A stretch of 64,000 bases of DNA, from assembly GCF_002310495.1 (NCBI RefSeq), contig NZ_CP023344.1, positions 2,418,001-2,482,000 of the forward strand, read 5' to 3'. Both the position numbers and the translations under genes were made by a program. This DNA is from Nibricoccus aquaticus (GTDB lineage: Bacteria; Verrucomicrobiota; Verrucomicrobiia; Opitutales; Opitutaceae). How positions within the stretch are numbered: the stretch's first letter is position 1; each line of letters starts with the position of its first letter. The notes below the pieces were generated by a model. It saw nothing but the letters and a program-made list of their open reading frames with translations, ran no database searches and was not told the DNA's origin. Positions 1 to 64,000 of this stretch are shown piece after piece.

Positions 1-2
1 TG

Positions 3-689
3 GGCTGGCGCGGGTCGTGTCTGGTGCTGCTGCCGCTGCCGGTGGGGTTGCTGGTGGTGTTTGCGTCGCAGCGTTTCCCGGCGATGACGAGCGAGGGCGG
101 GCGGACGCCGATGAGCGCGCTGATGAAGCGCGGATGGTTCGTGGCGGCGCTGGTGGCGATTTTTCTGGGTGGGGCGACTGAGCTGGGGATGGCGCAGTGG
201 CTGCCGGCTTATGCGGAGCGGTCGCTCGGGTTTTCGCAGTGGACGGCGAGCATGGCGTTGCTGGCGTTTTCGGTGGCGATGGCGCTGGGGCGGATGGTGA
301 TCGGGGCGATCGGCGGAAAATGGAATTCGTTTCAGATCATGGCGTGGGGGTGCGGGCTGACGGTGGTGTTGTTCATCGCGGGATCGTTTTTGCCGTCGCC
401 GGTGTGGGCGCTGGTGGCGTGCGTGGCGGCGGGTTTCACGGGGAGCTGTCTGTGGCCGACGATGCTGGCGGTGACGGCGGACCGGTATCCGGATGGTGGA
501 GCCAGCATGTTTGGCGCGCTGGCGGCGCTGGGGAATGCGGGCGGGATTTTCATGCCGTGGCTGGTGGGCTTCATCGCGGACCGGAGCGATCTGCACTGGG
601 GGCTGGCGATCTCGGCGGTGGCGCCGCTGGTGATGATGCCGCTGGTGATGTGGCTGGGGAGGAGTGTCCGCGCAGGTGGAAGAGGGTAG
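3..689 (+). CDS. MFS transporter, C-terminal part (truncated by window start)
   Basis: The reading frame is open from the first bases and ends at a TAG at 687-689, leaving about 228 residues, roughly the second half of a 12-helix major facilitator. Six hydrophobic segments alternate with short basic loops, as expected for helices 7-12; the segment with GRMVIGAIGGKW resembles the conserved MFS loop. Its substrate cannot be read from this part. The polygalacturonase and GH43 genes that follow on the same strand suggest uptake of sugars or oligosaccharides from plant cell walls, but this is context only. A spacer of about 160 bp, purine-rich in its first part, separates it from the next gene. 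Confidence 0.8.
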   Translation, partial: GWRGSCLVLLPLPVGLLVVFASQRFPAMTSEGGRTPMSALMKRGWFVAALVAIFLGGATELGMAQWLPAYAERSLGFSQWTASMALLAFSVAMALGRMVIGAIGGKWNSFQIMAWGCGLTVVLFIAGSFLPSPVWALVACVAAGFTGSCLWPTMLAVTADRYPDGGASMFGALAALGNAGGIFMPWLVGFIADRSDLHWGLAISAVAPLVMMPLVMWLGRSVRAGGRG

Positions 690-852
690 AGAGTGGGGAT
701 AGCGGGTAGAGAAGGCGGCGAGGAGTTTTGGACAGGATTACAGAGGCGGGAGGGACTGTGCGGGGCGGAAGGGTGATTGAGTGATGTTCGGGGTTGTGGG
801 GCGGCGGTGAGAGAGCAACATGCGAGCGTCTTTCAAACCCCGCTCCTGATTT

Positions 853-2553
853 ATGATGTCCCGTCGTCTGCTTGGTTTTCTCGCGTTGATCGCCTGCGGC
901 TTTTTTCCGCTCCAGAGCCAGGCGGTCGGGCTGGTGAAGACGGGCGTGTTTGCGGTGAGGAGCTTTGGGGCGACGGGGGATGGGAAGACACTCGATACGG
1001 TGGCGATCAACCGCGCGATCGATGCGGCGGCGGAGTCGGGCGGGGGTGTGGTGGAGTTTAGCGCAGGCGAGTATCTTTGTTATACGATCCGGCTGAAGAG
1101 CCATGTGACGCTGCATCTGGGGCCGGGGGCGGTGATCGTGGGGGCGGAGCCGCCGCCGGAGGGGCAGCCGGGCGGGTACGATGCGCCGGAGCCGAGCGAG
1201 TGGGCGTGGTATCAGGACTTCGGGCACACGCATTTTAAGAACAGCCTGATCTGGGGCGATGGGCTTACGAATGTGGCGATCACGGGGCCGGGGATGATTT
1301 ATGGGCGCGGGCTCAGTCGTGGAAATACGCGCGTGGCGCTGCCGGTGGGCGTGCAGCTGCCGAGTCCGGAGGGGAATCCGCCGGATGCGCTGGAGGCGGA
1401 TGGGGTTTATGAGGTGACGCCGCGGCCGGAGTTGAAGGCGGGGCCGTTTAATTATCCGAACGCGAAGGATCGGAAGGCGGATGGCGTGGGTAACAAGGCG
1501 ATCGCGCTGGTGCGTTGCCGGAATGTGACACTGCGGGATTTCACGATCCTGCACGGCGGGCATTTTGGGATTCTGGCGACTGGCGTGGATAATCTCACGA
1601 TCGACAATCTGCTGATCGATACGAACCGCGATGGGATCGACGTGGATGCGTGCTCGAATGTGCGGATCACGAACACGTCGGTGAATTCGCCGACGGATGA
1701 CGGGATTTGTCTGAAGGCGTCGCACGCGCTCGGGCTCAAGAAGGCGACGGAGAACGTGACGATCGCGAATTGTTTCGTGAGCGGTTTCGACGAAGGCTCG
1801 CTGCTGGACGGGACGCGGAAACGGACGATGAAGAAGCGCGGCGGGACGATGGGACGCATCAAACTGGGGACGGAGGCGGGTGGCGGGTTTCGGAATATCG
1901 CGATCTCAAACTGTGTTTTTGAATATTGCCGAGGCATCGCGCTGGAGCAGGTGGATGGCGGGGTGATGGAGGACATCGCGATCACGAACGTGACGATGCG
2001 CGACGTGAACAATGCGCCGATCTTCATCCGGCTGGGAGCGCGGTTGCGGGCGCCGGAGACGACGGAGCCGGGGAAGGTGCGGCGGATTTTAATCAGCAAT
2101 CTGGTGGCGTGGAATGTGGCGCCGGAGCACGGAATTTTGATCGCGGGACTGGCGGGGCATCCGGTGGAGGATGTGGTGATTTCGAATGTGCAGATTTTTT
2201 ATCGCGGCGGCGGCACGGCGGAGCAGGCGGCACGGGAAGTGCCGGCGTATGCGAAGGATTATCCCGATCCGTGGAATTTCGGGACGATGCCGTCGTGGGG
2301 AATTTTTGCGCGGCACGTGAAGAATCTGCGGGTGAGCGATGTGGAGTTGAGACTCATGAACGCGGATGCGCGGCCGGCGGTGTTTTTGGAGGAAGCGGTG
2401 GATGCGCGGTTTTCAGATGTACGGCTGGGGGAGACGAAGGAGGCGCGGGGGCTGTGGGCGTTGCGTGGCGTGAGCGGATTGGTCGCGCGGGAGGTGACGG
2501 GGTTGGAGGATGGGAACGTGGCTGAGGTGGGTGCGGAGAAAGTGGTGCGGTGA
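853..2553 (+). CDS. Secreted glycoside hydrolase family 28 protein (polygalacturonase-like)
   Basis: 566 residues with a signal peptide (residues 1-24, cleavage after QSQA) followed by a right-handed parallel beta-helix protein. The N-terminal VRSFGATGDGKTLDT block is the usual start of GH28 and pectate-lyase-like proteins. Candidate catalytic acids are the D in NRDGID (about residue 260) and D282-D283 in PTDDGI; an RIK triad lies near residue 335. The GHG motif of classical polygalacturonases is not visible, so this is a divergent clade that may act on another galacturonide or rhamnogalacturonan. Two ATGs (853 and 856) are possible starts. Its stop overlaps the start of the next gene by four bases (GTGA), so the two are probably cotranslated. 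Confidence 0.85.
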   Translation: MMSRRLLGFLALIACGFFPLQSQAVGLVKTGVFAVRSFGATGDGKTLDTVAINRAIDAAAESGGGVVEFSAGEYLCYTIRLKSHVTLHLGPGAVIVGAEPPPEGQPGGYDAPEPSEWAWYQDFGHTHFKNSLIWGDGLTNVAITGPGMIYGRGLSRGNTRVALPVGVQLPSPEGNPPDALEADGVYEVTPRPELKAGPFNYPNAKDRKADGVGNKAIALVRCRNVTLRDFTILHGGHFGILATGVDNLTIDNLLIDTNRDGIDVDACSNVRITNTSVNSPTDDGICLKASHALGLKKATENVTIANCFVSGFDEGSLLDGTRKRTMKKRGGTMGRIKLGTEAGGGFRNIAISNCVFEYCRGIALEQVDGGVMEDIAITNVTMRDVNNAPIFIRLGARLRAPETTEPGKVRRILISNLVAWNVAPEHGILIAGLAGHPVEDVVISNVQIFYRGGGTAEQAAREVPAYAKDYPDPWNFGTMPSWGIFARHVKNLRVSDVELRLMNADARPAVFLEEAVDARFSDVRLGETKEARGLWALRGVSGLVAREVTGLEDGNVAEVGAEKVVR

Positions 2554-4892
2554 GGATGCGCGCGATGACGGCGATGATTTTGAAACTGGTGGCGCTCGGG
2601 GTGGCGGGCGTTTTGGCGGGGCGCGCGTGGGCGGGGGAAGCGCGCGTGTTGGGCTGGGGCGATCAAGGGGATGGCACGTATCGGAATCCGGTGCTCAAGG
2701 CGGATTATTCGGACCCGGATGTGATCAGGGTCGGGGAGGATTTTTATCTGGTGGCGTCGGAGTTTCACTTTGTGGGGATGCAGGTGCTGCATTCGCGCGA
2801 TCTGGTGAACTGGCGGGTGATCGGGCAGGTGTTTGACCGGCTGCCGATCGATGCGAAGTACGACGAGATGCGCGCGTATGCGCAGGGGACATGGGCGCCG
2901 TCGCTGCGGTATCGGGACGGGGTTTTTTATGTGTATGTGTGCACGCCGCAGGACGGGTTGTTCATGTGGCACACGAAAGATCCGGCGGGGCCGTGGTCGG
3001 AGATGGTGACGGTGAAGCGGGTGAGCGGGTGGGAAGATCCGTGTCCCTTTTGGGACGACGACGGGCAGGCATATCTGGTGCGCGGGAAGGTGGGGGCGGG
3101 GCCGATTATTTTGCACAAGCTGAGTGCGGATGGGACGCAGCTGCTGGATGACGGCGTGGAGATTTATCGCGGGCCGGTGGCGGAGGGACCGAAGCTGTTT
3201 AAGCGGGGCGGGTTTTATTTTATTTCGCTGCCCGAGGGTGGCGTGACGGAGGGCGGGCAGACGGTGTTGCGGGCGAAAAGTATTTATGGGCCGTACGAGC
3301 GGCGGGAAGTGTTGCCGGGCGGGAGTCCGCATCAGGGCGGGATTGTGGAGCTGGAGAGCGGGGAAAGCTGGTTTTTAGCGTTTAAGTCCACGGGGTATCT
3401 CGGGCGCATCGGGCATTTGCTGCCGGTGGCGTGGGGCGAGGATGGGTGGCCGGTATTTGGGGATCGGGGACGGACGGTGGAGCGGTGGACGAAGCCGAAG
3501 GTGGCGGCGGATTCGAAGGTGGGCGCGGCGGGGAGCGGTGTGATGAAGCCGGAGGTGAGCGAGGAGTTTGGCGCGGAGACGCTCGGGCCGGTTTGGCAGT
3601 GGAATCATAATCCGACGAGTGGGGCGGCGTCGTTGACGGAGCGGAGCGGATGGTTGCGGTTGCGCGGCGAAGCGGCGGCGGAGTTGCGGGTGGCGAAGAA
3701 CACGCTGACGCAGAAACTGTGGGACGAGGCGGGCGTGGTGGATGTGAAGATCGATGCGAGCGGGCTGAGCGAGGGGCAGCGGGCTGGGTTCACGTTTGTG
3801 TGCGGGAATGTGTTTTACTGGGTGGGGGCGACGCGGCGGGAAGGGGTTTTACGCGTGCGGTACGAAGGGGAAGTGGGGCCGGCGCTTAAGGGTGAGGCGC
3901 TTTGGTTGCGCGGGATTTATGACGGGGAGCGGGCGCGGCTGCTCTACAGCCTGGATGGTGCGAGCTATGTGGACACGGGGATCGCGGTGCAGCTGCGGGC
4001 GGGGCAGTGGAAGGGAGCGCGCGTGGGGTTGTTTTGCTACGGCGAAGGCGGTGGGAGCGTGGCGGTGGATTATTTCCGGTATCGGTATGCGGGTGCGCTC
4101 GCGGAGGTGGCGGTGGATCGGGAGGTGGAGGTGGCGGCGGGCGTGCAGGGGCTTTGGTGCGAGCCGGTCGGCGTGTGGGATGGGCGCACCGTGTTGCTGT
4201 ATCACAGTTTCGCGGACGACCGGGATGGGCCGGGGGATTTGTTGAAGCGGGTGGCGCAGGAGCTGTCGGCGAAGGGTGTGGCGAGCTTGCGCGTGAATTT
4301 CCGGGGCGAGGGTGACAAGGCGCGGACGCGGATCGAATCGACGTTGACGACGCGGATCGCGGATGCGGAGGCGGCGTGGCGGTTTGCGGCGACGCAGCGC
4401 GGGGTGGATGTGTCGCGGATCGGAGCGCTTGGGTGGAGTCTCGGGGCGACGACCGCGATCGAGACGGCGGGGAGGAATCCGGCGTGGTTCCGGAGCGTGG
4501 CCGTGTGGTCGAGTCCGTCGGGCGATCAGGAGCGGGAGATGTTGTCGCGGGCGGTGGCGAAGCGGGCGTTGCGGGATGGGGAGGCGACGCAGCACGATCC
4601 GGCGTGGAAGTCGGTGACGACGACGCGGGTGTTTTATGAGAGTTTTCGCGGCGTGAATCTGGACGTGTCGTTGCGGAAATATCCGGGAGCGTTTTTCTCA
4701 GTGCGAGGATCGGCGGATCATCTGGCGCAGTACGAGATGCAGTTCATGAAGAACCGGGCGGGCGTGAAAGCGCCGGCGGAGTCGTTGTTGATCGCGGGGG
4801 CGAATCATGTGTTCGACGTGTTCGCGCCGGAGAAGGGGCACGCGGAGCGGGCGGTGGAGGCGACGGTCGGGTGGTTTTTGCGGACGCTGTGA
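2550..4892 (+). CDS. GH43 family hydrolase fused to a C-terminal alpha/beta hydrolase
   Basis: 780 residues. A signal peptide (about 6-28) is followed by a GH43 five-bladed propeller (about 40-310) with the catalytic-base motif DPDVIR, a DPCPFWDDDG block and the general-acid motif EGPKLF. Residues about 345-520 resemble the concanavalin-like C-terminal domain of beta-xylosidases. The last 245 residues form a separate alpha/beta hydrolase: GWSLG at 628-632 (nucleophile S630) and H753 in NHVFD as a possible catalytic histidine. The likely role is to remove arabinose or xylose side chains and cleave an ester on the same plant polysaccharide. The start is GTG at 2550 (coupled to the upstream stop) or ATG at 2556. 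The bifunctional fusion is unusual; the esterase specificity is inferred. Confidence 0.85.
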   Translation: MRMRAMTAMILKLVALGVAGVLAGRAWAGEARVLGWGDQGDGTYRNPVLKADYSDPDVIRVGEDFYLVASEFHFVGMQVLHSRDLVNWRVIGQVFDRLPIDAKYDEMRAYAQGTWAPSLRYRDGVFYVYVCTPQDGLFMWHTKDPAGPWSEMVTVKRVSGWEDPCPFWDDDGQAYLVRGKVGAGPIILHKLSADGTQLLDDGVEIYRGPVAEGPKLFKRGGFYFISLPEGGVTEGGQTVLRAKSIYGPYERREVLPGGSPHQGGIVELESGESWFLAFKSTGYLGRIGHLLPVAWGEDGWPVFGDRGRTVERWTKPKVAADSKVGAAGSGVMKPEVSEEFGAETLGPVWQWNHNPTSGAASLTERSGWLRLRGEAAAELRVAKNTLTQKLWDEAGVVDVKIDASGLSEGQRAGFTFVCGNVFYWVGATRREGVLRVRYEGEVGPALKGEALWLRGIYDGERARLLYSLDGASYVDTGIAVQLRAGQWKGARVGLFCYGEGGGSVAVDYFRYRYAGALAEVAVDREVEVAAGVQGLWCEPVGVWDGRTVLLYHSFADDRDGPGDLLKRVAQELSAKGVASLRVNFRGEGDKARTRIESTLTTRIADAEAAWRFAATQRGVDVSRIGALGWSLGATTAIETAGRNPAWFRSVAVWSSPSGDQEREMLSRAVAKRALRDGEATQHDPAWKSVTTTRVFYESFRGVNLDVSLRKYPGAFFSVRGSADHLAQYEMQFMKNRAGVKAPAESLLIAGANHVFDVFAPEKGHAERAVEATVGWFLRTL

Positions 4893-4913
4893 GTGCGGCC
4901 GCAGCGACGGGGG

Positions 4914-5423
4914 TCAGCCGTTGTTGAGCTGGATGTCGGCGACGATGCGGTGGCCGGCGCAGTCGAAGACGAAGATGTGGCGGATCGAGGACTTAAAGCA
5001 GGAGACTTTGACGCTTTGACCGCGAACGATCGTGGGAAGCGTGAGCTTGCAGGGGTAGCCGAGGTCGCAGAGGGCGTTTTTGAAACCGCCGGCGGTCATG
5101 TTGGTGAGTTCGCCGATGACGTCTTTGACGAGGTCGTGGTCGGCGAGATCGACGTCGCTGGCGGCTGAGCCGAGGACGTGGCTGACGGCGTGCATGGCGA
5201 AGCCGTCGGTGAGGCAGAGATAGACGATGCCGCAGGCGTCTCCGACGAAGCCGACATTGCTGACGACATGAAACTGGTTGCCGGAGGACTGCAGGGCTTC
5301 GGCAGTCGTTTTTTCCACGAAGGAGACCTCGCGCTTCAGCATGATGCGGAAGACGTTGTCCATCGCCAGGGCGATGGATTTCTGGATGACGGTGTCGCTG
5401 ATGGGTGGCGGGGTGGAAACCAT
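4914..5423 (-). CDS. CheX-type chemotaxis phosphatase domain protein
   Basis: 169 residues starting MVSTPPPISD. The block GELTNMTAGGFKNAL contains the E-x-x-N pair that CheX, CheC and FliY phosphatases use to dephosphorylate CheY-P. The length and alpha/beta pattern fit a single CheX domain. The open frame continues upstream of this ATG into low-complexity, Pro/Thr-rich sequence that looks non-coding, so the internal ATG was chosen. It is convergent with the glycosidase operon and is not adjacent to other che genes; cheW and cheA lie 16 kb away. It could act on a CheY-like receiver of the hybrid kinases at 16-20 kb, but that link is only inferred. Confidence 0.8.
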   Translation of the reverse strand: MVSTPPPISDTVIQKSIALAMDNVFRIMLKREVSFVEKTTAEALQSSGNQFHVVSNVGFVGDACGIVYLCLTDGFAMHAVSHVLGSAASDVDLADHDLVKDVIGELTNMTAGGFKNALCDLGYPCKLTLPTIVRGQSVKVSCFKSSIRHIFVFDCAGHRIVADIQLNNG

Positions 5424-5571
5424 GTAAAGTGAATGGGCGGACCTACCTATATCGGGGCGTTTGACGCGGGCTTGAGGGGGGAAATGAGGGGAAGTGGCGG
5501 TGCGGGCTGAGGCGGAGATATTTCTTTGGTGGGGGCGCAACTTTTGGAGGAATTCGTGGGTCTTGTGAGAG

Positions 5572-5823
5572 ATGCAATTTTTGAAAGCAGCGCTGGCTGG
5601 ATTGTTTGTACTGGCGGTGGGGGTTTTCACGGCGGCGGTGATCGCGGTGAGCGCGCTGGTGCTTTTCGTGGGGCGGTTTGTGCGTGGAAGGGCGTCGGTC
5701 GCGCGGGGGCCAGTACACGTGGGTGGGGCTGGGGGTGGACGGGCGCGGGCGACGTCGATGGCGGGCGGAGACGTGATCGATGTGGACGCGACGGAAGTGC
5801 CGGCGACGACGTCGGGGCGGTGA
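5572..5823 (+). CDS. Small single-span membrane protein
   Basis: 83 residues: a short N-terminus, one strong transmembrane segment (about residues 8-34), a basic juxtamembrane stretch (GRFVRGRAS), a Gly-rich linker and a short acidic tail, VIDVDATEV. The tail has the look of a conserved interaction motif rather than random translation. A GAGAG-like purine stretch lies directly upstream of the ATG. No family could be assigned. It runs in the same direction as the YceH gene 54 bp downstream. Confidence 0.5.
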   Translation: MQFLKAALAGLFVLAVGVFTAAVIAVSALVLFVGRFVRGRASVARGPVHVGGAGGGRARATSMAGGDVIDVDATEVPATTSGR

Positions 5824-5877
5824 TTTTCTGGCATGTCCGTCCTTGCGCGAAGCGTGGGCGGGCGTGTCATGGCGTGA

Positions 5878-6597
5878 ATGGATGTTTCCTTACCGATCTC
5901 GCCTGCGCTGTCGTTGCTCGAAGGTCGTGTGCTGGGGTGTCTGATCGAGAAGGCGTTCACGACGCCGGATCTTTATCCGCTGACGATGAACGCGCTGGTG
6001 CTGGCGTGTAATCAGAAGAGCAATCGCGATCCGGTGCTCGCGGTAGGCGAGCCGGAAGTGGGGGCGGCGCTGGCGGGGCTGCGGGAGAAACGGCTGGTCA
6101 GTTTATTCGCAGGAGCGGATGCGCGGGTGGCGAAATACCGGCATACGTTTGAGCAGGTTTTCCCGTTGGATTTCTCGAATGAGAAAACGGCGTGGGCGCT
6201 GATCGCGGAGTTGTTGTTGCGCGGGCCGCAGACGGGCGCGGGCTTGCGCGGGAATTGCGTGAGGATGGTGCCGTCGCTCGAGGGGGAGGGTGTCGATGGC
6301 GTGGAGGCGTTGCTCGGTGAGCTCGCGGCAAGAGCGGGCGGCGGGCTGGTGCAGAAACTGGCGCGTCAGCCGGGGCAGAAGGAAGCGCGCTGGGCGCAGC
6401 GGATCGCGGACGAAGCGGCGGGCGCTGGAGCGGGAATGGGAACAGGGGCGGAACGAGGGAAAGGGGAGAGTGCGCCGTTGACGGTAGCGCTGGCGATGCC
6501 GCCGGAGGTCGCGCAGCGGTTGACGGCGCTGGAGGCGGAGGTGGCGGGGTTGCGCGGCGAGTTGGCGGAGTTGAAGAAGGCGCTGGGGGGCGGGTGA
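5878..6597 (+). CDS. yceH: YceH family protein (DUF480)
   Basis: 239 residues. The N-terminal LEGRVLGCLIEKAFTTPDLY and the following ALVLACNQKSNRDPV are hallmarks of the YceH/DUF480 family, which folds as two winged-helix domains. A second conserved block (ELLLRGPQTGAGLR, about residue 110) begins the second domain. The C-terminus carries a Gly/Ala-rich linker and a short coiled coil (LEAEVAGLRGELAELKKAL), making it slightly longer than the E. coli protein of about 215 residues. The biochemical function of the family is not established; a DNA-binding or regulatory role is usually suggested from the fold. Confidence 0.92.
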   Translation: MDVSLPISPALSLLEGRVLGCLIEKAFTTPDLYPLTMNALVLACNQKSNRDPVLAVGEPEVGAALAGLREKRLVSLFAGADARVAKYRHTFEQVFPLDFSNEKTAWALIAELLLRGPQTGAGLRGNCVRMVPSLEGEGVDGVEALLGELAARAGGGLVQKLARQPGQKEARWAQRIADEAAGAGAGMGTGAERGKGESAPLTVALAMPPEVAQRLTALEAEVAGLRGELAELKKALGGG

Positions 6598-6625
6598 AGG
6601 GAGGGGATTCTTCAGTCCTCGTATG

Positions 6626-7708
6626 TCACGAGGTCATGCGAAGATTAACCGCTCGTGGAGCGCGGTAGTAGCGTTTGATATCGGGAACGCGAAAATCGCA
6701 CTCGATGAGTCGACTGTGCTTTAGCTTTTGGATGACTGGTTCGGCGTGCTTCGCAGTCATTCCGGCTGCGATGCATAAATCAATAACGTCAGCTTCTGAA
6801 TGTATGCGGTCGTCAAGGAATGCAGATTCCAAGTCTTGCTCGAAAACTTGGATTTTTTTTGGCCGAAAGACATCCATCGGCAGCATCATTTCCTCGGGAG
6901 AAATGTTGTCTTGATCGATGTCGAAATTGGCTTCGCCGCGAATTTCGTCGTTGGACCAGGCGACCTGAAGGAACTTATGAATTCCTAGAGGATGCTGACT
7001 GCCAAAGATCAGGCCATAAATGTTGCTGTTCTTTATTATCGAGAACCGTCCGAGAAACGTTTTGCCGGCGATTGCCCGAAACCACTCAAATGCTGCTCGG
7101 TGGACGTCATATGAACGCTCGGGGCGATCGATTTTTATTTTGATCGAAGGATGGTCCCGGAAGCGATTCAGGGTCGATGAGGACAGGAAGAAAATGAAAT
7201 CGGTCTTTGGAAACTGAATAAGCTCTTTGAAGACCTCGTCGGTGACTGCGTTAACTCCAAATTGATCGATGATGAGGAGCTTCGCTGCTTTTGGGTTTTG
7301 CAGAATCGGACGATAGAGCGCGAGGGCTTCACTGAATTTGAGCTGCTTCACTTCAGGAGTGATTCCGGGGACGATCCATTCCGGCATCTGAACCGTCGTT
7401 GAAAGCTCCTTCACCTTTGCTTCGTCTGCATCGGAAAAATGCGCTGCGATTTTGACCTTATCCCAACCAGCGTGATTGGCCGAATGATGTGACTTGAGTT
7501 GTCGCAGGATACCAAGCGGCGAACCTGGATTTCCCAAGGCGTCTGTTCCCGGACCGCTAAAAAAATCGAAGAGATGGATTTCGGTGAATGGCGGTTCTGG
7601 TTGAGAGGTGAAAACTGGAATCCATGCTTCGATGTAGAGCTCGAATATTTTAAGCTTCAGGAGCGTACCAGCGTCATAAGGGGTTTTGTGAAAGCTGGAT
7701 TTGGCCAT
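6626..7708 (-). CDS. tcmP: Three-Cys-motif partner protein TcmP
   Basis: 360 residues. The N-terminus HKTPYDAGTLLKLKIFELY, then IHLFDFFSGPGTD with a glycine-rich nucleotide- or SAM-binding look, and the later LLIIDQFGVN and FFLSSSTLNRF blocks are typical of TcmP proteins. These are encoded beside radical-SAM-like DUF5131 proteins carrying a three-cysteine motif. The stop of the DUF5131 gene is only 3 bp upstream, so the two form an operon. Base composition is clearly more AT-rich than the flanks and codon use differs (many TTT, ATT, AAA codons), pointing to horizontal acquisition. The function of the pair is not established; a nucleic-acid or protein modification role is inferred from the folds. 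Confidence 0.85.
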   Translation of the reverse strand: MAKSSFHKTPYDAGTLLKLKIFELYIEAWIPVFTSQPEPPFTEIHLFDFFSGPGTDALGNPGSPLGILRQLKSHHSANHAGWDKVKIAAHFSDADEAKVKELSTTVQMPEWIVPGITPEVKQLKFSEALALYRPILQNPKAAKLLIIDQFGVNAVTDEVFKELIQFPKTDFIFFLSSSTLNRFRDHPSIKIKIDRPERSYDVHRAAFEWFRAIAGKTFLGRFSIIKNSNIYGLIFGSQHPLGIHKFLQVAWSNDEIRGEANFDIDQDNISPEEMMLPMDVFRPKKIQVFEQDLESAFLDDRIHSEADVIDLCIAAGMTAKHAEPVIQKLKHSRLIECDFRVPDIKRYYRAPRAVNLRMTS

Positions 7709-7711
7709 AGA

Positions 7712-8500
7712 TTATGCAACCGCGAGCGAGTCGAGCAGATGGGCTCGGGCTGCGGAGGAAGGGACTGGGTTTGCCGCAGCGTCTGGAAACTCATCGTAGG
7801 TTTTCCCGTCGAGTTCTCGGCCAGTGGTGGATTTGCGGACACCGCCCCATTGTTTGAAGAAGAAGGGCACGCGTTGGTCTTCGCATTGAGCGCGGATAGA
7901 GCGGACCCATGACGCTTCGATGGGACGGGCACCGTTGCCGCTTTCTCCGCCGACAATGACCCAGTGAATGCCTTCGAGTCTGAACTGACCGAGGTCTTCG
8001 AGGAGCGGCTCTATGGAGAGGAAGGCAACTGCGGGCCGTGCTTTGCGGAGAAGCTCAATCCTCGGAAGTCCGTGCTTTTGGTTTTCGACGCTGACGCCCC
8101 ACCAGATGTGAGATGCCGATGCGGCCTTCTTGAGCTTGGTTTTCAGCAGGCGGCTCATGCGGTCAGCGCGCTTCGTGAGGATCTGATAGGTGTGCCAGTT
8201 GGCGGCGAGCATCACGCGGCAGACGTTCTCGATGAACTCATCGGAAACGTCCTCGTGAAAAAGATCGCTCATGGAGTTCACGAAAATCTTCCGAGGCGTG
8301 CTCCAGCGAATGGGGTCGCCGAGTTTTTCCGGGACGAGCCGGAGATCGAAGCCGAACTCGAATGGATGTCCTTTCACGCCGCGGAAACGTTCGGCGAAGG
8401 TTTCCGCGTAGCAGTGTTTGCAGCCGGGACTTACCTTGGTGCAACCGCGCACGGGATTCCAGGTGGCATCAGTCCATTCGATTTTTGAATTCGCGCTCAT
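7712..8500 (-). CDS. DUF5131 / phage Gp37-Gp68-like three-Cys-motif protein
   Basis: 262 residues. The N-terminal IEWTDATWNPVRGC followed by KVSPGCKHCYAE gives the C-x6-C-x2-C three-cysteine signature of DUF5131 (Gp37/Gp68) proteins, which are related to radical SAM enzymes and probably bind an iron-sulfur cluster. Downstream blocks FVNSMSDLFHEDV, YQILTKRADRM, WWGVSVENQ and FLSIEPLLEDLG are all family landmarks. The protein is full length. It is the upstream gene of the TcmP operon. The family occurs in phages, plasmids and genomic islands, which fits the low-GC cassette here. Its substrate is unknown. About 235 bp of non-coding sequence separates its start from the divergent efflux-pump gene. 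Confidence 0.87.
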   Translation of the reverse strand: MSANSKIEWTDATWNPVRGCTKVSPGCKHCYAETFAERFRGVKGHPFEFGFDLRLVPEKLGDPIRWSTPRKIFVNSMSDLFHEDVSDEFIENVCRVMLAANWHTYQILTKRADRMSRLLKTKLKKAASASHIWWGVSVENQKHGLPRIELLRKARPAVAFLSIEPLLEDLGQFRLEGIHWVIVGGESGNGARPIEASWVRSIRAQCEDQRVPFFFKQWGGVRKSTTGRELDGKTYDEFPDAAANPVPSSAARAHLLDSLAVA

Positions 8501-8735
8501 GTTGTGGAGAACCGAACTCTACGCGTCGCGTCGGGTCAACGGCTGCACGAAGCCATCAGTGCCGATAGCTATAACATCGTTTTTCCCGCGTGCGATTTTC
8601 CCCAGAATGCGCATCTGCCGGTTTGAATGAAAAGTTCAGCCATAGACGGGAGTCCAGCTTCTACTGATCAAGCCGGAGTAGTTTTCTAGTCGGGTGGATT
8701 GCTTGTTGGGCGAGGGGTAGGTCGAGTGGCGGTGA

Positions 8736-9962
8736 ATGCATGTGGACACGGATTTGGTGACTCGATCGACGAAGCCTGCGGTGAGCGCGGGGGTGAAGCT
8801 GGTGTTGATTCTGGGCGCGCTGACGGCGCTGAGTCCGCTGGCGATTGATATGTATCTGCCGGCGTTTCCGCAGATGGCGAAGGATCTGGGCGTCGATACG
8901 GGGACGGTGCAGCTGACGTTGTCGGTTTTTATGATCGGGGTATCGGTGGGGCAGGCGTTTTATGGGCCGATGGTGGATCGTTGGGGGCGGCGCGGGCCAT
9001 TGCTCGTGGGGATGGTGGCGTTTTCGGCGGCGGCGGTCGGGTGTGCGTGCGCGCGGTCGATGGGCAGTCTGCTGGGGTGGCGGCTGGCGATGGCGCTGGG
9101 CGGTTCGGCGAGCATGGTGATCCCGCGCGCGGTGGTGCGGGACTTGTTTGATGCGCGGGAATCGGCGCGGGTTTATTCGCTGCTGATGCTGATCCTCGGC
9201 GTATCCCCGATTCTAGCACCGACGCTGGGCGGGCAGTTGCTGGCGTTCACGGGGTGGCGGGCGATTTTTGTGACGTTGTGCGTCATTGGTGGAGTGATCG
9301 CGGCGGCGGTGGCGTGGGGATTGCCAGAGACGTTGAGGAAAGAGCAGCGAGTGAAAGGCGGGGTGGTGCTGGCGCTGAAAACGTACGGGCGATTGCTGAG
9401 AGACCGGCGGTTTCTGCCGCTGGCGCTGGCGGCGGGCTGCACGCTGGGCGTGATCCTGACTTATCTTTCAGGGTCGTCGTTTGTGTTCATGGAAATGTAC
9501 GGGCTGAGCGCGCAGCAGTATGCGTATGTGTTTGGTCTTAACGCGGTGGGATTGATCGCGGCGTCGCAGATCAATCAGCAACTGCTGAAGCGGTATACGT
9601 CGCGACAAGTGCTTTCGGTGGCGTTTGTCGTGAATGCGATAGCGGGCTTGGCACTCCTGGCGCTCGGCGCAACGGGAGCGGGCGGGATGTGGGGGCTGAT
9701 CGCGTTGTTGTTCGTGTGTCTGAGCGGGGCGGGAATTATTTTCCCGAATGTGGCGGCGCTGATCATGGAGCCGTTTGGCGACGTGGCGGGGAGTGCGTCG
9801 GCTTTATTGGGGACGGTGCAGTTCGGCGTGGCGGCGGGCATGGGGGCGCTGGTGGGCGTTTTCTACAATGGCACGGCGGTGCCGATGACGGCGGGCGTGG
9901 CGGTGTGCGCGCTGGCGGGGCTGGCGATCGTGAAGATCTCGGTGCGGTGGTCGCACGCGTGA
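8736..9962 (+). CDS. Bcr/CflA family drug resistance MFS transporter
   Basis: 408 residues, twelve transmembrane segments. The first loop carries SPLAIDMYLPAFPQM, diagnostic of the Bcr/CflA drug:H+ antiporter family. The loop 2-3 motif GPMVDRWGRRGPLL (MFS motif A) and the antiporter-like segment LILGVSPILAPTLGG (motif C) are both present. It should export drugs or dipeptides across the inner membrane. A purine-rich GAGTGGCGGTGA precedes the ATG. It stands alone between the TcmP cassette and the convergent prepilin peptidase gene. The exact substrate cannot be inferred. Confidence 0.9.
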   Translation: MHVDTDLVTRSTKPAVSAGVKLVLILGALTALSPLAIDMYLPAFPQMAKDLGVDTGTVQLTLSVFMIGVSVGQAFYGPMVDRWGRRGPLLVGMVAFSAAAVGCACARSMGSLLGWRLAMALGGSASMVIPRAVVRDLFDARESARVYSLLMLILGVSPILAPTLGGQLLAFTGWRAIFVTLCVIGGVIAAAVAWGLPETLRKEQRVKGGVVLALKTYGRLLRDRRFLPLALAAGCTLGVILTYLSGSSFVFMEMYGLSAQQYAYVFGLNAVGLIAASQINQQLLKRYTSRQVLSVAFVVNAIAGLALLALGATGAGGMWGLIALLFVCLSGAGIIFPNVAALIMEPFGDVAGSASALLGTVQFGVAAGMGALVGVFYNGTAVPMTAGVAVCALAGLAIVKISVRWSHA

Positions 9963-10008
9963 GCGATGGCGACGATCGCGGTGCTGGGCGCGTGGTTACG
10001 CGCAGAGC

Positions 10009-10914
10009 TCAGAGCATTTCTTGCAGTTGGGCGAAGTAGGCTTCGACCCAGCGGTGCAGAAAGAGGAAATGCAGCAGGCCGCCGAGGGCGAGCATGGGGC
10101 CGTAGGGGACGTGCGCACCAACTCCCAGGTCGGCGGGGGCTTCGCCGGGTTCGGGGGTTTTGAGTTTCATCTGTTTGCCTGACATTTTTTGCCAGAGCAG
10201 CGCGCCTGCGAACCAGAGAGAGCCGATGATCGCGCCGCCGAAGATGGAGGTGATCGCGCCCTGCCAGCCGCAGAAGGCGCCGATGGCGCCGACGAATTTC
10301 ACGTCGCCGAAGCCCATGGCTTCTTTTTTCAAGACGGCTTCGGCGAGAATGGCGATCCAGAGGACGAGCGCGGAGCCGATGAGGACGCCGTTGAGGGCGA
10401 TGACACCGGAGCGCAAACCGGCGATGAGGGGGAGCTCGTGGGACTGGCCGTGCAGCGAGGGAACGAAGGCGGCGAGGATTACGCCGATGACGGCGAGACC
10501 GATGCTAAAGCGGTCGGGAATCTCGAAGTGATCGAGATCGATGAAGCTAGCGCAGATGAGGCAGCTCACGAAGAACATGCCGCAAAGGGCTTTTGCCGGA
10601 GGGAAGTGCAGCCAGCAGGCGAGGAAGAGTGCGCCGGTGAGGAGCTCGACGAAGGCGTAACGAAATGAATACGGGCGGCCGCAGCAGCGGGCTTTGCCGC
10701 GGAGGATGAACCAGCTGAGGACGGGGATGTTGTCGTACCACTTGATGGGCTGGCCGCAGGCGCAGGTGGAGCCGGGGTGGATGACGGATTTTTTCGCCGG
10801 GATGCGGTAGATGCAGACGTTGAGGAAACTGCCGATGAGCGTGCCGAAGATGAAGGCGGCGATGGGGAAGAACCATGGGAACGCGTCTGAAAGCAGGGCG
10901 ATGTCGGATTCCAT
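10009..10914 (-). CDS. pilD: Prepilin peptidase / N-methyltransferase (type IV leader peptidase)
   Basis: 301 residues, eight hydrophobic segments. The N-terminal GSFLNVCIYRIP and the cytoplasmic cysteine region (CACG, then CCG about 30 residues on) are the zinc-binding methyltransferase part. The two catalytic aspartates are visible: D126 in FIDLDH and D204 in MGFGDVKF. It cleaves the leader peptides of type IV pilins or type II pseudopilins at the inner membrane. The ATG at 10914 was chosen because the frame upstream overlaps the preceding glycosyltransferase gene and is low-complexity. It is followed convergently by the efflux pump gene. No pilin genes lie in this window. Confidence 0.93.
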   Translation of the reverse strand: MESDIALLSDAFPWFFPIAAFIFGTLIGSFLNVCIYRIPAKKSVIHPGSTCACGQPIKWYDNIPVLSWFILRGKARCCGRPYSFRYAFVELLTGALFLACWLHFPPAKALCGMFFVSCLICASFIDLDHFEIPDRFSIGLAVIGVILAAFVPSLHGQSHELPLIAGLRSGVIALNGVLIGSALVLWIAILAEAVLKKEAMGFGDVKFVGAIGAFCGWQGAITSIFGGAIIGSLWFAGALLWQKMSGKQMKLKTPEPGEAPADLGVGAHVPYGPMLALGGLLHFLFLHRWVEAYFAQLQEML

Positions 10915-10972
10915 GAAGAGTGCGGGGATGACGGCGGCGGGGGCAGGTGTTGTCAAACGCGGGGCCGGTGGC

Positions 10973-12946
10973 TCATGCGAGCGCGGGAAAGGTGGTGCGG
11001 GTTTGCCAGCAGGCGAGAAGGGCGTCGCCGAAGCGGCGGGCTTGGGCGGGGTGATCAAGGAGCGGGCTGCGGCGGAGGTCGGCGCGGAGGGTTGCGCGGA
11101 TGTTGGCGAGCAGATCGGGGGAGGCGGCGAGGCGGGCGGCGATGGCGACGTAGTCGTCGGCGTTGTGAGCGATCCATTCGGGGTGGCCGGCGGCGGTGAG
11201 GAGGGAGGCGCTGACGCGGGAGGCGTGGCGGTCGCCAGCGAGGGTGACGACGGGGACGCCCATCCAGAGGGCTTCGCAGGTGGTGGTGGTGCCGTGGTAG
11301 GGAAATGCGTCGAGGGCGACGTCCATGCGTTCGTAGAGCGCGAGGTGGCTGGCTAGGTTGGGCGTGCGGCCGAGGAGATCGAGGCGGGCGGGGTCGATGG
11401 CGTGTTTCGCGAGGCGGGCGGAGATGAAGGCGGCGGTTTCGCTGTCGCCCAGGCCGTGGCCTTTGAGGAGTATCCGGGAAGCGGGCACGGCGGCGAGGAT
11501 GCGGCCCCAGAGAGCGAGGGTGGTGTCGGAGACTTTGGCGAAGTTGTTGAAGGAGCCGAAGGTGATAGGGCGGCTGGCGGGGCGGGTGAGCGTGATTTCA
11601 GGGGCGGTGGCGGGCGGGGCGTAGGCCCAGGCGGTGGGGGCGAAGCGGATGAGTTTTTCGGTGTGGAACTGTTGGTCGATTTCGTCGGGATCGGTGATCG
11701 CGTCGACCAGGCGGAAATCCATCGCGGCGAGGCCGGTGGTGTTGGGGTAGCCGAGGTAGGAAATCTGGACGGGGGCGACGCGGCGGGCGAAGACGGGGAG
11801 GCGGTTGATGCCGGTGTGGCCAGCGAGATCGATGAGGATGTCCGGAGCGTCGGCGCGTATCTGGGCTTCGACGACGGAGTGAGGGAGGCCGACGAAGTTG
11901 CGCCAGAGGGTGGCGTGCGCGCGGAGGCGTTCAGACATGGCGTCGACCTGGAAGTGATCGTGATACAGGACGATTTCGAAGCGTTCGCGGTCTAGGTGCT
12001 GGAGGATCGGTTCGAGGAAGTAGGCGACGGAGTGGGCGCGGAGATCGGGGGAGAGGAAGGCGAGACGGATTTTCGATTCCGGAGGGAGCGCGGCGGGCGT
12101 GGTGGCTGGGGGCGTTTCTAGGGTTTTGCCGAAGGCGAGGTGGGCGGCGAAGACGTCGGCGCGGGGACGGTCGTCGAGGTAGTTCAGCGTTAGCAGAAAG
12201 GCGCTGCGGGCTTCGTGATGTGAAGGGTCGCGGGCGAGGGCTTCGGCGTAGCTGGTGGCGGCTTCGGCGAGGCGGTAACTTTGTTGGAAGGCGAGGCTGC
12301 GGCCGACGAGGGCTTGCGTGAGCGAGGGGTCGTGGCGGAGGGCGCGGGTGAAGCAATCGTGGGCTTCGGCGAATTTGTTTTCGTGCAGGAGGGCGAGGCC
12401 GAGGTTGCACCAGGCGGGTGCGTAGTCGGGTTTGAGTTCGAGGGCGCGGCGGAAGTGGGGGATGCCGGAGGAGAGGCCTTGGGTATCGGAAATCAGAGCA
12501 CCGAGGCGGTCGTGGGCGTCGTAGTAATCGGGCTTGAGGGCGATGGCCTGGCGATAGGCGTCTAGGGCTTCGGCGGGACGGCCGAGGGACTTGAGGGAGA
12601 TGGCGAGGTTATTCCAGGTCTCGGGGATGCGGGCGTCGAGTTTGAGCGAGCTGCGGTAGTGGGGCTCGGCGTCGGCGTGGCGGGCGAGGGCGGCGAGCGC
12701 GAGGGCGAGGCGCATCTGGCAGAGGGCGTGTTTGCGGTCGGCGTGATGGGCGCGGGTGAGCAAGTCCACGGCCTCGGCGTGCCGGTTTTGTTGATACGCG
12801 AGGACGCCGGAGAGGTGGAGGGCGTCGAAGAGTTTGGGCGCGGCGGTGCGGACCTGGCGGTAGAGTTTGTCTGCGTCGTTGAGACGGCCCGCCTGGTGGT
12901 GGGCGAGGGCGGTCTGGAGGGTGCGTTGGAGTTGCGCGGGGTTCAT
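10973..12946 (-). CDS. TPR-containing family 41 (SPY/OGT-like) glycosyltransferase, second of a tandem pair
   Basis: 657 residues. About 270 N-terminal residues are TPR units (for example RIPETWNNLAISLKSLGRPA), followed by a GT41 catalytic region. Landmarks are LAFLSPDLRAHSVAYFLEP, ILIDLAGHTGINRLPVFARR, TFGSFNNFAKVSD and a C-terminal TTTCEALWMGVPVVTLAGDR nucleotide-sugar site. The enzyme probably transfers a sugar (GlcNAc or fucose in known relatives) to Ser/Thr of proteins bound by the TPR superhelix. Its ATG overlaps the stop of the upstream paralogue by four bases (ATGA), so the two are translationally coupled. The internal ATG at 12946 is preferred over an upstream in-frame start because of that coupling. 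Confidence 0.88.
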   Translation of the reverse strand: MNPAQLQRTLQTALAHHQAGRLNDADKLYRQVRTAAPKLFDALHLSGVLAYQQNRHAEAVDLLTRAHHADRKHALCQMRLALALAALARHADAEPHYRSSLKLDARIPETWNNLAISLKSLGRPAEALDAYRQAIALKPDYYDAHDRLGALISDTQGLSSGIPHFRRALELKPDYAPAWCNLGLALLHENKFAEAHDCFTRALRHDPSLTQALVGRSLAFQQSYRLAEAATSYAEALARDPSHHEARSAFLLTLNYLDDRPRADVFAAHLAFGKTLETPPATTPAALPPESKIRLAFLSPDLRAHSVAYFLEPILQHLDRERFEIVLYHDHFQVDAMSERLRAHATLWRNFVGLPHSVVEAQIRADAPDILIDLAGHTGINRLPVFARRVAPVQISYLGYPNTTGLAAMDFRLVDAITDPDEIDQQFHTEKLIRFAPTAWAYAPPATAPEITLTRPASRPITFGSFNNFAKVSDTTLALWGRILAAVPASRILLKGHGLGDSETAAFISARLAKHAIDPARLDLLGRTPNLASHLALYERMDVALDAFPYHGTTTTCEALWMGVPVVTLAGDRHASRVSASLLTAAGHPEWIAHNADDYVAIAARLAASPDLLANIRATLRADLRRSPLLDHPAQARRFGDALLACWQTRTTFPALA

Positions 12947-14847
12947 GACGCGGCGGTGACGCTGGCGGAAGCGCGACGGGTTTCCCAGCACTGGATCAAG
13001 GCGGCGGAGAAGCGGGCGGCTTGGGCGGCGTGATCGAGGAGCGGAGAATTTTGCAGATCGGCGCGGAGCGTGGCGTGGAGAGTTGCGAGACGCGCGGGAT
13101 CGGTGGCGAGATCGCGGGCGATGCGGATGTAGTCAGTGGAGTTGGCGGCGATGAGTTCGGTGTGGCCGGTGGCGGTGAGCAGGGAGACGCCGACGCGGGC
13201 GGCGTGGCGGTCGCCGGCGAGAGTGATGACGGGGACGCCCATCCAGAGGGCTTCGCAGGTGGTGGTGGTGCCGGCGTAGGGAAACGGATCGAGGGCGACG
13301 TCGAGACGCGCGTAGAGGGCGAGGTGTTCGGCGGTACCGGCGGTGGGGGGGAGGAGTTCGATGCGGGCGGGGTCGATGGCGGCGGCTTCGAGACGCGGGC
13401 GGATGTAGCCGGGGGTGAGGCCGAAGCTTTTAAGGAGGAGGCGCGAGCCGGGGACGGCGCGGAGGATTTCGCCCCAGAGGCGCAGAGTGGCGGGGTTGGT
13501 TTTGGAGAGGTTGTTGAAGGAGCCGAAGGTGAATGGCTCGCCGCGAGCGGCGGGTGGGGTTGCGCCGGGGGGCGGTGAGTCGGGCGGAGGCTCGTAGGCC
13601 CACGCGGTGGGAGAGAAGCGGATGAGTTTCTCGGTGTGGAAGGCGTCGCTATCGCCGGGGGGATCAGCGAGGGCGTCAGTGAGGCGGAAGTCCATTTCGG
13701 CGAGACCGGTGGTGGCGGGGTAGCCGAGGTAAGCGATCTGCACAGGCGCGAGGCGACGGGCGTAGAGTGGGAGGCGGTTGAGGCCGGTGTGGCCAGCGAG
13801 ATCGATGAGGATGTCGGGGGCGTCGGCGCGTATCTGGGTTTCGACGACGTCGGAGGAGAGGCCGATGAAGTTGCGCCAGCGGGAGGCGTGGGAGCGGAGG
13901 CGTTCGCTGACGGCGTCGGTTGTGAAGTGGTCGTGGTAGAGGGTGATCTCGAAGCGGTCGCGGTTGAGGTGGCGCAGGAGGGGTTCGAGGAAGTAGGCGA
14001 CGGAGTGGGTGCGGAGATCGGGGGAGAGGAAGGCGAGGGAGATTTTTTTATGGGGAGTGTCGGGCGTGGGGATCGCGGGCGCGCTGGTCGGGCGGGCAGG
14101 CGTTTTTTTGGCGGCGGCGGATGCTGCCTGGCCGAAGGCGCGGTGTTCGGCGAAGAGTTGTTCGCGGGAGAGCGTGTCGGAGTAGTTGAGCAGCATCAGG
14201 CGGTAGCTGCGGGCTTCGAGGTCGTGGGGGTTGTGCGCGAGGTGGGCTTCGAAGTCGGCGAGGGCTTCGGCGGTGCGGTGGGCGCTTTGGTAGGATTGGG
14301 CGCGGGCGCAACGGGCTTTGGGGTGGGCGGGGTCGAGGGCGAGGGCGCGGGTGTGGAGCGCGATGGCTTCGTCGGCGCGGTTCTGGAGCTGGCGGACGGA
14401 GCCGAGGCCGGAGTGGGCCTGGGCGTAGTTGGGTTTCGACTTCAGGCAGCGTTCGTAGGTGGCGGCGGCTTCGTCGAGGCGGCCGGTGATGACGAGGAGC
14501 GAGGCGAGGTGGGAGAGGGTTTCGTGATTATTGGGATCAAGTTGGAGGGAGGCGCGGAGGCTTTTCTCGGCGTCGGTGTTGCGGCCGAGTGCGGCGAGGG
14601 CGAGGCCGTGGCACATGAGGGTGCCGGGGGAGCGCGGGTTGAGGGCGAGGGCGCGCGTGAGGAGTTTTTCGGCGTCGGCGGGTTGGTTGAGTTGAAGCGC
14701 GGCGGCTCCGCCTAAATGGTGGGCTTCGAAGCTGCGGGGCGCGAGGGTGCGGAGCTGCGCGTAGAGGGCAGCGGCGGCCGGAATGCGGCCGGCTTGGTGA
14801 TGCGCGAGGGCCTGTTGAAGCAAGGCCTGAGCCCGGGCCTGTGACAT
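12943..14847 (-). CDS. TPR-containing family 41 (SPY/OGT-like) glycosyltransferase, first of a tandem pair
   Basis: 634 residues, a clear paralogue of the downstream gene. The N-terminal TPR array (about 1-250) is followed by the GT41 region with LAFLSPDLRTHSVAYFLEP, ILIDLAGHTGLNRLPLYARR, TFGSFNNLSKTNP and TTTCEALWMGVPVITLAGDR. The two proteins have the same domain order but diverge most in the TPRs, which suggests different acceptor proteins. ATG at 14847 (MSQARAQ) was chosen over a TTG 39 bases upstream. It is divergently transcribed from the HDOD gene across about 165 bp. No flagellin or surface-protein gene that could be the acceptor lies alongside. Confidence 0.88.
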   Translation of the reverse strand: MSQARAQALLQQALAHHQAGRIPAAAALYAQLRTLAPRSFEAHHLGGAAALQLNQPADAEKLLTRALALNPRSPGTLMCHGLALAALGRNTDAEKSLRASLQLDPNNHETLSHLASLLVITGRLDEAAATYERCLKSKPNYAQAHSGLGSVRQLQNRADEAIALHTRALALDPAHPKARCARAQSYQSAHRTAEALADFEAHLAHNPHDLEARSYRLMLLNYSDTLSREQLFAEHRAFGQAASAAAKKTPARPTSAPAIPTPDTPHKKISLAFLSPDLRTHSVAYFLEPLLRHLNRDRFEITLYHDHFTTDAVSERLRSHASRWRNFIGLSSDVVETQIRADAPDILIDLAGHTGLNRLPLYARRLAPVQIAYLGYPATTGLAEMDFRLTDALADPPGDSDAFHTEKLIRFSPTAWAYEPPPDSPPPGATPPAARGEPFTFGSFNNLSKTNPATLRLWGEILRAVPGSRLLLKSFGLTPGYIRPRLEAAAIDPARIELLPPTAGTAEHLALYARLDVALDPFPYAGTTTTCEALWMGVPVITLAGDRHAARVGVSLLTATGHTELIAANSTDYIRIARDLATDPARLATLHATLRADLQNSPLLDHAAQAARFSAALIQCWETRRASASVTAAS

Positions 14848-15011
14848 AAAGCGATGAAGGCCAGCATCGGCCGCTGCCCCGGGCAACTTGAGGGAAAACC
14901 CCCGGATAGTTTCAGAAGAAAGCCCCTAAACTCCGGGCATTTATCGTCGATTATTGGGGCAACAACCGTCGTGTCTGTTCTCCCGGGAGCGGCCGCGGCG
15001 CGCATCGCCTC

Positions 15012-15950
15012 ATGTCATCGACCAGCCCTATTACGACCACTACCCCGACCAAGCCGCCGTTCCGCACGTATACCGATGCGGAGATCATGCGTCGCATCGA
15101 TGCGTGTCCTAAGCTGGCGTCGCTCCAGAGTATCAATCGTGCGCTGGCGGGATTGGTGAACTCGGAGCAGAGCTACAATTCGCAGATCGCGGAGATCATC
15201 CGTCGCGATCCGTCGCTGACGGCGCGTCTGCTTCGCATGGTGAACTCGGTCTATTTCGGTCTGACGGCGAAAGTGAACAATATTGAAGAGGCGGTTTTTT
15301 ATCTCGGGCTGCGGCAGATCCGGGAGCTCTCGATGGCCACGCCGGTGATCGAGGAACTGGAGAAAATCAACCGCACGTCGCTGCGGTTGCCGTGGAAAGA
15401 TCTTTGGAAGCACTCGATCGGCTCGGCGATCATGACACGGGAGATCCTCGCGACGACGACGTTGCTGGTGGACGACGATACGGACTACATCATCGGGCTG
15501 TTGCACAATGTGGGTAAGGTCGTGCTTGCCTCGGCTTTTCCCGATGAGTTCGCGAAAATTTTTGAAACGCAGTTTGCGACGCCGGTCGAAGTTTGTGTGC
15601 GCGAGCGGGAGTTGATCGGCTGGGATCATGCGCGGATCGGCGGTTATTATCTGCAACGTCACCAGCTCTCGGCTGAGATCACGGACGCGGTTTATTATCA
15701 CAACGATCCGGCGGCGGCGCCCGATCACTCGTTCTACGCAGCTGCGGTGCAGGTCGCCGACCAGCTCGTGCGCTTCGCGGGGATTCCGGGTGGTTTCGAG
15801 AAGGTCGATCCGATCCCGGAGGATGCGTGGCTGGAGTTGCCTGGGTGGAAGATTCTCTATGGCACCGAGGAGCGGGAGACGCGTCTGGCGCGGGCCGCAC
15901 TTTCCAACAGCGTCCAACGCCTGCCCACCGTGCTGAGTGGCCTGGTCTAA
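15012..15950 (+). CDS. HDOD domain protein
   Basis: 312 residues. After a Thr/Pro-rich start, residues about 25-290 form one HDOD domain: CPKLASLQSINRALAGLVNS, IIRRDPSLTARLLRMVNSVY and AVFYLGLRQIRELSMA are standard HDOD blocks, followed by the HD-like helical part (IIGLLHNVGKVVLA, WDHARIGGYYLQRHQLS). HDOD proteins lack phosphodiesterase activity and act as adaptors in two-component and c-di-GMP networks. A hybrid histidine kinase follows 57 bp downstream on the same strand, so they are probably one unit. A second HDOD gene follows cheA at 23.5 kb. Confidence 0.9.
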   Translation: MSSTSPITTTTPTKPPFRTYTDAEIMRRIDACPKLASLQSINRALAGLVNSEQSYNSQIAEIIRRDPSLTARLLRMVNSVYFGLTAKVNNIEEAVFYLGLRQIRELSMATPVIEELEKINRTSLRLPWKDLWKHSIGSAIMTREILATTTLLVDDDTDYIIGLLHNVGKVVLASAFPDEFAKIFETQFATPVEVCVRERELIGWDHARIGGYYLQRHQLSAEITDAVYYHNDPAAAPDHSFYAAAVQVADQLVRFAGIPGGFEKVDPIPEDAWLELPGWKILYGTEERETRLARAALSNSVQRLPTVLSGLV

Positions 15951-16007
15951 CCCGCTTCACCATCGCCCGGAAAATCCGATGCCCGCACAGCCCGGGGCCA
16001 CTCCCTG

Positions 16008-18185
16008 ATGACCCTTGCCGCACAGCTTACCAATCAACCGGCCACCGCCAACGCAGCGGTGTCGGAAGAGGCCGTGATCGTGCTGAACTCGAAGCGCCGT
16101 ATCCAGCAAATCACGCCGCGCGCGGCTACGTTGCTTGATCGCACGCCGGAGCAGTTGATCGGAGTTATTTTTGAAAGCCTGGGCACGCCGGAGGAGCTCG
16201 GGCTGGCGGTGCGCGAGCAGCCGGTTTACAGCAGGAGCCGCCGACCGTCGGCGATCGTTGTGACGCTGCGGATGGTGGAGTTTCACACAAGCGAGCACGA
16301 CGAGCTGGTGCGTCCCTGGCAGGCGAGCGTGGAGCTGGCGGTGCTGCGCGGGCCTGATGGCCGGGTGCTCAGCGTGAATGAGGCGTTTGCCCGCAAGTTT
16401 GGCGTGCCGCGCGCGTCATGGCCGGGCGCGGATGCCTCCACGTTGATTCATCCCGACGATGTCGCTGGCTGGCGTGGGGCCGTTGCGCGGATTGACCGGC
16501 CGCCGCATCGCGGTTCGCACGAACATCGCTGGCAGACGGCGCAGGGCTGGCGCTGGCTTTCTTGGGAGGACTGCGCGGTCCGCAATGCCGATGGTGTGAT
16601 CATCGCCTACCGATCCATCGGTCGCGATGTGACGAAACGGCGTCTGGCGGAAGAACATTTTCAGAAGCTGGCGAGCGCGGTGGAGCAGTCGCCGTTCGCC
16701 ATCGTCATGACGACGCCGGATGGCCGCGTGCAGTATGTGAATCCCCGGTACACGCAGAGCACGGGATTCACACTGGAGGAAATTTTCGAGAAAAACATCC
16801 CGGTGCTGCGCGGCGGGCATGTGAGCGATGAGTCGTTCATCGAGTTCCAGGAGACGATGCGCCTGGGCCGCAAGTGGACGGGTGATCTCTGCACACGCCG
16901 CAAGGATGGCGCGGCGCTGTGGGAGCATGTGCAAGTTTCGCCGATCCGGAATTTCGCTGACGAAGTGACGCATCTACTCTCGATGCGCGAAGACATCACA
17001 GAGCGTAAGAAGCTCGAGGACCAGCTGCGCCAGGCGCAGAAGATGGAAAGCCTCGGCACGCTCGCGGGCGGCATCGCGCACGATTTCAACAATGTGCTCG
17101 CGATCATCAATGGCTTTGCCGAGATCGCGATCAGCCGTGGGCCGGCCAACGAAACGCAGGCGCGGCATCTGCGCGAGATCCAGGACGCCGGCCAGCGCGC
17201 GGTCGGTCTGGTGAAGCAGATACTCACTTTCAGCCGCAAGACGGAGACGATGTTCAAGTCCGTCTCGATCAATCAGCACATCAAGGATCTCGGTCGCATG
17301 TGTGCGGAAACTTTCCCGCGCACGATCTCGTTTGGCTTCGCGCTGGATGAGACGATCCCGGAGTTCTCTGCCGATCCGAATCAGCTCCAGCAGGTGATCA
17401 TGAATCTCTGCGTGAATGCCCGCGATGCCATGCTCGCTCAGGGCGGCGGGCGCATCAGTGTGGCGACGGAGCGCGTGCGGGGCTCGGCGTTGCTACGGCT
17501 GAATGCCGATAGCGAGCGCGAGTATGTTTGCATCAAGGTGGCTGATACCGGGTGCGGAATGCCCGCGCATGTGCGTGCGCGGATCTTCGAGCCATTTTTC
17601 ACGACCAAGCAGACCAGCGGCGGTACGGGCCTCGGGCTGTCGGTGGTGTATGGAATCATTTTGAACCATAAGGGCTTCCTCGAGGTGGAGAGCGTGGAGG
17701 GCAAAGGCAGCACGTTCCTGATTTATCTGCCGCTGGAAGCGGTGAAGCCATCGGCGGCGGTCGTCGCGGCGGCGGGTACGGCGCGGCGCATTCCGAAGGG
17801 GACGGAGACGGTGCTGGTCATCGAGGATGAGCAGGCCTTGCGCGATTTGTTGAAGGCGCTGCTGGTGCCGAGCGGTTACAAGCTGCTCATGGCTCCTGAC
17901 GGTGTGGAGGCGGTGAACATGCTCATGTCGGAGCCGTCCACGATCGATGCGATCCTGCTCGATCTGAATCTGCCGCGCATGAACGGACTGGAAGTTTACC
18001 GGAATATCCGGAGGCTGCGGCCCGATACGAAGGTGATCGTGATCAGCGGCAACATCACGCCGGAGACACGGCAGGAGCTGATCGGCCTCGGGCAGAAGGA
18101 CTTCATTCCGAAGCCGTACAGCCTGGAGGATCTGGCGTTTCGATTGCGCGAGATGCTGGATCGCAAGGCGCAGAGCGTCGCGTGA
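16008..18185 (+). CDS. PAS-domain hybrid sensor histidine kinase with C-terminal receiver
   Basis: 725 residues, with no transmembrane helix visible, so probably cytosolic. Two to three PAS domains occupy residues about 15-335 (including LAVLRGPDGRVLSVNEAFAR and FAIVMTTPDGRVQYVNPRY, the latter followed by a PAC-like SMREDITERKKLEDQL). The HisKA box has H358 in GGIAHDFNN, then an HATPase domain with the GTGLGLSVVYGI box. A receiver domain fills about 597-718 with phospho-acceptor D652 in ILLDLNLPRMNG. The His-Asp-Phe-Asn-Asn type is typical of kinases carrying their own terminal receiver. It probably works with the HDOD protein encoded just upstream. The signal sensed is unknown. Confidence 0.92.
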   Translation: MTLAAQLTNQPATANAAVSEEAVIVLNSKRRIQQITPRAATLLDRTPEQLIGVIFESLGTPEELGLAVREQPVYSRSRRPSAIVVTLRMVEFHTSEHDELVRPWQASVELAVLRGPDGRVLSVNEAFARKFGVPRASWPGADASTLIHPDDVAGWRGAVARIDRPPHRGSHEHRWQTAQGWRWLSWEDCAVRNADGVIIAYRSIGRDVTKRRLAEEHFQKLASAVEQSPFAIVMTTPDGRVQYVNPRYTQSTGFTLEEIFEKNIPVLRGGHVSDESFIEFQETMRLGRKWTGDLCTRRKDGAALWEHVQVSPIRNFADEVTHLLSMREDITERKKLEDQLRQAQKMESLGTLAGGIAHDFNNVLAIINGFAEIAISRGPANETQARHLREIQDAGQRAVGLVKQILTFSRKTETMFKSVSINQHIKDLGRMCAETFPRTISFGFALDETIPEFSADPNQLQQVIMNLCVNARDAMLAQGGGRISVATERVRGSALLRLNADSEREYVCIKVADTGCGMPAHVRARIFEPFFTTKQTSGGTGLGLSVVYGIILNHKGFLEVESVEGKGSTFLIYLPLEAVKPSAAVVAAAGTARRIPKGTETVLVIEDEQALRDLLKALLVPSGYKLLMAPDGVEAVNMLMSEPSTIDAILLDLNLPRMNGLEVYRNIRRLRPDTKVIVISGNITPETRQELIGLGQKDFIPKPYSLEDLAFRLREMLDRKAQSVA

Positions 18186-18267
18186 CAGCTGGCGGGTGGA
18201 TGAGGCGGATTGCGCGGTTTTTTGCTCAAAATCCGGCGATTCAGGCCGATGTTGAAGGAGATTAACC

Positions 18268-18384
18268 ATGCCTGTTTTCAGCCGACATTTCCCCGTCGCC
18301 GGCCGAGTTTGCTTGCAGCTGCGAGCGAGTGAGAACGCGCGTCGGGTAAGCCGGGGTGTCTGTGGAGAGGCGGCGCAGAGATGA
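18268..18384 (+). CDS. Short leader ORF coupled to the hybrid kinase gene
   Basis: 38 codons from ATG 18268 to a TGA at 18382-18384. It has the strongest Shine-Dalgarno-like site seen in this area (AAGGAG, ending 7 bases before the ATG), and its stop overlaps the ATG of the following kinase gene (ATGA). The peptide (start [13 protein letters not shown]) is basic, has no recognisable domain and resembles no family I know. The kinase ATG itself has no comparable ribosome site, so this ORF may deliver ribosomes to it by translational coupling or act as a regulatory leader. It could also be chance. Confidence 0.4.
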
Positions 18385-20408
18385 GTGCGTCGCGTCCAAA
18401 TTCTCCCGCATTACTGCCGCGGGCATCATCGTTGATCACGTCGGGCACGGGAATTTTTTCTGATGAGCAACTGCTCGCGCCGGTGTACGCGCGAGGCGAC
18501 GGGTGGATGAAAATTTTTGTCGCGGGGCACACGGTGCTCGCGCTGGTGCTGGCGGGGATTAACGACACGTGGGTGGTCACGGCTTGCGTGGCGCCGGTGG
18601 TGTTCGCGGTGTTCATGGCGTGCATCCGGCTGGCGCCGGGGTCGTTTCTCACGCGGTGCGTGGCGGGACTGTCGTTGCAGGCGATGGTGAGCCTGCACGT
18701 GTATCAGCTCGGCGGACTCGATGAGGCGCACTTTTTCTATTTCACGGCGATGACGATGATGGTCGTGTACGCTGACTGGCGGGCGCTCGTGCCGGCGACG
18801 ACACTGACGTTCACGCTGTATTTGATATTCATGGCGCTGGAGGGAGCGGGGAAAACGCAGGTTTACTTCGCGCATGGGGAGGCGGGTGGGTTGAAGATGC
18901 TGCTGCACTTCGCGGGGATGTTGCTGCAAGCGACGGTGGTGGGTTTCTGGTCATGGCTGAACCGTCGCCACATCCTGGGTGAGGAGCGCAACCGGCTTCG
19001 TTCTAAGGAGCAGCAGCGCGAACTCGAACAGCAGCTAGAACGCGTGCGCCGCTCCGAGGCTTTGCTGCAATCGAGCGGGCAGGTGTTGCTCGAAACGCAG
19101 GGCAAGATGGCTCGCGAGATCCGCGAGCGCCGCAAAACGGAGGAGACGCTGCTGCTCGCGAAGGCCGAGCTGGAGGCGGCGAACAGCCAGTTGGAAAACT
19201 CCATCGCGCGGGCCAACGAGCTCGCGCTTTCGGCGGAGGTGGCGAACCAGGCAAAGAGCGCGTTTCTAGCCGTGATGAGCCATGAAATCCGCACGCCGCT
19301 CAACGGGGTGATCGGCATGACCGAGTTGATGCTCGATGCGCCGCTGGCCGATCAGCAGCGCGACGGGTTGGAGACCATCCGCAATTCGGGCAACAGCCTG
19401 CTCGTCATTCTCAATGACATTCTCGATTTCTCGAAGATCGAGTCGGGCAAGCTCGAGCTCGAGCACGGCGACTTCTCCATCGCGCGGCACATCGACGAGA
19501 CGCTCGCGCTCTTCTCGGGCCGGGCGCAGGCAAAAAATTTGAAGCTCTCCGGCCTCGTGAGGCCCGGCGTGCCGGCGTGGATTAGCGGCGATGTCACGCG
19601 GGTGAGGCAGATTCTTTCCAACCTGGTCAGCAACGCAGTGAAGTTCACCAGCCATGGCGAAGTGGCCATCGAGGTTTCCATTGCGACGGGCGATGGTGTG
19701 GCTGCACCAGACGGGCAGATGCGCATCCAGTTCGCGGTGCGCGACACGGGCATGGGTGTGCCGCCTGAAAAGCAGGCGCTGCTGTTCCAGCCGTTCAGTC
19801 AGGCGGATCTTTCGACGTCTCGGAAGTTTGGCGGCACCGGCCTCGGGCTCGCGATCTGCAAGCGGCTCGCCGAGCTGATGGGCGGCGATGCTTGGATGGA
19901 GAGCTCGGTGGGCGCGGGCTCCACGTTTTATTTCACACTGCTCGCGGCACCGGCGCAGACGCAGGAAATGCGCAAGTTGGCTGATGCAGCGCCCGAGACC
20001 GCGCGTCTCGCGCCCGAGGGGATGCGTTCGCTGAAGCTGCTGCTAGTTGAGGACAATTTGGTGAACCAGAAGGTGGCGCTCGCGATGTTGAAGCGGATCG
20101 GTTGCGACGCCGATGTGGCCAGCGATGGCGTGGAAGGGATCGCGAAGGTGAAGGCGCGCGACTACGATGTCGTGCTCATGGACTGGCATATGCCGGAGAT
20201 GAACGGGCTTGAGGCCACGGCGGTGATCCGCAGCGAACTGCCTGCCAACCGCCAGCCGTGGATCATCGGGCTCACGGCGAATGCGATGCAGGGCGACCGC
20301 GAGAAGTGCATCGAGGCCGGGATGGACGACTACATCACGAAGCCGTTGCGCAAAGACGATCTTGAGGCGGCCTTCTCGCGGGTGTTGCCGCGGGCGATCG
20401 GGGCGTGA
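18381..20408 (+). CDS. Membrane-bound hybrid sensor histidine kinase with C-terminal receiver
   Basis: 675 residues. Residues about 45-200 contain five or six hydrophobic segments, forming an integral membrane input domain without a large periplasmic loop. A coiled coil of about 90 residues (210-295, rich in EQQ, RR and [14 protein letters not shown]) leads to HisKA with H301 in [15 protein letters not shown], then an HATPase domain ([18 protein letters not shown]) and a receiver at about 550-670 with D601 in [13 protein letters not shown]. This is a BarA/RpfC-like layout without an HPt domain. It follows the short coupled leader ORF. No response regulator gene is adjacent; CheA and CheW follow. 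Confidence 0.92.
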
Positions 20409-20582
20409 GGCGAGGAACAGGAGCGGCTGGGGAAGGCAGGGCGGCGATGTTTTAGTGCGAGCGGGCTCCGAGCGACAGTGAGTGGTGATGGACGAAGCGC
20501 ATCGGTGCGAGAACTGGTCGCGGCGTGTAATCGAGGGCGGCATCGAACAACGCGCGAGGGACCGTGCGTTCCACCTGGAGAC

Positions 20583-20612
20583 AAAAAAGCCGCCTTTGAA
20601 AAGGCGGCTTTG
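20583..20612 (-). terminator. Rho-independent terminator of cheW
   Basis: Read on the minus strand, an AAAGCCGCC stem pairs with GGCGGCTTT across a short loop and is followed by a run of six T. It lies about 25 bases after the cheW stop codon and is correctly oriented for cheW. Confidence 0.85.
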
Positions 20613-20637
20613 GGAGAAATTGAAATGAGCGATGCGC

Positions 20638-21138
20638 TCAGAGATTGCTGGTGATCTCTTTGACGGTCTCGGCGGCGACGACGCGGTCGATGTCGAGGAG
20701 GGTCTTCACGGTGCCTTTGATCTTGGCCATGCCGAGGATGTAGCCGGTGTCGATGCGTGTGCCGAAGTCGGGAGTGGGCTCGATTTCGCTGCCGGCGAGA
20801 TTCACGACCTCTTCCACGGCGTCCACGATGAGGCCCATCTGGACGTTTTGCGTGGCGGAAACTTTGACTTGGACGACGACGATGCAGGTGCGTTCGGCGA
20901 AGACGGCCTTCAGACCGAATTTCACGCGGAGGTCGATGATCGGGATGACGCGGCCGCGGAGATTGATGACGCCTTTCACGAACTCCGGCATCTGGGGCAC
21001 GGGCGTGATTTTCTGCATGCGGATGATTTCGCGAACCTTCAGGACGGCGACGCCGTAGGATTCGTTATCGAGGGCGACAGTCAGGTATTTGCCCGCATTC
21101 TGGGTGGCGATGTGCGTGGCGGCAGCGAGTGAGCTCAT
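20638..21138 (-). CDS. cheW: Chemotaxis adaptor protein CheW
   Basis: 166 residues. The single CheW domain shows KYLTVALDNESYGV, then VREIIRMQKITPVPQMPEFV, KGVINLRGRVIPIIDLR and the C-terminal KTLLDIDRVV, all canonical. It couples chemoreceptors to the CheA kinase. The ATG at 21138 (MSSLAAATH) fits the start of the domain better than the longer frame beginning at 21192. It is divergent from cheA with about 190 bp between, so the shared spacer may hold both promoters. No methyl-accepting receptor, CheR or CheB gene is present in the window. Confidence 0.95.
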   Translation of the reverse strand: MSSLAAATHIATQNAGKYLTVALDNESYGVAVLKVREIIRMQKITPVPQMPEFVKGVINLRGRVIPIIDLRVKFGLKAVFAERTCIVVVQVKVSATQNVQMGLIVDAVEEVVNLAGSEIEPTPDFGTRIDTGYILGMAKIKGTVKTLLDIDRVVAAETVKEITSNL

Positions 21139-21329
21139 GTGAGTTGAAATGGGATGAGACGCACCGGCATGGCGCGGCTTACAGCGTTTCATTCGGCCTT
21201 CCGGGCATCGGCTTTAGAGAAAAGGGGAGGGATCTGCCTAGGGTGTTTTATGGGTAAGACGGCTCGCAAAACCGGTTAAGTTCTCCCGCGCCGCGCCGAA
21301 TGAAGAGAAAGTTTTTCCATCGCTTCCCC

Positions 21330-23507
21330 ATGCCACTTTCCACGGATTTCTATTCCACGCTCGATGATCTCAGCAACCGGCTCGCGGGTGAATCCATCCT
21401 CGCCCAGGCAGGTCGCGACGAAGGCCTGATCCCTTCTTACAGCCTGCTCGGCGAACTGATCGAACTTTGCTCCGTCGAACTCGAACTGCGAGAACCGCTC
21501 AGCACGCTCAAGGCCGATCTCGAGCGCCTGCTCGATAGCGCCCAGCCTTTCGATGACGCCGCGCTCACTCATCTGCGCAATGTCGTGAAGTGGCTCCCGG
21601 CTGCCGCCACCGCCAGCAAAGCCGACCAGCCGCTGCCGCCTGTTGCTGGTAAAGCCGCCGCCGCGCCCGCTGCCGCTGAATCCGCTCCCGCATCGGTTGC
21701 CGCTTCATCTGCACCAGTCGATGACGGCCTTGCCGCCAACGATCTTCTCCAAGACCTCAACCTCGACGAAAACCGCGAGCTGCTCACCGAGTTTCACGCC
21801 GAGGCACTCGACCATCTCCAGCAAATCGAAGCCGCTCTGCTCGCGCTCGACGAGACGCCCGACGATCCCGAGGCGCTTAACTCCATCTTCCGCTCGTTTC
21901 ATACCATCAAGGGTGTATCCGGTTTCCTCCATCTCACGCCGATGCACACGCTGACGCACGAGGTGGAATCGCTCCTCGATCTCGCGCGCAATCGCAAGCT
22001 GCGCCTGAACTCGACGATCATCACCGAGATCCTCAAGAGCCGCGACGCCGTGCAGAACATGGTTGGCCAGATCACGGTCGCGCTTGAGCAGGGCACGCTG
22101 CCCAGCGAAATCATTCCCGTCAGCCACTTGATCCGCGCGGTCAAACGTCTTGCCGCCGGTGAGTCCGCGCCGGTCGCCGCAGCTCCCGCGAAAGCGGCCG
22201 CGCCGATTGCCGCTTCAGTTGCTGCCGCGCCCGCCGAGCTCGCGCCGGTCGTTCCTTTCTCGCCTGCTCCGTCCGCCGAGGCGCCTGCTCCCGCGAAAGC
22301 CGCCGAACACAAAGAGAAGGCCGCCGCCACCGGAGAAACCAAGAACGCCAGTTCCAGCACCGTTCGCGTCAACACGGAGAAACTCGACTCCCTCATGGAT
22401 GTCGTCGGCGAGCTCGTGATCGTGCAGAGCCAGCTCACTGAGTCGGCCCGCGTGCTCGCGATCGAAGACGCTTCGCTCCAGCGCAACATCACGCAATTCG
22501 GCCGCCTCACCAAAGAACTCCAGCACACGTCGATGTCGCTGCGTATGATTCCGGTGAAACCGACGTTTCAGAAGATGGAGCGTCTCGTGCGCGATCTTTC
22601 CCGCGACTTCGGCAAGAAAGTTAATTTTCATGTCAGCGGTGAGGACACCGAACTCGACCGCACCGTCGTAGAGGACATCGGCGATCCGCTCGTCCACATG
22701 GTGCGCAACTCGCTCGACCACGGTCTCGAATCGACCGCCGACCGCATCGCCGCCGGCAAGACCGAGGCGGGCAACGTCCACCTCAAAGCTTATCACGAAG
22801 GCGGCAACATTGTCATCGAACTGAGCGACGATGGCCGTGGTATCAATACCGACAAGGTGCTCGCCAAGGCGCGCAAACAAAACCTCATCCCGGAAAACGC
22901 GCAGCTCTCGAAGGATGAAGTTCTCCACCTGATTTTCCTCCCAGGCTTCTCCACGGCTGAAAAAGTCACCGCCGTTTCCGGTCGTGGCGTCGGCATGGAT
23001 GTCGTGAAGCGCAACATCGAGAAGCTGCGCGGCAAGATCGAGATCACGTCCGAAATGGGCAAGGGCTCGACCTTCCGTATCAAGCTTCCCCTGACGATGG
23101 CCATCATCGACGGCCTGGTGGTGCGCGTCGGTGAAGACCGTTTCATCCTCCCGAGCACATCTGTGCAGATGGCGCTCCGCCCGGCGAAGGACGCGCTTTC
23201 CACGGTGCATGGACACGGCGAAGTCCTCGATCATCGCGGCAAGATTCTCCCGATTCACCGTCTTCACCGCCGTTTCCAGATCGCTGGCGCGATCGAGAAT
23301 CCGTGGGACGGCATCATCGTCATCGTCGAAAGCAATGGCCGCGCCTCGGCGCTGCTGGTCGATGACATGGTCAGCAAACAAGAAGTCGTCATCAAGAGCC
23401 TCGGCGGATTCCTCCAGAATCTCGTCGGTGTTTCCGGTGGTGCGATCCTTGGCGATGGTGGCATCGCGCTGATCCTCGATCCCACGTCGTTGTTCAACGC
23501 CGCCTGA
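21330..23507 (+). CDS. cheA: Chemotaxis histidine kinase CheA
   Basis: 725 residues from ATG 21330 (an in-frame ATG at 21300 would add 10). An N-terminal helical region (about 1-85) precedes an Ala/Pro linker. The HPt domain (about 155-255) carries H191 in SFHTIKGVSGF. An Ala/Pro-rich linker leads to the dimerisation domain (VRVNTEKLDSLMDVVGELVI), the HATPase domain (HMVRNSLDHGLE, DDGRGINTDKVLAKA, SGRGVGMDVVK) and a C-terminal CheW-like domain. The P2 response-regulator-binding domain of enteric CheA is not evident. Codon use is C-ending rather than G-ending, unlike most neighbours. An HDOD gene follows 20 bp downstream, an arrangement that suggests a non-motility signalling output. Confidence 0.95.
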   Translation: MPLSTDFYSTLDDLSNRLAGESILAQAGRDEGLIPSYSLLGELIELCSVELELREPLSTLKADLERLLDSAQPFDDAALTHLRNVVKWLPAAATASKADQPLPPVAGKAAAAPAAAESAPASVAASSAPVDDGLAANDLLQDLNLDENRELLTEFHAEALDHLQQIEAALLALDETPDDPEALNSIFRSFHTIKGVSGFLHLTPMHTLTHEVESLLDLARNRKLRLNSTIITEILKSRDAVQNMVGQITVALEQGTLPSEIIPVSHLIRAVKRLAAGESAPVAAAPAKAAAPIAASVAAAPAELAPVVPFSPAPSAEAPAPAKAAEHKEKAAATGETKNASSSTVRVNTEKLDSLMDVVGELVIVQSQLTESARVLAIEDASLQRNITQFGRLTKELQHTSMSLRMIPVKPTFQKMERLVRDLSRDFGKKVNFHVSGEDTELDRTVVEDIGDPLVHMVRNSLDHGLESTADRIAAGKTEAGNVHLKAYHEGGNIVIELSDDGRGINTDKVLAKARKQNLIPENAQLSKDEVLHLIFLPGFSTAEKVTAVSGRGVGMDVVKRNIEKLRGKIEITSEMGKGSTFRIKLPLTMAIIDGLVVRVGEDRFILPSTSVQMALRPAKDALSTVHGHGEVLDHRGKILPIHRLHRRFQIAGAIENPWDGIIVIVESNGRASALLVDDMVSKQEVVIKSLGGFLQNLVGVSGGAILGDGGIALILDPTSLFNAA

Positions 23508-23527
23508 TCTTTCACGCCCCGCACCCC

Positions 23528-24406
23528 ATGTCAGCCCAGCTCACCTTTGCGGAAGTTTGCGAGAAAGCGCTCCGGCTTCCTTGTTCCCCGGCGCTCCTGC
23601 CGCGGCTTATCAGCGTGCTCGAAAACGAGAACGCCTCGATCGACGAGCTTCAGGATGTGATCCAGATCGATCCGGCGCTGGCCAGCTCGACGCTGCGCCT
23701 GGCCAATTCCGCTTATTTTGCCGCTGGCACCAGCGTGGTGGAGAATCTGAGCGAAGCGTTGATGCGCCTCGGGCAGAAAGAAGTTTACCGCCTCGCCGCG
23801 CTCTCGCTCGCGAGCCGCTGGATGACGCAAAAGGTCGAAGGCTATCGTTGGGAAGCGGGCGATTTTTGCCGCCTCTCACTGGTGACCGCCGTCGCCGCCG
23901 AGTACCTCGCTGAGGAAACCGGGCGCGTCGATCCAAAGACCGCATACACCGCCGGGCTGGTCCATGAGATCGGCAAACTCGCGGTCGCGCACGCCTGTGC
24001 CGAGCAATTTCCCGCTGTTCGCACCGAACAATCCGGGTCGGGCTGCACGTGGCTTCAGGCGGAGAAGAAGATTCTCGGTTTCGATCACGCCGAAGTCGGC
24101 GCGGAGCTGCTGCGTCGGTGGAAATTCCCGCCGTCGCTTATCGCGGTTGGTGTCCACAATCCGCCGAAGGCCAGCGATCCAGCCGATGTGCTGCCGCTGT
24201 TGGTGCATGTTCATGCGGCCAAGTTTCTCGCTGTCACGATCGGCGCGGGCGTGGCGGAGGACGGGTTTCTTTTCCAACTGAACTCGGAGCTGCTTGTCGA
24301 GTGGGGCTTCACGCCGGAGATGCTGGAGGCGGCGATTCCTGAAGTCCTCGAACGCGCGAGCAGGTTGCTCCGCGAAAATCTTTCCCACGGGTCTCTCAGC
24401 TTTTGA
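23528..24406 (+). CDS. HDOD domain protein, cheA-linked
   Basis: 292 residues. The HDOD domain shows LPCSPALLPRLISVLENENA, IQIDPALASSTLRLANSAYF and EALMRLGQKEVYRLAALSLA, followed by the helical half with YTAGLVHEIGKLAVAHAC and FDHAEVGAELLRRWKFP. It is shorter at the N-terminus than the HDOD protein at 15 kb. Its ATG is 20 bp after the cheA stop and a strong terminator follows, so cheA-HDOD form a two-gene operon. It probably acts as a non-enzymatic output or adaptor of the CheA pathway; this is inferred from family knowledge. Confidence 0.9.
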   Translation: MSAQLTFAEVCEKALRLPCSPALLPRLISVLENENASIDELQDVIQIDPALASSTLRLANSAYFAAGTSVVENLSEALMRLGQKEVYRLAALSLASRWMTQKVEGYRWEAGDFCRLSLVTAVAAEYLAEETGRVDPKTAYTAGLVHEIGKLAVAHACAEQFPAVRTEQSGSGCTWLQAEKKILGFDHAEVGAELLRRWKFPPSLIAVGVHNPPKASDPADVLPLLVHVHAAKFLAVTIGAGVAEDGFLFQLNSELLVEWGFTPEMLEAAIPEVLERASRLLRENLSHGSLSF

Positions 24407-24438
24407 AGCGATGAGCTGAGCGGGCCCGTGTGACTACT

Positions 24439-24487
24439 GGGGCGGTGGCCGTTGATACCGGCTGCCGCCCCTTTTTTATTTTTTTGG
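24439..24487 (+). terminator. Rho-independent terminator of the cheA-HDOD operon
   Basis: A 13-bp stem (GGGGCGGTGGCCG pairing with CGGCTGCCGCCCC, two G-T wobbles) encloses a 7-base loop and is followed by TTTTTTATTTTTTT. It begins 32 bases after the HDOD stop codon. Confidence 0.93.
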
Positions 24488-24530
24488 AGCGAAGGAGCGG
24501 CCGGATGCGCGACGGGTTTCGCGAGGCGGA

Positions 24531-25148
24531 TTATTTTTTCTCCGCTGCCTGTGGTGCGAGTTTGCCGAGGTTAAAACTCGGAGGCGGGGTGCTGTCCACG
24601 AGGGCGAGGAATTTTTCGCGGCGTTGGATGAGCAGCTGGTGAACGGCTTCGCGCTGGGCGTAGCTGAGGCCGAGTTCTTCGTTGAGACGGGCGAGGGTGA
24701 AGGGAATGACGACGAGGGTGATCGTGGTGTCCATGCCGTCGTACACGCGGTAGCGCCAGTCTTTGGCCGGGTCGGGCTTTTCACCTGCGACGGGTTTGGG
24801 AGCGGGTGGTTTTTCGCTCATGGCTTTGAGCCGCTCGCGTTGCACGGGCGTGAGGAGGGCTTCGAGCTGGGTGCGGAATTCGAGTTTGATGGGCTCAACC
24901 TTCTTTTTGAAGGCGTCGATCTCGGCTTTCATCTGGCGGAGCGCTTCGTCCGGGAGCGGCTGGCCGGAAGGTTTTGGCGCGTCGGGGTTTTCGGGCGCGG
25001 AATTGAGCGGAGCATCGCGTAACTCGCCCAAGACGCCGCCAGCGGGAGGCGCGGGGACGGGCTGGGTGCGTTGCATCCAGGAACCGGCGAAGGTGCCGGC
25101 GGCGAAACCGATGAGCGTGGCGAGCGCGACGACGAAACCTTTGTTCAT
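24531..25148 (-). CDS. Membrane-anchored periplasmic protein with Spy/CpxP-like LTxxQ motifs
   Basis: 205 residues. The N-terminal signal anchor (about 4-24) precedes a Pro-rich linker and a helical charged domain. LTPVQRERL (mid-protein) and LSYAQREAV (near residue 165) resemble the LTxxQ motifs of Spy/CpxP-type periplasmic chaperones and sensors. Its ATG overlaps the stop of the small membrane-protein gene (ATGA), which in turn overlaps the sigma factor gene. The group therefore reads as an ECF sigma operon, with this protein a candidate periplasmic sensor or stress chaperone. Assignment is by motif and context only. Confidence 0.65.
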   Translation of the reverse strand: MNKGFVVALATLIGFAAGTFAGSWMQRTQPVPAPPAGGVLGELRDAPLNSAPENPDAPKPSGQPLPDEALRQMKAEIDAFKKKVEPIKLEFRTQLEALLTPVQRERLKAMSEKPPAPKPVAGEKPDPAKDWRYRVYDGMDTTITLVVIPFTLARLNEELGLSYAQREAVHQLLIQRREKFLALVDSTPPPSFNLGKLAPQAAEKK

Positions 25149-25438
25149 AACGGGTCGAGGCTGGCGGTCTGCATGGCCACCTCGTGCCATTCGGCGAGGT
25201 GGCGTTCGTTGGCCTCGGCGGTGCTGCGGGTGTGAAGGATCACCACGAGCACGAAGCAGAAGGCGGCGGTGTAGGCGGACACGGCGAACGGGTGCAGGAA
25301 GAAGCGGGCGGCACCGGTGCGTTCGGCATGGGCGAGGCGGATACGGCGAAGCACGCGGTCGGGGAAATCCGCGGGAAGCTGCGCGGCGGCGTGCTCGTTG
25401 AGCTGGCGCCAGGCGCGGGATTCAGGAGGCGTGTTCAT
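25145..25438 (-). CDS. Small single-span membrane protein, candidate anti-sigma factor
   Basis: 97 residues: a cytoplasmic N-terminal half of about 45 residues (LPADFPDRVLRRIRLAHAER), one transmembrane helix (about 52-70) and a short tail. The size, topology and position directly after an ECF sigma gene, with a 17-base overlap, fit an anti-sigma factor. The zinc-binding H-x3-C-x2-C motif of ZAS proteins is absent, so it would be a non-canonical one. The ATG at 25438 was chosen over an upstream in-frame start inside the sigma gene. Confidence 0.6.
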   Translation of the reverse strand: MNTPPESRAWRQLNEHAAAQLPADFPDRVLRRIRLAHAERTGAARFFLHPFAVSAYTAAFCFVLVVILHTRSTAEANERHLAEWHEVAMQTASLDPL

Positions 25439-25967
25439 AGTGTTGACGAAGTTGTTCGCGGGCGCGGTGGAGGCGGGCTTTGAGGGCGACGACACTCACG
25501 CCAGTTGCGTCGGCCATTTCCTGCTGGCTGCGGCCCTCTTGAGCAAGGGCGATGAGGGCGCGGTCGGCGGGTTTGAGTTTGGAGAGGGCGTGGCGGAGAG
25601 CGTCGAGTTCTTCGCTGTCGACGGACGAGGGGGTTTCGGGGATTTCGAAATGATCTTCCTGGTCGAGGGGGGAAAATAATTTCTGCCAGCGCTGGCGGCG
25701 GATGTGATCGATGCAGGCGTTGCGGGCCATGCGGAAGAGCCAGGCTTCGAACTGGGCGGGTTGATCGAGTCGTGGGAGCGCGCGGATCATTTTGATGAAG
25801 ACGATTTGGGCGAGGTCTTCGACCGCATCACTGCGGCCGGTGATCGAGTAGATGAAACCGGCGATGCGATTCTGGTAGGCGACGATGAGCGCGCGCTGCG
25901 CGTCCTCGCGGCCTTGCTGCGCCTGTCGGACGAGGTCCGTCAGTGCCGTCGTTTCGGTGATGTCCAT
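25422..25967 (-). CDS. ECF-type RNA polymerase sigma factor
   Basis: 181 residues. Region 2 (about 25-95) shows RIAGFIYSITGRSDAVEDLA and FEAWLFRMARNACIDHIRRQ. Region 4 (about 125-175) shows LSKLKPADRALIALAQEGRS and a helix-turn-helix with EMADATGVSVVALKARLHRA. The length is normal for an ECF sigma. It is the first gene of a three-gene overlapping unit with a putative anti-sigma factor and an LTxxQ periplasmic protein, suggesting response to an envelope signal. Target promoters are unknown. Confidence 0.93.
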   Translation of the reverse strand: MDITETTALTDLVRQAQQGREDAQRALIVAYQNRIAGFIYSITGRSDAVEDLAQIVFIKMIRALPRLDQPAQFEAWLFRMARNACIDHIRRQRWQKLFSPLDQEDHFEIPETPSSVDSEELDALRHALSKLKPADRALIALAQEGRSQQEMADATGVSVVALKARLHRAREQLRQHYEHAS

Positions 25968-26298
25968 GCGCGTGCATTTCTAAGACAAGGATGACGCAGG
26001 AAGTGTCGAGAAGTTGCGTGAGAGGTGTTTCTTGCAATCTGCCGGTTTTGAAGGGGTTCGGCGTGTGCAAGATGCACGTTTCGCGAGCAGGCTTCGCGGG
26101 GCTGCGTGAGAGTGGTTTTGGGCGAGAGTGTTTGTTCGCAAGAAGATGGAGAAGCTTGCGCGCGGATGGCACGGGCGAGGCAAAGGAAACAACACATCAA
26201 ACGCTATCAATGGCATTTAGTAACTAATGTGGATCGGTCGGAACATCCGCGTACAAAGTGAAACGATGCTGAACCAAAACCTATCTCTATTTTGCGCC
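25968..26298. other. Intergenic region upstream of the sigma operon
   Basis: About 330 bases between the divergent sigma factor gene and the small DUF1328-like gene. It is noticeably more AT-rich than the coding flanks and likely holds both promoters. Short open frames on both strands here are chance products. No hairpin, repeat or RNA gene was recognised. Confidence 0.4.
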
Positions 26299-26484
26299 AT
26301 GCTTAACTGGGTGATCACACTTCTTCTTCTCGCGACTGTCGCGGGATTTTTTGTTTTCGCCGGAACCGGTAGCGAGATCGGAAGTCTGCTGGCGCGGATT
26401 GCTGTGGCAGGCTGCTCTGCGGTGGCTGCGGTGATGCTGGGAGTTCATCTCTGGCATCGCACACGTCACACGAAGGCAGGCTGA
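26299..26484 (+). CDS. Small DUF1328-like membrane protein
   Basis: 61 residues starting MLNWVITLLLLATVAGF, with two transmembrane helices and a basic His/Arg/Lys tail. The M-L-x-W start followed by a first helix, a G-rich turn and a second helix resembles the DUF1328 (YtjA) family of about 55-60 residues. In-frame ATGs at 26227 and 26266 could extend it, but the family length supports 26299. A good terminator 79 bases downstream suggests an expressed transcript. The function of DUF1328 is unknown; in other bacteria the genes are often stress-induced. Confidence 0.5.
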   Translation: MLNWVITLLLLATVAGFFVFAGTGSEIGSLLARIAVAGCSAVAAVMLGVHLWHRTRHTKAG

Positions 26485-26562
26485 TCTTGTTCTTTTCGAC
26501 GCTAAATAATTTCCCACTTCCCGGAGGTGCGACTTCCGGGATTGTTAGTTGAAGCTGGACCT

Positions 26563-26599
26563 GGCGGGGTCGTTAATTCGGCCCCGCCTTGGCTTTTTT
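26563..26599 (+). terminator. Rho-independent terminator
   Basis: A 10-bp stem (GGCGGGGTCG pairing with CGGCCCCGCC) with loop TTAATT is followed by TTGGCTTTTTT. It lies downstream of the small DUF1328-like gene. A weaker hairpin (CCCGGA/TCCGGG) is just upstream at about 26518-26540. Confidence 0.8.
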
Positions 26600-26682
26600 A
26601 GCGCGGAGCAAACAGCGGCGAAACAGGATCGAGCCTTGCGAATTCCTGCGGTTGTCCACGAATGCTCTGCCTTGTCCCCACT

Positions 26683-28017
26683 ATGCGCGTACTGATTGTC
26701 GACGATGAACCCAGCATCCGCAAAATCACCGGCCTGGCCGTGGAAAGCATGGGGCATGAGGTGGTCACGGCGCCGAATGGCGCGCGTGCGCTGAAGGAAC
26801 TGGAGACGGAGTCGTGCGATGCGTGCTTCCTCGATGTGAACCTCGGGACGGAAGACGGGCTGGTGGTGCTGGAGAAACTTTTGAAGGCGCAGCCGGGACT
26901 GGTCGTGATTATGTTCACGGCTTACGCGAGCATCGCGGTTGCGGTTGAGGCGATGCGGCGCGGGGCGTTCGATTTTATTCCGAAGCCGTTCACGCCGGAT
27001 CAAATCCGGCAGGTGCTCGATAAGGTCGGCCGCACGCGGAAGCTGGAGCAGAAGGTCAAACAGCTCGAATCGCAGATCACCGAGGAAACGCCCGGGCTCG
27101 ATCTGACCTCGGCGGAACCGGCGATGCAGAAGCTGCTGCAGATCGCGTTCAAGGCGGCGGAGACGCCGGCGACAGTGCTGATTCTTGGGCCGAGCGGAAC
27201 GGGCAAGAGCGTGTTGGCGCGCGAAGTTCATCGACGCAGCACGCAGAAAGAAAATGCGTTCATCACGGTGAATTGCCCGAGTCTGTCGCGGGAGTTGCTG
27301 GAGAGTGAGCTCTTCGGCCACGTGAAGGGATCGTTCACGGGCGCGGTGAATGACACGATGGGCAAGGTGGCGGCGGCGGATGGCGGTACGCTGTTTCTCG
27401 ATGAAATCGGCGAGCTGCCGCTGGAGATCCAGCCGAAGCTGCTGCGGCTGCTGCAGGAGCGGGAGTACGAGCGCGTAGGTGAGCCCAAAATACGCAAAGC
27501 CAATGTGCGCGTAATCGCGGCAACGAACCGCAATCTCGCCGAAGAGGTGAAAGCGGGGCGTTTTCGAGAGGATCTTTATTACCGGCTTAACGTGATCAAC
27601 GTGACGCTGCCGGGATTGAAGGACCGGCCGGGCGATTTGATGAGGCTGGCGGAGAACTATCGCGTATTTTTCTGCGGACGCATGGGCAAGCGCGTCGCGG
27701 AATTTTCACCAGCGGTGAAGGAGGCGTTTGTGCGTTATGGCTGGCCGGGGAATCTGCGAGAGCTGCGCAATGTGATCGAGCGCGCGGTGATTTTGTCGTC
27801 GGGAGAGTTGATCGAGCCTGCTGATCTGCCGGAGGAGTTTTCGCATCAGGCGGATTCGAGTATCGCAGTAGGCGCACGGGTGACGCTCGATGCGCTGGAG
27901 ACGGAGCACATCCGCCGCGTACTCGCTTCGGCGAAGAATCTCGATGAGGCAGCGAAGACGCTGGGGATCGATCCGGCGACGCTTTATCGGAAGCGGCAGA
28001 AACTGGGCCTCATCTGA
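26683..28017 (+). CDS. NtrC/AlgB-type sigma-54-dependent response regulator
   Basis: 444 residues from ATG 26683. The receiver domain (1-120) has phospho-acceptor D51 in CFLDVNLG. The AAA+ domain (about 140-375) has Walker A GPSGTGKS, the sigma-54 contact loop GSFTGA at 216-221 (a GAFTGA variant also found in AlgB), the Walker B region [12 protein letters not shown] and [10 protein letters not shown]. The C-terminus is a Fis-type helix-turn-helix ([20 protein letters not shown]). It activates sigma-54 promoters. The sensor kinase gene starts 3 bp downstream. The pair resembles AlgB-KinB of pseudomonads in both domain content and order. Confidence 0.92.
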
Positions 28018-28020
28018 GCG

Positions 28021-29838
28021 ATGCTGCGCACCCGGCTTTATTTCGGACTGCTGCCGCTGTTGTTGCTGTTCATCGGCGTGGGGTTGGCGGCGATGTATAT
28101 CTGCCGCGATCTCGGGCGGTCGATCGAGGCGAAGCTGGGGGCGAGCTATAAGGTCATGATTGGCTGTCACGAGATGCGCGAGGCGGCGTATGCGATGACG
28201 ACGGCGATTCACGAGGCGCAGAACGGACGGATGCTGGATGCGCGGCCGGTGTTCGAGAATCAGCGCGGAATTTTTAAGCGCACGCTGATGGATCAGTCGT
28301 TCGTGTCGGCGGGGACGGCGCGGACGGAGGCGCTGGCGAAGGTGGCGGATGCGTTTGAGGAGTTGGTGGGATTTGGCGACGCGATGTTCGAGCGCGGGGC
28401 GGCGGTGACGCAGCGGAATTACTACCAGACGGAGCAGGCGCTGTTCAAAACGCTGCGCACGCTGGAGGAGCTGACGCACGCGGATTACCAGGAGCTGCAG
28501 AAGGAGGGGCAACGCGTGGCGGATGTGGCGCGGTTGAGTATCAACTTCGTGGCGGTGGCGATGGTGGGGGGTATCGTGATGTCGCTGGTGATGTCGTATG
28601 CGCTGGCGCGGTCGTTGTTGAAACCGATCCGGGCGCTCACGGTGTCGGCGGCGGCGCTCGGCGATGGGAATCTGGACAACGATGTGCCGGTGACTTCGAA
28701 GGACGAGTTGGGTGAACTGGCGCGGACATTTAACTTGATGGCGGCGAAGCTGCGGACGTATCGCGATGCGACGGCGGCGAAGGTGGTGCGCGCGCAACGG
28801 ACGATGGAGGCGACGCTGACCTCGACGCCCGATCCGCTGTTTGTGGTGGCGAAGGATGGCACGCCGGAGTTGCGGAATCCGGCGGCGGAGGAGGTGGCGG
28901 CGTCGGAGGAGTTCGCGAACGGATTTCCCGAGTGGCTGATGAAGCCGCTGCGGATGGTGCTCTCGACGGGCGTTCACTATGTGCCGACGGGGTACGATCA
29001 CGTCGTGACGGTGCACATCGGGCGCGATGAGCGGCATTACCTGCCGCGCATCTTGTCGATCGGCGACACGCTCACGGGGTTCGGCGGGGCGGCGATGATT
29101 TTGCAGGATGTCACCAAGTTCCGGTTACTGGATGACGCGAAGACCAACCTCGTGGGCACGGTGAGCCATGAGTTGAAGACGCCGCTGACGAGTCTGCGGA
29201 TGGCGGTCTATTTGTTGCTGGAGGAAAATTTCGGGAAGCTGACGGCGGCGCAGAAGGATCTGCTCGAAACGGCGCGCGACGATGCGGACCGGTTGCTGCG
29301 GATCTTGAACGACATTCTGGATCTCTCGCGGATCGAGAGCGGTATCGCATCGCTCAACCGGCGCGAGGTGGCGGTGGTGGCGTTGCTCGACGACATGGCG
29401 AAGGAGATGAAGGCGATCACGGATGCGGCGGGGCAGCGGATCGAGGTGTTGATTGCTGAGGGCGTGGCGGAGACGGTGAGCGTCGATCCCGACCGGTTGC
29501 GGCATGTGTTCATCAACCTGCTGGCGAATGCGTCGAAGTACTCTCCAGAGGGGAGCGTGATCACGCTCTATGCGCAGCCGGGCGGGGAGGGTGTGGTGCG
29601 CTTTGGCGTGCGCGATCGCGGTCCGGGAATTCCTGACGAGAGCCAGCCGTATGTCTTCGAGAAGTTTTACCGCGTGCCGGGGCAGACGCGGAAAGGTGCG
29701 GGGCTGGGGCTCACGATCGCGCGCGAGATCGTGGTGGAGCACGGCGGGGCGATCGGGTGCTCAAGCAAGGTGGGGGAGGGAAGCGATTTTCACTTCCTGA
29801 TTCCGGTGAGCGAGGCGGCGGTGGGGCGGAAAAATTAA
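28021..29838 (+). CDS. KinB-like sensor histidine kinase
   Basis: 605 residues. TM1 (about 8-28) and TM2 (about 180-203) flank a helical periplasmic sensor of about 150 residues. Then come HAMP (about 205-260), a PAS-like region (about 265-365), HisKA with H383 in VSHELKTPLTSLRMAVYLLL, and an HATPase domain with LLANASKYSPEGS and GAGLGLTIAREIV. The VSHELKTPLTSLR box and domain order match KinB, the partner of AlgB, which fits the NtrC-family regulator just upstream. It probably senses an envelope or external signal. The 3-prime end overlaps the convergent acetyltransferase gene by 4 bases. Confidence 0.9.
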   Translation: MLRTRLYFGLLPLLLLFIGVGLAAMYICRDLGRSIEAKLGASYKVMIGCHEMREAAYAMTTAIHEAQNGRMLDARPVFENQRGIFKRTLMDQSFVSAGTARTEALAKVADAFEELVGFGDAMFERGAAVTQRNYYQTEQALFKTLRTLEELTHADYQELQKEGQRVADVARLSINFVAVAMVGGIVMSLVMSYALARSLLKPIRALTVSAAALGDGNLDNDVPVTSKDELGELARTFNLMAAKLRTYRDATAAKVVRAQRTMEATLTSTPDPLFVVAKDGTPELRNPAAEEVAASEEFANGFPEWLMKPLRMVLSTGVHYVPTGYDHVVTVHIGRDERHYLPRILSIGDTLTGFGGAAMILQDVTKFRLLDDAKTNLVGTVSHELKTPLTSLRMAVYLLLEENFGKLTAAQKDLLETARDDADRLLRILNDILDLSRIESGIASLNRREVAVVALLDDMAKEMKAITDAAGQRIEVLIAEGVAETVSVDPDRLRHVFINLLANASKYSPEGSVITLYAQPGGEGVVRFGVRDRGPGIPDESQPYVFEKFYRVPGQTRKGAGLGLTIAREIVVEHGGAIGCSSKVGEGSDFHFLIPVSEAAVGRKN

Positions 29839-30280
29839 GCCGATTTGCTATCCGTCTCCTTCAGTTGCTTTCGATAGACGGCCTGAGTCTTAGAGTGGAT
29901 GAAACCGATGGCAGGATAAAAGAGGTGGCTCTCTTCTCGGACCGTATTGCTGCGTACCACGACCGCACTCGCGTTGATTGCCGACGCCCACTGCTCTGCT
30001 CGCTGAACGAGGCTGCGACCCGTGCCCAGGCGACGGGCGTTCCCGTCTACGATGAGCCCGACGATTTCGACCCTGAATCCTGACTCTAAAACTTCGGATG
30101 CATGGGCCTGCAGCCAACCAACTATTTCCTCTTTGAAGCTGGCGACGATCATCAGGTGGTCAGGGTTGCCGATGATTTTGGAGAGGCGGTCGGAAATGGC
30201 TTGGGCGTTGGCGACATAGCCAAGTTCTCCCGTTAGTCGGGCAATTGCTGCTGCGTCGGAGAGAAGCGCGTCACGAATAG

Positions 30281-30284
<4 letters not shown>
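29835..30284 (-). CDS. GNAT family N-acetyltransferase
   Basis: 149 residues. IRDALLSDAAAIARLTGELG is a typical GNAT opening. VEIVGLIVDGNARRLGTGRS is the acetyl-CoA-binding motif A (R/Q-x-x-G-x-G/A form), and SHLFYPAIGFI is the C-terminal motif B. It transfers acetyl from acetyl-CoA to an amine; the substrate is unknown. The GTG start overlaps the stop of the U32 peptidase gene upstream (GTGA), so the two are probably cotranslated. AT content is higher than in the neighbours. Confidence 0.88.
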
Positions 30285-32908
<2,624 letters not shown>

Positions 32909-32978
32909 GATCGATCAGGACGGTAGCGCGGCGGGGGCGGCGGGCAAGCTGTGCGATGGCGCGGGCGTGTGGAGTTTT

Positions 32979-33014
32979 GAAAATAAAAAGGCGGACCGAC
33001 GAAGCGGTCCGCCT
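32979..33014 (-). terminator. Rho-independent terminator of the PEP-CTERM gene
   Basis: On the minus strand AGGCGGACCG pairs with CGGTCCGCCT around a 5-base loop and is followed by TTTTTATTTTC. It lies about 50 bases after the PEP-CTERM stop codon. Confidence 0.88.
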
Positions 33015-33065
33015 GTGAGGAACGGGAGAGTTGAGTGGAGCGGCTATTTTTCCGCGTGAGATCGC

Positions 33066-33809
33066 TCAGGCTTTGCGGGCGGCGAGGCGGCGGCGGAGGG
33101 CGACTCCGGCGAGGAGGACGCCGGCGCCGATCAGGCCGTAGGTGGAGGGCTCGGGGACGGGGACGTTGGCTTCTTCGGGGAGCGGGCAGCCGATGGCGAG
33201 AATGCTGCCGTCGAGGACGAGCTGGACGTCGGAGGCGACGCTGTTGCCGGTATTACCGAAGAAAAATTCGTCGGGGGAATTGGGCTGGATGGAGGTGACG
33301 CGGAAGGAGAGGGCGATGAGGTTGCCGAAATTAGTTTCGGCGTAGTTGAGGAAGCTGTTGTTGAGCGTGAACTCGAGGAAGCCGGTGGTGGCGGGGTTGC
33401 GCTGGGTGGAGGAGATGAAGTTGGGGGAATCGTCGAGGGCGTTGTAGATGGAGGTGCCGGTGCCGCCGGCGAGGAGGGTCGGGATGGAGACGCCGACGGA
33501 GGCGATGGTGACGCTCTCGTTGGCGTCGGGGGAAGAGCCGAAGGGGTTGTTGATGCGGAGCTTGGCGCTGGTGAGGCTGCCAGCGAGGTCGGTGAGGTTG
33601 AAAACGAAGAAGCTGCGGTAGATCTCGGTGCCGAAGTCACCGGCGAGGTAGCTGGTGTTGGAGGCGGTATGGTTGCCCGAGGAGTCGTAGTGGCCGCGGT
33701 CGTAGCTGTTGAGGGTGAGCTGGGCTTGGGCTGCGGTCGCAAGGACGGCGGAGAGGGCGAAGGTGGCGGCGACGCGGCTGAGCAGGTGGAGGGGGCGAAT
33801 TGTTGTCAT
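33066..33809 (-). CDS. PEP-CTERM sorting domain-containing exported protein
   Basis: 247 residues. A signal peptide (about 1-27, ending AAQAQ) is followed by a Ser/Thr/Asn-rich beta domain with NPFGSSPDANESVTI and similar stretches. The C-terminus is a canonical PEP-CTERM signal: VPEPSTYGLIG, a hydrophobic helix, then the basic RRRLAARK. Such proteins are cut by an exosortase and released to the surface or matrix. The tail differs from the PEPGTV tail of the VIT protein at 61 kb, so it may use a different exosortase. An upstream in-frame ATG at 33839 is possible. The gene is monocistronic with its own terminator. Confidence 0.9.
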   Translation of the reverse strand: MTTIRPLHLLSRVAATFALSAVLATAAQAQLTLNSYDRGHYDSSGNHTASNTSYLAGDFGTEIYRSFFVFNLTDLAGSLTSAKLRINNPFGSSPDANESVTIASVGVSIPTLLAGGTGTSIYNALDDSPNFISSTQRNPATTGFLEFTLNNSFLNYAETNFGNLIALSFRVTSIQPNSPDEFFFGNTGNSVASDVQLVLDGSILAIGCPLPEEANVPVPEPSTYGLIGAGVLLAGVALRRRLAARKA

Positions 33810-33839
33810 GGGCTGAAGTTTGATGCATTTTTTATGCAA

Positions 33840-34144
33840 GAGGACTTCTGCGGCTCAATGGCGATTACCCGGAGCGAGGCTATTTCAGGGAATCCCCGAC
33901 GGAGGGTTGTGGGTGGAGCACTGTTTATGTGCCGGTTTGTTAATCCACGGTGGGCAAGTGCTGGCTAGAGCTTTGTCAGAAAAGTCATGGCCGGTCGGAG
34001 GATGAACCGGGCTTCGTGGCGTGGATGACACGGAGGTCGTCCCCAGAATACGGCCATCACTTTATTTGAACTGCTTGGGCAGTAGAGGGAGCAAGCGGTT
34101 GCGGGTTTGAAGTTTGAGGCGAGGGCGGCTTGCTGGGGGTTAGC
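33840..34144. other. Intergenic region without recognised gene
   Basis: About 305 bases between the divergent PEP-CTERM and PDZ protein genes. It is mixed in composition and no convincing open frame, hairpin with T-run or RNA gene was seen. It is expected to hold both promoters. Confidence 0.4.
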
Positions 34145-34636
34145 ATGAAAATACACGCTCCGATCTACCGAAGGGTTAGCCGACTCGCAGCGTTGGTTGT
34201 GGCGTGGGTGTTGGTGGCCGGGGCTTCGGCGCAGGTACGCGACGGGGTGCCGGGCCCGGCGCTCATCGAGAAAGATGGAGCGGCGGAGCGGCCGGCGTTG
34301 AAGGAGGTGCCGTTTCTCGGGGTCAGTACGCACCGCGCCGATACGGAGGTGGCGGCGAAGGGGAAATCGGCGCGCGGGACGGGGCTGGTGGTGGAGCGGG
34401 TGATGGTGGGGAGCCCGGCGGAGGGAATTTTGAAGCCGCAGGATTTGCTGACTCGGCTGGATGGAGAGGAGCTCGTCGATCCACGTCAGCTTGGGGTGTT
34501 GATCCGGTCGCGGGCGGAGGGCGTGGAGGTGGCGTTGACCGTGGTGCGCGCGGGCAAGGAGCAGGTGGTGCGCGTGAAGTTGGGGAGGCGGGCGATGCCG
34601 CCGCTGCCGGAGCGGGCGAGGCCGGCGTTGCCTTAA
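34145..34636 (+). CDS. Periplasmic PDZ domain protein
   Basis: 163 residues from ATG 34145, preceded by GGGGG at a good ribosome-site distance. A signal peptide (about 1-30, ending GASAQ) leads to a single PDZ-like domain: FLGVSTHRA, GLVVERVMVGSPAEGILKPQ, DLLTRLDGEELVDPRQLG and VALTVVRAGKEQVVRVKLG. There is no protease domain, so it is a stand-alone PDZ adaptor of the periplasm. It is convergent with the Smr gene and the two stops overlap. The partner protein is unknown. Confidence 0.78.
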   Translation: MKIHAPIYRRVSRLAALVVAWVLVAGASAQVRDGVPGPALIEKDGAAERPALKEVPFLGVSTHRADTEVAAKGKSARGTGLVVERVMVGSPAEGILKPQDLLTRLDGEELVDPRQLGVLIRSRAEGVEVALTVVRAGKEQVVRVKLGRRAMPPLPERARPALP

Positions 34637-34926
34637 TTTTTGAGGGTCACGAGCGTCGCGCCCCAGCTGCCGGAGGTTTCGTCGCCGAGTCGGAAGTTTG
34701 CGACGAGTGGGGAGCGGCGGAGGAGGGCGTGGACGGTTTCACGGAGGGTGCCGGTGCCTTTGCCGTGGACGATGCGGACGGTGAGGATGCGGCGTTCGCG
34801 GCAGGCTTCGAGGTAAGCAGGGACGACTTGGGAAACGTCGCGCGGGGCGAAGGTGTGCAGATCGAGTTCGCCAGTGATCGGAATGCGGACGGGCTCAGAG
34901 TCGTCGGCGTCGAGGGCGGCGGACAT
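34633..34926 (-). CDS. Small Smr domain protein
   Basis: 97 residues forming one Smr domain: ELDLHTFAPRDV carries the conserved DLH, and VRIVHGKGTGTLRETVHALL carries the HGKGTG motif. Smr domains nick or bind nucleic acids and occur at the C-terminus of MutS2. Stand-alone forms such as this are common; the substrate may be branched DNA or mRNA. A short repeat-like spacer (AAGGCCGAAGGTCGAATGCC, about 34941-34960) separates it from the tatA-like gene upstream. Confidence 0.85.
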   Translation of the reverse strand: MSAALDADDSEPVRIPITGELDLHTFAPRDVSQVVPAYLEACRERRILTVRIVHGKGTGTLRETVHALLRRSPLVANFRLGDETSGSWGATLVTLKN

Positions 34927-34989
34927 GGAAATCGAGAAAGTCCGAAGGCCGAAGGTCGAATGCCGAAAGGGCGAGAGCTGGTATGCCGG

Positions 34990-35337
34990 CTAGGGCGTGG
35001 GCTCGGGGGGAATCGCGGGCGGCGGCGTGGCCGGAGGAGGTGTGTGCGATAGAGATGGAGGAGTCGCGGCTGGTGGTGGCAGGGCAACTGGGGAAATGGG
35101 GGCGAGGGCTTGGCGGACGGGTTTGGTGACGACTTCGGGGACTTCGTCGATCGCTTGCTTTATCTGATCTTCGACGCCGCTGGTGACTTTTTTGAATTCG
35201 CGGATGGATTTGCCGAGTCCGCGGGCGAGTTCGGGCATTTTCTTGCCGCCGAAAAGGAGGAGGACGACGAGGAAGATCGCCATCATTTCGCCGCCGCCGA
35301 TGTCGAGGAAGGCGAGGAGTTGTGCGGAGGGTGGCAT
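34990..35337 (-). CDS. tatA: TatA/TatE family twin-arginine translocase subunit
   Basis: 115 residues. A short N-terminus and one transmembrane helix (MAIFLVVLLLFGGKKMPELA, with the FGGKKMPEL hinge) are followed by the amphipathic helix ARGLGKSIREFKKVT and a Pro/Ala-rich tail. This is the standard layout of TatA, which forms the pore for folded twin-arginine proteins. tatB and tatC are not in the window. The long proline-rich tail is at the variable end of the family. Confidence 0.93.
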   Translation of the reverse strand: MPPSAQLLAFLDIGGGEMMAIFLVVLLLFGGKKMPELARGLGKSIREFKKVTSGVEDQIKQAIDEVPEVVTKPVRQALAPISPVALPPPAATPPSLSHTPPPATPPPAIPPEPTP

Positions 35338-35401
35338 GGGCGGGATGCGGCGGCGTTGAGTGCTTAAAGCGGATTTCGGGCCGCAGGTAAGTGTGGCGTG
35401 G

Positions 35402-36325
35402 TCACTTCACGTGGACCTGCACGACGAAGTTTTGTGTCTGGCCGGGTGGCACCCATTGCAGGCCGAGTTTGTGTTCGGGGGCGTTGGCGGGGCCCATCCA
35501 CGGTTCGACGCAGTAGAACGGGGCGGTGTCGTCGAGCGTCCAGGTGACGAAAGTGGCGTCGGGTGGCGGGACTTTGCTGGTGCCAATGCTGACGGAGACT
35601 TCGCCGGGCTGGCCCTTGGGGCCGAAGGTGATGGCGTTGGATTTGAGATTGGTGTGGAAGAGATCGACGAGGGCTTTGTTGGCGAGGTTCTCCTGCGGAT
35701 CGAAGGCGGGGCCGGGGGAGAGTTTGCCGTTGGACTGGTCCTGGCGGAGCGTCTTACCGGCGGGAATACGGATGGCGTAGTCGGAGCGGGAGAGGCCTTC
35801 GTTCCACGGAACGGTGAAGTAGAAGTGGTGGCCGGCGCTCCACGGGATGGGGGTGGTGCCGAGGTTTTTGAGGGTGAATTCGCAGGAGAGACCGAGCGGC
35901 TCGAAGAGGTAAGTGACGGTGAATTCGTAGTCGTACGGGTAGGCGGCCTTGGCTTCGGCGTCGGGGACGAACTGGGCGGCAAAACCGCGGGCGTCGCAGC
36001 GGGTGGTCTTGAAGTGACCCTGGCGGGCGATGCCGTGCATGGGCATGGGGCGGCGAACGCCGTCGGGGCCGCGCCAGAAGTGGATATCGCCGTTGTCGTA
36101 GGTGCGGGCGTTGAACGGGAAAAGGATGGGGTTGCCGCCGCGGGTCTTGAAGAAGTCGTCGATGTTTGTGACCTCGGGCCAATGCACGATGTCGCGCACG
36201 GAGCCATCGCCGAGCGTGAGGTGCCAGTGCATGAGGCGTGCGCCGCGCTCGGGCATGGCGAGGAAGGTCGAGTTGCCGACCTGCCAGCGTGTGAGTTCCT
36301 GTCCGAGATAAGGCACCTTTTCCAT
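35402..36325 (-). CDS. Aldose 1-epimerase family protein
   Basis: 307 residues from ATG 36325. The beta-sandwich galactose-mutarotase fold is indicated by GGNPILFPFNART, MPMHGIARQGHFKTTR and SAGHHFYFTVPW, whose histidines (in MHG and GHH) are the expected catalytic ones, together with the Glu of a later strand. It interconverts anomers of an aldose or hexose phosphate. It is divergent from the nfeD gene and not in an obvious sugar operon. Confidence 0.85.
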   Translation of the reverse strand: MEKVPYLGQELTRWQVGNSTFLAMPERGARLMHWHLTLGDGSVRDIVHWPEVTNIDDFFKTRGGNPILFPFNARTYDNGDIHFWRGPDGVRRPMPMHGIARQGHFKTTRCDARGFAAQFVPDAEAKAAYPYDYEFTVTYLFEPLGLSCEFTLKNLGTTPIPWSAGHHFYFTVPWNEGLSRSDYAIRIPAGKTLRQDQSNGKLSPGPAFDPQENLANKALVDLFHTNLKSNAITFGPKGQPGEVSVSIGTSKVPPPDATFVTWTLDDTAPFYCVEPWMGPANAPEHKLGLQWVPPGQTQNFVVQVHVK

Positions 36326-36472
36326 TGGGCCGATGGTGTGGCCGGGGAGGGGCGGGCACGCAAAATTTTTTTCGGGAGCGGGGTCGAAAGTTTTGGCGGC
36401 GTTGTAACGGGTTTGCTGCCCAGCGCGCTTGCATGTGCAAAATGCGGCGCTCAACGTCGGCGGCAAATCCCC

Positions 36473-37945
36473 ATGGTGCGTTATCTGTTTAAGCTTTGGT
36501 TGGCGGTCAGTGTCGCAGTGGCGGCGTGTTTCGCGCAGAGCGAGCCGGTGCCTGCGCTGCCGACGGGCGCTCCAGTGTCGGTTGAGCCGATACTCAAGGT
36601 GGTCGCGGGCAAGAAGAGTGTGATGGTGATTCCGGTGCGGGAGGCGATCGACGAGCCGGTGCTGTATATTTTGCGGCGCGGATTGAAGGAGGCGATCGAG
36701 CAGAAGATGGATGTGGTGGTGCTCGATATGGACACGCCGGGCGGAAGTCTCGGGACGACGTTCGAGATTCTGGAGGCGCTGGAGAAATTTTCCGGGCAGA
36801 CGGTGACGTTTGTGAACAAGGATGCGATTTCGGCGGGCGCGTTTATCGCGGCGGCGACGCATGAGATTCATTTTGCGCCCAATGGAGTGATCGGGGCGGC
36901 GGCACCGGTGAGCGGCGGCGGGCAGGACATCGACAAGACGATGAAGGCGAAGGTCGTCAGTTATCTGAAGGCGCGCATCCGCTCGATTTCGGAAGGAAAG
37001 GGTTATCGCGGTGAGGTGATCTCGGCGATGATCGACGAGTCGTCTGAATTTAAGATCGGAGACCGCGTGCTGAAGAAGAAAGACGAGCTGCTTTCGCTGA
37101 CGGCGAAGGAAGCGAACGAGCAATTCGGCGAACCGGCGCAGGCGCTGCTGGCGGCGGGGATTTCAAAGGATATTGAGGAGTTGCTGACGAAGAAATTTGG
37201 CACGGACGGTTATGCGGTAAAGCGGCTGGAGGTGACCTGGTCGGAGAAACTCGCGCAGTATCTGAACGCAATTAAGCCGATATTGCTCGGGCTTGGGTTG
37301 CTGGCGGTGTTCATCGAGTTCAAGACGCCGGGTTTTGGTGTGTTTGGAATCGTGGGCGGTTTTCTGCTGGGGATTGTTTTCCTGAGCAGCTACGCGGCGG
37401 GGCTTTCCGGGCATGAGCCGATTCTGATGTTTGCGGTGGGGGTCGTGCTGCTGGCGCTGGAGTTGTTTTTGTTTCCCGGCGTGGTGTTCGTAGCGCTCAC
37501 GGGTGTCGTTTTGATGCTGGGTTCGCTGGTGTGGGCGATGGCGGATCTGTGGCCGAATGAACCGGTGTCGATCGCGTGGTCGGCGGATGCGTTTGTGCAG
37601 CCGATGATGAGTCTGGGCTTCGGCGTGGTGATCGCGGTCGCGCTGGGTGCGGCGTTGTTGCGCTTCATGCCGCGCGGCTGGTTTTGGGACAGGATGATCA
37701 TCAGTGCGGCCATCGATGGCGCGGCGCAGATCTCGGGCTCGTCCGTAGAAGCGGGCGGACGGGTGCGCGCGATGGTCGGGCGTAGTGGCGTCGCGGCGAC
37801 TGATCTGCGGCCTGGCGGGCAGGTGGAGATCGACGGGGAGCGTTTCGAGGCTCGCGTGGATGTCGGCTCGGTGCGCGCGGGTGCGCGGATCGTGGTGCGC
37901 GGGCGGACGGATTTTTCGCTGATCGTCGAGGAGGAGCGCGCATGA
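36473..37945 (+). CDS. NfeD1b-type membrane serine protease
   Basis: 490 residues from ATG 36473. A signal peptide (about 1-22) leads to a ClpP-like protease domain (about 45-240) with DMDTPGGSLG and catalytic S120 in DAISAGAFIA. Four to five transmembrane helices (about 262-400) and a C-terminal OB-fold NfeD domain (about 415-485, SGVAATDLRPGGQVEIDGER) follow. NfeD proteases pair with flotillin or stomatin-type proteins in membrane microdomains. Its stop overlaps the next nfeD-like gene (ATGA), and floA follows. The open frame extends far upstream of the ATG but only antisense to the epimerase gene. Confidence 0.9.
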   Translation: MVRYLFKLWLAVSVAVAACFAQSEPVPALPTGAPVSVEPILKVVAGKKSVMVIPVREAIDEPVLYILRRGLKEAIEQKMDVVVLDMDTPGGSLGTTFEILEALEKFSGQTVTFVNKDAISAGAFIAAATHEIHFAPNGVIGAAAPVSGGGQDIDKTMKAKVVSYLKARIRSISEGKGYRGEVISAMIDESSEFKIGDRVLKKKDELLSLTAKEANEQFGEPAQALLAAGISKDIEELLTKKFGTDGYAVKRLEVTWSEKLAQYLNAIKPILLGLGLLAVFIEFKTPGFGVFGIVGGFLLGIVFLSSYAAGLSGHEPILMFAVGVVLLALELFLFPGVVFVALTGVVLMLGSLVWAMADLWPNEPVSIAWSADAFVQPMMSLGFGVVIAVALGAALLRFMPRGWFWDRMIISAAIDGAAQISGSSVEAGGRVRAMVGRSGVAATDLRPGGQVEIDGERFEARVDVGSVRAGARIVVRGRTDFSLIVEEERA

Positions 37946-38409
37946 ACGCGGTGGTGATTTTGTTTATTCTCGGGATCGCGTTGCTGGCGGCGGAAGTGTG
38001 TCTGCCGGGCGCGGTCGCGGGCATTCTTGGCGGGCTGGCGATGGTGGCGGGCTGCGTGGTGGCTTTTCAGCAGTTTGGATTTTCGGGAGGGATGACGGCG
38101 GTGGGGCTCGCGAGCGGCGTGCTGTTACTGACATTGTATCTCGAGCTGGTGTGGCTGCCGAAGTCGCGGTTTGGGCGCGCGATGGTGGTGACTTCGGCGA
38201 TCGACGGGACCAGCCAGGCGCCGCTGGCGGATGCGGGGCAGGTCGTCGGTAAGGAAGCCGAGGCGGTGACGCCGCTGGCGCCGAGCGGCTTTGTGCTGAT
38301 CGAAGGGCGACGCTACGAAGCGTTTTGCCGGTCCGGACATGCGAGCATCGGCGCGAAGTTGCGCGTCGTGGGGCTCGATAATTTTCGTCTCATTGTCGCT
38401 CAGTCGTAA
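37942..38409 (+). CDS. Short NfeD family protein
   Basis: 155 residues: three transmembrane helices (about 3-22, 26-42, 50-70) and a C-terminal NfeD OB-fold domain (about 85-155, [20 protein letters not shown] and [13 protein letters not shown]). It has no protease domain. It is translationally coupled to the long NfeD protease and followed 8 bp later by floA, the usual nfeD-floA order. It probably anchors or assists FloA in membrane microdomains. Confidence 0.88.
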
Positions 38410-38417
38410 TTTTTTCT

Positions 38418-39425
38418 ATGGATATCAAACTCATCATCATCATCGCGGTCGTCATCGCGATCCTCGTGGTCGTCGGCGTTTTTCTGTCGTTCTTCAGCAC
38501 GTGGCTGAAGGCGACGCTCAACGGTGCACCGGTCAGCCCGCTCAATCTTTTGGGGATGCGGCTGGGCGGCGTGCCTTACGGGTTGGTCGTTGATGCGCGC
38601 ATCACGGCGGTGAAGGCGGGCATCGCGGTTTCGACGGATAAAATTTCGGCGCATTATCTGGCGGGCGGCAATGTGGTGCCGACGATCCAGGCGATCATCG
38701 CGGCGCAGAAGGCAGGCATCGCTTTGGACTGGGATCGTGCGTGCGCGATCGATCTTGCGACCAAGGGCTCGGGCAAATCGGTGATCGAAGCCGTGCGTAC
38801 CTCGGTCGATCCCAAGGTGATTGATTGCCCTAATCCGGAGAGTGGTCGCACGACGATCGACGGCGTGGCGAAGGACGGCATCCAGGTGAAGGTGAAGGCT
38901 CGTGTGACGGTGCGGACCAATCTGGAGCGTTTCGTCGGTGGTGCGAAGGAAGACACGATCATCGCGCGCGTGGGCGAAGGCATTGTTTCCACGATCGGTT
39001 CGTCGGAGAGCTACAAGTCGGTGCTTGAATCGCCGGACAGCATTTCGAAGACGGTGCTCGCGCGCGGTCTCGATGTGGGTTCGGCGTTTGAAATTTTGTC
39101 CATCGACATCGCTGACGTGGATGTTGGCGAGAACGTCGGTGCGAAACTCCAGGAAGCGCAGGCTGAGGCGAACAAGAGCATCGCGCAGGCGCAGGCGGAA
39201 ATTCGTCGCGCGGCGGCGGTGGCTGTCGAGCAGGAGATGAAGGCGCGCGTGCAGGAGATGCAGGCGGAAGTCGTGCGCGCTCAGTCGGAAGTACCGAAGG
39301 CGATGGCTGAGGCGTTTCGCACCGGTCGTCTGGGCGTGATGGATTACTACAAGATGGAAAATGTGCAGGCGGACACGGCGATGCGTTCGTCGATCGCGAA
39401 GCCTGACGGCGGCGCTCACAAGTAA
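38418..39425 (+). CDS. floA: Flotillin-like protein FloA
   Basis: 335 residues. An N-terminal membrane segment (about 4-26) is followed by the FloA (UPF0365) body: [60 protein letters not shown] and the [20 protein letters not shown] block. An Ala/Glu/Gln-rich coiled coil (about 240-300) and a [16 protein letters not shown]-terminus end it. FloA scaffolds functional membrane microdomains. It sits at the end of an nfeD-nfeD-floA operon; a hypothetical membrane protein and diacylglycerol kinase follow. Confidence 0.95.
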
Positions 39426-39478
39426 GCGGGTTGTTTGCGCACTAAGTTTTCACGCCTTTAGCCAACACACTTCCGCTC

Positions 39479-40111
39479 ATGGAATGGATCACCGATCACG
39501 TCCTCCAGATCATCATCGCCCTCGCGGCGGCGATCGCGGCTTACATCAATAATCGCAAGAAGGCGCAGGACGGCGAGCCGGCGGATTTCGATGGCGATGG
39601 CATTCCCGACAACCGGCGCGGTCAGTACGAGCCGGCTGGGATGGATATGGAAGAGGCAGATCGCACGCGGCGGGTACAGGAGGAAATCCGTCGCAAGATC
39701 GCGGAGCGGCGCGCGGGCGGAGGGCAGCAAGTGCCGCCGCTGGTCGCGCCGAGGCCCGTGGCGCCGTCACCGATCCCCGAGGTGATCCGGAGGCGGTTTG
39801 AAGCGCCGGTGGCACCGCCGCCGTTGCCGCAGAAGATGTCGGCCGGAGCGCAGGCTGATCGTGATGAGGAAGTGTTGGCGCGGCAGCGCGGACTGGATGA
39901 GCAGATGCGGCAGCTGGAAGCGCGCCGGGCGGAGCATAAGCGCCAGGCGGCGCAAGCGGCGGCGCCGATGTCGTCGTCGGCGGCTTACCAGACGGTGGCG
40001 GTTGCGAAGGCGGGCGGCGCGGAGTTGCTCGCTGATTTGCGTGCGCCGGGTGGCGCGCGGCGCGCGTGGATTTTACGCGAAGTGCTGGGGACGCCGGTGG
40101 GGATGAAGTGA
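39479..40111 (+). CDS. Hypothetical protein with N-terminal membrane helix, floA-linked
   Basis: 210 residues. One N-terminal helix (about 8-23) is followed by an acidic DGDGIPDNRRG stretch, a charged coiled coil, a Pro-rich linker, a second coiled coil (about 130-160) and a conserved-looking C-terminus, ADLRAPGGARRAWILREVLG. I have the impression that this last motif recurs at the ends of many otherwise unrelated verrucomicrobial proteins, but cannot check it here. It lies 53 bp after floA and its stop overlaps the dgkA start (GTGA). It may be a membrane-microdomain accessory; no function can be assigned. Confidence 0.7.
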   Translation: MEWITDHVLQIIIALAAAIAAYINNRKKAQDGEPADFDGDGIPDNRRGQYEPAGMDMEEADRTRRVQEEIRRKIAERRAGGGQQVPPLVAPRPVAPSPIPEVIRRRFEAPVAPPPLPQKMSAGAQADRDEEVLARQRGLDEQMRQLEARRAEHKRQAAQAAAPMSSSAAYQTVAVAKAGGAELLADLRAPGGARRAWILREVLGTPVGMK

Positions 40112-40476
40112 ATCCGATGATCGCGGCGCGGCTGAGGAGTTTCGGTCATGCGATGCGCGGCGGGATGACATTATTGAAGACGCAGCCGAATGCGCGTATT
40201 CATTTGGTGGCCACAGTGGGTGTGGTGGTGGCTGGAGCGGTTTGGAGAATTTCGCCGGGCGAATGGGCGTTGGTAGCGGTGGCGTGCGGGCTGGTGTGGA
40301 TGGCGGAGGCATTCAACACGGCGCTGGAGTTTCTGGCGGACGAGGTGTCGCTGGAGCGGCGCGAGGGGATCAAGCGGGCGAAGGATGTGGCGGCGTTTGC
40401 CGTGCTGGTGGCGGCGGGCGCGGCGGTGGGGATTGGCGCGGTGGTATTCGGTGCGCGGATCGTGGCGATGTTTTGA
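40108..40476 (+). CDS. dgkA: Diacylglycerol kinase family protein
   Basis: 122 residues. RLRSFGHAMRGGMTLLKTQPNARIH is cytoplasmic and precedes three transmembrane helices. The signature VWMAEAFNTALEFLADEVS followed by KRAKDVAAFAV matches the DgkA/UdpK family (catalytic E in N-T-A-x-E). It phosphorylates diacylglycerol or undecaprenol in the inner membrane. The GTG start (40108) overlaps the previous stop; ATG 40117 is an alternative. It closes the NfeD-FloA unit. Confidence 0.9.
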   Translation: MNPMIAARLRSFGHAMRGGMTLLKTQPNARIHLVATVGVVVAGAVWRISPGEWALVAVACGLVWMAEAFNTALEFLADEVSLERREGIKRAKDVAAFAVLVAAGAAVGIGAVVFGARIVAMF

Positions 40477-40502
40477 GCCCGGCTGAGCGGAAATCGCGGG
40501 CA

Positions 40503-40531
40503 TAAAAAAACCCGCGCGGGTGGCGCGGGTT
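40503..40531 (-). terminator. Rho-independent terminator of the rodZ-like gene
   Basis: On the minus strand AACCCGCGC pairs with GCGCGGGTT around a short loop and is followed by TTTTT. It starts directly after the stop of the helix-turn-helix gene. Confidence 0.88.
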
Positions 40532-40537
40532 GGAGGG

Positions 40538-41353
40538 TTACTTTTGGGGCGGGGCGTCGATTTCCGCAGTGCCGCCTGCCTTCATCGGGTAAGGCGTGCC
40601 GCCGAAATTGAATTCGAGGTTTTGGGCCGGTGAGGCGACGACGCGGGCGTGGCCGCGGCGCGGGATCATGCGGGTGTCGCCGAGCGGGATGGTGCCTTTG
40701 TAGAGAGTGTTGCCGTCGCGAACGCCAGTCACGGTGACGGTGACGGGGCCTTTGGCGACGAGTGAGAAGTAGGCTTCGCCTTCGGTGGGCTTCTGCCAGA
40801 TTTCGCCGGGGGCGGCGGATGGTTTGGAGCTGCTGCTGCGGCCGAAGAGTGCCCAGAGGCCGACGACGAGGACGAGAATGATGGCGGCGGCGATGGCGCC
40901 GAATTTGATGAGGAGTTTTTTGTCGATGCTGATGGCACCGCCGCCGCCCTGCGGGACAAATGTCGCGGGGTTGCGGGTGGCTGATTCGGCCGAGGAGACG
41001 CCTTCGGTAGCGGCGGTGTCGGAGCCGGGTTCTTTGCTGTTTTTCTCGGCCTTCGCGTTGGAGACGGAGAGGTCCATGCGGCCGTACACTTCGCGGCTCA
41101 GGGAGCGTTGTTTCGCCTCGTTGAGGCCGAGGCCGTTGTAGTCGTTGATGATCTTGTCGCCGGGGAGCTTGAGGTAGTTGGCGTAGGTGCGGAGGAAGCC
41201 GCGCACGTAGATCTCTGGGAGCTTGATGTCGTACTGGTTGCTCTCGAATTTGTGGAGGTACTCGCCGCGGATCTTGGTGGCCTCGGCCGCTTCGCGGATG
41301 GAGATGCCCTTACGTTTGCGTGCTTCTTCCAAGCGTTCACCGATCGATTGCAT
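40538..41353 (-). CDS. RodZ-like helix-turn-helix membrane protein (DUF4115)
   Basis: 271 residues. The cytoplasmic HTH domain (about 1-70, LEEARKRKGISIREAAEATK and RGEYLHKFESNQYD) is of the Xre/RodZ type. Then come a linker, one transmembrane helix (about 155-178) and a C-terminal periplasmic beta domain (about 195-268, WQKPTEGEAYFSLVAKGPV) like DUF4115. RodZ links MreB to the wall elongation machinery; stand-alone relatives share this layout. It is transcribed in the same direction as ftsK upstream, each with its own terminator. Confidence 0.88.
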   Translation of the reverse strand: MQSIGERLEEARKRKGISIREAAEATKIRGEYLHKFESNQYDIKLPEIYVRGFLRTYANYLKLPGDKIINDYNGLGLNEAKQRSLSREVYGRMDLSVSNAKAEKNSKEPGSDTAATEGVSSAESATRNPATFVPQGGGGAISIDKKLLIKFGAIAAAIILVLVVGLWALFGRSSSSKPSAAPGEIWQKPTEGEAYFSLVAKGPVTVTVTGVRDGNTLYKGTIPLGDTRMIPRRGHARVVASPAQNLEFNFGGTPYPMKAGGTAEIDAPPQK

Positions 41354-41400
41354 GAGTGGGTGGTTAGGGAAATTCGGGGGTAAGGGGAAGGAGGATTTGA

Positions 41401-41426
41401 ATATGGAACTCAGGAAAACAGGAAGC
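41401..41426. repeat. GGAACTCAGGAA interspersed repeat
   Basis: The motif TATGGAACTCAGGAAAACAG resembles the left arm of the inverted-repeat element at 47948 (TGTGGAAATCAGGAAAACTG) and a third copy at about 48011 (TGGAACTCAGGAACTC). It lies in the spacer upstream of the RodZ-like gene. Confidence 0.5.
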
Positions 41427-41493
41427 AGCGAATGCGGACAAGCTGAAGAAGTGTCCGGTGAGAGGTGAAATCGGGAGGCGGCGACTGCGGGAA

Positions 41494-41521
41494 ATAAAAA
41501 AGCGCGCTGAGGGGCGCGCTT
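41494..41521 (-). terminator. Rho-independent terminator of ftsK
   Basis: On the minus strand AAGCGCGC pairs with GCGCGCTT around a small loop and is followed by TTTTTATTTC. It lies about 46 bases after the ftsK stop. Confidence 0.88.
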
Positions 41522-41567
41522 GATTTTTGAGAGCCTAACTGAGGGTCAGCCTGGCTGAGATGAAGGC

Positions 41568-44120
41568 TCAGAGTTTATCGAGATCGACGAGGATGTCGCG
41601 GGGGCTGGAGCCGTTTTCGGGGCCGACGATGCCTTTGTCTTCCATTTCTTCCATGAGGCGGGCGGCGCGGTTGTAGCCGATGCGGAGGCGGCGCTGGAGC
41701 ATGGAGGTCGAGGCGCGGCGGGTGGATTTGAGGACGCCGATGGCTTGTTTGAGGAGCGCGTCGTCACCGTCGCCACCTTCATCGTCGCCGCCGTCGGCAT
41801 CGTCTTCGTCGGCGTCGGGATCGCGGTCGATCTGAGCCTGGACGTCCTGAGCGTATTGAGGCGGGCCGTTGCGTTTGAGGAAATCGACGAGGCTCTGGAC
41901 TTCGTCGTCGGAGACGAAAGCGCCTTGGGCGCGCACGAGGCGGGAGGTGCCGGGGGGCGAGAAGAGCATGTCGCCGCGGCCGATGAGGGTGTCGGCGCCT
42001 TTGGTGTCGAGGATGGTGCGGGAATCGACCTGGGAGGCGACCTGGAAGGCGATGCGCGACGGGAGATTGGCTTTGATGACACCCGTGATGACGTTCACCG
42101 AGGGGCGCTGGGTGGCGATGATGAGGTGGATGCCGGCGGCGCGGGCGAGCTGCGCGAGGCGGGCGATGCTGGTCTCGATCTCGGCGGGGGCGACCATCAT
42201 GAGGTCGGCGAGCTCGTCGATGATGGCGACGATGTAGGGAAGGCGGGCCGGGATTTCGATTTCGTCGTCGGGAAGCGCGACGCCTTCGAGGCTGGCCTGG
42301 ACTTCGGCGGGAGGCACTTCGGGGGCGGCGGCTTTTTTGCGGGCGTTGAAGCCGGTGATGTTGCGCACGCCGACTTTGGCGAAGATCTGGTAGCGCTGCT
42401 CCATCTCGGCGAGGAGCCACTTGAGAGCGGAGGGGACTTTCTTCGGCTCAGTCACCACGGGGATGAGCATGTGCGGAAGGGTGTTGAAGATCTTCAGTTC
42501 GACGATCTTCGGGTCGACCATGATCATGCGAACATCCTTGGGGCTCTTCGAGTAGAGGATGGAGGCGACGATGGAGTTGATGCAGACGGATTTGCCCGAG
42601 CCGGTGGCGCCGGCGATGAGCAGGTGGGGCATCTTCGTGAGGTCGGAGATGAGTACCTTTCCGGATACGTCTTTGCCGAGGGCGATGGGGAGCTCGGTGC
42701 GGGCGACAGCGTCGGCCCAGTCCTCGGATTCGAGGAGTTCGCGCATACCGACGGGCGTGGAGTTTTGATTGGGGACTTCGACGCCAACGGCGGCTTTGCC
42801 GGGGATCGGCGCGAGAATGCGCACGGACTGGGCGCGCATACCGAGGGCGATGTTTTTATCGAGGCCGGCGATTTTTTCGACGCGGACGCCGGGGGCGGGG
42901 ATGACTTCGTAGCAGGTGATGACGGGACCGGCGTGGATTTCGCCGAGGGTCACTTCGACGCCGAACTCGCTGAGGATGCGGAGGAGATTTTCGGCGTTGC
43001 GGCGATGTTCGTCTTCGGAGTTGGACGCGTGGGATTTGACGGGCTCGCGCAGAAGGGAGAACGGCGGGCGTTCGTAATTTTCGTCGAGGCTTTGGGGGAC
43101 GGTGGCCTTGGTGGCTTTCTTCGGTTCGTCGGGTTTGACGATGTTGAGTTCGATGCGGCCGGCGGTGTTGACCTCCAGGGCTTTGGTGCTGGTCGCGAGC
43201 GGGGATTGATCGGTGAAAGGGCTGACGGTGCCTTTGCCGGCTTTGGTCGCGGCTGGTGCGGGCAATGCGGCGGGTTTGGTGACGAGGTCGGGGAGCGCAG
43301 CAGCAGCGGAGGCGGCGGAGATTTTTTTCGGGGGAGTGTCGGCGAAGCCTTCGGGTTTTTCGTCGGGGGGGAAGGGGGCGCGGGTGCCCATCGGCGGCGT
43401 GGTGCCGCGGGAGGCGATGGAGAGTTTTTTAGCGACGGGGGCGCCGACGATGACGGGGGCGGCTTTGGGGCGGGCGAGGGCTTCTTTGGCCATGCGCTTC
43501 ACGTCGGCGCGTTCGGCGCGGAGTTTGGCGCGGCTTTCGCGCCAGGCGGAGAAGCCGTGGGTGAATTTTTCAAACTCGGCGGAGATGTCTTTTGTGAAGA
43601 TGAACATCAGGCCGAGGGCGTAGATCATCACGAGGAGCAGGCCGGTGCCGAAGACGCCGAGGGTGTCTTTGAGGAGAGATTGGTAGATCAGGCTGCCGAG
43701 CATGCCGCCGAGGCCTTCGGAGAAGTAGTCGGTTTTCTCGTACCCTTCGAACATGGAGGCGAGGCCGGAGGCGGCGGCGATGCACAGGAGCATCGCGAGG
43801 ATGCGGGTGCCGGCGAGGCGGCGGGCGTTGCGGATGGCGACGTAAGCCATCCAGAGCAGGAAGGTGGGGACGAGCCAGGCGCTGATGCCGATGACGTGAA
43901 AGGCCCACCAGGAAAACTCGGCTCCGAAACGGCCGACGAGGTTTTTATCGGTCGGGTGAGTGGTGGACTGGACGCTTTGGAGCGGGGAGAAGTCGATGAA
44001 CGCGACGCTGAGTAAGAGCCCGAAGAGCAGGCACAGGCTGAAGACAGCCCAGTGCGGCTGGTAGCGCGGCGCTTGGAAGGACGGGACGTTGTTAGAGTTT
44101 GAACTCGCAGACTTGGCCAT
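41568..44120 (-). CDS. ftsK: DNA translocase FtsK
   Basis: 850 residues. Four transmembrane helices (within about 25-190) are followed by an Ala/Pro-rich linker (about 220-350) and the alpha/beta motor domain (about 370-750). Landmarks are ITCYEVIPAPGVRVEKIAGL, Walker A in LIAGATGSGKSVCINSIVAS, DPKIVELKIFNTLPHMLIPV and the Walker B region ARLPYIVAIIDELADLMMV. The C-terminal gamma winged helix (about 785-845, STSMLQRRLRIGYNRAARLM) reads KOPS-like DNA signals. It pumps chromosome ends through the septum and activates XerCD. The length and layout are standard. Confidence 0.97.
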   Translation of the reverse strand: MAKSASSNSNNVPSFQAPRYQPHWAVFSLCLLFGLLLSVAFIDFSPLQSVQSTTHPTDKNLVGRFGAEFSWWAFHVIGISAWLVPTFLLWMAYVAIRNARRLAGTRILAMLLCIAAASGLASMFEGYEKTDYFSEGLGGMLGSLIYQSLLKDTLGVFGTGLLLVMIYALGLMFIFTKDISAEFEKFTHGFSAWRESRAKLRAERADVKRMAKEALARPKAAPVIVGAPVAKKLSIASRGTTPPMGTRAPFPPDEKPEGFADTPPKKISAASAAAALPDLVTKPAALPAPAATKAGKGTVSPFTDQSPLATSTKALEVNTAGRIELNIVKPDEPKKATKATVPQSLDENYERPPFSLLREPVKSHASNSEDEHRRNAENLLRILSEFGVEVTLGEIHAGPVITCYEVIPAPGVRVEKIAGLDKNIALGMRAQSVRILAPIPGKAAVGVEVPNQNSTPVGMRELLESEDWADAVARTELPIALGKDVSGKVLISDLTKMPHLLIAGATGSGKSVCINSIVASILYSKSPKDVRMIMVDPKIVELKIFNTLPHMLIPVVTEPKKVPSALKWLLAEMEQRYQIFAKVGVRNITGFNARKKAAAPEVPPAEVQASLEGVALPDDEIEIPARLPYIVAIIDELADLMMVAPAEIETSIARLAQLARAAGIHLIIATQRPSVNVITGVIKANLPSRIAFQVASQVDSRTILDTKGADTLIGRGDMLFSPPGTSRLVRAQGAFVSDDEVQSLVDFLKRNGPPQYAQDVQAQIDRDPDADEDDADGGDDEGGDGDDALLKQAIGVLKSTRRASTSMLQRRLRIGYNRAARLMEEMEDKGIVGPENGSSPRDILVDLDKL

Positions 44121-44227
44121 GTGGTTTGTGAAGCGTCCGGCTTGACCTGAGGATTCCCGTTTCGCACCGGAGTCCGGTCAAATTTAATCATCCCAAAGTA
44201 CGCTTTAACAAAAAACTAGCCAACGTC

Positions 44228-45178
44228 ATGCAACAATTCCTGCGCTTCAAATCACTCTATCAAGACCGCGTCTGGGGCGGGCGTGTTTTGGAAACGAAAC
44301 TGGGGCGCGCGCTGCCTGCTGGGAGGCCGATCGGGGAGAGTTGGGAGATCGTGGACCGGGCGGAAGCGCAGTCGGTAATCAACGGCGGGGCGTTCGACGG
44401 GCTGACGATCCGGGCGGCCATTGAGAAGGATGGCGCGGCCATCATGGGGCCGAGGTGGGATGTGGCGCGGGCGTTTCCTATTTTGGTGAAGTGGCTGGAT
44501 TGCCGGGAGCGGTTGAGTTTGCAGGTGCATCCGCCGGCGGCGGTCGCGCCGGAGCTGAAGGGGGAGCCGAAGACGGAGAATTGGTACATCGCGGACTGCG
44601 CGCCGGATTCGAGTTTGATCGTGGGGCTGAAGCGCGGGGTGACGCGGGAGCAGTTTGAGCGGGCGATCCATGACAACACGCTGGAGAGCTGTGTGCATCG
44701 TTTCCCGGTGAAGGCGGGAGACTCGATCCTCGTTCACAGCGGGCAGATCCACGCGATCGACGCGGGGAATTTGATTCTGGAGATCCAGCAGAACTCCGAC
44801 ACGACGTACCGCGTGTACGATTGGGGACGGCTGGGGCTGGACGGGAAACCGCGGCAGATGCACGTCAACGAATCATTAAAATCCATCCGTTGGGACGACT
44901 TCGAGCCGTCGCCGGTGCGCGGGGAAAACAAGGCGGCGGTGATCGCGGATGCGCGCGAATTCCGCATCCGGCGGGTGCCGCTGGCGGCGGGGGAAACGCT
45001 GCGGGTTTCCGCAGGAGAACAGGCGCGGATTTTGAGCATGGTTTCAGGTCGTGTGCGCGGTGTCTCGGATGGCGTGGAGATTGTGCGCGGGGAGAACGTG
45101 GTGCTGCCGTTTGCGGGGGCTTTTGCATTCGAGGCGCAAGAAGCTGCGTTATTGCTCATCACGGAAAACTTCAGTTGA
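44228..45178 (+). CDS. manA: Class I mannose-6-phosphate isomerase
   Basis: 316 residues. The cupin-type enzyme shows RVWGGRVLETKLGRALPAG, GESWEIVDR, LSLQVHPPAAVAPELKGEPK (Zn ligands Gln and His) and ILVHSGQIHAIDAGNLILEI (another Zn His), then YRVYDWGRLG. It interconverts mannose-6-P and fructose-6-P, linking mannose use and GDP-mannose synthesis. It is divergent from ftsK and followed 10 bp later by an AsmA-like gene on the same strand. Confidence 0.93.
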   Translation: MQQFLRFKSLYQDRVWGGRVLETKLGRALPAGRPIGESWEIVDRAEAQSVINGGAFDGLTIRAAIEKDGAAIMGPRWDVARAFPILVKWLDCRERLSLQVHPPAAVAPELKGEPKTENWYIADCAPDSSLIVGLKRGVTREQFERAIHDNTLESCVHRFPVKAGDSILVHSGQIHAIDAGNLILEIQQNSDTTYRVYDWGRLGLDGKPRQMHVNESLKSIRWDDFEPSPVRGENKAAVIADAREFRIRRVPLAAGETLRVSAGEQARILSMVSGRVRGVSDGVEIVRGENVVLPFAGAFAFEAQEAALLLITENFS

Positions 45179-45188
45179 TCGGAGACGC

Positions 45189-46055
45189 ATGAAAACCCGC
45201 CCCCGTTTCGCCCGGTCACGCCAAGGCGGAGCCCTGTTGAAGCTCGTGGTCTTCCTGATCATTTTCGTGGCGATCGTGGTGTCGGCGTGGATTTTTTTCC
45301 TGCCGCCGATCCTGACGAGCACGTTGGAAAAGCGGACGGGTTTCACGGTGAAGGTGAAGTCGCTGGCGATAGATCCTTTCCGCAACCGCGTGGAATTTTC
45401 GGGGCTGGTTATCAGTAATCCGTCATCGTTTGCACGGCCGGAGTTCGTGGAGGTGCGCTCGTTCCGGGCGCGGGCGCAGCTCGATACGTTTTTCACGGAT
45501 CGTCTGGTGATCGATGACGGGGAGATCGACGTGGCGAACGTCGCGCTCATCCGCAATAGCGAGGGGACGATCAATGCGGCTTTGTTTAGCGAGCGGTTGC
45601 TCAATGCGCGTAAGCCGAAAGGGAAACCGAAGCCGGCTGAAGATCCCAAGACTGCGGGCAAGCCGGGGCAGCCGAAGCCGGCCGCGCCGGCTGATCCTTC
45701 CGTGCGGCCGGAGCTTCCGGAGAAGACCTTTCTCATCAAGCGCCTGGTGGTGCGTTTCGAGAAAATGATCGTGGAGGATTACACGGGGACGAAGCCCGTC
45801 GCGCGCGAGTACACGCTGAATTTTGCCCACACGTACGAGAACGTCATCAATACCGAGCAATTCGTGATCGGGCCGTTCATGAAGGGGTTCACGGCGGTGG
45901 GATCGGCGATCACCGGACTGATTCCGGGAGATATGTCGCAAACGCTGGGCGAGGCGACGCGTTCGGGTAAGGAGCTCTTTAAGGAAGCGACGAAAAAAAC
46001 GGGCGATCCGTTCCGCGCCTTCATGCAGACGCTTGAAGAAACGAACAAGCCGTAG
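45189..46055 (+). CDS. Membrane-anchored AsmA-like protein
   Basis: 288 residues from ATG 45189, with GGAG about 8 bases upstream. One N-terminal helix (about 19-40) is followed by TLEKRTGFTVKVKSLAIDPF, RNRVEFSGLVISNPSSF and DRLVIDDGEIDVANVALIRN, the repeating pattern of AsmA/YhdP-like envelope proteins (one bridge-like repeat). A Pro/Lys-rich linker and a C-terminal amphipathic region (GEATRSGKELFKEATKKTGD) complete it. AsmA-like proteins act in lipid or outer-membrane transport; a similar role is inferred. The frame upstream of the ATG overlaps manA and was not used. Confidence 0.7.
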   Translation: MKTRPRFARSRQGGALLKLVVFLIIFVAIVVSAWIFFLPPILTSTLEKRTGFTVKVKSLAIDPFRNRVEFSGLVISNPSSFARPEFVEVRSFRARAQLDTFFTDRLVIDDGEIDVANVALIRNSEGTINAALFSERLLNARKPKGKPKPAEDPKTAGKPGQPKPAAPADPSVRPELPEKTFLIKRLVVRFEKMIVEDYTGTKPVAREYTLNFAHTYENVINTEQFVIGPFMKGFTAVGSAITGLIPGDMSQTLGEATRSGKELFKEATKKTGDPFRAFMQTLEETNKP

Positions 46056-46073
46056 TTAGATCCGCGGCTTCAT

Positions 46074-46679
46074 ATGACCGCATCGGATAAAGCTGAACCA
46101 CAGAACGAGACTCAACCCACGCCCGCAGACGCTGCGGCCGTTGAAAAAGAAGCCCGCGAGGCTGGGGTAACAGACGCTGGCGTGAAGGCCGGTCCCAGCA
46201 CTGAAGAGCTTGTTGCTCAGGCGAAAAAGGAACAGGCCGAGGCGCATGATCGCTATCTGCGCCTCGCGGCGGACATGGAAAATCTCCGCCGGCGCACCGT
46301 CCGAGAGAAGGACGAGATCCGGCAGTTCGCTGCAGGCCGTGTCTTGGAAGACATGATCTCGGTGCTCGATAATCTCGGCTTCGGGCTCACAGCGGCGAAG
46401 GCGCCGAATGCGGATGTTAAGACGATTGTCGGTGGCATCGGCATGGTGGCGGACCAGTTGAAAAATGTGCTCGGCCAGCACGGGTTGAAGGAGATCAATC
46501 CGGTCGGGCAGACTTTCGATCCGAATCAGCACGAGGCCATCGCAGCGCAGCCGAGCGCGGATGTCGTGGACGGCAATGTCGTGCAGGTCGTGCGCATCGG
46601 CTACAGCTTGAACGGGCGTCTGCTGCGGCCGGCGTCGGTGGTTGTTTCGAGCGGCCCGGCCAAGGAGGAGGCGAAGTAA
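46074..46679 (+). CDS. grpE: Nucleotide exchange factor GrpE
   Basis: 201 residues. After a Glu/Ala-rich N-terminus, a coiled coil (about 45-90) with DRYLRLAADMENLRRRT is followed by FAAGRVLEDMISVLDNLGFG, then GGIGMVADQLKNVLGQHGLK and the beta domain GQTFDPNQHEAIAAQPS. It releases ADP from DnaK. dnaJ follows 81 bp downstream; dnaK is not in the window, so the chaperone genes are split. No CIRCE element was seen. Confidence 0.95.
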   Translation: MTASDKAEPQNETQPTPADAAAVEKEAREAGVTDAGVKAGPSTEELVAQAKKEQAEAHDRYLRLAADMENLRRRTVREKDEIRQFAAGRVLEDMISVLDNLGFGLTAAKAPNADVKTIVGGIGMVADQLKNVLGQHGLKEINPVGQTFDPNQHEAIAAQPSADVVDGNVVQVVRIGYSLNGRLLRPASVVVSSGPAKEEAK

Positions 46680-46760
46680 ACGGCTGATCCTGAGTGGCGG
46701 AAATTTTTCGCCGCGAGTGCGACGACGGCGTCGCGATCCCATCCAGCGCACCACACGACC

Positions 46761-47927
46761 ATGGCTACCAAGGAAGATTATTACTCACTGCTCGGCGTCG
46801 AGAAGACCGCATCCGAAGAGGATCTAAAGAAGGCTTATCGCAAGAAGGCCATCCAGTATCACCCGGATAAAAATCAGGGTAACAAAGAGGCCGAGGAGAT
46901 GTTCAAGAAAGTCTCCGAGGCGTACGAGGTTTTGAAAGATCCGCAGAAACGCGCGGCGTATGACCGTTATGGGCACGCGGCGTTTCAGGCGGGCGGCGGC
47001 GCGGGTCCGCGCGGGCCTGGTGGTGGCGGTGGAGGCTTCCACGATCCGTTCGATATTTTCCGCGAGGTCTTCAACCAGCAGGGCGGAGGCGGCGGTGGAG
47101 GTGGCGGCGGCATCTTTGAAGAATTTTTCGGAGGTGGCGGTGGCCGCGATGGCGGGCGCGATGGCTCCGATCTGCGCTACGATTTAGAAATCTCTCTCGA
47201 AGACGCGGCGAAGGGGATCGAGAAGGAAGTTTCCTTCCGCAAGGCGATGACGTGCGAGCGGTGCGATGGCTCGGGTGCTGAACCTGGCTCTAAGAAAGTC
47301 ACCTGCCCGACGTGTCGCGGCGCGGGACAGATCCGCCGCTCGGGCGGCATCATCACGTTTACCCAGGCTTGTCCGACCTGCGGCGGCGCGGGGACGAAGA
47401 TCGAGAAGCCCTGCACGGCGTGCAAAGGCGAAGGGCGCACGGCGAAGACGACCAAGCTTAATGTGCGCATCCCGCCCGGCGTGGACACGGGCTCGCGGTT
47501 GCGCTCCGTCGGCAATGGCGAGGCGGGCATGGCCGGTGGGCAGGCGGGCGATCTGTACATCGTGATCAGCGTGGCGGAGCACGAGATCTTCGAGCGCCAG
47601 AACGACGATCTTTTTTGCGAGATCCCGATCAAATTCACGCTCGCGACGCTCGGTGGCTCGATCGAAGTGCCAACGCTTTCAGGCAAGGCTTCGCTGAAGA
47701 TTCCTGTCGGCACGCAGAGCGGCACGACGTTCCGGCTCAAAGGCAAAGGCATGCCGAGCCTGCGCGGCGGGAGTCATGGTGATCAGCTCGTGCGCGTTCA
47801 TGTCGAAGTGCCGACGAGTCTGTCGGCTGAGCAGCGCAAGAAGCTGGAGGAGTTTGCCCAGATCAGTGGCGATGCGAATGAGCCGATGGCGAAAAGTTTC
47901 TTCGAGAAGGCGAAGAAGTTTTTCTGA
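46761..47927 (+). CDS. dnaJ: Chaperone protein DnaJ
   Basis: 388 residues, full-length type I DnaJ. The J domain (1-70) has [20 protein letters not shown] and the HPD motif in YHPDKNQG. A long Gly/Phe-rich region (about 75-135, with polyglycine) precedes the zinc domain, with four C-x-x-C-x-G-x-G repeats ([32 protein letters not shown]). The C-terminal substrate domain ([20 protein letters not shown]) is complete. It stimulates DnaK ATPase and delivers unfolded clients. Confidence 0.97.
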
Positions 47928-47947
47928 TTGGGGATTTTAAGGAAAGA

Positions 47948-48085
47948 ATGTGGAAATCAGGAAAACTGGAAACAAGCCGGTCTCGCGTGACCGGAGCATC
48001 GAACCTAATCTGGAACTCAGGAACTCTGGGTTACTGAGTGAGGAACGAAGTCTAGACTTCGTTCCTGTTTTCCTGATTTCCACAT
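47948..48085. repeat. Nested inverted-repeat element upstream of rfaE2
   Basis: A 19-bp perfect inverted repeat, ATGTGGAAATCAGGAAAAC (47948-47966) against its complement at 48067-48085, can be extended by about six bases with one mismatch. It encloses a perfect 26-bp palindrome at 48041-48066 (AGGAACGAAG TCTAGA and complement). An internal TGGAACTCAGGAACTC resembles the outer arm. The right arm ends 12 bases before the rfaE2 ATG, so the element fills the spacer and must form part of the leader of rfaE2. Confidence 0.75.
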
Positions 48086-48097
48086 CCCGCATCGAAA

Positions 48098-48598
48098 ATG
48101 ACTCTCGAAAATCCCAAGCTCTTCACCTCGCTCGATGTCGCAGTGGCTGCGCGTGAGAAACTGCGGGCGGCGGGCAAGCGGGTCGTACTGACCAATGGCG
48201 TGTTCGATCTCCTGCACACGGGGCATCTGTACTATTTGCAGAAGGCGCGGGCGCTCGGGGACGCGTTGTTCATCGCGCTGAATTCCGATGCGAGCGTGCG
48301 GGAACTCAAAGGGCCATTGCGGCCGGTACAGAACGAAACTGAGCGCGCGTATGCACTGGCGGCGGCGTGGTTCATCGACGGGATCATCGTGTTTCGGGAG
48401 AAGCGGCTGACGAACGAGATTCTGGCGCTGAAGCCGGACGTCTACTCGAAGGCGGGCGACTATACGCTGGAGAAACTCGATCCGGGCGAGCGCGGGGTGT
48501 TGGAGAAAGTCGGCGCGACGATCGACTTCATGCCGTTTCTGCCGGGCTTCAGCACCACGAACCTGATCGCGAAGATCAAGGCGGCGGGCGGGATCTGA
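48098..48598 (+). CDS. rfaE2: D-glycero-beta-D-manno-heptose 1-phosphate adenylyltransferase (RfaE2 type)
   Basis: 166 residues, a stand-alone cytidylyltransferase-fold domain equal to the C-terminal half of HldE. VLTNGVFDLLHTGHLYYLQK carries the H-x-G-H nucleotide-binding motif. IALNSDASVRELKGPLRPVQ and the C-terminal GFSTTNLIAKIKA (with the S-T-T nucleotide site) match RfaE2. It makes ADP-heptose for lipopolysaccharide. The ATG follows a nested palindromic element that covers its leader. purN follows 5 bp downstream, so the two are cotranscribed. Confidence 0.93.
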   Translation: MTLENPKLFTSLDVAVAAREKLRAAGKRVVLTNGVFDLLHTGHLYYLQKARALGDALFIALNSDASVRELKGPLRPVQNETERAYALAAAWFIDGIIVFREKRLTNEILALKPDVYSKAGDYTLEKLDPGERGVLEKVGATIDFMPFLPGFSTTNLIAKIKAAGGI

Positions 48599-48603
48599 AT
48601 TTT

Positions 48604-49182
48604 ATGCGTGTTGTGATTCTTGGTTCCGGCCGTGGCAGCAATGCCGGGGCGATTTTGAAGGCTCAGGCGGAAAACCGGCTGGGGCGGGCGAAGGTCGTGC
48701 AGATTTTTGCGGACAAGCCGGACGCGGGGATTCTTGCGCTGGGGGCGCAGCATGGAGTGGCGTCGGCGTTTCTGGATGCGGCGCCGTTTAAGACGAAGTT
48801 GGAGGGCGAGGGCGAAGCGCGGTACATCGCGGCGATCGAGGCGTGCGCGCCGGATCTGGTGGTGCTCGCGGGGTTCATGCGGGTGATCAAGCCGGGGTTC
48901 CTGAACGCGTTTGCGGGGAAGATCATCAATCTGCATCCGAGTTTGCTGCCGAGTTTCCCGGGGCTGGATGGGATCGGGCAGGCGTTCCGGCGCGGGGTGA
49001 AGATCACTGGATGCACGGTTCATTATGTCACGGCCGAGGTGGATGGCGGGCCGATTCTGGATCAGGCGGCGGTGCGGATCGAGAAGGCGGATACGCTGGA
49101 GTCGCTCGCGGAGAAGGTCCACACGGCGGAGCATGCGTTGCTGCCGGCGGTGATCGCGCGGTTGAGCGAGGGGAACGGCTGA
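48604..49182 (+). CDS. purN: Phosphoribosylglycinamide formyltransferase PurN
   Basis: 192 residues. The N-terminal RVVILGSGRGSNAGAILKAQ binds phosphoribosylglycinamide. NLHPSLLPSFPGLDG carries the catalytic Asn and His (N, H in NLHPS), and CTVHYVTAEVDGGPILDQA includes the catalytic Asp. It performs the third step of purine synthesis using formyl-tetrahydrofolate. The start is ATG 48604. Confidence 0.96.
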   Translation: MRVVILGSGRGSNAGAILKAQAENRLGRAKVVQIFADKPDAGILALGAQHGVASAFLDAAPFKTKLEGEGEARYIAAIEACAPDLVVLAGFMRVIKPGFLNAFAGKIINLHPSLLPSFPGLDGIGQAFRRGVKITGCTVHYVTAEVDGGPILDQAAVRIEKADTLESLAEKVHTAEHALLPAVIARLSEGNG

Positions 49183-49230
49183 GTTCGGAAGAGGCTCACG
49201 CGAAGCCGCCAAGGCGCAAAGTTTCGGAAA

Positions 49231-49259
49231 GCGCGGCGGGGGCACCGCGCATCCATCGG
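49231..49259. repeat. REP-like hairpin element, copy 2 (downstream of purN)
   Basis: 29 bp starting GCGCGGCGGGGGCACCGCGC, matching 27 of 29 bases of the copy at 31976-32004 inside the U32 gene. It lies between the convergent purN and GH28 genes. Just upstream, at about 49194-49221, CACGCGAAGCCGCCAAGGCG resembles the repeat at 61311. Confidence 0.6.
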
Positions 49260-49269
49260 CGGGAAATGA

Positions 49270-50595
49270 CTACCAGCCGCCTTTGCGGGAGGGGGCGGGG
49301 GTGGGGGAGGCGAAGGGCTGGCTGTTGATGGTGACGTTTTTGGCGGTGAGGTTTTTCACGATCTCGCCGAGCTCGAATTTGGAGTCGGTGACGGTGAGAG
49401 TCACGTTTTCGAGGGTGATGCCGTCCACGGTGTCGATGGAATTGGGATTCAGGATACCGAGGGAACCATAGCGACCGGTGACGTTGCGGACGGTGATGTT
49501 TTTCGCGACGGAGGGCTGGAGCGGATAGCCTTTGAGGTCGAAGAACTGGGTCCAGGGTTTCACGTCGAAGAGGCGGCCGCCGGTGCTGTCGAGGGTGAGG
49601 TTTTCAAAGAGGAGGTTTTCGTAGAGCTGGGGTGTGTCGGGGCGCATCTTGAGGCGGACGATGTTGTTTTCGCCGCGGATGGTGCAGTTACGGACGGTGA
49701 CGTTGCGGACGATGGTGGCTTCGCTGCCGCAGGTGAGGACGCCGTGGCCGGAGCCGAATTCGCAGTCTTCGATGAGGATGTTTTCGACGGGCGGGGAGGA
49801 TTCGTCCTGGAGGGCGAGGGGGCCTTTTGTCCCCTTTAAGGCGATACAGTCGTCGTCGACGGAGATTTTGCAGCGGCGGATGGTGACGTTCTGGCAGGAG
49901 TCGATGTCGATGCCGTCGGTGCTGGGGGCGCGGATGACGGAGCCCTGGCCGGGGGAGGCGATGTCGAGGCCTTCGAGGACGACGTCGCGGCAGCGGTAGA
50001 GGTGGACGTTCCAGAAGCCGGAGTCGCGGAGGGTGAGGCCTTCGATGCGGACGTCGGTGCAGGTATCGATGAGGAAGAGGCGGGGGCGCTCGATTTCGAG
50101 ATTGGTGAGGTTGCGGTTTTCTTTGCGGCGCTGCCAGAAGGCGGCCCAGAAGAGGATGCCGTTGCCGTCGATTTTGCCGGAGCCGGTGATGCGGACGCCG
50201 GTGAGGTTTTGGGCGTTGATGAGGGCGAGACGCCACTCGGGGAAATGTCCCTCGATGCGCGTGGGGCGCTTCGGGTAGCCGGCGATGTTGTTGGAGCCGA
50301 GGAGAACGGCGTCGGCGGGGAGGTGGAGCTCGACGTTTTGTTTGAGGAAGATCGAGCCGCTGCGGACGGTGCCTTTGGGGAGGACGACGCGGCCGCCGCC
50401 TTTTTCGTGGGCGGTGTCGATGGCTTTTTGGATGGCCTCGGTGTCGAGCGTGGTGTCGTCGGCGGTGGCGCCGAAGTCGGTCACGGGGAAGTCGGCGGCG
50501 TGGAGAGAGACGGTGCCGAGCGCGAGTGCGGTGACGCAGAGAGCGAGGCGGTGGAGCGGGCGGACGCGGAGAGAGAGAAGGCGTGTGCGTGGCAT
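49270..50595 (-). CDS. Secreted polygalacturonase, GH28
   Basis: 441 residues. A signal peptide (about 1-34, ending SLHA) precedes a parallel beta-helix enzyme with all four classical GH28 motifs: STDGIDIDSC (N/S-T-D), VDDDCIALKG (D-D), GSGHGVLTCGS (G-H-G) and VRLKMR (R-x-K). It hydrolyses homogalacturonan or related pectin in the periplasm or outside. It is more canonical than the GH28 protein at 0.85 kb, with which it shares the FGATADDTTLDTEAI opening. No transporter or other pectinase gene is adjacent. Confidence 0.93.
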   Translation of the reverse strand: MPRTRLLSLRVRPLHRLALCVTALALGTVSLHAADFPVTDFGATADDTTLDTEAIQKAIDTAHEKGGGRVVLPKGTVRSGSIFLKQNVELHLPADAVLLGSNNIAGYPKRPTRIEGHFPEWRLALINAQNLTGVRITGSGKIDGNGILFWAAFWQRRKENRNLTNLEIERPRLFLIDTCTDVRIEGLTLRDSGFWNVHLYRCRDVVLEGLDIASPGQGSVIRAPSTDGIDIDSCQNVTIRRCKISVDDDCIALKGTKGPLALQDESSPPVENILIEDCEFGSGHGVLTCGSEATIVRNVTVRNCTIRGENNIVRLKMRPDTPQLYENLLFENLTLDSTGGRLFDVKPWTQFFDLKGYPLQPSVAKNITVRNVTGRYGSLGILNPNSIDTVDGITLENVTLTVTDSKFELGEIVKNLTAKNVTINSQPFASPTPAPSRKGGW

Positions 50596-50692
50596 GACGG
50601 AAAGAGGGAGGAGGGTTTAGCGAGAGGCGCGCGTGGCGAGCGGGCGTTTTGGCGGACGGGTCGATTGGGGGGCGGGACAGAGACGGAGCGGG

Positions 50693-52897
50693 TCAGCGTG
50701 AGGATTGTTCTCGGAGGAAGGCTTGCAGTGCTTCGAGGTTGCGGCGGGCGCCGGGATGAGAGGGATCGAGTTTGATCGCGTGGCGGAGTGTGGTGGCGGC
50801 TTCAGTATAGCGGCCGGTTTGAGCGTAGAGGACGCCGAGGTGGGTGAGGAGGTCGGCGGTGGGCGGGCTGAGTTTGAGGAGGGCTTCGAACTGAGTGATG
50901 GCTTCGGGGGTGCGGCCGGTTTCGGCGTAGGCGGAGCCGAGGCTGAAGCGGGTTTGGGGGAGGTTGGGGTCGAGCTGAAGGGAGAGTTCCAGTTTCTGAA
51001 TACCTTCGGCGGTGCGGCCGGTGAGCATGAGGCAGGTGCCGAGGTTGGAGTTGAGGCGTGGAGATCGGGGGAAGGTAATGAGGGCTTTTTCGAGAATGGG
51101 GATTGCCTCGGCGGGGCGGTCGCTGCGGCGGAGCCAGGTGGCGTAGTTGCTGAGGAGGCCGCTGTCGTCGGGAGCGAGGGCGAGGGCTTGGGCGAAGTAG
51201 CGGCCGGATTCTTCCATGCGGTCGAGGCTCATCAAGGTGGTGGCGAGATTGAAGGCGTTGACGGCACTGCGGGGGTCCAGCTCGTAGGCGCGGCGGTAGG
51301 ACTGGAGTGCTTTTTCGAAATCGCCGAGATCGGTGGCGGCGTTGCCTAGGGCAGTGACGCAGAGGATGCTGTCGGGATTGAGGGAGACGGCGCGCTCGAG
51401 GGATGCGACGGCCTCGGGGAGACGGCGGAGTTGGACGAGGGCGCTGGCGAGGTTGCGGTGGGCGTCGGCATGGGTGGGCAGGTAGCGGATCGCTTCGCGG
51501 GAATAGTGCGTCGACTCTTCGAAGCGGTCGGCGCGGAAGAGTGCGGAGCCGAGGTTGGTGAGGGCACGGACGTTGTCGGGGAGGCGGGTTACGGTGTCTT
51601 CCCAGAGGGCGAGTTCGGAGCGGTAGTCGTGATTGCGGTGGTGGGTGCGGACGCCGGCGGCGAGGAGGAGAGCGGCGAGGAGCGGGAAGGTGGCGCGGGG
51701 GAGGAAGCGGTAAAGGAGGAGGGCGACGGGGACGGCGAGGGCGGCGAGCGGGAGGTACATGCGGTGCTCGGCGGCGGTCTGGGAGGAGATGGGGATGATG
51801 CTCGAAGTGGGGGCGAGGATGAGGAAGAGCCAGGCGAAGGCGAAGCCGGCGAGGGGCCAGCGGCGGAGGGAGAAGATCGCGAGGCCGAGGAGGGAGAGAA
51901 TGAAGAGGGCGGAGGGGATGACGACGTGGGTGGTTTTTTCGAGGATGGCGCCGTAGTCGAAAATCAGATTCGCGGGCCAGACAGCGCGCCAGAGATAGCC
52001 GGTGATGGCGGGGGCCTGGGTGAGGGCGTATTCCCACCAGGCGACCTGGGCGTAGCCGACGGTGGTGCCGCGTCCGCCGCTTTGGAGGATGCAGGCGAGG
52101 AGCAGGAGCCAGGTGGCCGCGAGGGAGAGGTGGAGTTTTTTATGGTTTCTCCAGGCTGCGGAGAAGGAGCCTGAGACGAACGTGCGGTCGTAGAGGAAGA
52201 CGATGAGTGGGGCGGAGGCCATGACTTCCTTCGAGGCCATGCCGCAGAGGCAGGAGATGATCGTGAGCGCGGGCCAGAGGCGGAGGCGTGTGAGCGAGGG
52301 CGCGGGAGGAGTTGGTGTGGAGGCGGGAGTTTTTTCGACGGTGCGGATGAAGCCGTAGAGTGTGAGGAAGTAGAAGAGGCCGACGAGAGATTCGGCGCGT
52401 TGAACGATGTAGGTGACGGATTCGGTCTGGAGCGGGTGGAGGGCCCAGAGGGCGGCGGCGCACCAGGCGAGCGGGGTGGCGTGGGTGGAAAAGCGGGGAG
52501 CGAGCGCGGGCTGGCGGAGCGTGCGGCGGATGACGGCCCAGAGGGTGAGGGTGGCGAGGGCGTGGATGAGGAGGTTGGCGAGGTGGTAGCCGGGGAGCGA
52601 GGTGCCGTGGAGGGCGTAGTTGATCGCCAGTGACAGGTTGAGCAGGGGACGTCCGCTGGTGGTGATGCCGCTGCCGGAAGGAGGGAGCCAGGCGGTGGCG
52701 AGGGATTTGATGGTGGGGTTGAGCTCGATGGAGTCGGCGTCGTCGAGGAGGAAGGGGACGTGAAAGGTGTTGGAGTACGCGGCGAGAAGCGCGGCGAAGA
52801 GGAGGATGGAGCCGAGGACAAAGGCGGCGGGGGATTCCCAGAACGAAGTGGGCGGCGGTGGCGTGGGGGCGCGGGGCTGGGGGGTGGAGGCGGGCAT
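50693..52897 (-). CDS. TMTC-like membrane protein with C-terminal TPR array
   Basis: 734 residues. The N-terminal half (about 20-430) has ten or more transmembrane helices. FHVPFLLDDADSIELNPTIK near the start carries the acidic pair typical of GT-C glycosyltransferases, and GRPLLNLSLAINYALHG plus LHPLQTESVTYIVQRAESLV match bacterial TMTC/DUF1736-like proteins. The C-terminal half (about 440-730) holds about eight TPR units. Eukaryotic TMTCs are O-mannosyltransferases; bacterial relatives are thought to glycosylate surface proteins or act in envelope assembly. The enzymatic role here is inferred. Confidence 0.78.
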   Translation of the reverse strand: MPASTPQPRAPTPPPPTSFWESPAAFVLGSILLFAALLAAYSNTFHVPFLLDDADSIELNPTIKSLATAWLPPSGSGITTSGRPLLNLSLAINYALHGTSLPGYHLANLLIHALATLTLWAVIRRTLRQPALAPRFSTHATPLAWCAAALWALHPLQTESVTYIVQRAESLVGLFYFLTLYGFIRTVEKTPASTPTPPAPSLTRLRLWPALTIISCLCGMASKEVMASAPLIVFLYDRTFVSGSFSAAWRNHKKLHLSLAATWLLLLACILQSGGRGTTVGYAQVAWWEYALTQAPAITGYLWRAVWPANLIFDYGAILEKTTHVVIPSALFILSLLGLAIFSLRRWPLAGFAFAWLFLILAPTSSIIPISSQTAAEHRMYLPLAALAVPVALLLYRFLPRATFPLLAALLLAAGVRTHHRNHDYRSELALWEDTVTRLPDNVRALTNLGSALFRADRFEESTHYSREAIRYLPTHADAHRNLASALVQLRRLPEAVASLERAVSLNPDSILCVTALGNAATDLGDFEKALQSYRRAYELDPRSAVNAFNLATTLMSLDRMEESGRYFAQALALAPDDSGLLSNYATWLRRSDRPAEAIPILEKALITFPRSPRLNSNLGTCLMLTGRTAEGIQKLELSLQLDPNLPQTRFSLGSAYAETGRTPEAITQFEALLKLSPPTADLLTHLGVLYAQTGRYTEAATTLRHAIKLDPSHPGARRNLEALQAFLREQSSR

Positions 52898-53041
52898 GGG
52901 TCGGAGGGAGAGCGCAGCGTTGGGCGGCGGGGGAGTCGAGGCGGTTTGCGCGCGGAGCGCGTGAGCGGTGAGCAGGGCGGGAGTGTGGCGATGGAGAGGG
53001 GACTTGCGCGGCGGGTTTTTTCCTGCGGCGAATAGCGGGCG

Positions 53042-53821
53042 ATGCTGCAGAGGATTCTTATTGTGGAAGACGAGCCGACGATCGCGGACACGCTGGTGTA
53101 CGCGCTGAAGACGGAGGGCTTCGAGCCGGTGTGGCGGACGACGGGGGCGGAGGCGCTGATGGAGCTGGAGGGTGCGCAGCGGCCGGGCGGGGCGTTTGCG
53201 TTGGTGGTGCTCGATGTGGGATTGCCGGATGTGAACGGGTTCGAGCTGTGCAAAAAGATCCGGGCGCAGTCGGCAGTGCCGGTTTTGTTTCTCACGGCGC
53301 GGGCGGATGAGATCGACCGGATTGTGGGGTTGGAGATCGGTGGGGACGATTATGTGACGAAGCCGTTTTCGCCGAGGGAAGTGTGTGCGCGGGTGAAGGC
53401 GATTTTGAGGCGGGGCGGGGTCGTGGCTGCGAAGCCTGCGCTGGAGGAAGGGTTGGCTGCGTCGTCGGGGAAAAGAGAGCTAGCGGCTGCGGCAGGAGCG
53501 GTGAAGACGGACGAATTTTTCCATGATCCGGAGCGGTGCGAGGTGAAGTTTCGCGGGCAGCGGCTGGAGCTGACGCGTTACGAGTACCGGCTTTTGAAGA
53601 CGCTGCTGGGGCGGCGGGGGCGGGTGTATTCGCGGGATGAACTCATGACGCAGGCGTGGGAAGATCCGGGGGCGAGTCTGGATCGGACGGTGGACGCTCA
53701 TATCAAGACGCTGCGGGCGAAGCTGCGAGCGGCGGCAGTGGCGTCCGGTCTGTCGGCGGAGGCGCTGGAAAGCGATCCGATCCAGACGCATCGCGGGATG
53801 GGGTATTCGTTGCGCGGGTAA
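53042..53821 (+). CDS. creB: Two-component response regulator CreB
   Basis: 259 residues. The receiver domain (1-120) contains VEDEPTIADTLVYALKTEGF, phospho-acceptor D58 in VVLDVGLPDVNGFELC, and PVLFLTARADEIDRIVGLEI then PFSPREVCARVKAIL. These are strikingly close to E. coli CreB, which shares the VEDE-IADTLVY and KPFSPREVCAR blocks. The winged-helix output domain (about 155-258) has LTRYEYRLLKTLLGRRGRVY, DRTVDAHIKTLRAKLRA and the closing THRGMGYSLRG, again as in CreB. It should bind TTCAC-N6-TTCAC boxes; arrays of that kind precede the VIT gene and creD. creC starts 7 bp downstream. Confidence 0.92.
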   Translation: MLQRILIVEDEPTIADTLVYALKTEGFEPVWRTTGAEALMELEGAQRPGGAFALVVLDVGLPDVNGFELCKKIRAQSAVPVLFLTARADEIDRIVGLEIGGDDYVTKPFSPREVCARVKAILRRGGVVAAKPALEEGLAASSGKRELAAAAGAVKTDEFFHDPERCEVKFRGQRLELTRYEYRLLKTLLGRRGRVYSRDELMTQAWEDPGASLDRTVDAHIKTLRAKLRAAAVASGLSAEALESDPIQTHRGMGYSLRG

Positions 53822-53828
53822 ACGGGTC

Positions 53829-55277
53829 ATGACGCTGCGCACGAGAATCATGCTGGTGTACCTGCTCGTGGTGGGTGGCGGTGTTTATTATCTGGTGACG
53901 CGGGGGCTGGAGGAGTTGCGGCCACGTTATCTGGAGTCGATGGAAGTACCGCTGGTGGATGCGGCGCATTTGCTGGCGCACGCGGTCGGAGTGGAGGCGG
54001 TGGAGTCGGACGCGATCGATGCCGGGCGCGTGAAGGCGGTGCTGGAGGGAGCGTTTGCGCGGCGGTTCGCGGCGAAGGTTTATTCGATCACGAAGACGCG
54101 GGTGGATTTGCGGGTGTATGTGACGGATGCACGGGGACGGGTGGTGTACGACTCGGACGGCGGGCGGCAGGTGGGGGAGGATTTTTCGCAGAGGCGGGAT
54201 GTGGCGCGGACGTTGCGGGGCGAATACGGGGCGCGGGCGTCGTACGATGTGCCGGTGGATGAGAAGGCGCTGGTGCTGTATGTGGCGGCGCCGGTGCTGT
54301 CGGCGGACGGGGCGACGGTTGGTGTGCTCACGGTGGGAAAGCCGGCCGAGAGTGTGGACGATCTGGTGCGGGCGGCGCGGACGCGGCTGGCGGTGGCGGG
54401 TGCGGTGGGCGGCGGGTTGCTGGTGGCGCTGGGGGTGGCGTTTTCGATCTGGATCGCGACACCGCTGGCGCGGCTGACGCAGTATGCAAGGGCGTTGCGC
54501 GATGGGAAACCGGCGAAGCTGCCGAGGCTGGCGGGGCGCGAGGTGGGGGAGTTGCAGGTGGCGTTTGACGAGATGCGGGCGGCGCTGGACGGGAAGGCGT
54601 ATGTGGAGCGGTACGTGCAGACGTTGACGCATGAGATCAAATCGCCGCTGTCGGCGATCCGCGGTGCGGCGGAGATCTTGGCGGAGAATCCGCCGGAGGA
54701 GGCGCGGGAGAAATTTGTGGGGAATATCCGCGCGGAGACGGGGCGAATTCAGCGGATTGTGGATCAGCTGTTGCAGCTGGCATCGCTCGAGGCGCGGAAG
54801 GCGCGGGCGGAGTTTGCGGAGGTAGAATTGGTATCGCTCGTGCGCGAAGTGGTGGATGCGGCGCAGGCGGGGGCGCAGACGCGCGGGGTAAGTTTGGAGT
54901 TTGAGGCGGGAGCAGGGCGTTTGCCGGTGAGGGGGGATCGCGGGCTTCTGGCGCAAGCGGTGTCCGCGCTGATTCAGAACGCGCTGGAGTTCACGGCGAC
55001 CGGCGGGCGAGTCCGTGCGTTGGTGAAGGGTGAGTCAGACGGGAACGCGGCTGTGTGTATCGAGGATTCGGGCACGGGGATTCCGGACTTCGCGCTAGGG
55101 CGGGTGTTCGAGCGGTTTTATTCGCTGCCGAGGCCGGGGAGCGGGGTGAAGAGCACCGGGCTGGGATTAAGTCTGGTGCGGGAGATCGCGCATTTGCACG
55201 AGGGCGAGGCGGCGGTGGGGAATAGGGCGGAGGGCGGGGCTTGGGCGGAGTTGAGGTTGCCGCGGCGGGGTAGTTAG
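53829..55277 (+). CDS. creC: Sensor histidine kinase CreC
   Basis: 482 residues. TM1 (about 7-26) and TM2 (about 186-208) flank a CreC-type periplasmic sensor with RVDLRVYVTDARGRVVYDSD, DVARTLRGEYGARASYD and APVLSADGATVGVLTVGKP, all recognisable from E. coli CreC. HAMP follows, then HisKA with H268 in TLTHEIKSPLSAIRGAAEIL, and an HATPase domain with ALIQNALEFTATGG, EDSGTGIPDFALGRVFERFY and GLGLSLVREIA. It phosphorylates CreB. It is the second gene of a creBC operon. The next gene on the same strand with cre-like boxes is the VIT gene 3.8 kb on. Confidence 0.92.
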   Translation: MTLRTRIMLVYLLVVGGGVYYLVTRGLEELRPRYLESMEVPLVDAAHLLAHAVGVEAVESDAIDAGRVKAVLEGAFARRFAAKVYSITKTRVDLRVYVTDARGRVVYDSDGGRQVGEDFSQRRDVARTLRGEYGARASYDVPVDEKALVLYVAAPVLSADGATVGVLTVGKPAESVDDLVRAARTRLAVAGAVGGGLLVALGVAFSIWIATPLARLTQYARALRDGKPAKLPRLAGREVGELQVAFDEMRAALDGKAYVERYVQTLTHEIKSPLSAIRGAAEILAENPPEEAREKFVGNIRAETGRIQRIVDQLLQLASLEARKARAEFAEVELVSLVREVVDAAQAGAQTRGVSLEFEAGAGRLPVRGDRGLLAQAVSALIQNALEFTATGGRVRALVKGESDGNAAVCIEDSGTGIPDFALGRVFERFYSLPRPGSGVKSTGLGLSLVREIAHLHEGEAAVGNRAEGGAWAELRLPRRGS

Positions 55278-55407
55278 GTGCGGCTGGTGGGAAGCGGTGA
55301 GGTGAGTCGCAAAGACGCGATCGCGCGAGGGTCGGGCGTTCGTTTACGCGGGCGCGAGTGAACTGGAGTCGCGCATTGGGCTGCTTGGTCCGTCGGGGCA
55401 GACGGGA

Positions 55408-58400
55408 TCAGCGGACCTGCAGGCGGAAGAAAGCGGCGGGGTCGGCGACGGTGAATTCCAGCTCCAACTCGCCGGAGGCATTGATGGAGGTCGTGCCAAC
55501 AGTGAAGGGCAGGGGGGTGAAATGGGTGAGGTCGGTGGATTTTTCCACGGCCATGGTCAGTTTCCATTTTCCGGTCACGGAATCGCGTGTGATCACTGGC
55601 GCTCCGGCGGTGAGCGTCTGGAGGTCGGTCGAGCGGTAGAGCGCGTAGGCGATCGGGTTCGTGGTGACATCGGTCTGGCCGGCGGTGCGCGAGGCGGCGA
55701 TCTGGGCGGAGGTGAAAAGGCTGTAGGTTGCGGGAGCGCCGGTGACGTCGGAGCGGCCGACGAGGCGACCGGCGTCGTATTGGGCGGTGACTTGGGCGGA
55801 GGTGAAGAGGTCGTAGGTGGCGGGTGAGCCCGTGACGTCGGAGCGACCTAGGAGGCGGCTGGCATCCACCTGGGTCTGAACCTGCGTGGCGGTGAAGAGA
55901 TCGTAGGTGTTGGGAGCGCCGGTGACGTCGGAGCGGCCGACGAGGCGGCCGGCGTCGTATTGGGCGGTGACTTGGGCGGAGGTGAAGAGGTTGTACGTCG
56001 CGGGGGAGGACGTGACGTCGGTGCGGCCGGTGGTGCGATTGGTGTCGTACTCGGTGAGGGTGAAGAGGCTGGCGTTGTTCAGAAACGCGGTGACGAGGGC
56101 GGGTTGGGCGACCTGCCAATCGAAGCCGAGGGCGGCGAGGTTGAGCTCGGCGAGGTCGTTGAGGCCGTCGCCGTCGGTATCGGTGGTGGCGGAGAGCGGG
56201 GTGACGGTGACGGAGACGCCGGTCAAGGTGGTGGAGGTGACGGAATTCCCTGCGGTGTCCTGATAGCTCAAGGTAACCGTATATGTCCCGGTGGGGATGG
56301 AGGAGGCGTGAAGGGCGCGGTCGTAGGTGAAGGTGCCGGACTTGGCGTTCGCGAGGGGAATCACGGTGGTGGTCGTGCCGTTGCTGAAGGTCAGTTTCAC
56401 GGTGCCGCCGTAAGGGGTCTCTGGAAGCGTGTAGGCGATGGCGCTCCCATCGACGATGGCTGCGTTGTTGACCAGGTTTGTGATGCTCGGGGCCAGGGTG
56501 CCGGCATCGTATGCCATGTAAGGCAGCGTCACGCCGGTGGCCGTGTGGTTGTTGGCATCCCGAAAGGCGAAGGAGACGGTGTAGGTGTCGTCGGGCAGGG
56601 AGGGGGAGGTGGTGGAAATGATTCCTACGCTCGGGATTTTCGAGCGGTCGAAGACGAGGCTATTGTTCCGTATGAGGTTTGGCATGGTCACCACCACGGT
56701 CGTGCGGCCGGTAAACGTGATCTTGGCGGTGGTTGCGGCGTAGTTTTCGGGTATCGAGTAGTAGAAAGTGGCGAGGTTCGTGCCCAAGGTGAGGACATCT
56801 CCTTTGAGGGCTTCGGTGGAGGTGACCGTGGCGGAGGTGGGACCCGGCGTAATGTCCGCATAGGTGGAGCCGCCCGAGGTGGTCGCGAGCTTGAAGCTGT
56901 TGGTGGTGACCGTGCCGACGTAGTACGTCGTGGACGGCAGGAGATTGGTCCCGGAAATGGTCACCGCTGTGTTGGCGGCCAGGCCGTGGTTCGCAAAGGT
57001 GATGACGTCGGTGGCCGGGGCGATCGTGACATCCGTAGCGGCGGAGAGGGAACGTATCGTGCCTGACGCGATGTCCGCGAAGGTGGAGCCGCCGGAGGTG
57101 GTCGCGAGCTTGAAGCTGTTGGCGTTAACCACTGAGACGTAGTAAGCCGTGGTGGATAGGAGGTTGGTCCCGGTAATGTTCACCAACGTGTTGGCCGCCA
57201 ATCCATGACTCGTGAAGGTGATGACATCGGTCGCGGGGTCGATGGCGACCGGGCCGGAGAGGGAGCTGATCGAGCCTGTGACCCCGGGCGTGAAATCCGC
57301 GAAGGTCGAGCCGCCGGATGTGGTCGCGAGCTTGAAGCTGTCGGTGTCGATCACCGAGACATAGTAGGGTGTGTTCGACGTTAGATTGGTGCCGGAAATG
57401 GAGACCTCCGCGTTGGCCGCGTAGCCGTGACCCGCAAGGGTGATGACATCGGTCGTGGCGTCTATTGCGATCGTGGTGGGTGCGGAGAGGGCGCGTATCG
57501 TTCCTGTGGTGCCTGTCGGGAAATCCGCGTAGGTGGACCCTCCTGGAGTGGTCGCGAGTTTGAGGGAACTCGCGTCGATCGGGGAGGCGTAGTAGGTCGT
57601 GTCCGGCAACAGATTGGTCCCGGAGATTTTCACGGCTGCGCCGGCGGTCAGCAAGTGACAGGGCACATTGATGGTCCCGATGGTCCCGGGGGTGATGTCC
57701 GCGTAGGTAGAGCCGCCGGAAGTGGTCGCGAGCTTGAAGCTGTCGGTGTCGATCGACGAGACGTAGTAGGTCGTGGTCGATGGCAGATTGGTCCCGGAAA
57801 GGGTCACCTCGGTATTGGCTGCCAGGCCATGATTCGTGAGGGTGATGACATCGGTCGCGGGGTTGATTGCGACGGGGGCTGAATCGGGGGAGTAAGTGAT
57901 CGTGCCGCTGGTGCCCGGGGTGATGTCCGCGTAGGTGGAGCCGCCGGAGGAGGTCGCGAGCTTGAAGCTGTCGGTGTCGATCGACGAGACGTAGTAGGTC
58001 GTGGCCGATGGGAGATTGGTCCCGGAAAGGGTCACGGCCGCATCTGGCGCCAGGCCATGGTTTTTGAGGGTGAGGACGTCGGTTGCCGGATTGATTATGA
58101 CCGGGGAAGTGCCGGCGGGGAGTGAGACCACGTCGGTCGCCGGATCGACGGTGAACGAAACGGGGGTGTAGGAGAAGGTGGGCGGCAGCGCGCCGGTATC
58201 GACCGTGACGTTCGACGCTGTGTTGGACCGCACGATCACGCCGGTGGTTGTGCGGGTGTATTGGGCATAAACGCTGTAAACCCCGTCGGGTGGGTTCGGG
58301 GTAACCGCGACACCGGAGGCGTTAATCTGAGTCACGGCTTTGCCTTCGGTGTTTAGCTGCGTGACGGCTCTGAACAAGGCGTTGCTAGTCGCCGTCGAGG

Positions 58401-58833
58401 GATTGAAGCTGAACGATTGCGACGCTGAGACGCTGAACATCGTCATCGTCCAGGTGGAGCCGATCGACGCGGTCGAATACCCGGAGACGTAGGTCATCAC
58501 CAGCCGGACGGAGTTGATGCCACCGGCTTCGCCGGAGATCGAAAAAACGACGGCCATGTTGTCGATGGCACTCCCTCCGGTGCTGGGCGCGCTCAGTGTC
58601 ATCGTCTGGCTGAAACCGGTTTGGCCGATGGCGAATAACCAACACCAGGCCAGCAGGTGGAGCCAGCCGGCGGTGGCCCGGCGGGGCGGTGCGAGGTGTG
58701 AGGGCGGACGGGGCTGCTGGCGGAAACTGAAGGTTTTCGGCTCGGCGTGCTCGGGGAGTGCCAGGAGGGGCACGTTAGAGGAGGGATGGGCGAGGCGCGG
58801 GTACGGGTGAAGCCGACGGAAGAATCGAGGCAT
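55408..58833 (-). CDS. Large secreted repeat protein (Ig-like repeats plus 30-residue repeats)
   Basis: 1141 residues. A late signal peptide (about 55-77, ending GFSQ) follows a basic N-terminus. Residues about 225-670 carry six repeats of 58-76 residues built on INPATDVITLTNHGLAANT, VTLSGTNLPSTTTYYVSSID and DSFKLATTSGGSTYADI. Residues about 925-1045 carry five repeats of 26-30 residues such as AQYDAGRLVGRSDVTGAP followed by YDLFTSAQV. The end, FTVADPAAFFRLQV, is a frequent C-terminus of verrucomicrobial surface proteins. It is probably an adhesin or fibre protein at the cell surface. No enzymatic domain is visible. It is antisense between creC and the VIT gene. Confidence 0.8.
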   Translation of the reverse strand: MPRFFRRLHPYPRLAHPSSNVPLLALPEHAEPKTFSFRQQPRPPSHLAPPRRATAGWLHLLAWCWLFAIGQTGFSQTMTLSAPSTGGSAIDNMAVVFSISGEAGGINSVRLVMTYVSGYSTASIGSTWTMTMFSVSASQSFSFNPSTATSNALFRAVTQLNTEGKAVTQINASGVAVTPNPPDGVYSVYAQYTRTTTGVIVRSNTASNVTVDTGALPPTFSYTPVSFTVDPATDVVSLPAGTSPVIINPATDVLTLKNHGLAPDAAVTLSGTNLPSATTYYVSSIDTDSFKLATSSGGSTYADITPGTSGTITYSPDSAPVAINPATDVITLTNHGLAANTEVTLSGTNLPSTTTYYVSSIDTDSFKLATTSGGSTYADITPGTIGTINVPCHLLTAGAAVKISGTNLLPDTTYYASPIDASSLKLATTPGGSTYADFPTGTTGTIRALSAPTTIAIDATTDVITLAGHGYAANAEVSISGTNLTSNTPYYVSVIDTDSFKLATTSGGSTFADFTPGVTGSISSLSGPVAIDPATDVITFTSHGLAANTLVNITGTNLLSTTAYYVSVVNANSFKLATTSGGSTFADIASGTIRSLSAATDVTIAPATDVITFANHGLAANTAVTISGTNLLPSTTYYVGTVTTNSFKLATTSGGSTYADITPGPTSATVTSTEALKGDVLTLGTNLATFYYSIPENYAATTAKITFTGRTTVVVTMPNLIRNNSLVFDRSKIPSVGIISTTSPSLPDDTYTVSFAFRDANNHTATGVTLPYMAYDAGTLAPSITNLVNNAAIVDGSAIAYTLPETPYGGTVKLTFSNGTTTTVIPLANAKSGTFTYDRALHASSIPTGTYTVTLSYQDTAGNSVTSTTLTGVSVTVTPLSATTDTDGDGLNDLAELNLAALGFDWQVAQPALVTAFLNNASLFTLTEYDTNRTTGRTDVTSSPATYNLFTSAQVTAQYDAGRLVGRSDVTGAPNTYDLFTATQVQTQVDASRLLGRSDVTGSPATYDLFTSAQVTAQYDAGRLVGRSDVTGAPATYSLFTSAQIAASRTAGQTDVTTNPIAYALYRSTDLQTLTAGAPVITRDSVTGKWKLTMAVEKSTDLTHFTPLPFTVGTTSINASGELELEFTVADPAAFFRLQVR
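55664..56050 (-). repeat. 90-bp tandem repeats in the C-terminal part of the repeat protein
   Basis: Anchor GTGACGTCGG (or close variants) occurs at about 55664, 55742, 55832, 55922 and 56012, an exact 90-bp period for the last four. The units at 55742 and 55922 are almost identical over about 70 bp (one visible difference), suggesting recent duplication or gene conversion. Confidence 0.8.
56830..58115 (-). repeat. Six DNA repeats of about 170-230 bp encoding the Ig-like units
   Basis: Anchor GTCGCGAGCTTGAAGCTG (or a close variant) occurs at about 56882, 57101, 57323, 57551, 57724 and 57953, spaced 219, 222, 228, 173 and 229 bp. One unit (the third from the N-terminus) has lost about 50 bp. 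The units remain highly similar at DNA level. Confidence 0.8.
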
Positions 58834-59089
58834 GTGGTGGTTGGAGCGGCCCCAGCTATCGTTACGGATGCCGGCAACTGTAGGGGTGAATTGGATATTG
58901 GTCGTTTCGTGTTAAGGGGGGTGCGGAAAGCGGTTTCCAGAGGGGTGTGTGCGGAGATTAAACAAGGTTCCCGGGTGGGAGCGCAGGGCCTGCGCGCGGA
59001 GCAAAGGCGAGGCGGCCGGGAGAGAACGGGCGTGGTGGCTGGGCCATGCTTTGCGGGCGGCCGGGGCAGGGTGAACGGACTCTTGGGAT

Positions 59090-59127
59090 TTCATCGCGAG
59101 TTCATGGAGGGTTCACATGGGCTTCAT
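59090..59127 (+). promoter_or_regulatory. Four tandem CreB-type boxes upstream of the VIT gene
   Basis: TTCAT, TTCAT, TTCAC and TTCAT start at 59090, 59101, 59112 and 59123, an exact 11-bp period with 6-bp spacers CGCGAG, GGAGGG and ATGGGC. Each adjacent pair fits the enteric CreB recognition tag TTCAC-N6-TTCAC. The last box starts 27 bp before the proposed ATG. The same layout precedes creD. Confidence 0.8.
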
Positions 59128-59149
59128 GAAGTGCGGGCAGAGTGGCGGC

Positions 59150-61309
59150 ATGGATGCTTTCTTTCGTGGGGAATTGGATTTTCGAAACGGCTGGCGTGCG
59201 CGGGAGCGGATGCGGCTGGTCGTGGCGTGGGTGATCGGGCTGGCGCTGATGGCGCTGGCGTTGAGTGGGGCGGAGCCGGAGCGTGCCGGGTCGCCTTACT
59301 TTGCGGTGAAGGGCGCGGAGAGGGGTGTGGATGCGTTGCCGCTTAAGAGCACGGATGTGCAGGCGGTGCTGGTCGGGCCGATCGCGGAGGTGCGGGTGAC
59401 GCAGGTTTATGCGAACGAGGGCGGCGTGCCGCTGGAGGCGCGGTATGTTTTCCCCGGGTCAACGCGGGCGGCGGTTCATGCGATGACGATGACCGTGGGT
59501 GGCCGGAGGATCGACGCGGTCATCAAAGAAAAGGGCGAGGCGCGGAAGACGTATGAGAAGGCGAAGAGCGAGGGGCGGACGGCGGCGTTGCTCGAGGCAG
59601 CGCGGAGCAATGTGTTTGAGATGAATGTCGGGAATATTCTGCCCGGCGATGTGGTGACGGTGGAGCTGCGCTATTCGGAGATGATTTCACCGGAGGAAGG
59701 GCGGTATGAATGGGTGTTTCCGACGGTGGTGGGGCCGCGGTATGCGGGGACGGCGAAGAGTGAAGAGGGAAGGGTGAAGCGTGAAAACGGAAGCGGGGGA
59801 ACAGAGGCCGGAAGCCAGGTGCCAGAGGGCGGAGGGCAGGCGTCGGAGGACGGACGACTCGCGGGCGCTCGTCGCTACGTGGGGGCGGGGGAGGAGCCGG
59901 TGTTTACGTTGGAGGTGGAAATCGTGACGGGGGTGCCGGTGCGGGAGGTGACTTGTGGGACACACAAGGTCGAGACGCGGACGGAAGGCGGGCGGACGCG
60001 GGTGGTGTTGCCGGTGACCGAGGACGCGCAGATGAACCGGGATTGTATTTTGCGGTATCGGCTGGCTGGCGACGCGATCGCGGGCGGGTTGATGGTGGAT
60101 GAGTGGAAGGGGGAGAAGTATTTCATGCTGACTCTCCAGCCTCCGGCGCGGGTGACGCCGGCGTTCGTGCCGCCACGGGATTTTGTTTTCGTGGTGGATG
60201 TGTCGGGGTCGATGCACGGGTTTCCACTGGAGACCGCAAAGAAGCTGATGAGCGAGTTGCTGATGTCGTTGCGGGAGGCGGACTCGTTTAACGTGCTGCT
60301 ATTTTCTGGTGGGAGTCGCGTGCTGTCGGGCGAGCCGGTGGCGGCGACGCCGGAGAATATTGCGGCGGCGCTGGCGATGTTGGGGCGTCAGCAGGGAGGT
60401 GGGAGCACGGAGTTGCTGCCGGCGTTGAAGGAGGCGCTGGAGCTGCCGAAGCGCGCCGGGGTGTCGCGTAGTGTGGTCGTGGTGACGGATGGTTATGTGA
60501 TGGTGGAGGCGGAGGCGTATGCGCTCGTGCGTGAGAAGCTGAGCGAGGCGAATCTGTTTTCGTTTGGGATCGGGAGTTCGGTGAATCGTGAGCTCATCGA
60601 ACGGCTGGCGCGGGCTGGGCGGGCGGAAGCGGCGGTGATCGAAGGTGAGGCGCGGGTGGTGGAAGAGGCGGCGAAGTTTCGGGCGATGATCGAGTCGCCG
60701 GTGCTGACGCAGGTGCGGACAGAGTTTGTGGATTTCGCGACGCGGGAGGTTTTCCCGCAGGTGCAGCCGGATGTGCTGGCGGCGCGACCGCTGGTGGTGA
60801 TCGGGAAATTTTCCGGAGAGGCGGCGAGTGATGGAGCTGGTGGGAAGATTGTGGTGAAGGGATTTTCCGGAGGCGGAGTTTGGGAAGGAAAAGTCGATGT
60901 GGGTGGCGCGGTGGATTTGCGCGGGAGCGGGGTGCTGGCGCAGTTGTGGGCGCGGGAGCGGCTGGAGCAGTTGCGTGATTTGCATGCGGTGGGCGATGAG
61001 CCGGTGAAGCGGAAGGAGGAGATCGTGGCCTTGGGGCTGAAGTACAATTTGCTGACGCCGTACACGTCGTTCGTGGCGGTCGACACGGTGGTGCGGAAGG
61101 CGGCGGGTGATGATGCGCAGAAGGTGGATCAGACGGTGGCGTTGCCGGAGGGGATGAGCGCGGGCGAGGGTGTGCCGACGACGCCGGAGCCGGGTACGGT
61201 GACGTTGATGGTCATGGCGGCGCTGGTGGTGGCTTGGGGTGTGTGGAGGGAACGCAAGCGGGTGCGTGGGCGTTCGCGGGATAATGCAGGGCACGGAGGA
61301 TCGATGTGA
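59150..61309 (+). CDS. VIT and VWA domain protein with PEP-CTERM-like tail
   Basis: 719 residues from ATG 59150; an earlier in-frame ATG at 59117 lies inside the CreB boxes and was rejected. A signal anchor (about 18-38) leads to a VIT domain (about 45-190, PLKSTDVQAVLVGPIAEVRV, ARKTYEKAKSEGRTAALLEA, NVFEMNVGNILPGDVVTVEL). Then come a repeat-derived linker (about 200-240) and a VWA domain (about 340-510) with an intact MIDAS DVSGSM (D350, S352, S354). The C-terminus PTTPEPGTVTLMVMAALVVA followed by WRERKR is a PEP-CTERM-like sorting tail. The exosortase gene overlaps its stop (GTGA). It probably ends up processed at the cell surface as an adhesive or envelope-guarding protein. Confidence 0.88.
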   Translation: MDAFFRGELDFRNGWRARERMRLVVAWVIGLALMALALSGAEPERAGSPYFAVKGAERGVDALPLKSTDVQAVLVGPIAEVRVTQVYANEGGVPLEARYVFPGSTRAAVHAMTMTVGGRRIDAVIKEKGEARKTYEKAKSEGRTAALLEAARSNVFEMNVGNILPGDVVTVELRYSEMISPEEGRYEWVFPTVVGPRYAGTAKSEEGRVKRENGSGGTEAGSQVPEGGGQASEDGRLAGARRYVGAGEEPVFTLEVEIVTGVPVREVTCGTHKVETRTEGGRTRVVLPVTEDAQMNRDCILRYRLAGDAIAGGLMVDEWKGEKYFMLTLQPPARVTPAFVPPRDFVFVVDVSGSMHGFPLETAKKLMSELLMSLREADSFNVLLFSGGSRVLSGEPVAATPENIAAALAMLGRQQGGGSTELLPALKEALELPKRAGVSRSVVVVTDGYVMVEAEAYALVREKLSEANLFSFGIGSSVNRELIERLARAGRAEAAVIEGEARVVEEAAKFRAMIESPVLTQVRTEFVDFATREVFPQVQPDVLAARPLVVIGKFSGEAASDGAGGKIVVKGFSGGGVWEGKVDVGGAVDLRGSGVLAQLWARERLEQLRDLHAVGDEPVKRKEEIVALGLKYNLLTPYTSFVAVDTVVRKAAGDDAQKVDQTVALPEGMSAGEGVPTTPEPGTVTLMVMAALVVAWGVWRERKRVRGRSRDNAGHGGSM
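59756..59876 (+). repeat. Repeat-derived insert inside the VIT gene
   Basis: GAGTGAAGAGGGAAGGGTGA (from about 59758) resembles the insert in the exosortase gene at 62127. It is followed by GGCCGGAAGCCAGGTGCCAG-type sequence similar to the spacer at about 34941, and by a small hairpin (GACGA...TCGTC, about 59853-59873). It encodes a Gly/Glu/Ser/Arg linker after the VIT domain without breaking the frame. Confidence 0.55.
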
Positions 61310-62739
61310 TTCACGCAAAGACGCGAAGCCGCGAAGAAGGCATCGGCGTGGCGGCCGGGGTGGCGGAGAAGTCCGTCGGGGCGATGCGTCTTTGGCTGGG
61401 CGCGTGGGTGGTGGGGGTGAATTGGGAGGTGGTGCGCTGGTATGTCGCGAGGTTGGGCGATGGCGGGGATGAACCGTTGGGAATCGTGGCGCTGGTGGCG
61501 GCGGTGTTGATGACGCCGCGGGCGGTGTGGCGTGCCCGGATGTCGAATACGGCGCTGGTGTTGAGTGCAGGGCTGGCGTTGGTGGCGGTTGTCGGGTCGG
61601 GGTTTGTGCCGATGCTGGTGCGTGGGGGATTGGTGGCGGGGGCGCTGGGCGTGGTGATTGCGGGCGGTGGGGGGGCGTGGGGGCGAGCGGGTTTGCTGGG
61701 GTTGTCGCTGCCGCTGATGGCGACGGCGCAGTTTTATGCCGGATATCCTCTGCGCGTGCTGACAGCGGAGCTGGGCAGGCCGCTGTTGTGGCTGGCGGGC
61801 GTGGCGACGGAGCGCAGCGGCGTTTTGTTGAGCTGGGCGGGAGGAGAAGTCGTCGTGGACGCGCCGTGCAGCGGGGTGCGGATGCTGTGGGTGGGGGTGG
61901 TGCTCGCGTGCGGGCTGGCGGCGTGGCGGCGGGCGGGTGTTGGGAAGACGGCCGCGTTGCTGGTGCTGGGCGTGGGCGGAGTGGTGGCGGGAAATGCGGT
62001 GAGGGCGGCGGTGCTGTTTCTCACCGAGAGCGGTGTGTGGCCGAATGCGGCGTGGGTACACGAGACGGTGGGCGCGGTGATTTTCGGCGCGGTGGAGATG
62101 GGGCTTTGGGTGTGGGCGGGGCGGGGGAAGGGTGAAGAGAGAAGGGTGAAGGGTGAAAGGGCGGAGGTGGGAGGATGGAGGTTGGGCCGTGGTTTTATGT
62201 GGATCGGATGGGTGTCGGTCGGAGTCGCGGTGCTGGTGTTTGGTGGCGCGGTTGGGAATCGGGCGCGTGGAAACGGCGCGAGTGCGGTCGCGGAAAACGC
62301 GGTGGAGGCGGAGGCGGGATGGCCGGAGTTTTTTGAGGGGGCGCCGTTGATGCCGGTCGGAAAGAGCGAGCGGCTGGGGGATATGGTGGGCGGGCTGGCG
62401 GGAGAAACGCGGGTGTTCACGCAGAGCGGGCGCGTCGTGTTATTGCGGAGACTGCGGGCGGCGTCGCGGACGGTGCATCCAGTGGCGGATTGTTTTCGGG
62501 CGTGGGGTTTTCGCGTGGCGGGGCAGCGGTTGGTGAAGGACGAAGGTGGAGTTTTATGGAGTGAATTTGAGGCGGAGCGCGGGGCGGAGTTTTGGCGGGT
62601 GCGGGAGCGGTGGCGGGATGAGCGGGGGAAGGTTTGGACAGATGTGTCGGCCTGGTGGTGGGCGGCGCAGGGGGCGGAGGCGCGCGGGCCGTGGTGGGCG
62701 GAGGCGGTGATGGTGCGGGGTGACGAGGTGCGATCTTAA
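61306..62739 (+). CDS. Exosortase with extra C-terminal domain
   Basis: 477 residues from a GTG that overlaps the VIT stop; ATG 61384 (MRLWLGAW) is an alternative, because the first 12 codons derive from an interspersed repeat. Eight hydrophobic segments contain the exosortase triad: C188 in DAPCSGVRMLW, R233 in GNAVRAAVLF and H252 in AWVHETVGAVIF (numbered from the GTG). A repeat-derived cytoplasmic linker (about 273-295), one more helix (about 300-318) and a C-terminal domain of about 150 residues (HPVADCFRAWGFRVAG) follow; the latter is reminiscent of EpsI-type domains fused to some exosortases. It is probably the transpeptidase for the VIT protein encoded upstream. Confidence 0.85.
   Translation: MIHAKTRSREEGIGVAAGVAEKSVGAMRLWLGAWVVGVNWEVVRWYVARLGDGGDEPLGIVALVAAVLMTPRAVWRARMSNTALVLSAGLALVAVVGSGFVPMLVRGGLVAGALGVVIAGGGGAWGRAGLLGLSLPLMATAQFYAGYPLRVLTAELGRPLLWLAGVATERSGVLLSWAGGEVVVDAPCSGVRMLWVGVVLACGLAAWRRAGVGKTAALLVLGVGGVVAGNAVRAAVLFLTESGVWPNAAWVHETVGAVIFGAVEMGLWVWAGRGKGEERRVKGERAEVGGWRLGRGFMWIGWVSVGVAVLVFGGAVGNRARGNGASAVAENAVEAEAGWPEFFEGAPLMPVGKSERLGDMVGGLAGETRVFTQSGRVVLLRRLRAASRTVHPVADCFRAWGFRVAGQRLVKDEGGVLWSEFEAERGAEFWRVRERWRDERGKVWTDVSAWWWAAQGAEARGPWWAEAVMVRGDEVRS
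61311..61341. repeat. CGCAAAGACGCGAAGCCGCG interspersed repeat at the exosortase start
   Basis: TTCACGCAAAGACGCGAAGC followed by CGCGAAGAAGG resembles sequences at 49194 (CACGCGAAGCCGCCAAGGCG) and 55306 (GTCGCAAAGACGCGA). It lies just after the VIT stop codon and covers the proposed GTG start region of the exosortase gene. Confidence 0.5.
62127..62178 (+). repeat. Repeat-derived insert inside the exosortase gene
   Basis: AGGGTGAAGAGAGAAGGGTG followed by AAGGGTGAAAGGG matches the VIT-gene insert at 59758 in most positions. It lies in frame and encodes a basic linker (GEERRVKGERAE) between the catalytic membrane core and the last helix. Confidence 0.55.
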
Positions 62740-62756
62740 CGATCACGAGATTCTAT

Positions 62757-63077
62757 ATGCATCTCTTAGCTGAAGTCATGGACAAGGAGCCGGCTTTGCC
62801 GGAGCTATTTTTGCTTCCGGTCGTCGTGGGCTTATTTTCCTTCCTCCTAATCCGATGGTCCCGCTGGTTCTTTTTGCCCGGATTTCTACTCTCATTTTTT
62901 CTCTGGTGGGCTGTCACATCGGAGGTTCGGGATCCTTATGTCGGGCCTGCGATTATCCGTGAGGCTAGATTTTTTTATGTTTGGTGCGCTTACGTCGCAG
63001 CATCCATTCCGGCAGTGCTTGCTCTGCTTGGGCTGATTTTTCCTCGAAAACGCCTTCGAAATTACGAGCGCAATTAA
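62757..63077 (+). CDS. Small membrane protein between exosortase and creD
   Basis: 106 residues with three hydrophobic segments (about 16-33, 36-53 and 75-97) separated by short charged loops, and a basic C-terminus (FPRKRLRNYERN). An internal ATG at 62778 (MDKEPALPEL) is an alternative start. Base composition is clearly more AT-rich than the flanking exosortase and creD genes. No family was recognised. It lies 17 bp after the exosortase stop and before the second CreB-box array, so it is probably cotranscribed with VIT and exosortase. It may be a later insertion or a topogenic partner of CreD. Confidence 0.6.
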   Translation: MHLLAEVMDKEPALPELFLLPVVVGLFSFLLIRWSRWFFLPGFLLSFFLWWAVTSEVRDPYVGPAIIREARFFYVWCAYVAASIPAVLALLGLIFPRKRLRNYERN

Positions 63078-63102
63078 AAGAGGCTTTGGGACAGCAGCTG
63101 AT

Positions 63103-63140
63103 TTCACCGCGAGTTCATGGTGAGTTCATCCGGGCTTCAT
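63103..63140 (+). promoter_or_regulatory. Four tandem CreB-type boxes upstream of creD
   Basis: TTCAC, TTCAT, TTCAT and TTCAT start at 63103, 63114, 63125 and 63136, an exact 11-bp period with spacers CGCGAG, GGTGAG and CCGGGC. The first spacer is identical to that of the VIT array. The last box starts 27 bp before the proposed creD ATG, exactly as upstream of the VIT gene. Confidence 0.82.
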
Positions 63141-63162
63141 GTTGCGCAGTGAAGATGGGTGG

Positions 63163-64000
63163 ATGGATACAGCCTCTTCTTTGGTTTCGGCGAGTCGTGG
63201 GTGGTTTCAGCGGCGCGCTTTGTTTTTCAAGGTCATCGGCGTGGGGATTTTTGGGCTGCTGCTACTGATCCCGCTCGGAATGGTGCGGTCGGTTTTGTGG
63301 GAGCGGCAGATGCGCTCTGCGGAGGCGGTGAATTCGATCACGGAAACATGGGGGCGGTCGCAGCGGATTCTGGGGCCGGTGCTGGTGGTACCTTACACGT
63401 GGAAGGCGGAGTTTGAGGAGACGACCGTGGTCGAGGGGCGTCGGGTGAAGGAGATGAAGACGGCGGAGTTTTCGTCGGAGGCGTTTTTCCTGCCGGAGAA
63501 GCTGCAGGTCGCGGGCGACCTGGAGATGTCGGAGCGGCGGCGGGGGATTTATGCGGTGCCGGTTTATGCTGGGAAGCTGCGGCTGGCGGGGACTTTTATT
63601 CGGCCGGAGTTTGGGTTTACCGGTGTGAAGAATCCGCAGCCGCAGTGGGAGCGGGCGCGGGTGAGTTTTGTGTTGAGCGATCTGCGAGGTGCGCGTGAGG
63701 CGTTGGTCGTGAACTGGGCGGGGAAACCGGCGGCGTTGCAGCCGGGGGCGCAGCTGGCGGGCTTCAAGAAGGGGGTGAGTGCGGGCGTGGTGGTCGATGC
63801 GCTGGCGGCTGAGCAGACGTTTTCATTGGAGCTCACGATGAATGGGAGCGAGGCGTTGACGGTGGTGCCGTTGGGGCGGGAGACGACGGTGGCGCTGACG
63901 TCGAACTGGCCGGATCCGAGTTTCATGGGGGCGTTTTTGCCGGTGAAGCGGGAGATCGGGACGGAGGGTTTTTCGGCGGAGTGGGCGGTGTCGTATTATG
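63163..64000 (+). CDS. creD: Inner membrane protein CreD (cut by window end)
   Basis: About 279 N-terminal residues are visible; CreD proteins are about 450. A cytoplasmic start (MDTASSLVSASRGWFQRRAL) is followed by a transmembrane helix (about 23-43) and the CreD periplasmic domain: RQMRSAEAVNSITETWGRSQ, ILGPVLVVPYTWKAEFEE, AEFSSEAFFLPEKLQVAGDL and ERRRGIYAVPVYAGKLRLAG. The further helices lie beyond the window. ATG 63163 was chosen over ATG 63139, which lies inside the last CreB box. Its spacing and GGATGGAT context match the VIT gene start. CreD is the classical CreBC-induced envelope protein of unknown mechanism. Confidence 0.9.
   Translation, partial: MDTASSLVSASRGWFQRRALFFKVIGVGIFGLLLLIPLGMVRSVLWERQMRSAEAVNSITETWGRSQRILGPVLVVPYTWKAEFEETTVVEGRRVKEMKTAEFSSEAFFLPEKLQVAGDLEMSERRRGIYAVPVYAGKLRLAGTFIRPEFGFTGVKNPQPQWERARVSFVLSDLRGAREALVVNWAGKPAALQPGAQLAGFKKGVSAGVVVDALAAEQTFSLELTMNGSEALTVVPLGRETTVALTSNWPDPSFMGAFLPVKREIGTEGFSAEWAVSYY

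Follow-up and report, generated by a model that had tools for sequence, protein, structure and literature searches.

A locus in the genome of Nibricoccus aquaticus very likely forms a CreBC regulon module that switches on a VIT-VWA protein together with an exosortase, and also creD, for envelope stress. The locus begins at position 53042 of the window, by which we mean the whole 64,000-nucleotide stretch of DNA that was analysed. Our analysis confirmed what the original prediction had observed here and supported its interpretation. The genes, the repeat arrays in front of them, the promoter geometry, the conserved pairing of the VIT-VWA protein with the exosortase and the co-occurrence with CreC are all read directly from the sequences; we infer that CreB binds, that it activates and does not repress, and that this exosortase does the sorting, as well as the stimulus and the function in the envelope.

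The CreBC pair, the VIT-VWA protein and its exosortase

Both predicted components of the two-component system exceed their curated cut-offs, namely creB (53042-53821, forward strand), which encodes an OmpR-family response regulator (NF008296, 302.7 bits against 273), and creC (53829-55277, forward strand), which encodes a sensor histidine kinase with HAMP, HisKA and HATPase_c domains (NF008312, 539.8 bits against 356). At E<=0.1 the Pfam domains of CreB are Response_reg and Trans_reg_C only, with no sigma-54 interaction domain, and the array scan found no operator array before creB in the window. The gene order expected for the locus, creB, creC and then VIT, held in that all of the genes are present, but a gene for 1141 amino acids on the opposite strand (55408-58833) intervenes between creC and the VIT gene.

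The VIT-VWA gene (59150-61309, forward strand) encodes 719 amino acids from its preferred start and matches PF08487 (120.9 bits) and PF13768 (VWA_3, 68.9 bits). Its MIDAS motif reads DVSGS, and the DxSxS pattern is found in all 21 aligned rows. The protein ends, as had been predicted, in a tail of the PEP-CTERM type composed of PEPGTVTL, a hydrophobic stretch and a basic end, with a weak Pfam PEP-CTERM score that straddles the cut-off of 20.7 bits (15.5 in one search, 21.6 in another). A PEP lies near the C-terminus in 21/21 VIT rows (20 distinct) and in 18/18 held-out genomes of the family, the remainder of the tail being judged by eye. The VIT protein of genome G101 (304 bits) was considered as an exosortase target and rejected, having a lipoprotein-like N-terminus, no PEP tail and, on inspection by eye, no exosortase among the neighbouring open reading frames.

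The exosortase gene (61306-62739, forward strand, GTG start) does overlap the end of the VIT gene at 61309 by four bases, and its product carries a C-terminal extension. Among the EpsH-family models it lies above the cut-offs of PF09721 (83.9 bits against 25.7) and TIGR04178 (39.3 against 23), and below that of TIGR02602 (40.9 against 105.55); on the XrtQ model (NF012182) it stays below the cut-off, with 141.4 bits against 270. The catalytic-type triad is C188, R233 and H252 counted from the GTG start (195, 240 and 259 in the numbering of the open reading frame), and these Cys, Arg and His residues are invariant in 25/25 aligned exosortase rows (24 distinct). Downstream lie a small membrane protein of 106 amino acids (open reading frame 62757-63077, forward strand), with no family in NCBIfam or Pfam and without any relative among the remaining loci that we scanned, and then the predicted creD (63163-64000, forward strand, preferred start MDTASSLV), which continues past the window and matches PF06123 with 232.4 bits for the part inside it and 432.1 bits over its full length.

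An exosortase commonly acts on many substrates, and the enzyme might be a general PEP-CTERM exosortase with the VIT protein as one substrate among many, a reading that we consider rather unlikely. Elsewhere in the genome, 17 PEP-CTERM tails exceed the Pfam cut-off, and the VIT tails of some relatives have PEPS or PEPA forms, like ordinary tails. Against this, there are five other exosortases in the genome, four of which score higher on EpsH, the VIT gene adjoins this exosortase in all 18 held-out genomes, and the tail reads PEPGTVTL whereas 14 of the 17 others read PEP[SA]TY and none has G after PEP. With five other exosortases and 17 other tails present, an exclusive pairing of this exosortase with the VIT protein is unproven; that the two work together is the reading we prefer.

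Tandem TTCAY-N6 arrays and their distribution

CreB-type boxes had been described in front of the VIT gene and creD, and both genes are indeed preceded by a perfect four-unit TTCAY-N6 array on the forward strand, at 59090-59127 (for the VIT-exosortase operon) and at 63103-63140 (for creD), both proposed as CreB operators and each with 0 mismatches, where 100 shuffles gave an expectation of 0 even with up to 3 mismatches allowed. These are the sole zero-mismatch four-unit repeats of this kind in the 4.73 Mb genome. At up to 3 mismatches the genome scan yielded five further four-unit arrays and the reversed-motif control one, so that the weakest of the five are near noise. Arrays exceed background only at three or more units; two-unit TTCAC-N6-TTCAC matches with 2 mismatches showed no significant excess in the window (49 found, 44.7 expected). 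The array before creD keeps the spacing and TTCA core of the cre/blr tag in all four units, three of which end in T, so that no neighbouring pair is strict TTCAC in both members.

The original prediction had stated that it would be refuted if relatives shared neither synteny nor boxes. Instead, of the 38 VIT-exosortase loci counted (window included), 36 have a unit that begins with an array, and 13 also carry creB and creC nearby on the stretch; this total drops L064, which repeats the G152 genome of L051 with the same array letters, and may include other repeats. What proved conserved of the expected synteny was the array with the VIT-exosortase pair, while a neighbourhood that also contains creD was seen in just two places, the window and G214, and in the latter array, creD, VIT, exosortase, creB and creC form one run. 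A scan of 390 bp upstream of VIT in 21 rows gave low scores only in L050 (10/15), L071 (10/15) and L053 (11/15); with the VIT anchor corrected, the L050 and L071 arrays score 15 and 14, and in L053 the array stands before creB, heading creB-creC-VIT-exosortase. Among the 21 loci L060-L080, a VIT gene is present in nine (L060, L063, L064, L065, L067, L068, L070, L071 and L074). The others (L061, L062, L066, L069, L072, L073 and L075-L080) have a related exosortase with no VIT match of at least 30 bits and no exact array, and L061, L062, L066, L069, L077 and L078 have no array at a threshold of at least 13 either, the L062 sequence beginning inside or just before the exosortase.

In the 18 held-out genomes an array scoring at least 14/15 heads the unit in 16, the exceptions being G196 (L222), with creC-VIT-exosortase and no array of at least 14, and G226, whose contig ends inside VIT. 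Across the 305,568 bases of held-out loci there were 29 matches of at least 14 and none for the reversed motif or for periods of 9, 10 and 12; at 13 or more there were 35, against 1 for the reversed motif and 5, 1 and 12 for the three periods. The threshold of at least 14 was introduced with the held-out set, the earlier sets having used exact matches or at least 13, and an array was extended by one more unit where 4/5 positions matched, which altered the array end in L224 only.

Co-occurrence was examined in a sample of 188 genomes of the class, 25 with CreC over the cut-off and 163 without. The exosortase search matched 37 of the 188 at E<=0.001; we used the 12 at E<=3e-29 and dropped the other 25 (best E 2.8e-10). 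All 12 fall among the 25 CreC genomes (Fisher p 1.8e-12, relatedness not corrected). Exact three-unit arrays occur in 21/25 CreC genomes (69 matches; reversed pattern, 2) and in 3/28 CreC-negative genomes (6 matches; reversed pattern, 0), these 28 controls having been hand-picked before we knew their arrays, with a preference for close relatives and larger genomes, and so not being a random sample. The four CreC genomes with no exact three-unit array are G033, G051, G174 and G122; G122 has a 14/15 array before VIT, and the other three are without a strong exosortase match. CreD was over its Pfam cut-off in only 6 of the 12 strong-exosortase genomes, three of the six being partial matches, and creD rarely adjoins the VIT-exosortase pair outside the window.

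This distribution bears on whether the arrays might belong to another regulator of the OmpR/PhoB family, with CreBC a mere neighbour. Histidine-kinase genes are numerous in such genomes (G000 has 94 first-look candidates), many of the arrays are distant from creBC, and CreB binding to them is itself a prediction. We nevertheless judge this very unlikely, since the arrays track CreC, since they precede the classical target creD and, in G147 and G152, creB itself, and since the repeat shares its spacing and TTCA core with the published cre/blr tag, TTCAC-N6-TTCAC (PMC4689548). In G042, creB adjoins an array and creD on one contig and creC adjoins an array, VIT and exosortase on another.

Promoter geometry at the array sites

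The 69 array matches collapse into 54 sites, some of which are probably due to chance (for example C13 and C9 in G110, and one inside a gene in G185); all counts keep them. An A at +12 after the array is found in 39 sites and a T at +16 in 38, with both in 34, and 12/16 held-out sites have both. The window's arrays share this pattern, each being followed after a 10-bp spacer by a proposed -10 element with the same A and T, CAGAGT at 59138-59143 and GAAGAT at 63151-63156 (both forward strand). One site lies inside a predicted gene, 44 have a predicted start at -15 to +80 bp, and the commonest gene groups downstream are VIT (10) and CreD (9, the window's creD included). These gene calls came from a simple script of our own and not from a standard gene finder; 78 pieces taken from many genomes served to train its codon model.

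A start triplet stands exactly 22 bp past the array end in 17/54 sites, which suggests leaderless transcripts. The first ATGs of VIT and CreD fall within the arrays and were the ones chosen by our gene caller (gaps of -11 and -2); by analogy with the other array sites we prefer the starts at 59150 and 63163, each 22 bp past its array.

Arrays this close to start codons (a start triplet 20-25 bp past the array in 35/54 sites) could also mean that CreB represses, with the bound protein blocking polymerase. This we hold to be most improbable, because a -10-like element at a fixed distance just downstream is the arrangement expected of an activator that stands in for the -35 element, as PhoB does. 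Moreover, creD goes up when CreBC/BlrAB is activated in E. coli, P. aeruginosa and Aeromonas (PMC4689548).

Under the activation that we favour, CreC, an inner-membrane sensor kinase, would phosphorylate CreB, which would bind head-to-tail 11-bp TTCAY-N6 repeats of three to five units ending 10 bp before the -10 element, and there recruit RNA polymerase in place of a -35 element. CreB would thereby turn on two transcripts, one for the VIT-VWA protein and exosortase and one for creD. The exported VIT-VWA protein would be kept in the inner membrane by its hydrophobic C-terminal tail until the co-encoded exosortase cut it at or near the PEP motif, the product passing to the cell surface or envelope, where it may help the envelope, along with CreD, to withstand stress.

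Relation to known systems

One of the closest known counterparts is the CreBC-CreD (BlrAB) regulon of E. coli, Aeromonas, Pseudomonas and Stenotrophomonas. Our locus has in common with it CreB and CreC over their cut-offs, repeats before creD that resemble its TTCAC-type tag in spacing and TTCA core, and creD as a target, here a predicted one. In contrast, the TTCAY units here come three to five in tandem with constant spacing to a -10-like element, a surface protein and its exosortase are among the predicted targets, and in the class sample half of the genomes with the exosortase gave no CreD. In P. aeruginosa, inactivation of PBP4 activates CreBC (PMC2654508). Stenotrophomonas creD is reportedly constitutive (PMC4689548), and control of creD by CreBC is therefore not universal.

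Exosortase N of Bacteroidota is paired with its own VIT protein. The likeness to this pairing, on which the original prediction had drawn, turned out to be weak: the exosortase scores 28.7 bits on the XrtN model (TIGR04476) against a cut-off of 200, and the VIT protein, whose nearest NCBIfam family is the sortase-linked TIGR03788 (410.4 bits, below the cut-off of 551.65), has no XrtN-type family among the three that match it at E<=0.01.

That nearest family belongs to the proteobacterial dedicated sortase system, in which a homologous VIT-VWA target likewise adjoins its own sorting enzyme, there a class GN sortase acting with an LPQT-type tail. It is extremely improbable that our locus is a diverged form of that system with its own two-component pair, since TIGR03788 and the regulator models TIGR03787 (CreB, 117.3 bits against 335.7) and TIGR03785 (CreC, 108.5 against 612.2) give matches that all stay below their cut-offs, the latter two far below the Cre models, since the enzyme here belongs to the exosortases and the tail carries PEP, and since in a midpoint-rooted tree the 20 VIT proteins linked to exosortases exclude two relatives that are linked to sortases and have LPQT-type tails.

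The CreBC module that we propose also resembles the PEP-CTERM/EpsH system with PrsK/PrsR in its PEP tail, its Cys/Arg/His exosortase, and a kinase and regulator linked to a promoter motif by comparative genomics. PrsR is sigma-54-interacting (PMC1569441), whereas CreB here is without a sigma-54 domain, its proposed site is an array of direct repeats and one likely substrate is encoded alongside. The 2006 paper on PEP-CTERM/EpsH anticipated that further regulators and DNA motifs were still to be discovered, and its Table 1 gives Verrucomicrobium spinosum with 65 PEP-CTERM proteins and without PrsK or PrsR (PMC1569441). Among the papers listed by a literature search limited to open-licence PubMed Central, none describes CreBC in combination with a VIT protein or an exosortase.

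For the class as a whole, we tentatively suggest, as a possibility somewhat short of an even chance, that the VIT-VWA-exosortase pair and not CreD may be the core CreBC output, a dedicated surface-display response acting through leaderless array promoters that may also reach sulfatase/LTA-synthase-like, VanZ-type, YceI-type and small membrane proteins, as well as a second exosortase-like protein in one genome; one and the same VIT-VWA core might be plugged into exosortase, class GN sortase or lipoprotein anchoring according to lineage. Taken together, the locus gives one exosortase and its likely substrate concrete candidates for regulator, operator and promoter geometry, and would add sorted surface proteins to the targets of CreBC as a new class.

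Gene content and arrays of the cre–exosortase locus

The genes from creB and creC to the start of creD lie within the last 11 kb of the window. The creB gene (53042-53821, forward strand) and creC (53829-55277, forward strand) scored 302.7 and 539.8 bits against NCBIfam cut-offs of 273 and 356, respectively. They are separated from the VIT-VWA gene by a reverse-strand gene (55408-58833) with 219-bp and 90-bp tandem repeats, encoding a secreted-looking repeat protein of 1141 aa, for which no relative was found in the other loci scanned. The VIT-VWA gene (forward strand, placed start 59150) encodes a MIDAS motif, DVSGS, and a tail with a PEP motif, then a hydrophobic segment and a basic end. It overlaps by four bases the exosortase gene that follows on the same strand, whose product has a Cys, Arg and His triad invariant in all 25 aligned rows (24 distinct). 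Gene order then places a 106-aa membrane protein gene, also on the forward strand, ahead of creD (forward strand, placed start 63163), which runs past the window end and matches PF06123 with 432.1 bits as a whole gene. Upstream of creB, on the reverse strand at 50693-52897, we also observed a membrane-plus-TPR protein with a sub-cut-off likeness to the PEP-CTERM system TPR protein PrsT (102.3 versus 312.2 bits).

Two perfect four-unit arrays of TTCAY-N6, repeated head to tail with an 11-bp period, lie on the forward strand upstream of the VIT-exosortase pair (59090-59127) and of creD (63103-63140). None would be expected in the window even at three mismatches, and the 4.73 Mb genome contains no other perfect four-unit array. 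Five imperfect ones carry 1, 1, 2, 2 and 3 mismatches, and the reversed-pattern control in the same genome yielded one four-unit match at up to three mismatches. A two-unit tag search of the window gave no excess over expectation. Exact three-unit sites occur at three further places in the genome, where the next predicted genes encode two membrane proteins, of 65 and 187 aa, and a secreted-looking protein of 219 aa; the 187-aa protein belongs to a family also found downstream of arrays in genomes G064, G169 and G183.

Co-occurrence in the class and promoter geometry

One sample of 188 genomes of the class was searched alike for CreC, CreD and exosortase. CreC exceeded its cut-off in 25 genomes, and exosortase was detected at E<=0.001 in 37, with strong matches (E<=3e-29) in 12 and the remainder starting from 2.8e-10. 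All 12 strong-exosortase genomes were among the 25 with CreC (Fisher p 1.8e-12, relatedness not corrected). CreD exceeded its cut-off in 36 of the 188 genomes, including six of the 12 with strong exosortases, three of these six being partial matches. Exact three-unit arrays (15/15) were present in 21 of the 25 CreC genomes, with 69 matches against 2 for the reversed pattern; among 28 hand-picked control genomes without CreC over cut-off they were present in 3, with 6 matches and none reversed. The four CreC genomes lacking an exact array were G122, which has a 14/15 array upstream of its VIT gene, and G033, G051 and G174, in which no strong exosortase match was found.

The 69 exact matches merged into 54 sites, one of which lies within a predicted gene, and 44 have a predicted same-strand start at -15 to +80 bp. 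The commonest next-downstream groups were VIT-VWA (10), CreD (9, including one at a distance of 1.2 kb) and the 187-aa membrane protein (4). Pairs of sites precede CreB, small two-helix proteins and long repeat proteins that carry a CxxCH motif close to the N-terminus; one further pair of genes, at 650-703 bp, is probably unrelated. Single cases include VanZ-type and YceI-type proteins. Sulfatase-domain proteins, taken to be LTA-synthase-like, follow arrays at two sites (PF00884 in the one tested). Because these related membrane proteins lie 40 and 21 bp after the arrays of L141 (genome G042) and L168 (G169), envelope-polymer functions in the Cre regulon are suggested. Separately, in L158 (G137:C11) an array at 2501 lies 35 bp upstream of a 185-aa protein in which exosortase-like CSG, NACR and H motifs were seen by eye; Pfam returned a sub-cut-off PepSY_TM match and nothing else.

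A start triplet (ATG, GTG or TTG) lies exactly 22 bp past the array at 17/54 sites and 20-25 bp past it at 35/54; gene-caller starts fall at 22 bp in 11/54. Counting from the array end, A at +12 (39/54) and T at +16 (38/54; both in 34/54) mark a hexamer after a 10-bp spacer, which reads as a -10 element. If initiation occurs about 7 bp after the hexamer, the 22-bp cases would be leaderless. PhoB-dependent Pho-box promoters likewise have 11-bp repeats directly upstream of the -10. The gene caller itself picked ATGs within the arrays for VIT and creD; by analogy with the 22-bp starts, we provisionally set them at 59150 and 63163.

Held-out family genomes and conservation across loci

The motif and the +12/+16 rule were fixed before the search was extended to 150 genomes from the family. 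Exosortase was found at E<=1e-15 in 22 of them, four already seen and 18 new. In all 18 new loci VIT adjoins the exosortase and PEP lies near the VIT protein C-terminus, and 16 have an array scoring 14/15 or better at the head of the unit. No such array was found at the unit head in L222 or in L232, which ends inside VIT. Across 305,568 held-out bases there were 29 matches of at least 14, all upstream of VIT or creD, and none for the reversed motif or for periods of 9, 10 and 12; at a threshold of at least 13, the motif gave 35 matches versus 1 reversed and 5, 1 and 12 for those periods. The held-out arrays had A at +12 in 16/16 and T at +16 in 12/16. The combined unit that was originally proposed is seen in L226 (G214), where array, creD, VIT, exosortase, creB and creC run in one direction, with a promoter that lacks T at +16.

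Combining the named, class and family sets gave 38 distinct VIT-exosortase loci, and an array heads the unit in 36. VIT is present in 9/21 named loci, eight from Verrucomicrobiota and one from an Acidobacteria MAG whose array scores 13/15 at best. Both creB and creC occur in 13/38 loci, some loci being cut by contig ends: the window, those of G147 and G092, L068, L070, L218, L219, L224, L225, L226, L227, L229 and L233. The pair is split in G042, with creB beside array-creD and creC beside array-VIT-exosortase on another contig, in which locus no CreB match was found at E<=10. Among the 38 loci, creD was seen within the locus in the window and G214 only. In two Sphingomonas loci (L077, L078), CreB-like and CreC-like genes with weaker scores lie downstream of a related exosortase, and neither a VIT match nor an array was found; these loci may represent a different exosortase with a two-component pair of its own.

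Predicted anchoring of the VIT-VWA protein and the proposed regulon

The window genome has six exosortases in all and, besides VIT, 17 PEP-CTERM tails over the Pfam cut-off. Fourteen of these read PEP[SA]TY, and the G that follows PEP in VIT (PEPGTVTL) occurs in none of the 17. Relatives' VIT tails have PEPG, PEPE, PEPS or PEPA, and the residue is therefore no fixed mark. The VIT protein and its neighbouring exosortase are likely to be a dedicated pair.

On plasmids of Phyllobacterium and Novosphingobium, homologous VIT-VWA proteins with LPQT-type tails have class GN sortases annotated beside them. A tree of 23 VIT-VWA proteins set the 20 exosortase-linked members apart from these two sortase-linked ones and a relative from G101 (midpoint rooting, long G101 branch). 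One VIT-VWA core thus seems to have been coupled with distinct anchoring systems. The G101 relative (L194:6671-8821), whose N-terminus resembles that of a lipoprotein and which lacks a PEP tail, may represent a third way of anchoring. On a Pontibacter sp. G13 plasmid, a 1564-aa protein annotated as a SusC/RagA TonB-linked outer membrane protein (L196:6421-11115) contains a VIT-VWA region that shares 46% identity with the window protein.

Sequence establishes the genes, the arrays and their geometry, the conservation and the co-occurrence with CreC; CreB binding, activation, sorting, the stimulus and the function are proposed. We propose that a CreBC stimulus would lead phosphorylated CreB to bind the array and replace the -35 contact, so that transcription of VIT-exosortase and of creD begins. 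The VIT-VWA protein would be exported and held by its tail until cleaved by the exosortase for display, and together with CreD may support the envelope. CreBC is reported to be activated by PBP4 inactivation in P. aeruginosa (PMC2654508), and the envelope to be weakened on CreD loss in Stenotrophomonas (PMC4689548). However, constitutive creD expression is reported in Stenotrophomonas (PMC4689548). We found no description of the CreBC, exosortase and VIT combination in the open-licence literature, among the matches listed. The parts are known; as read from sequence, what would be new is their combination, in which a surface protein sorted by an exosortase is a principal target of CreBC.
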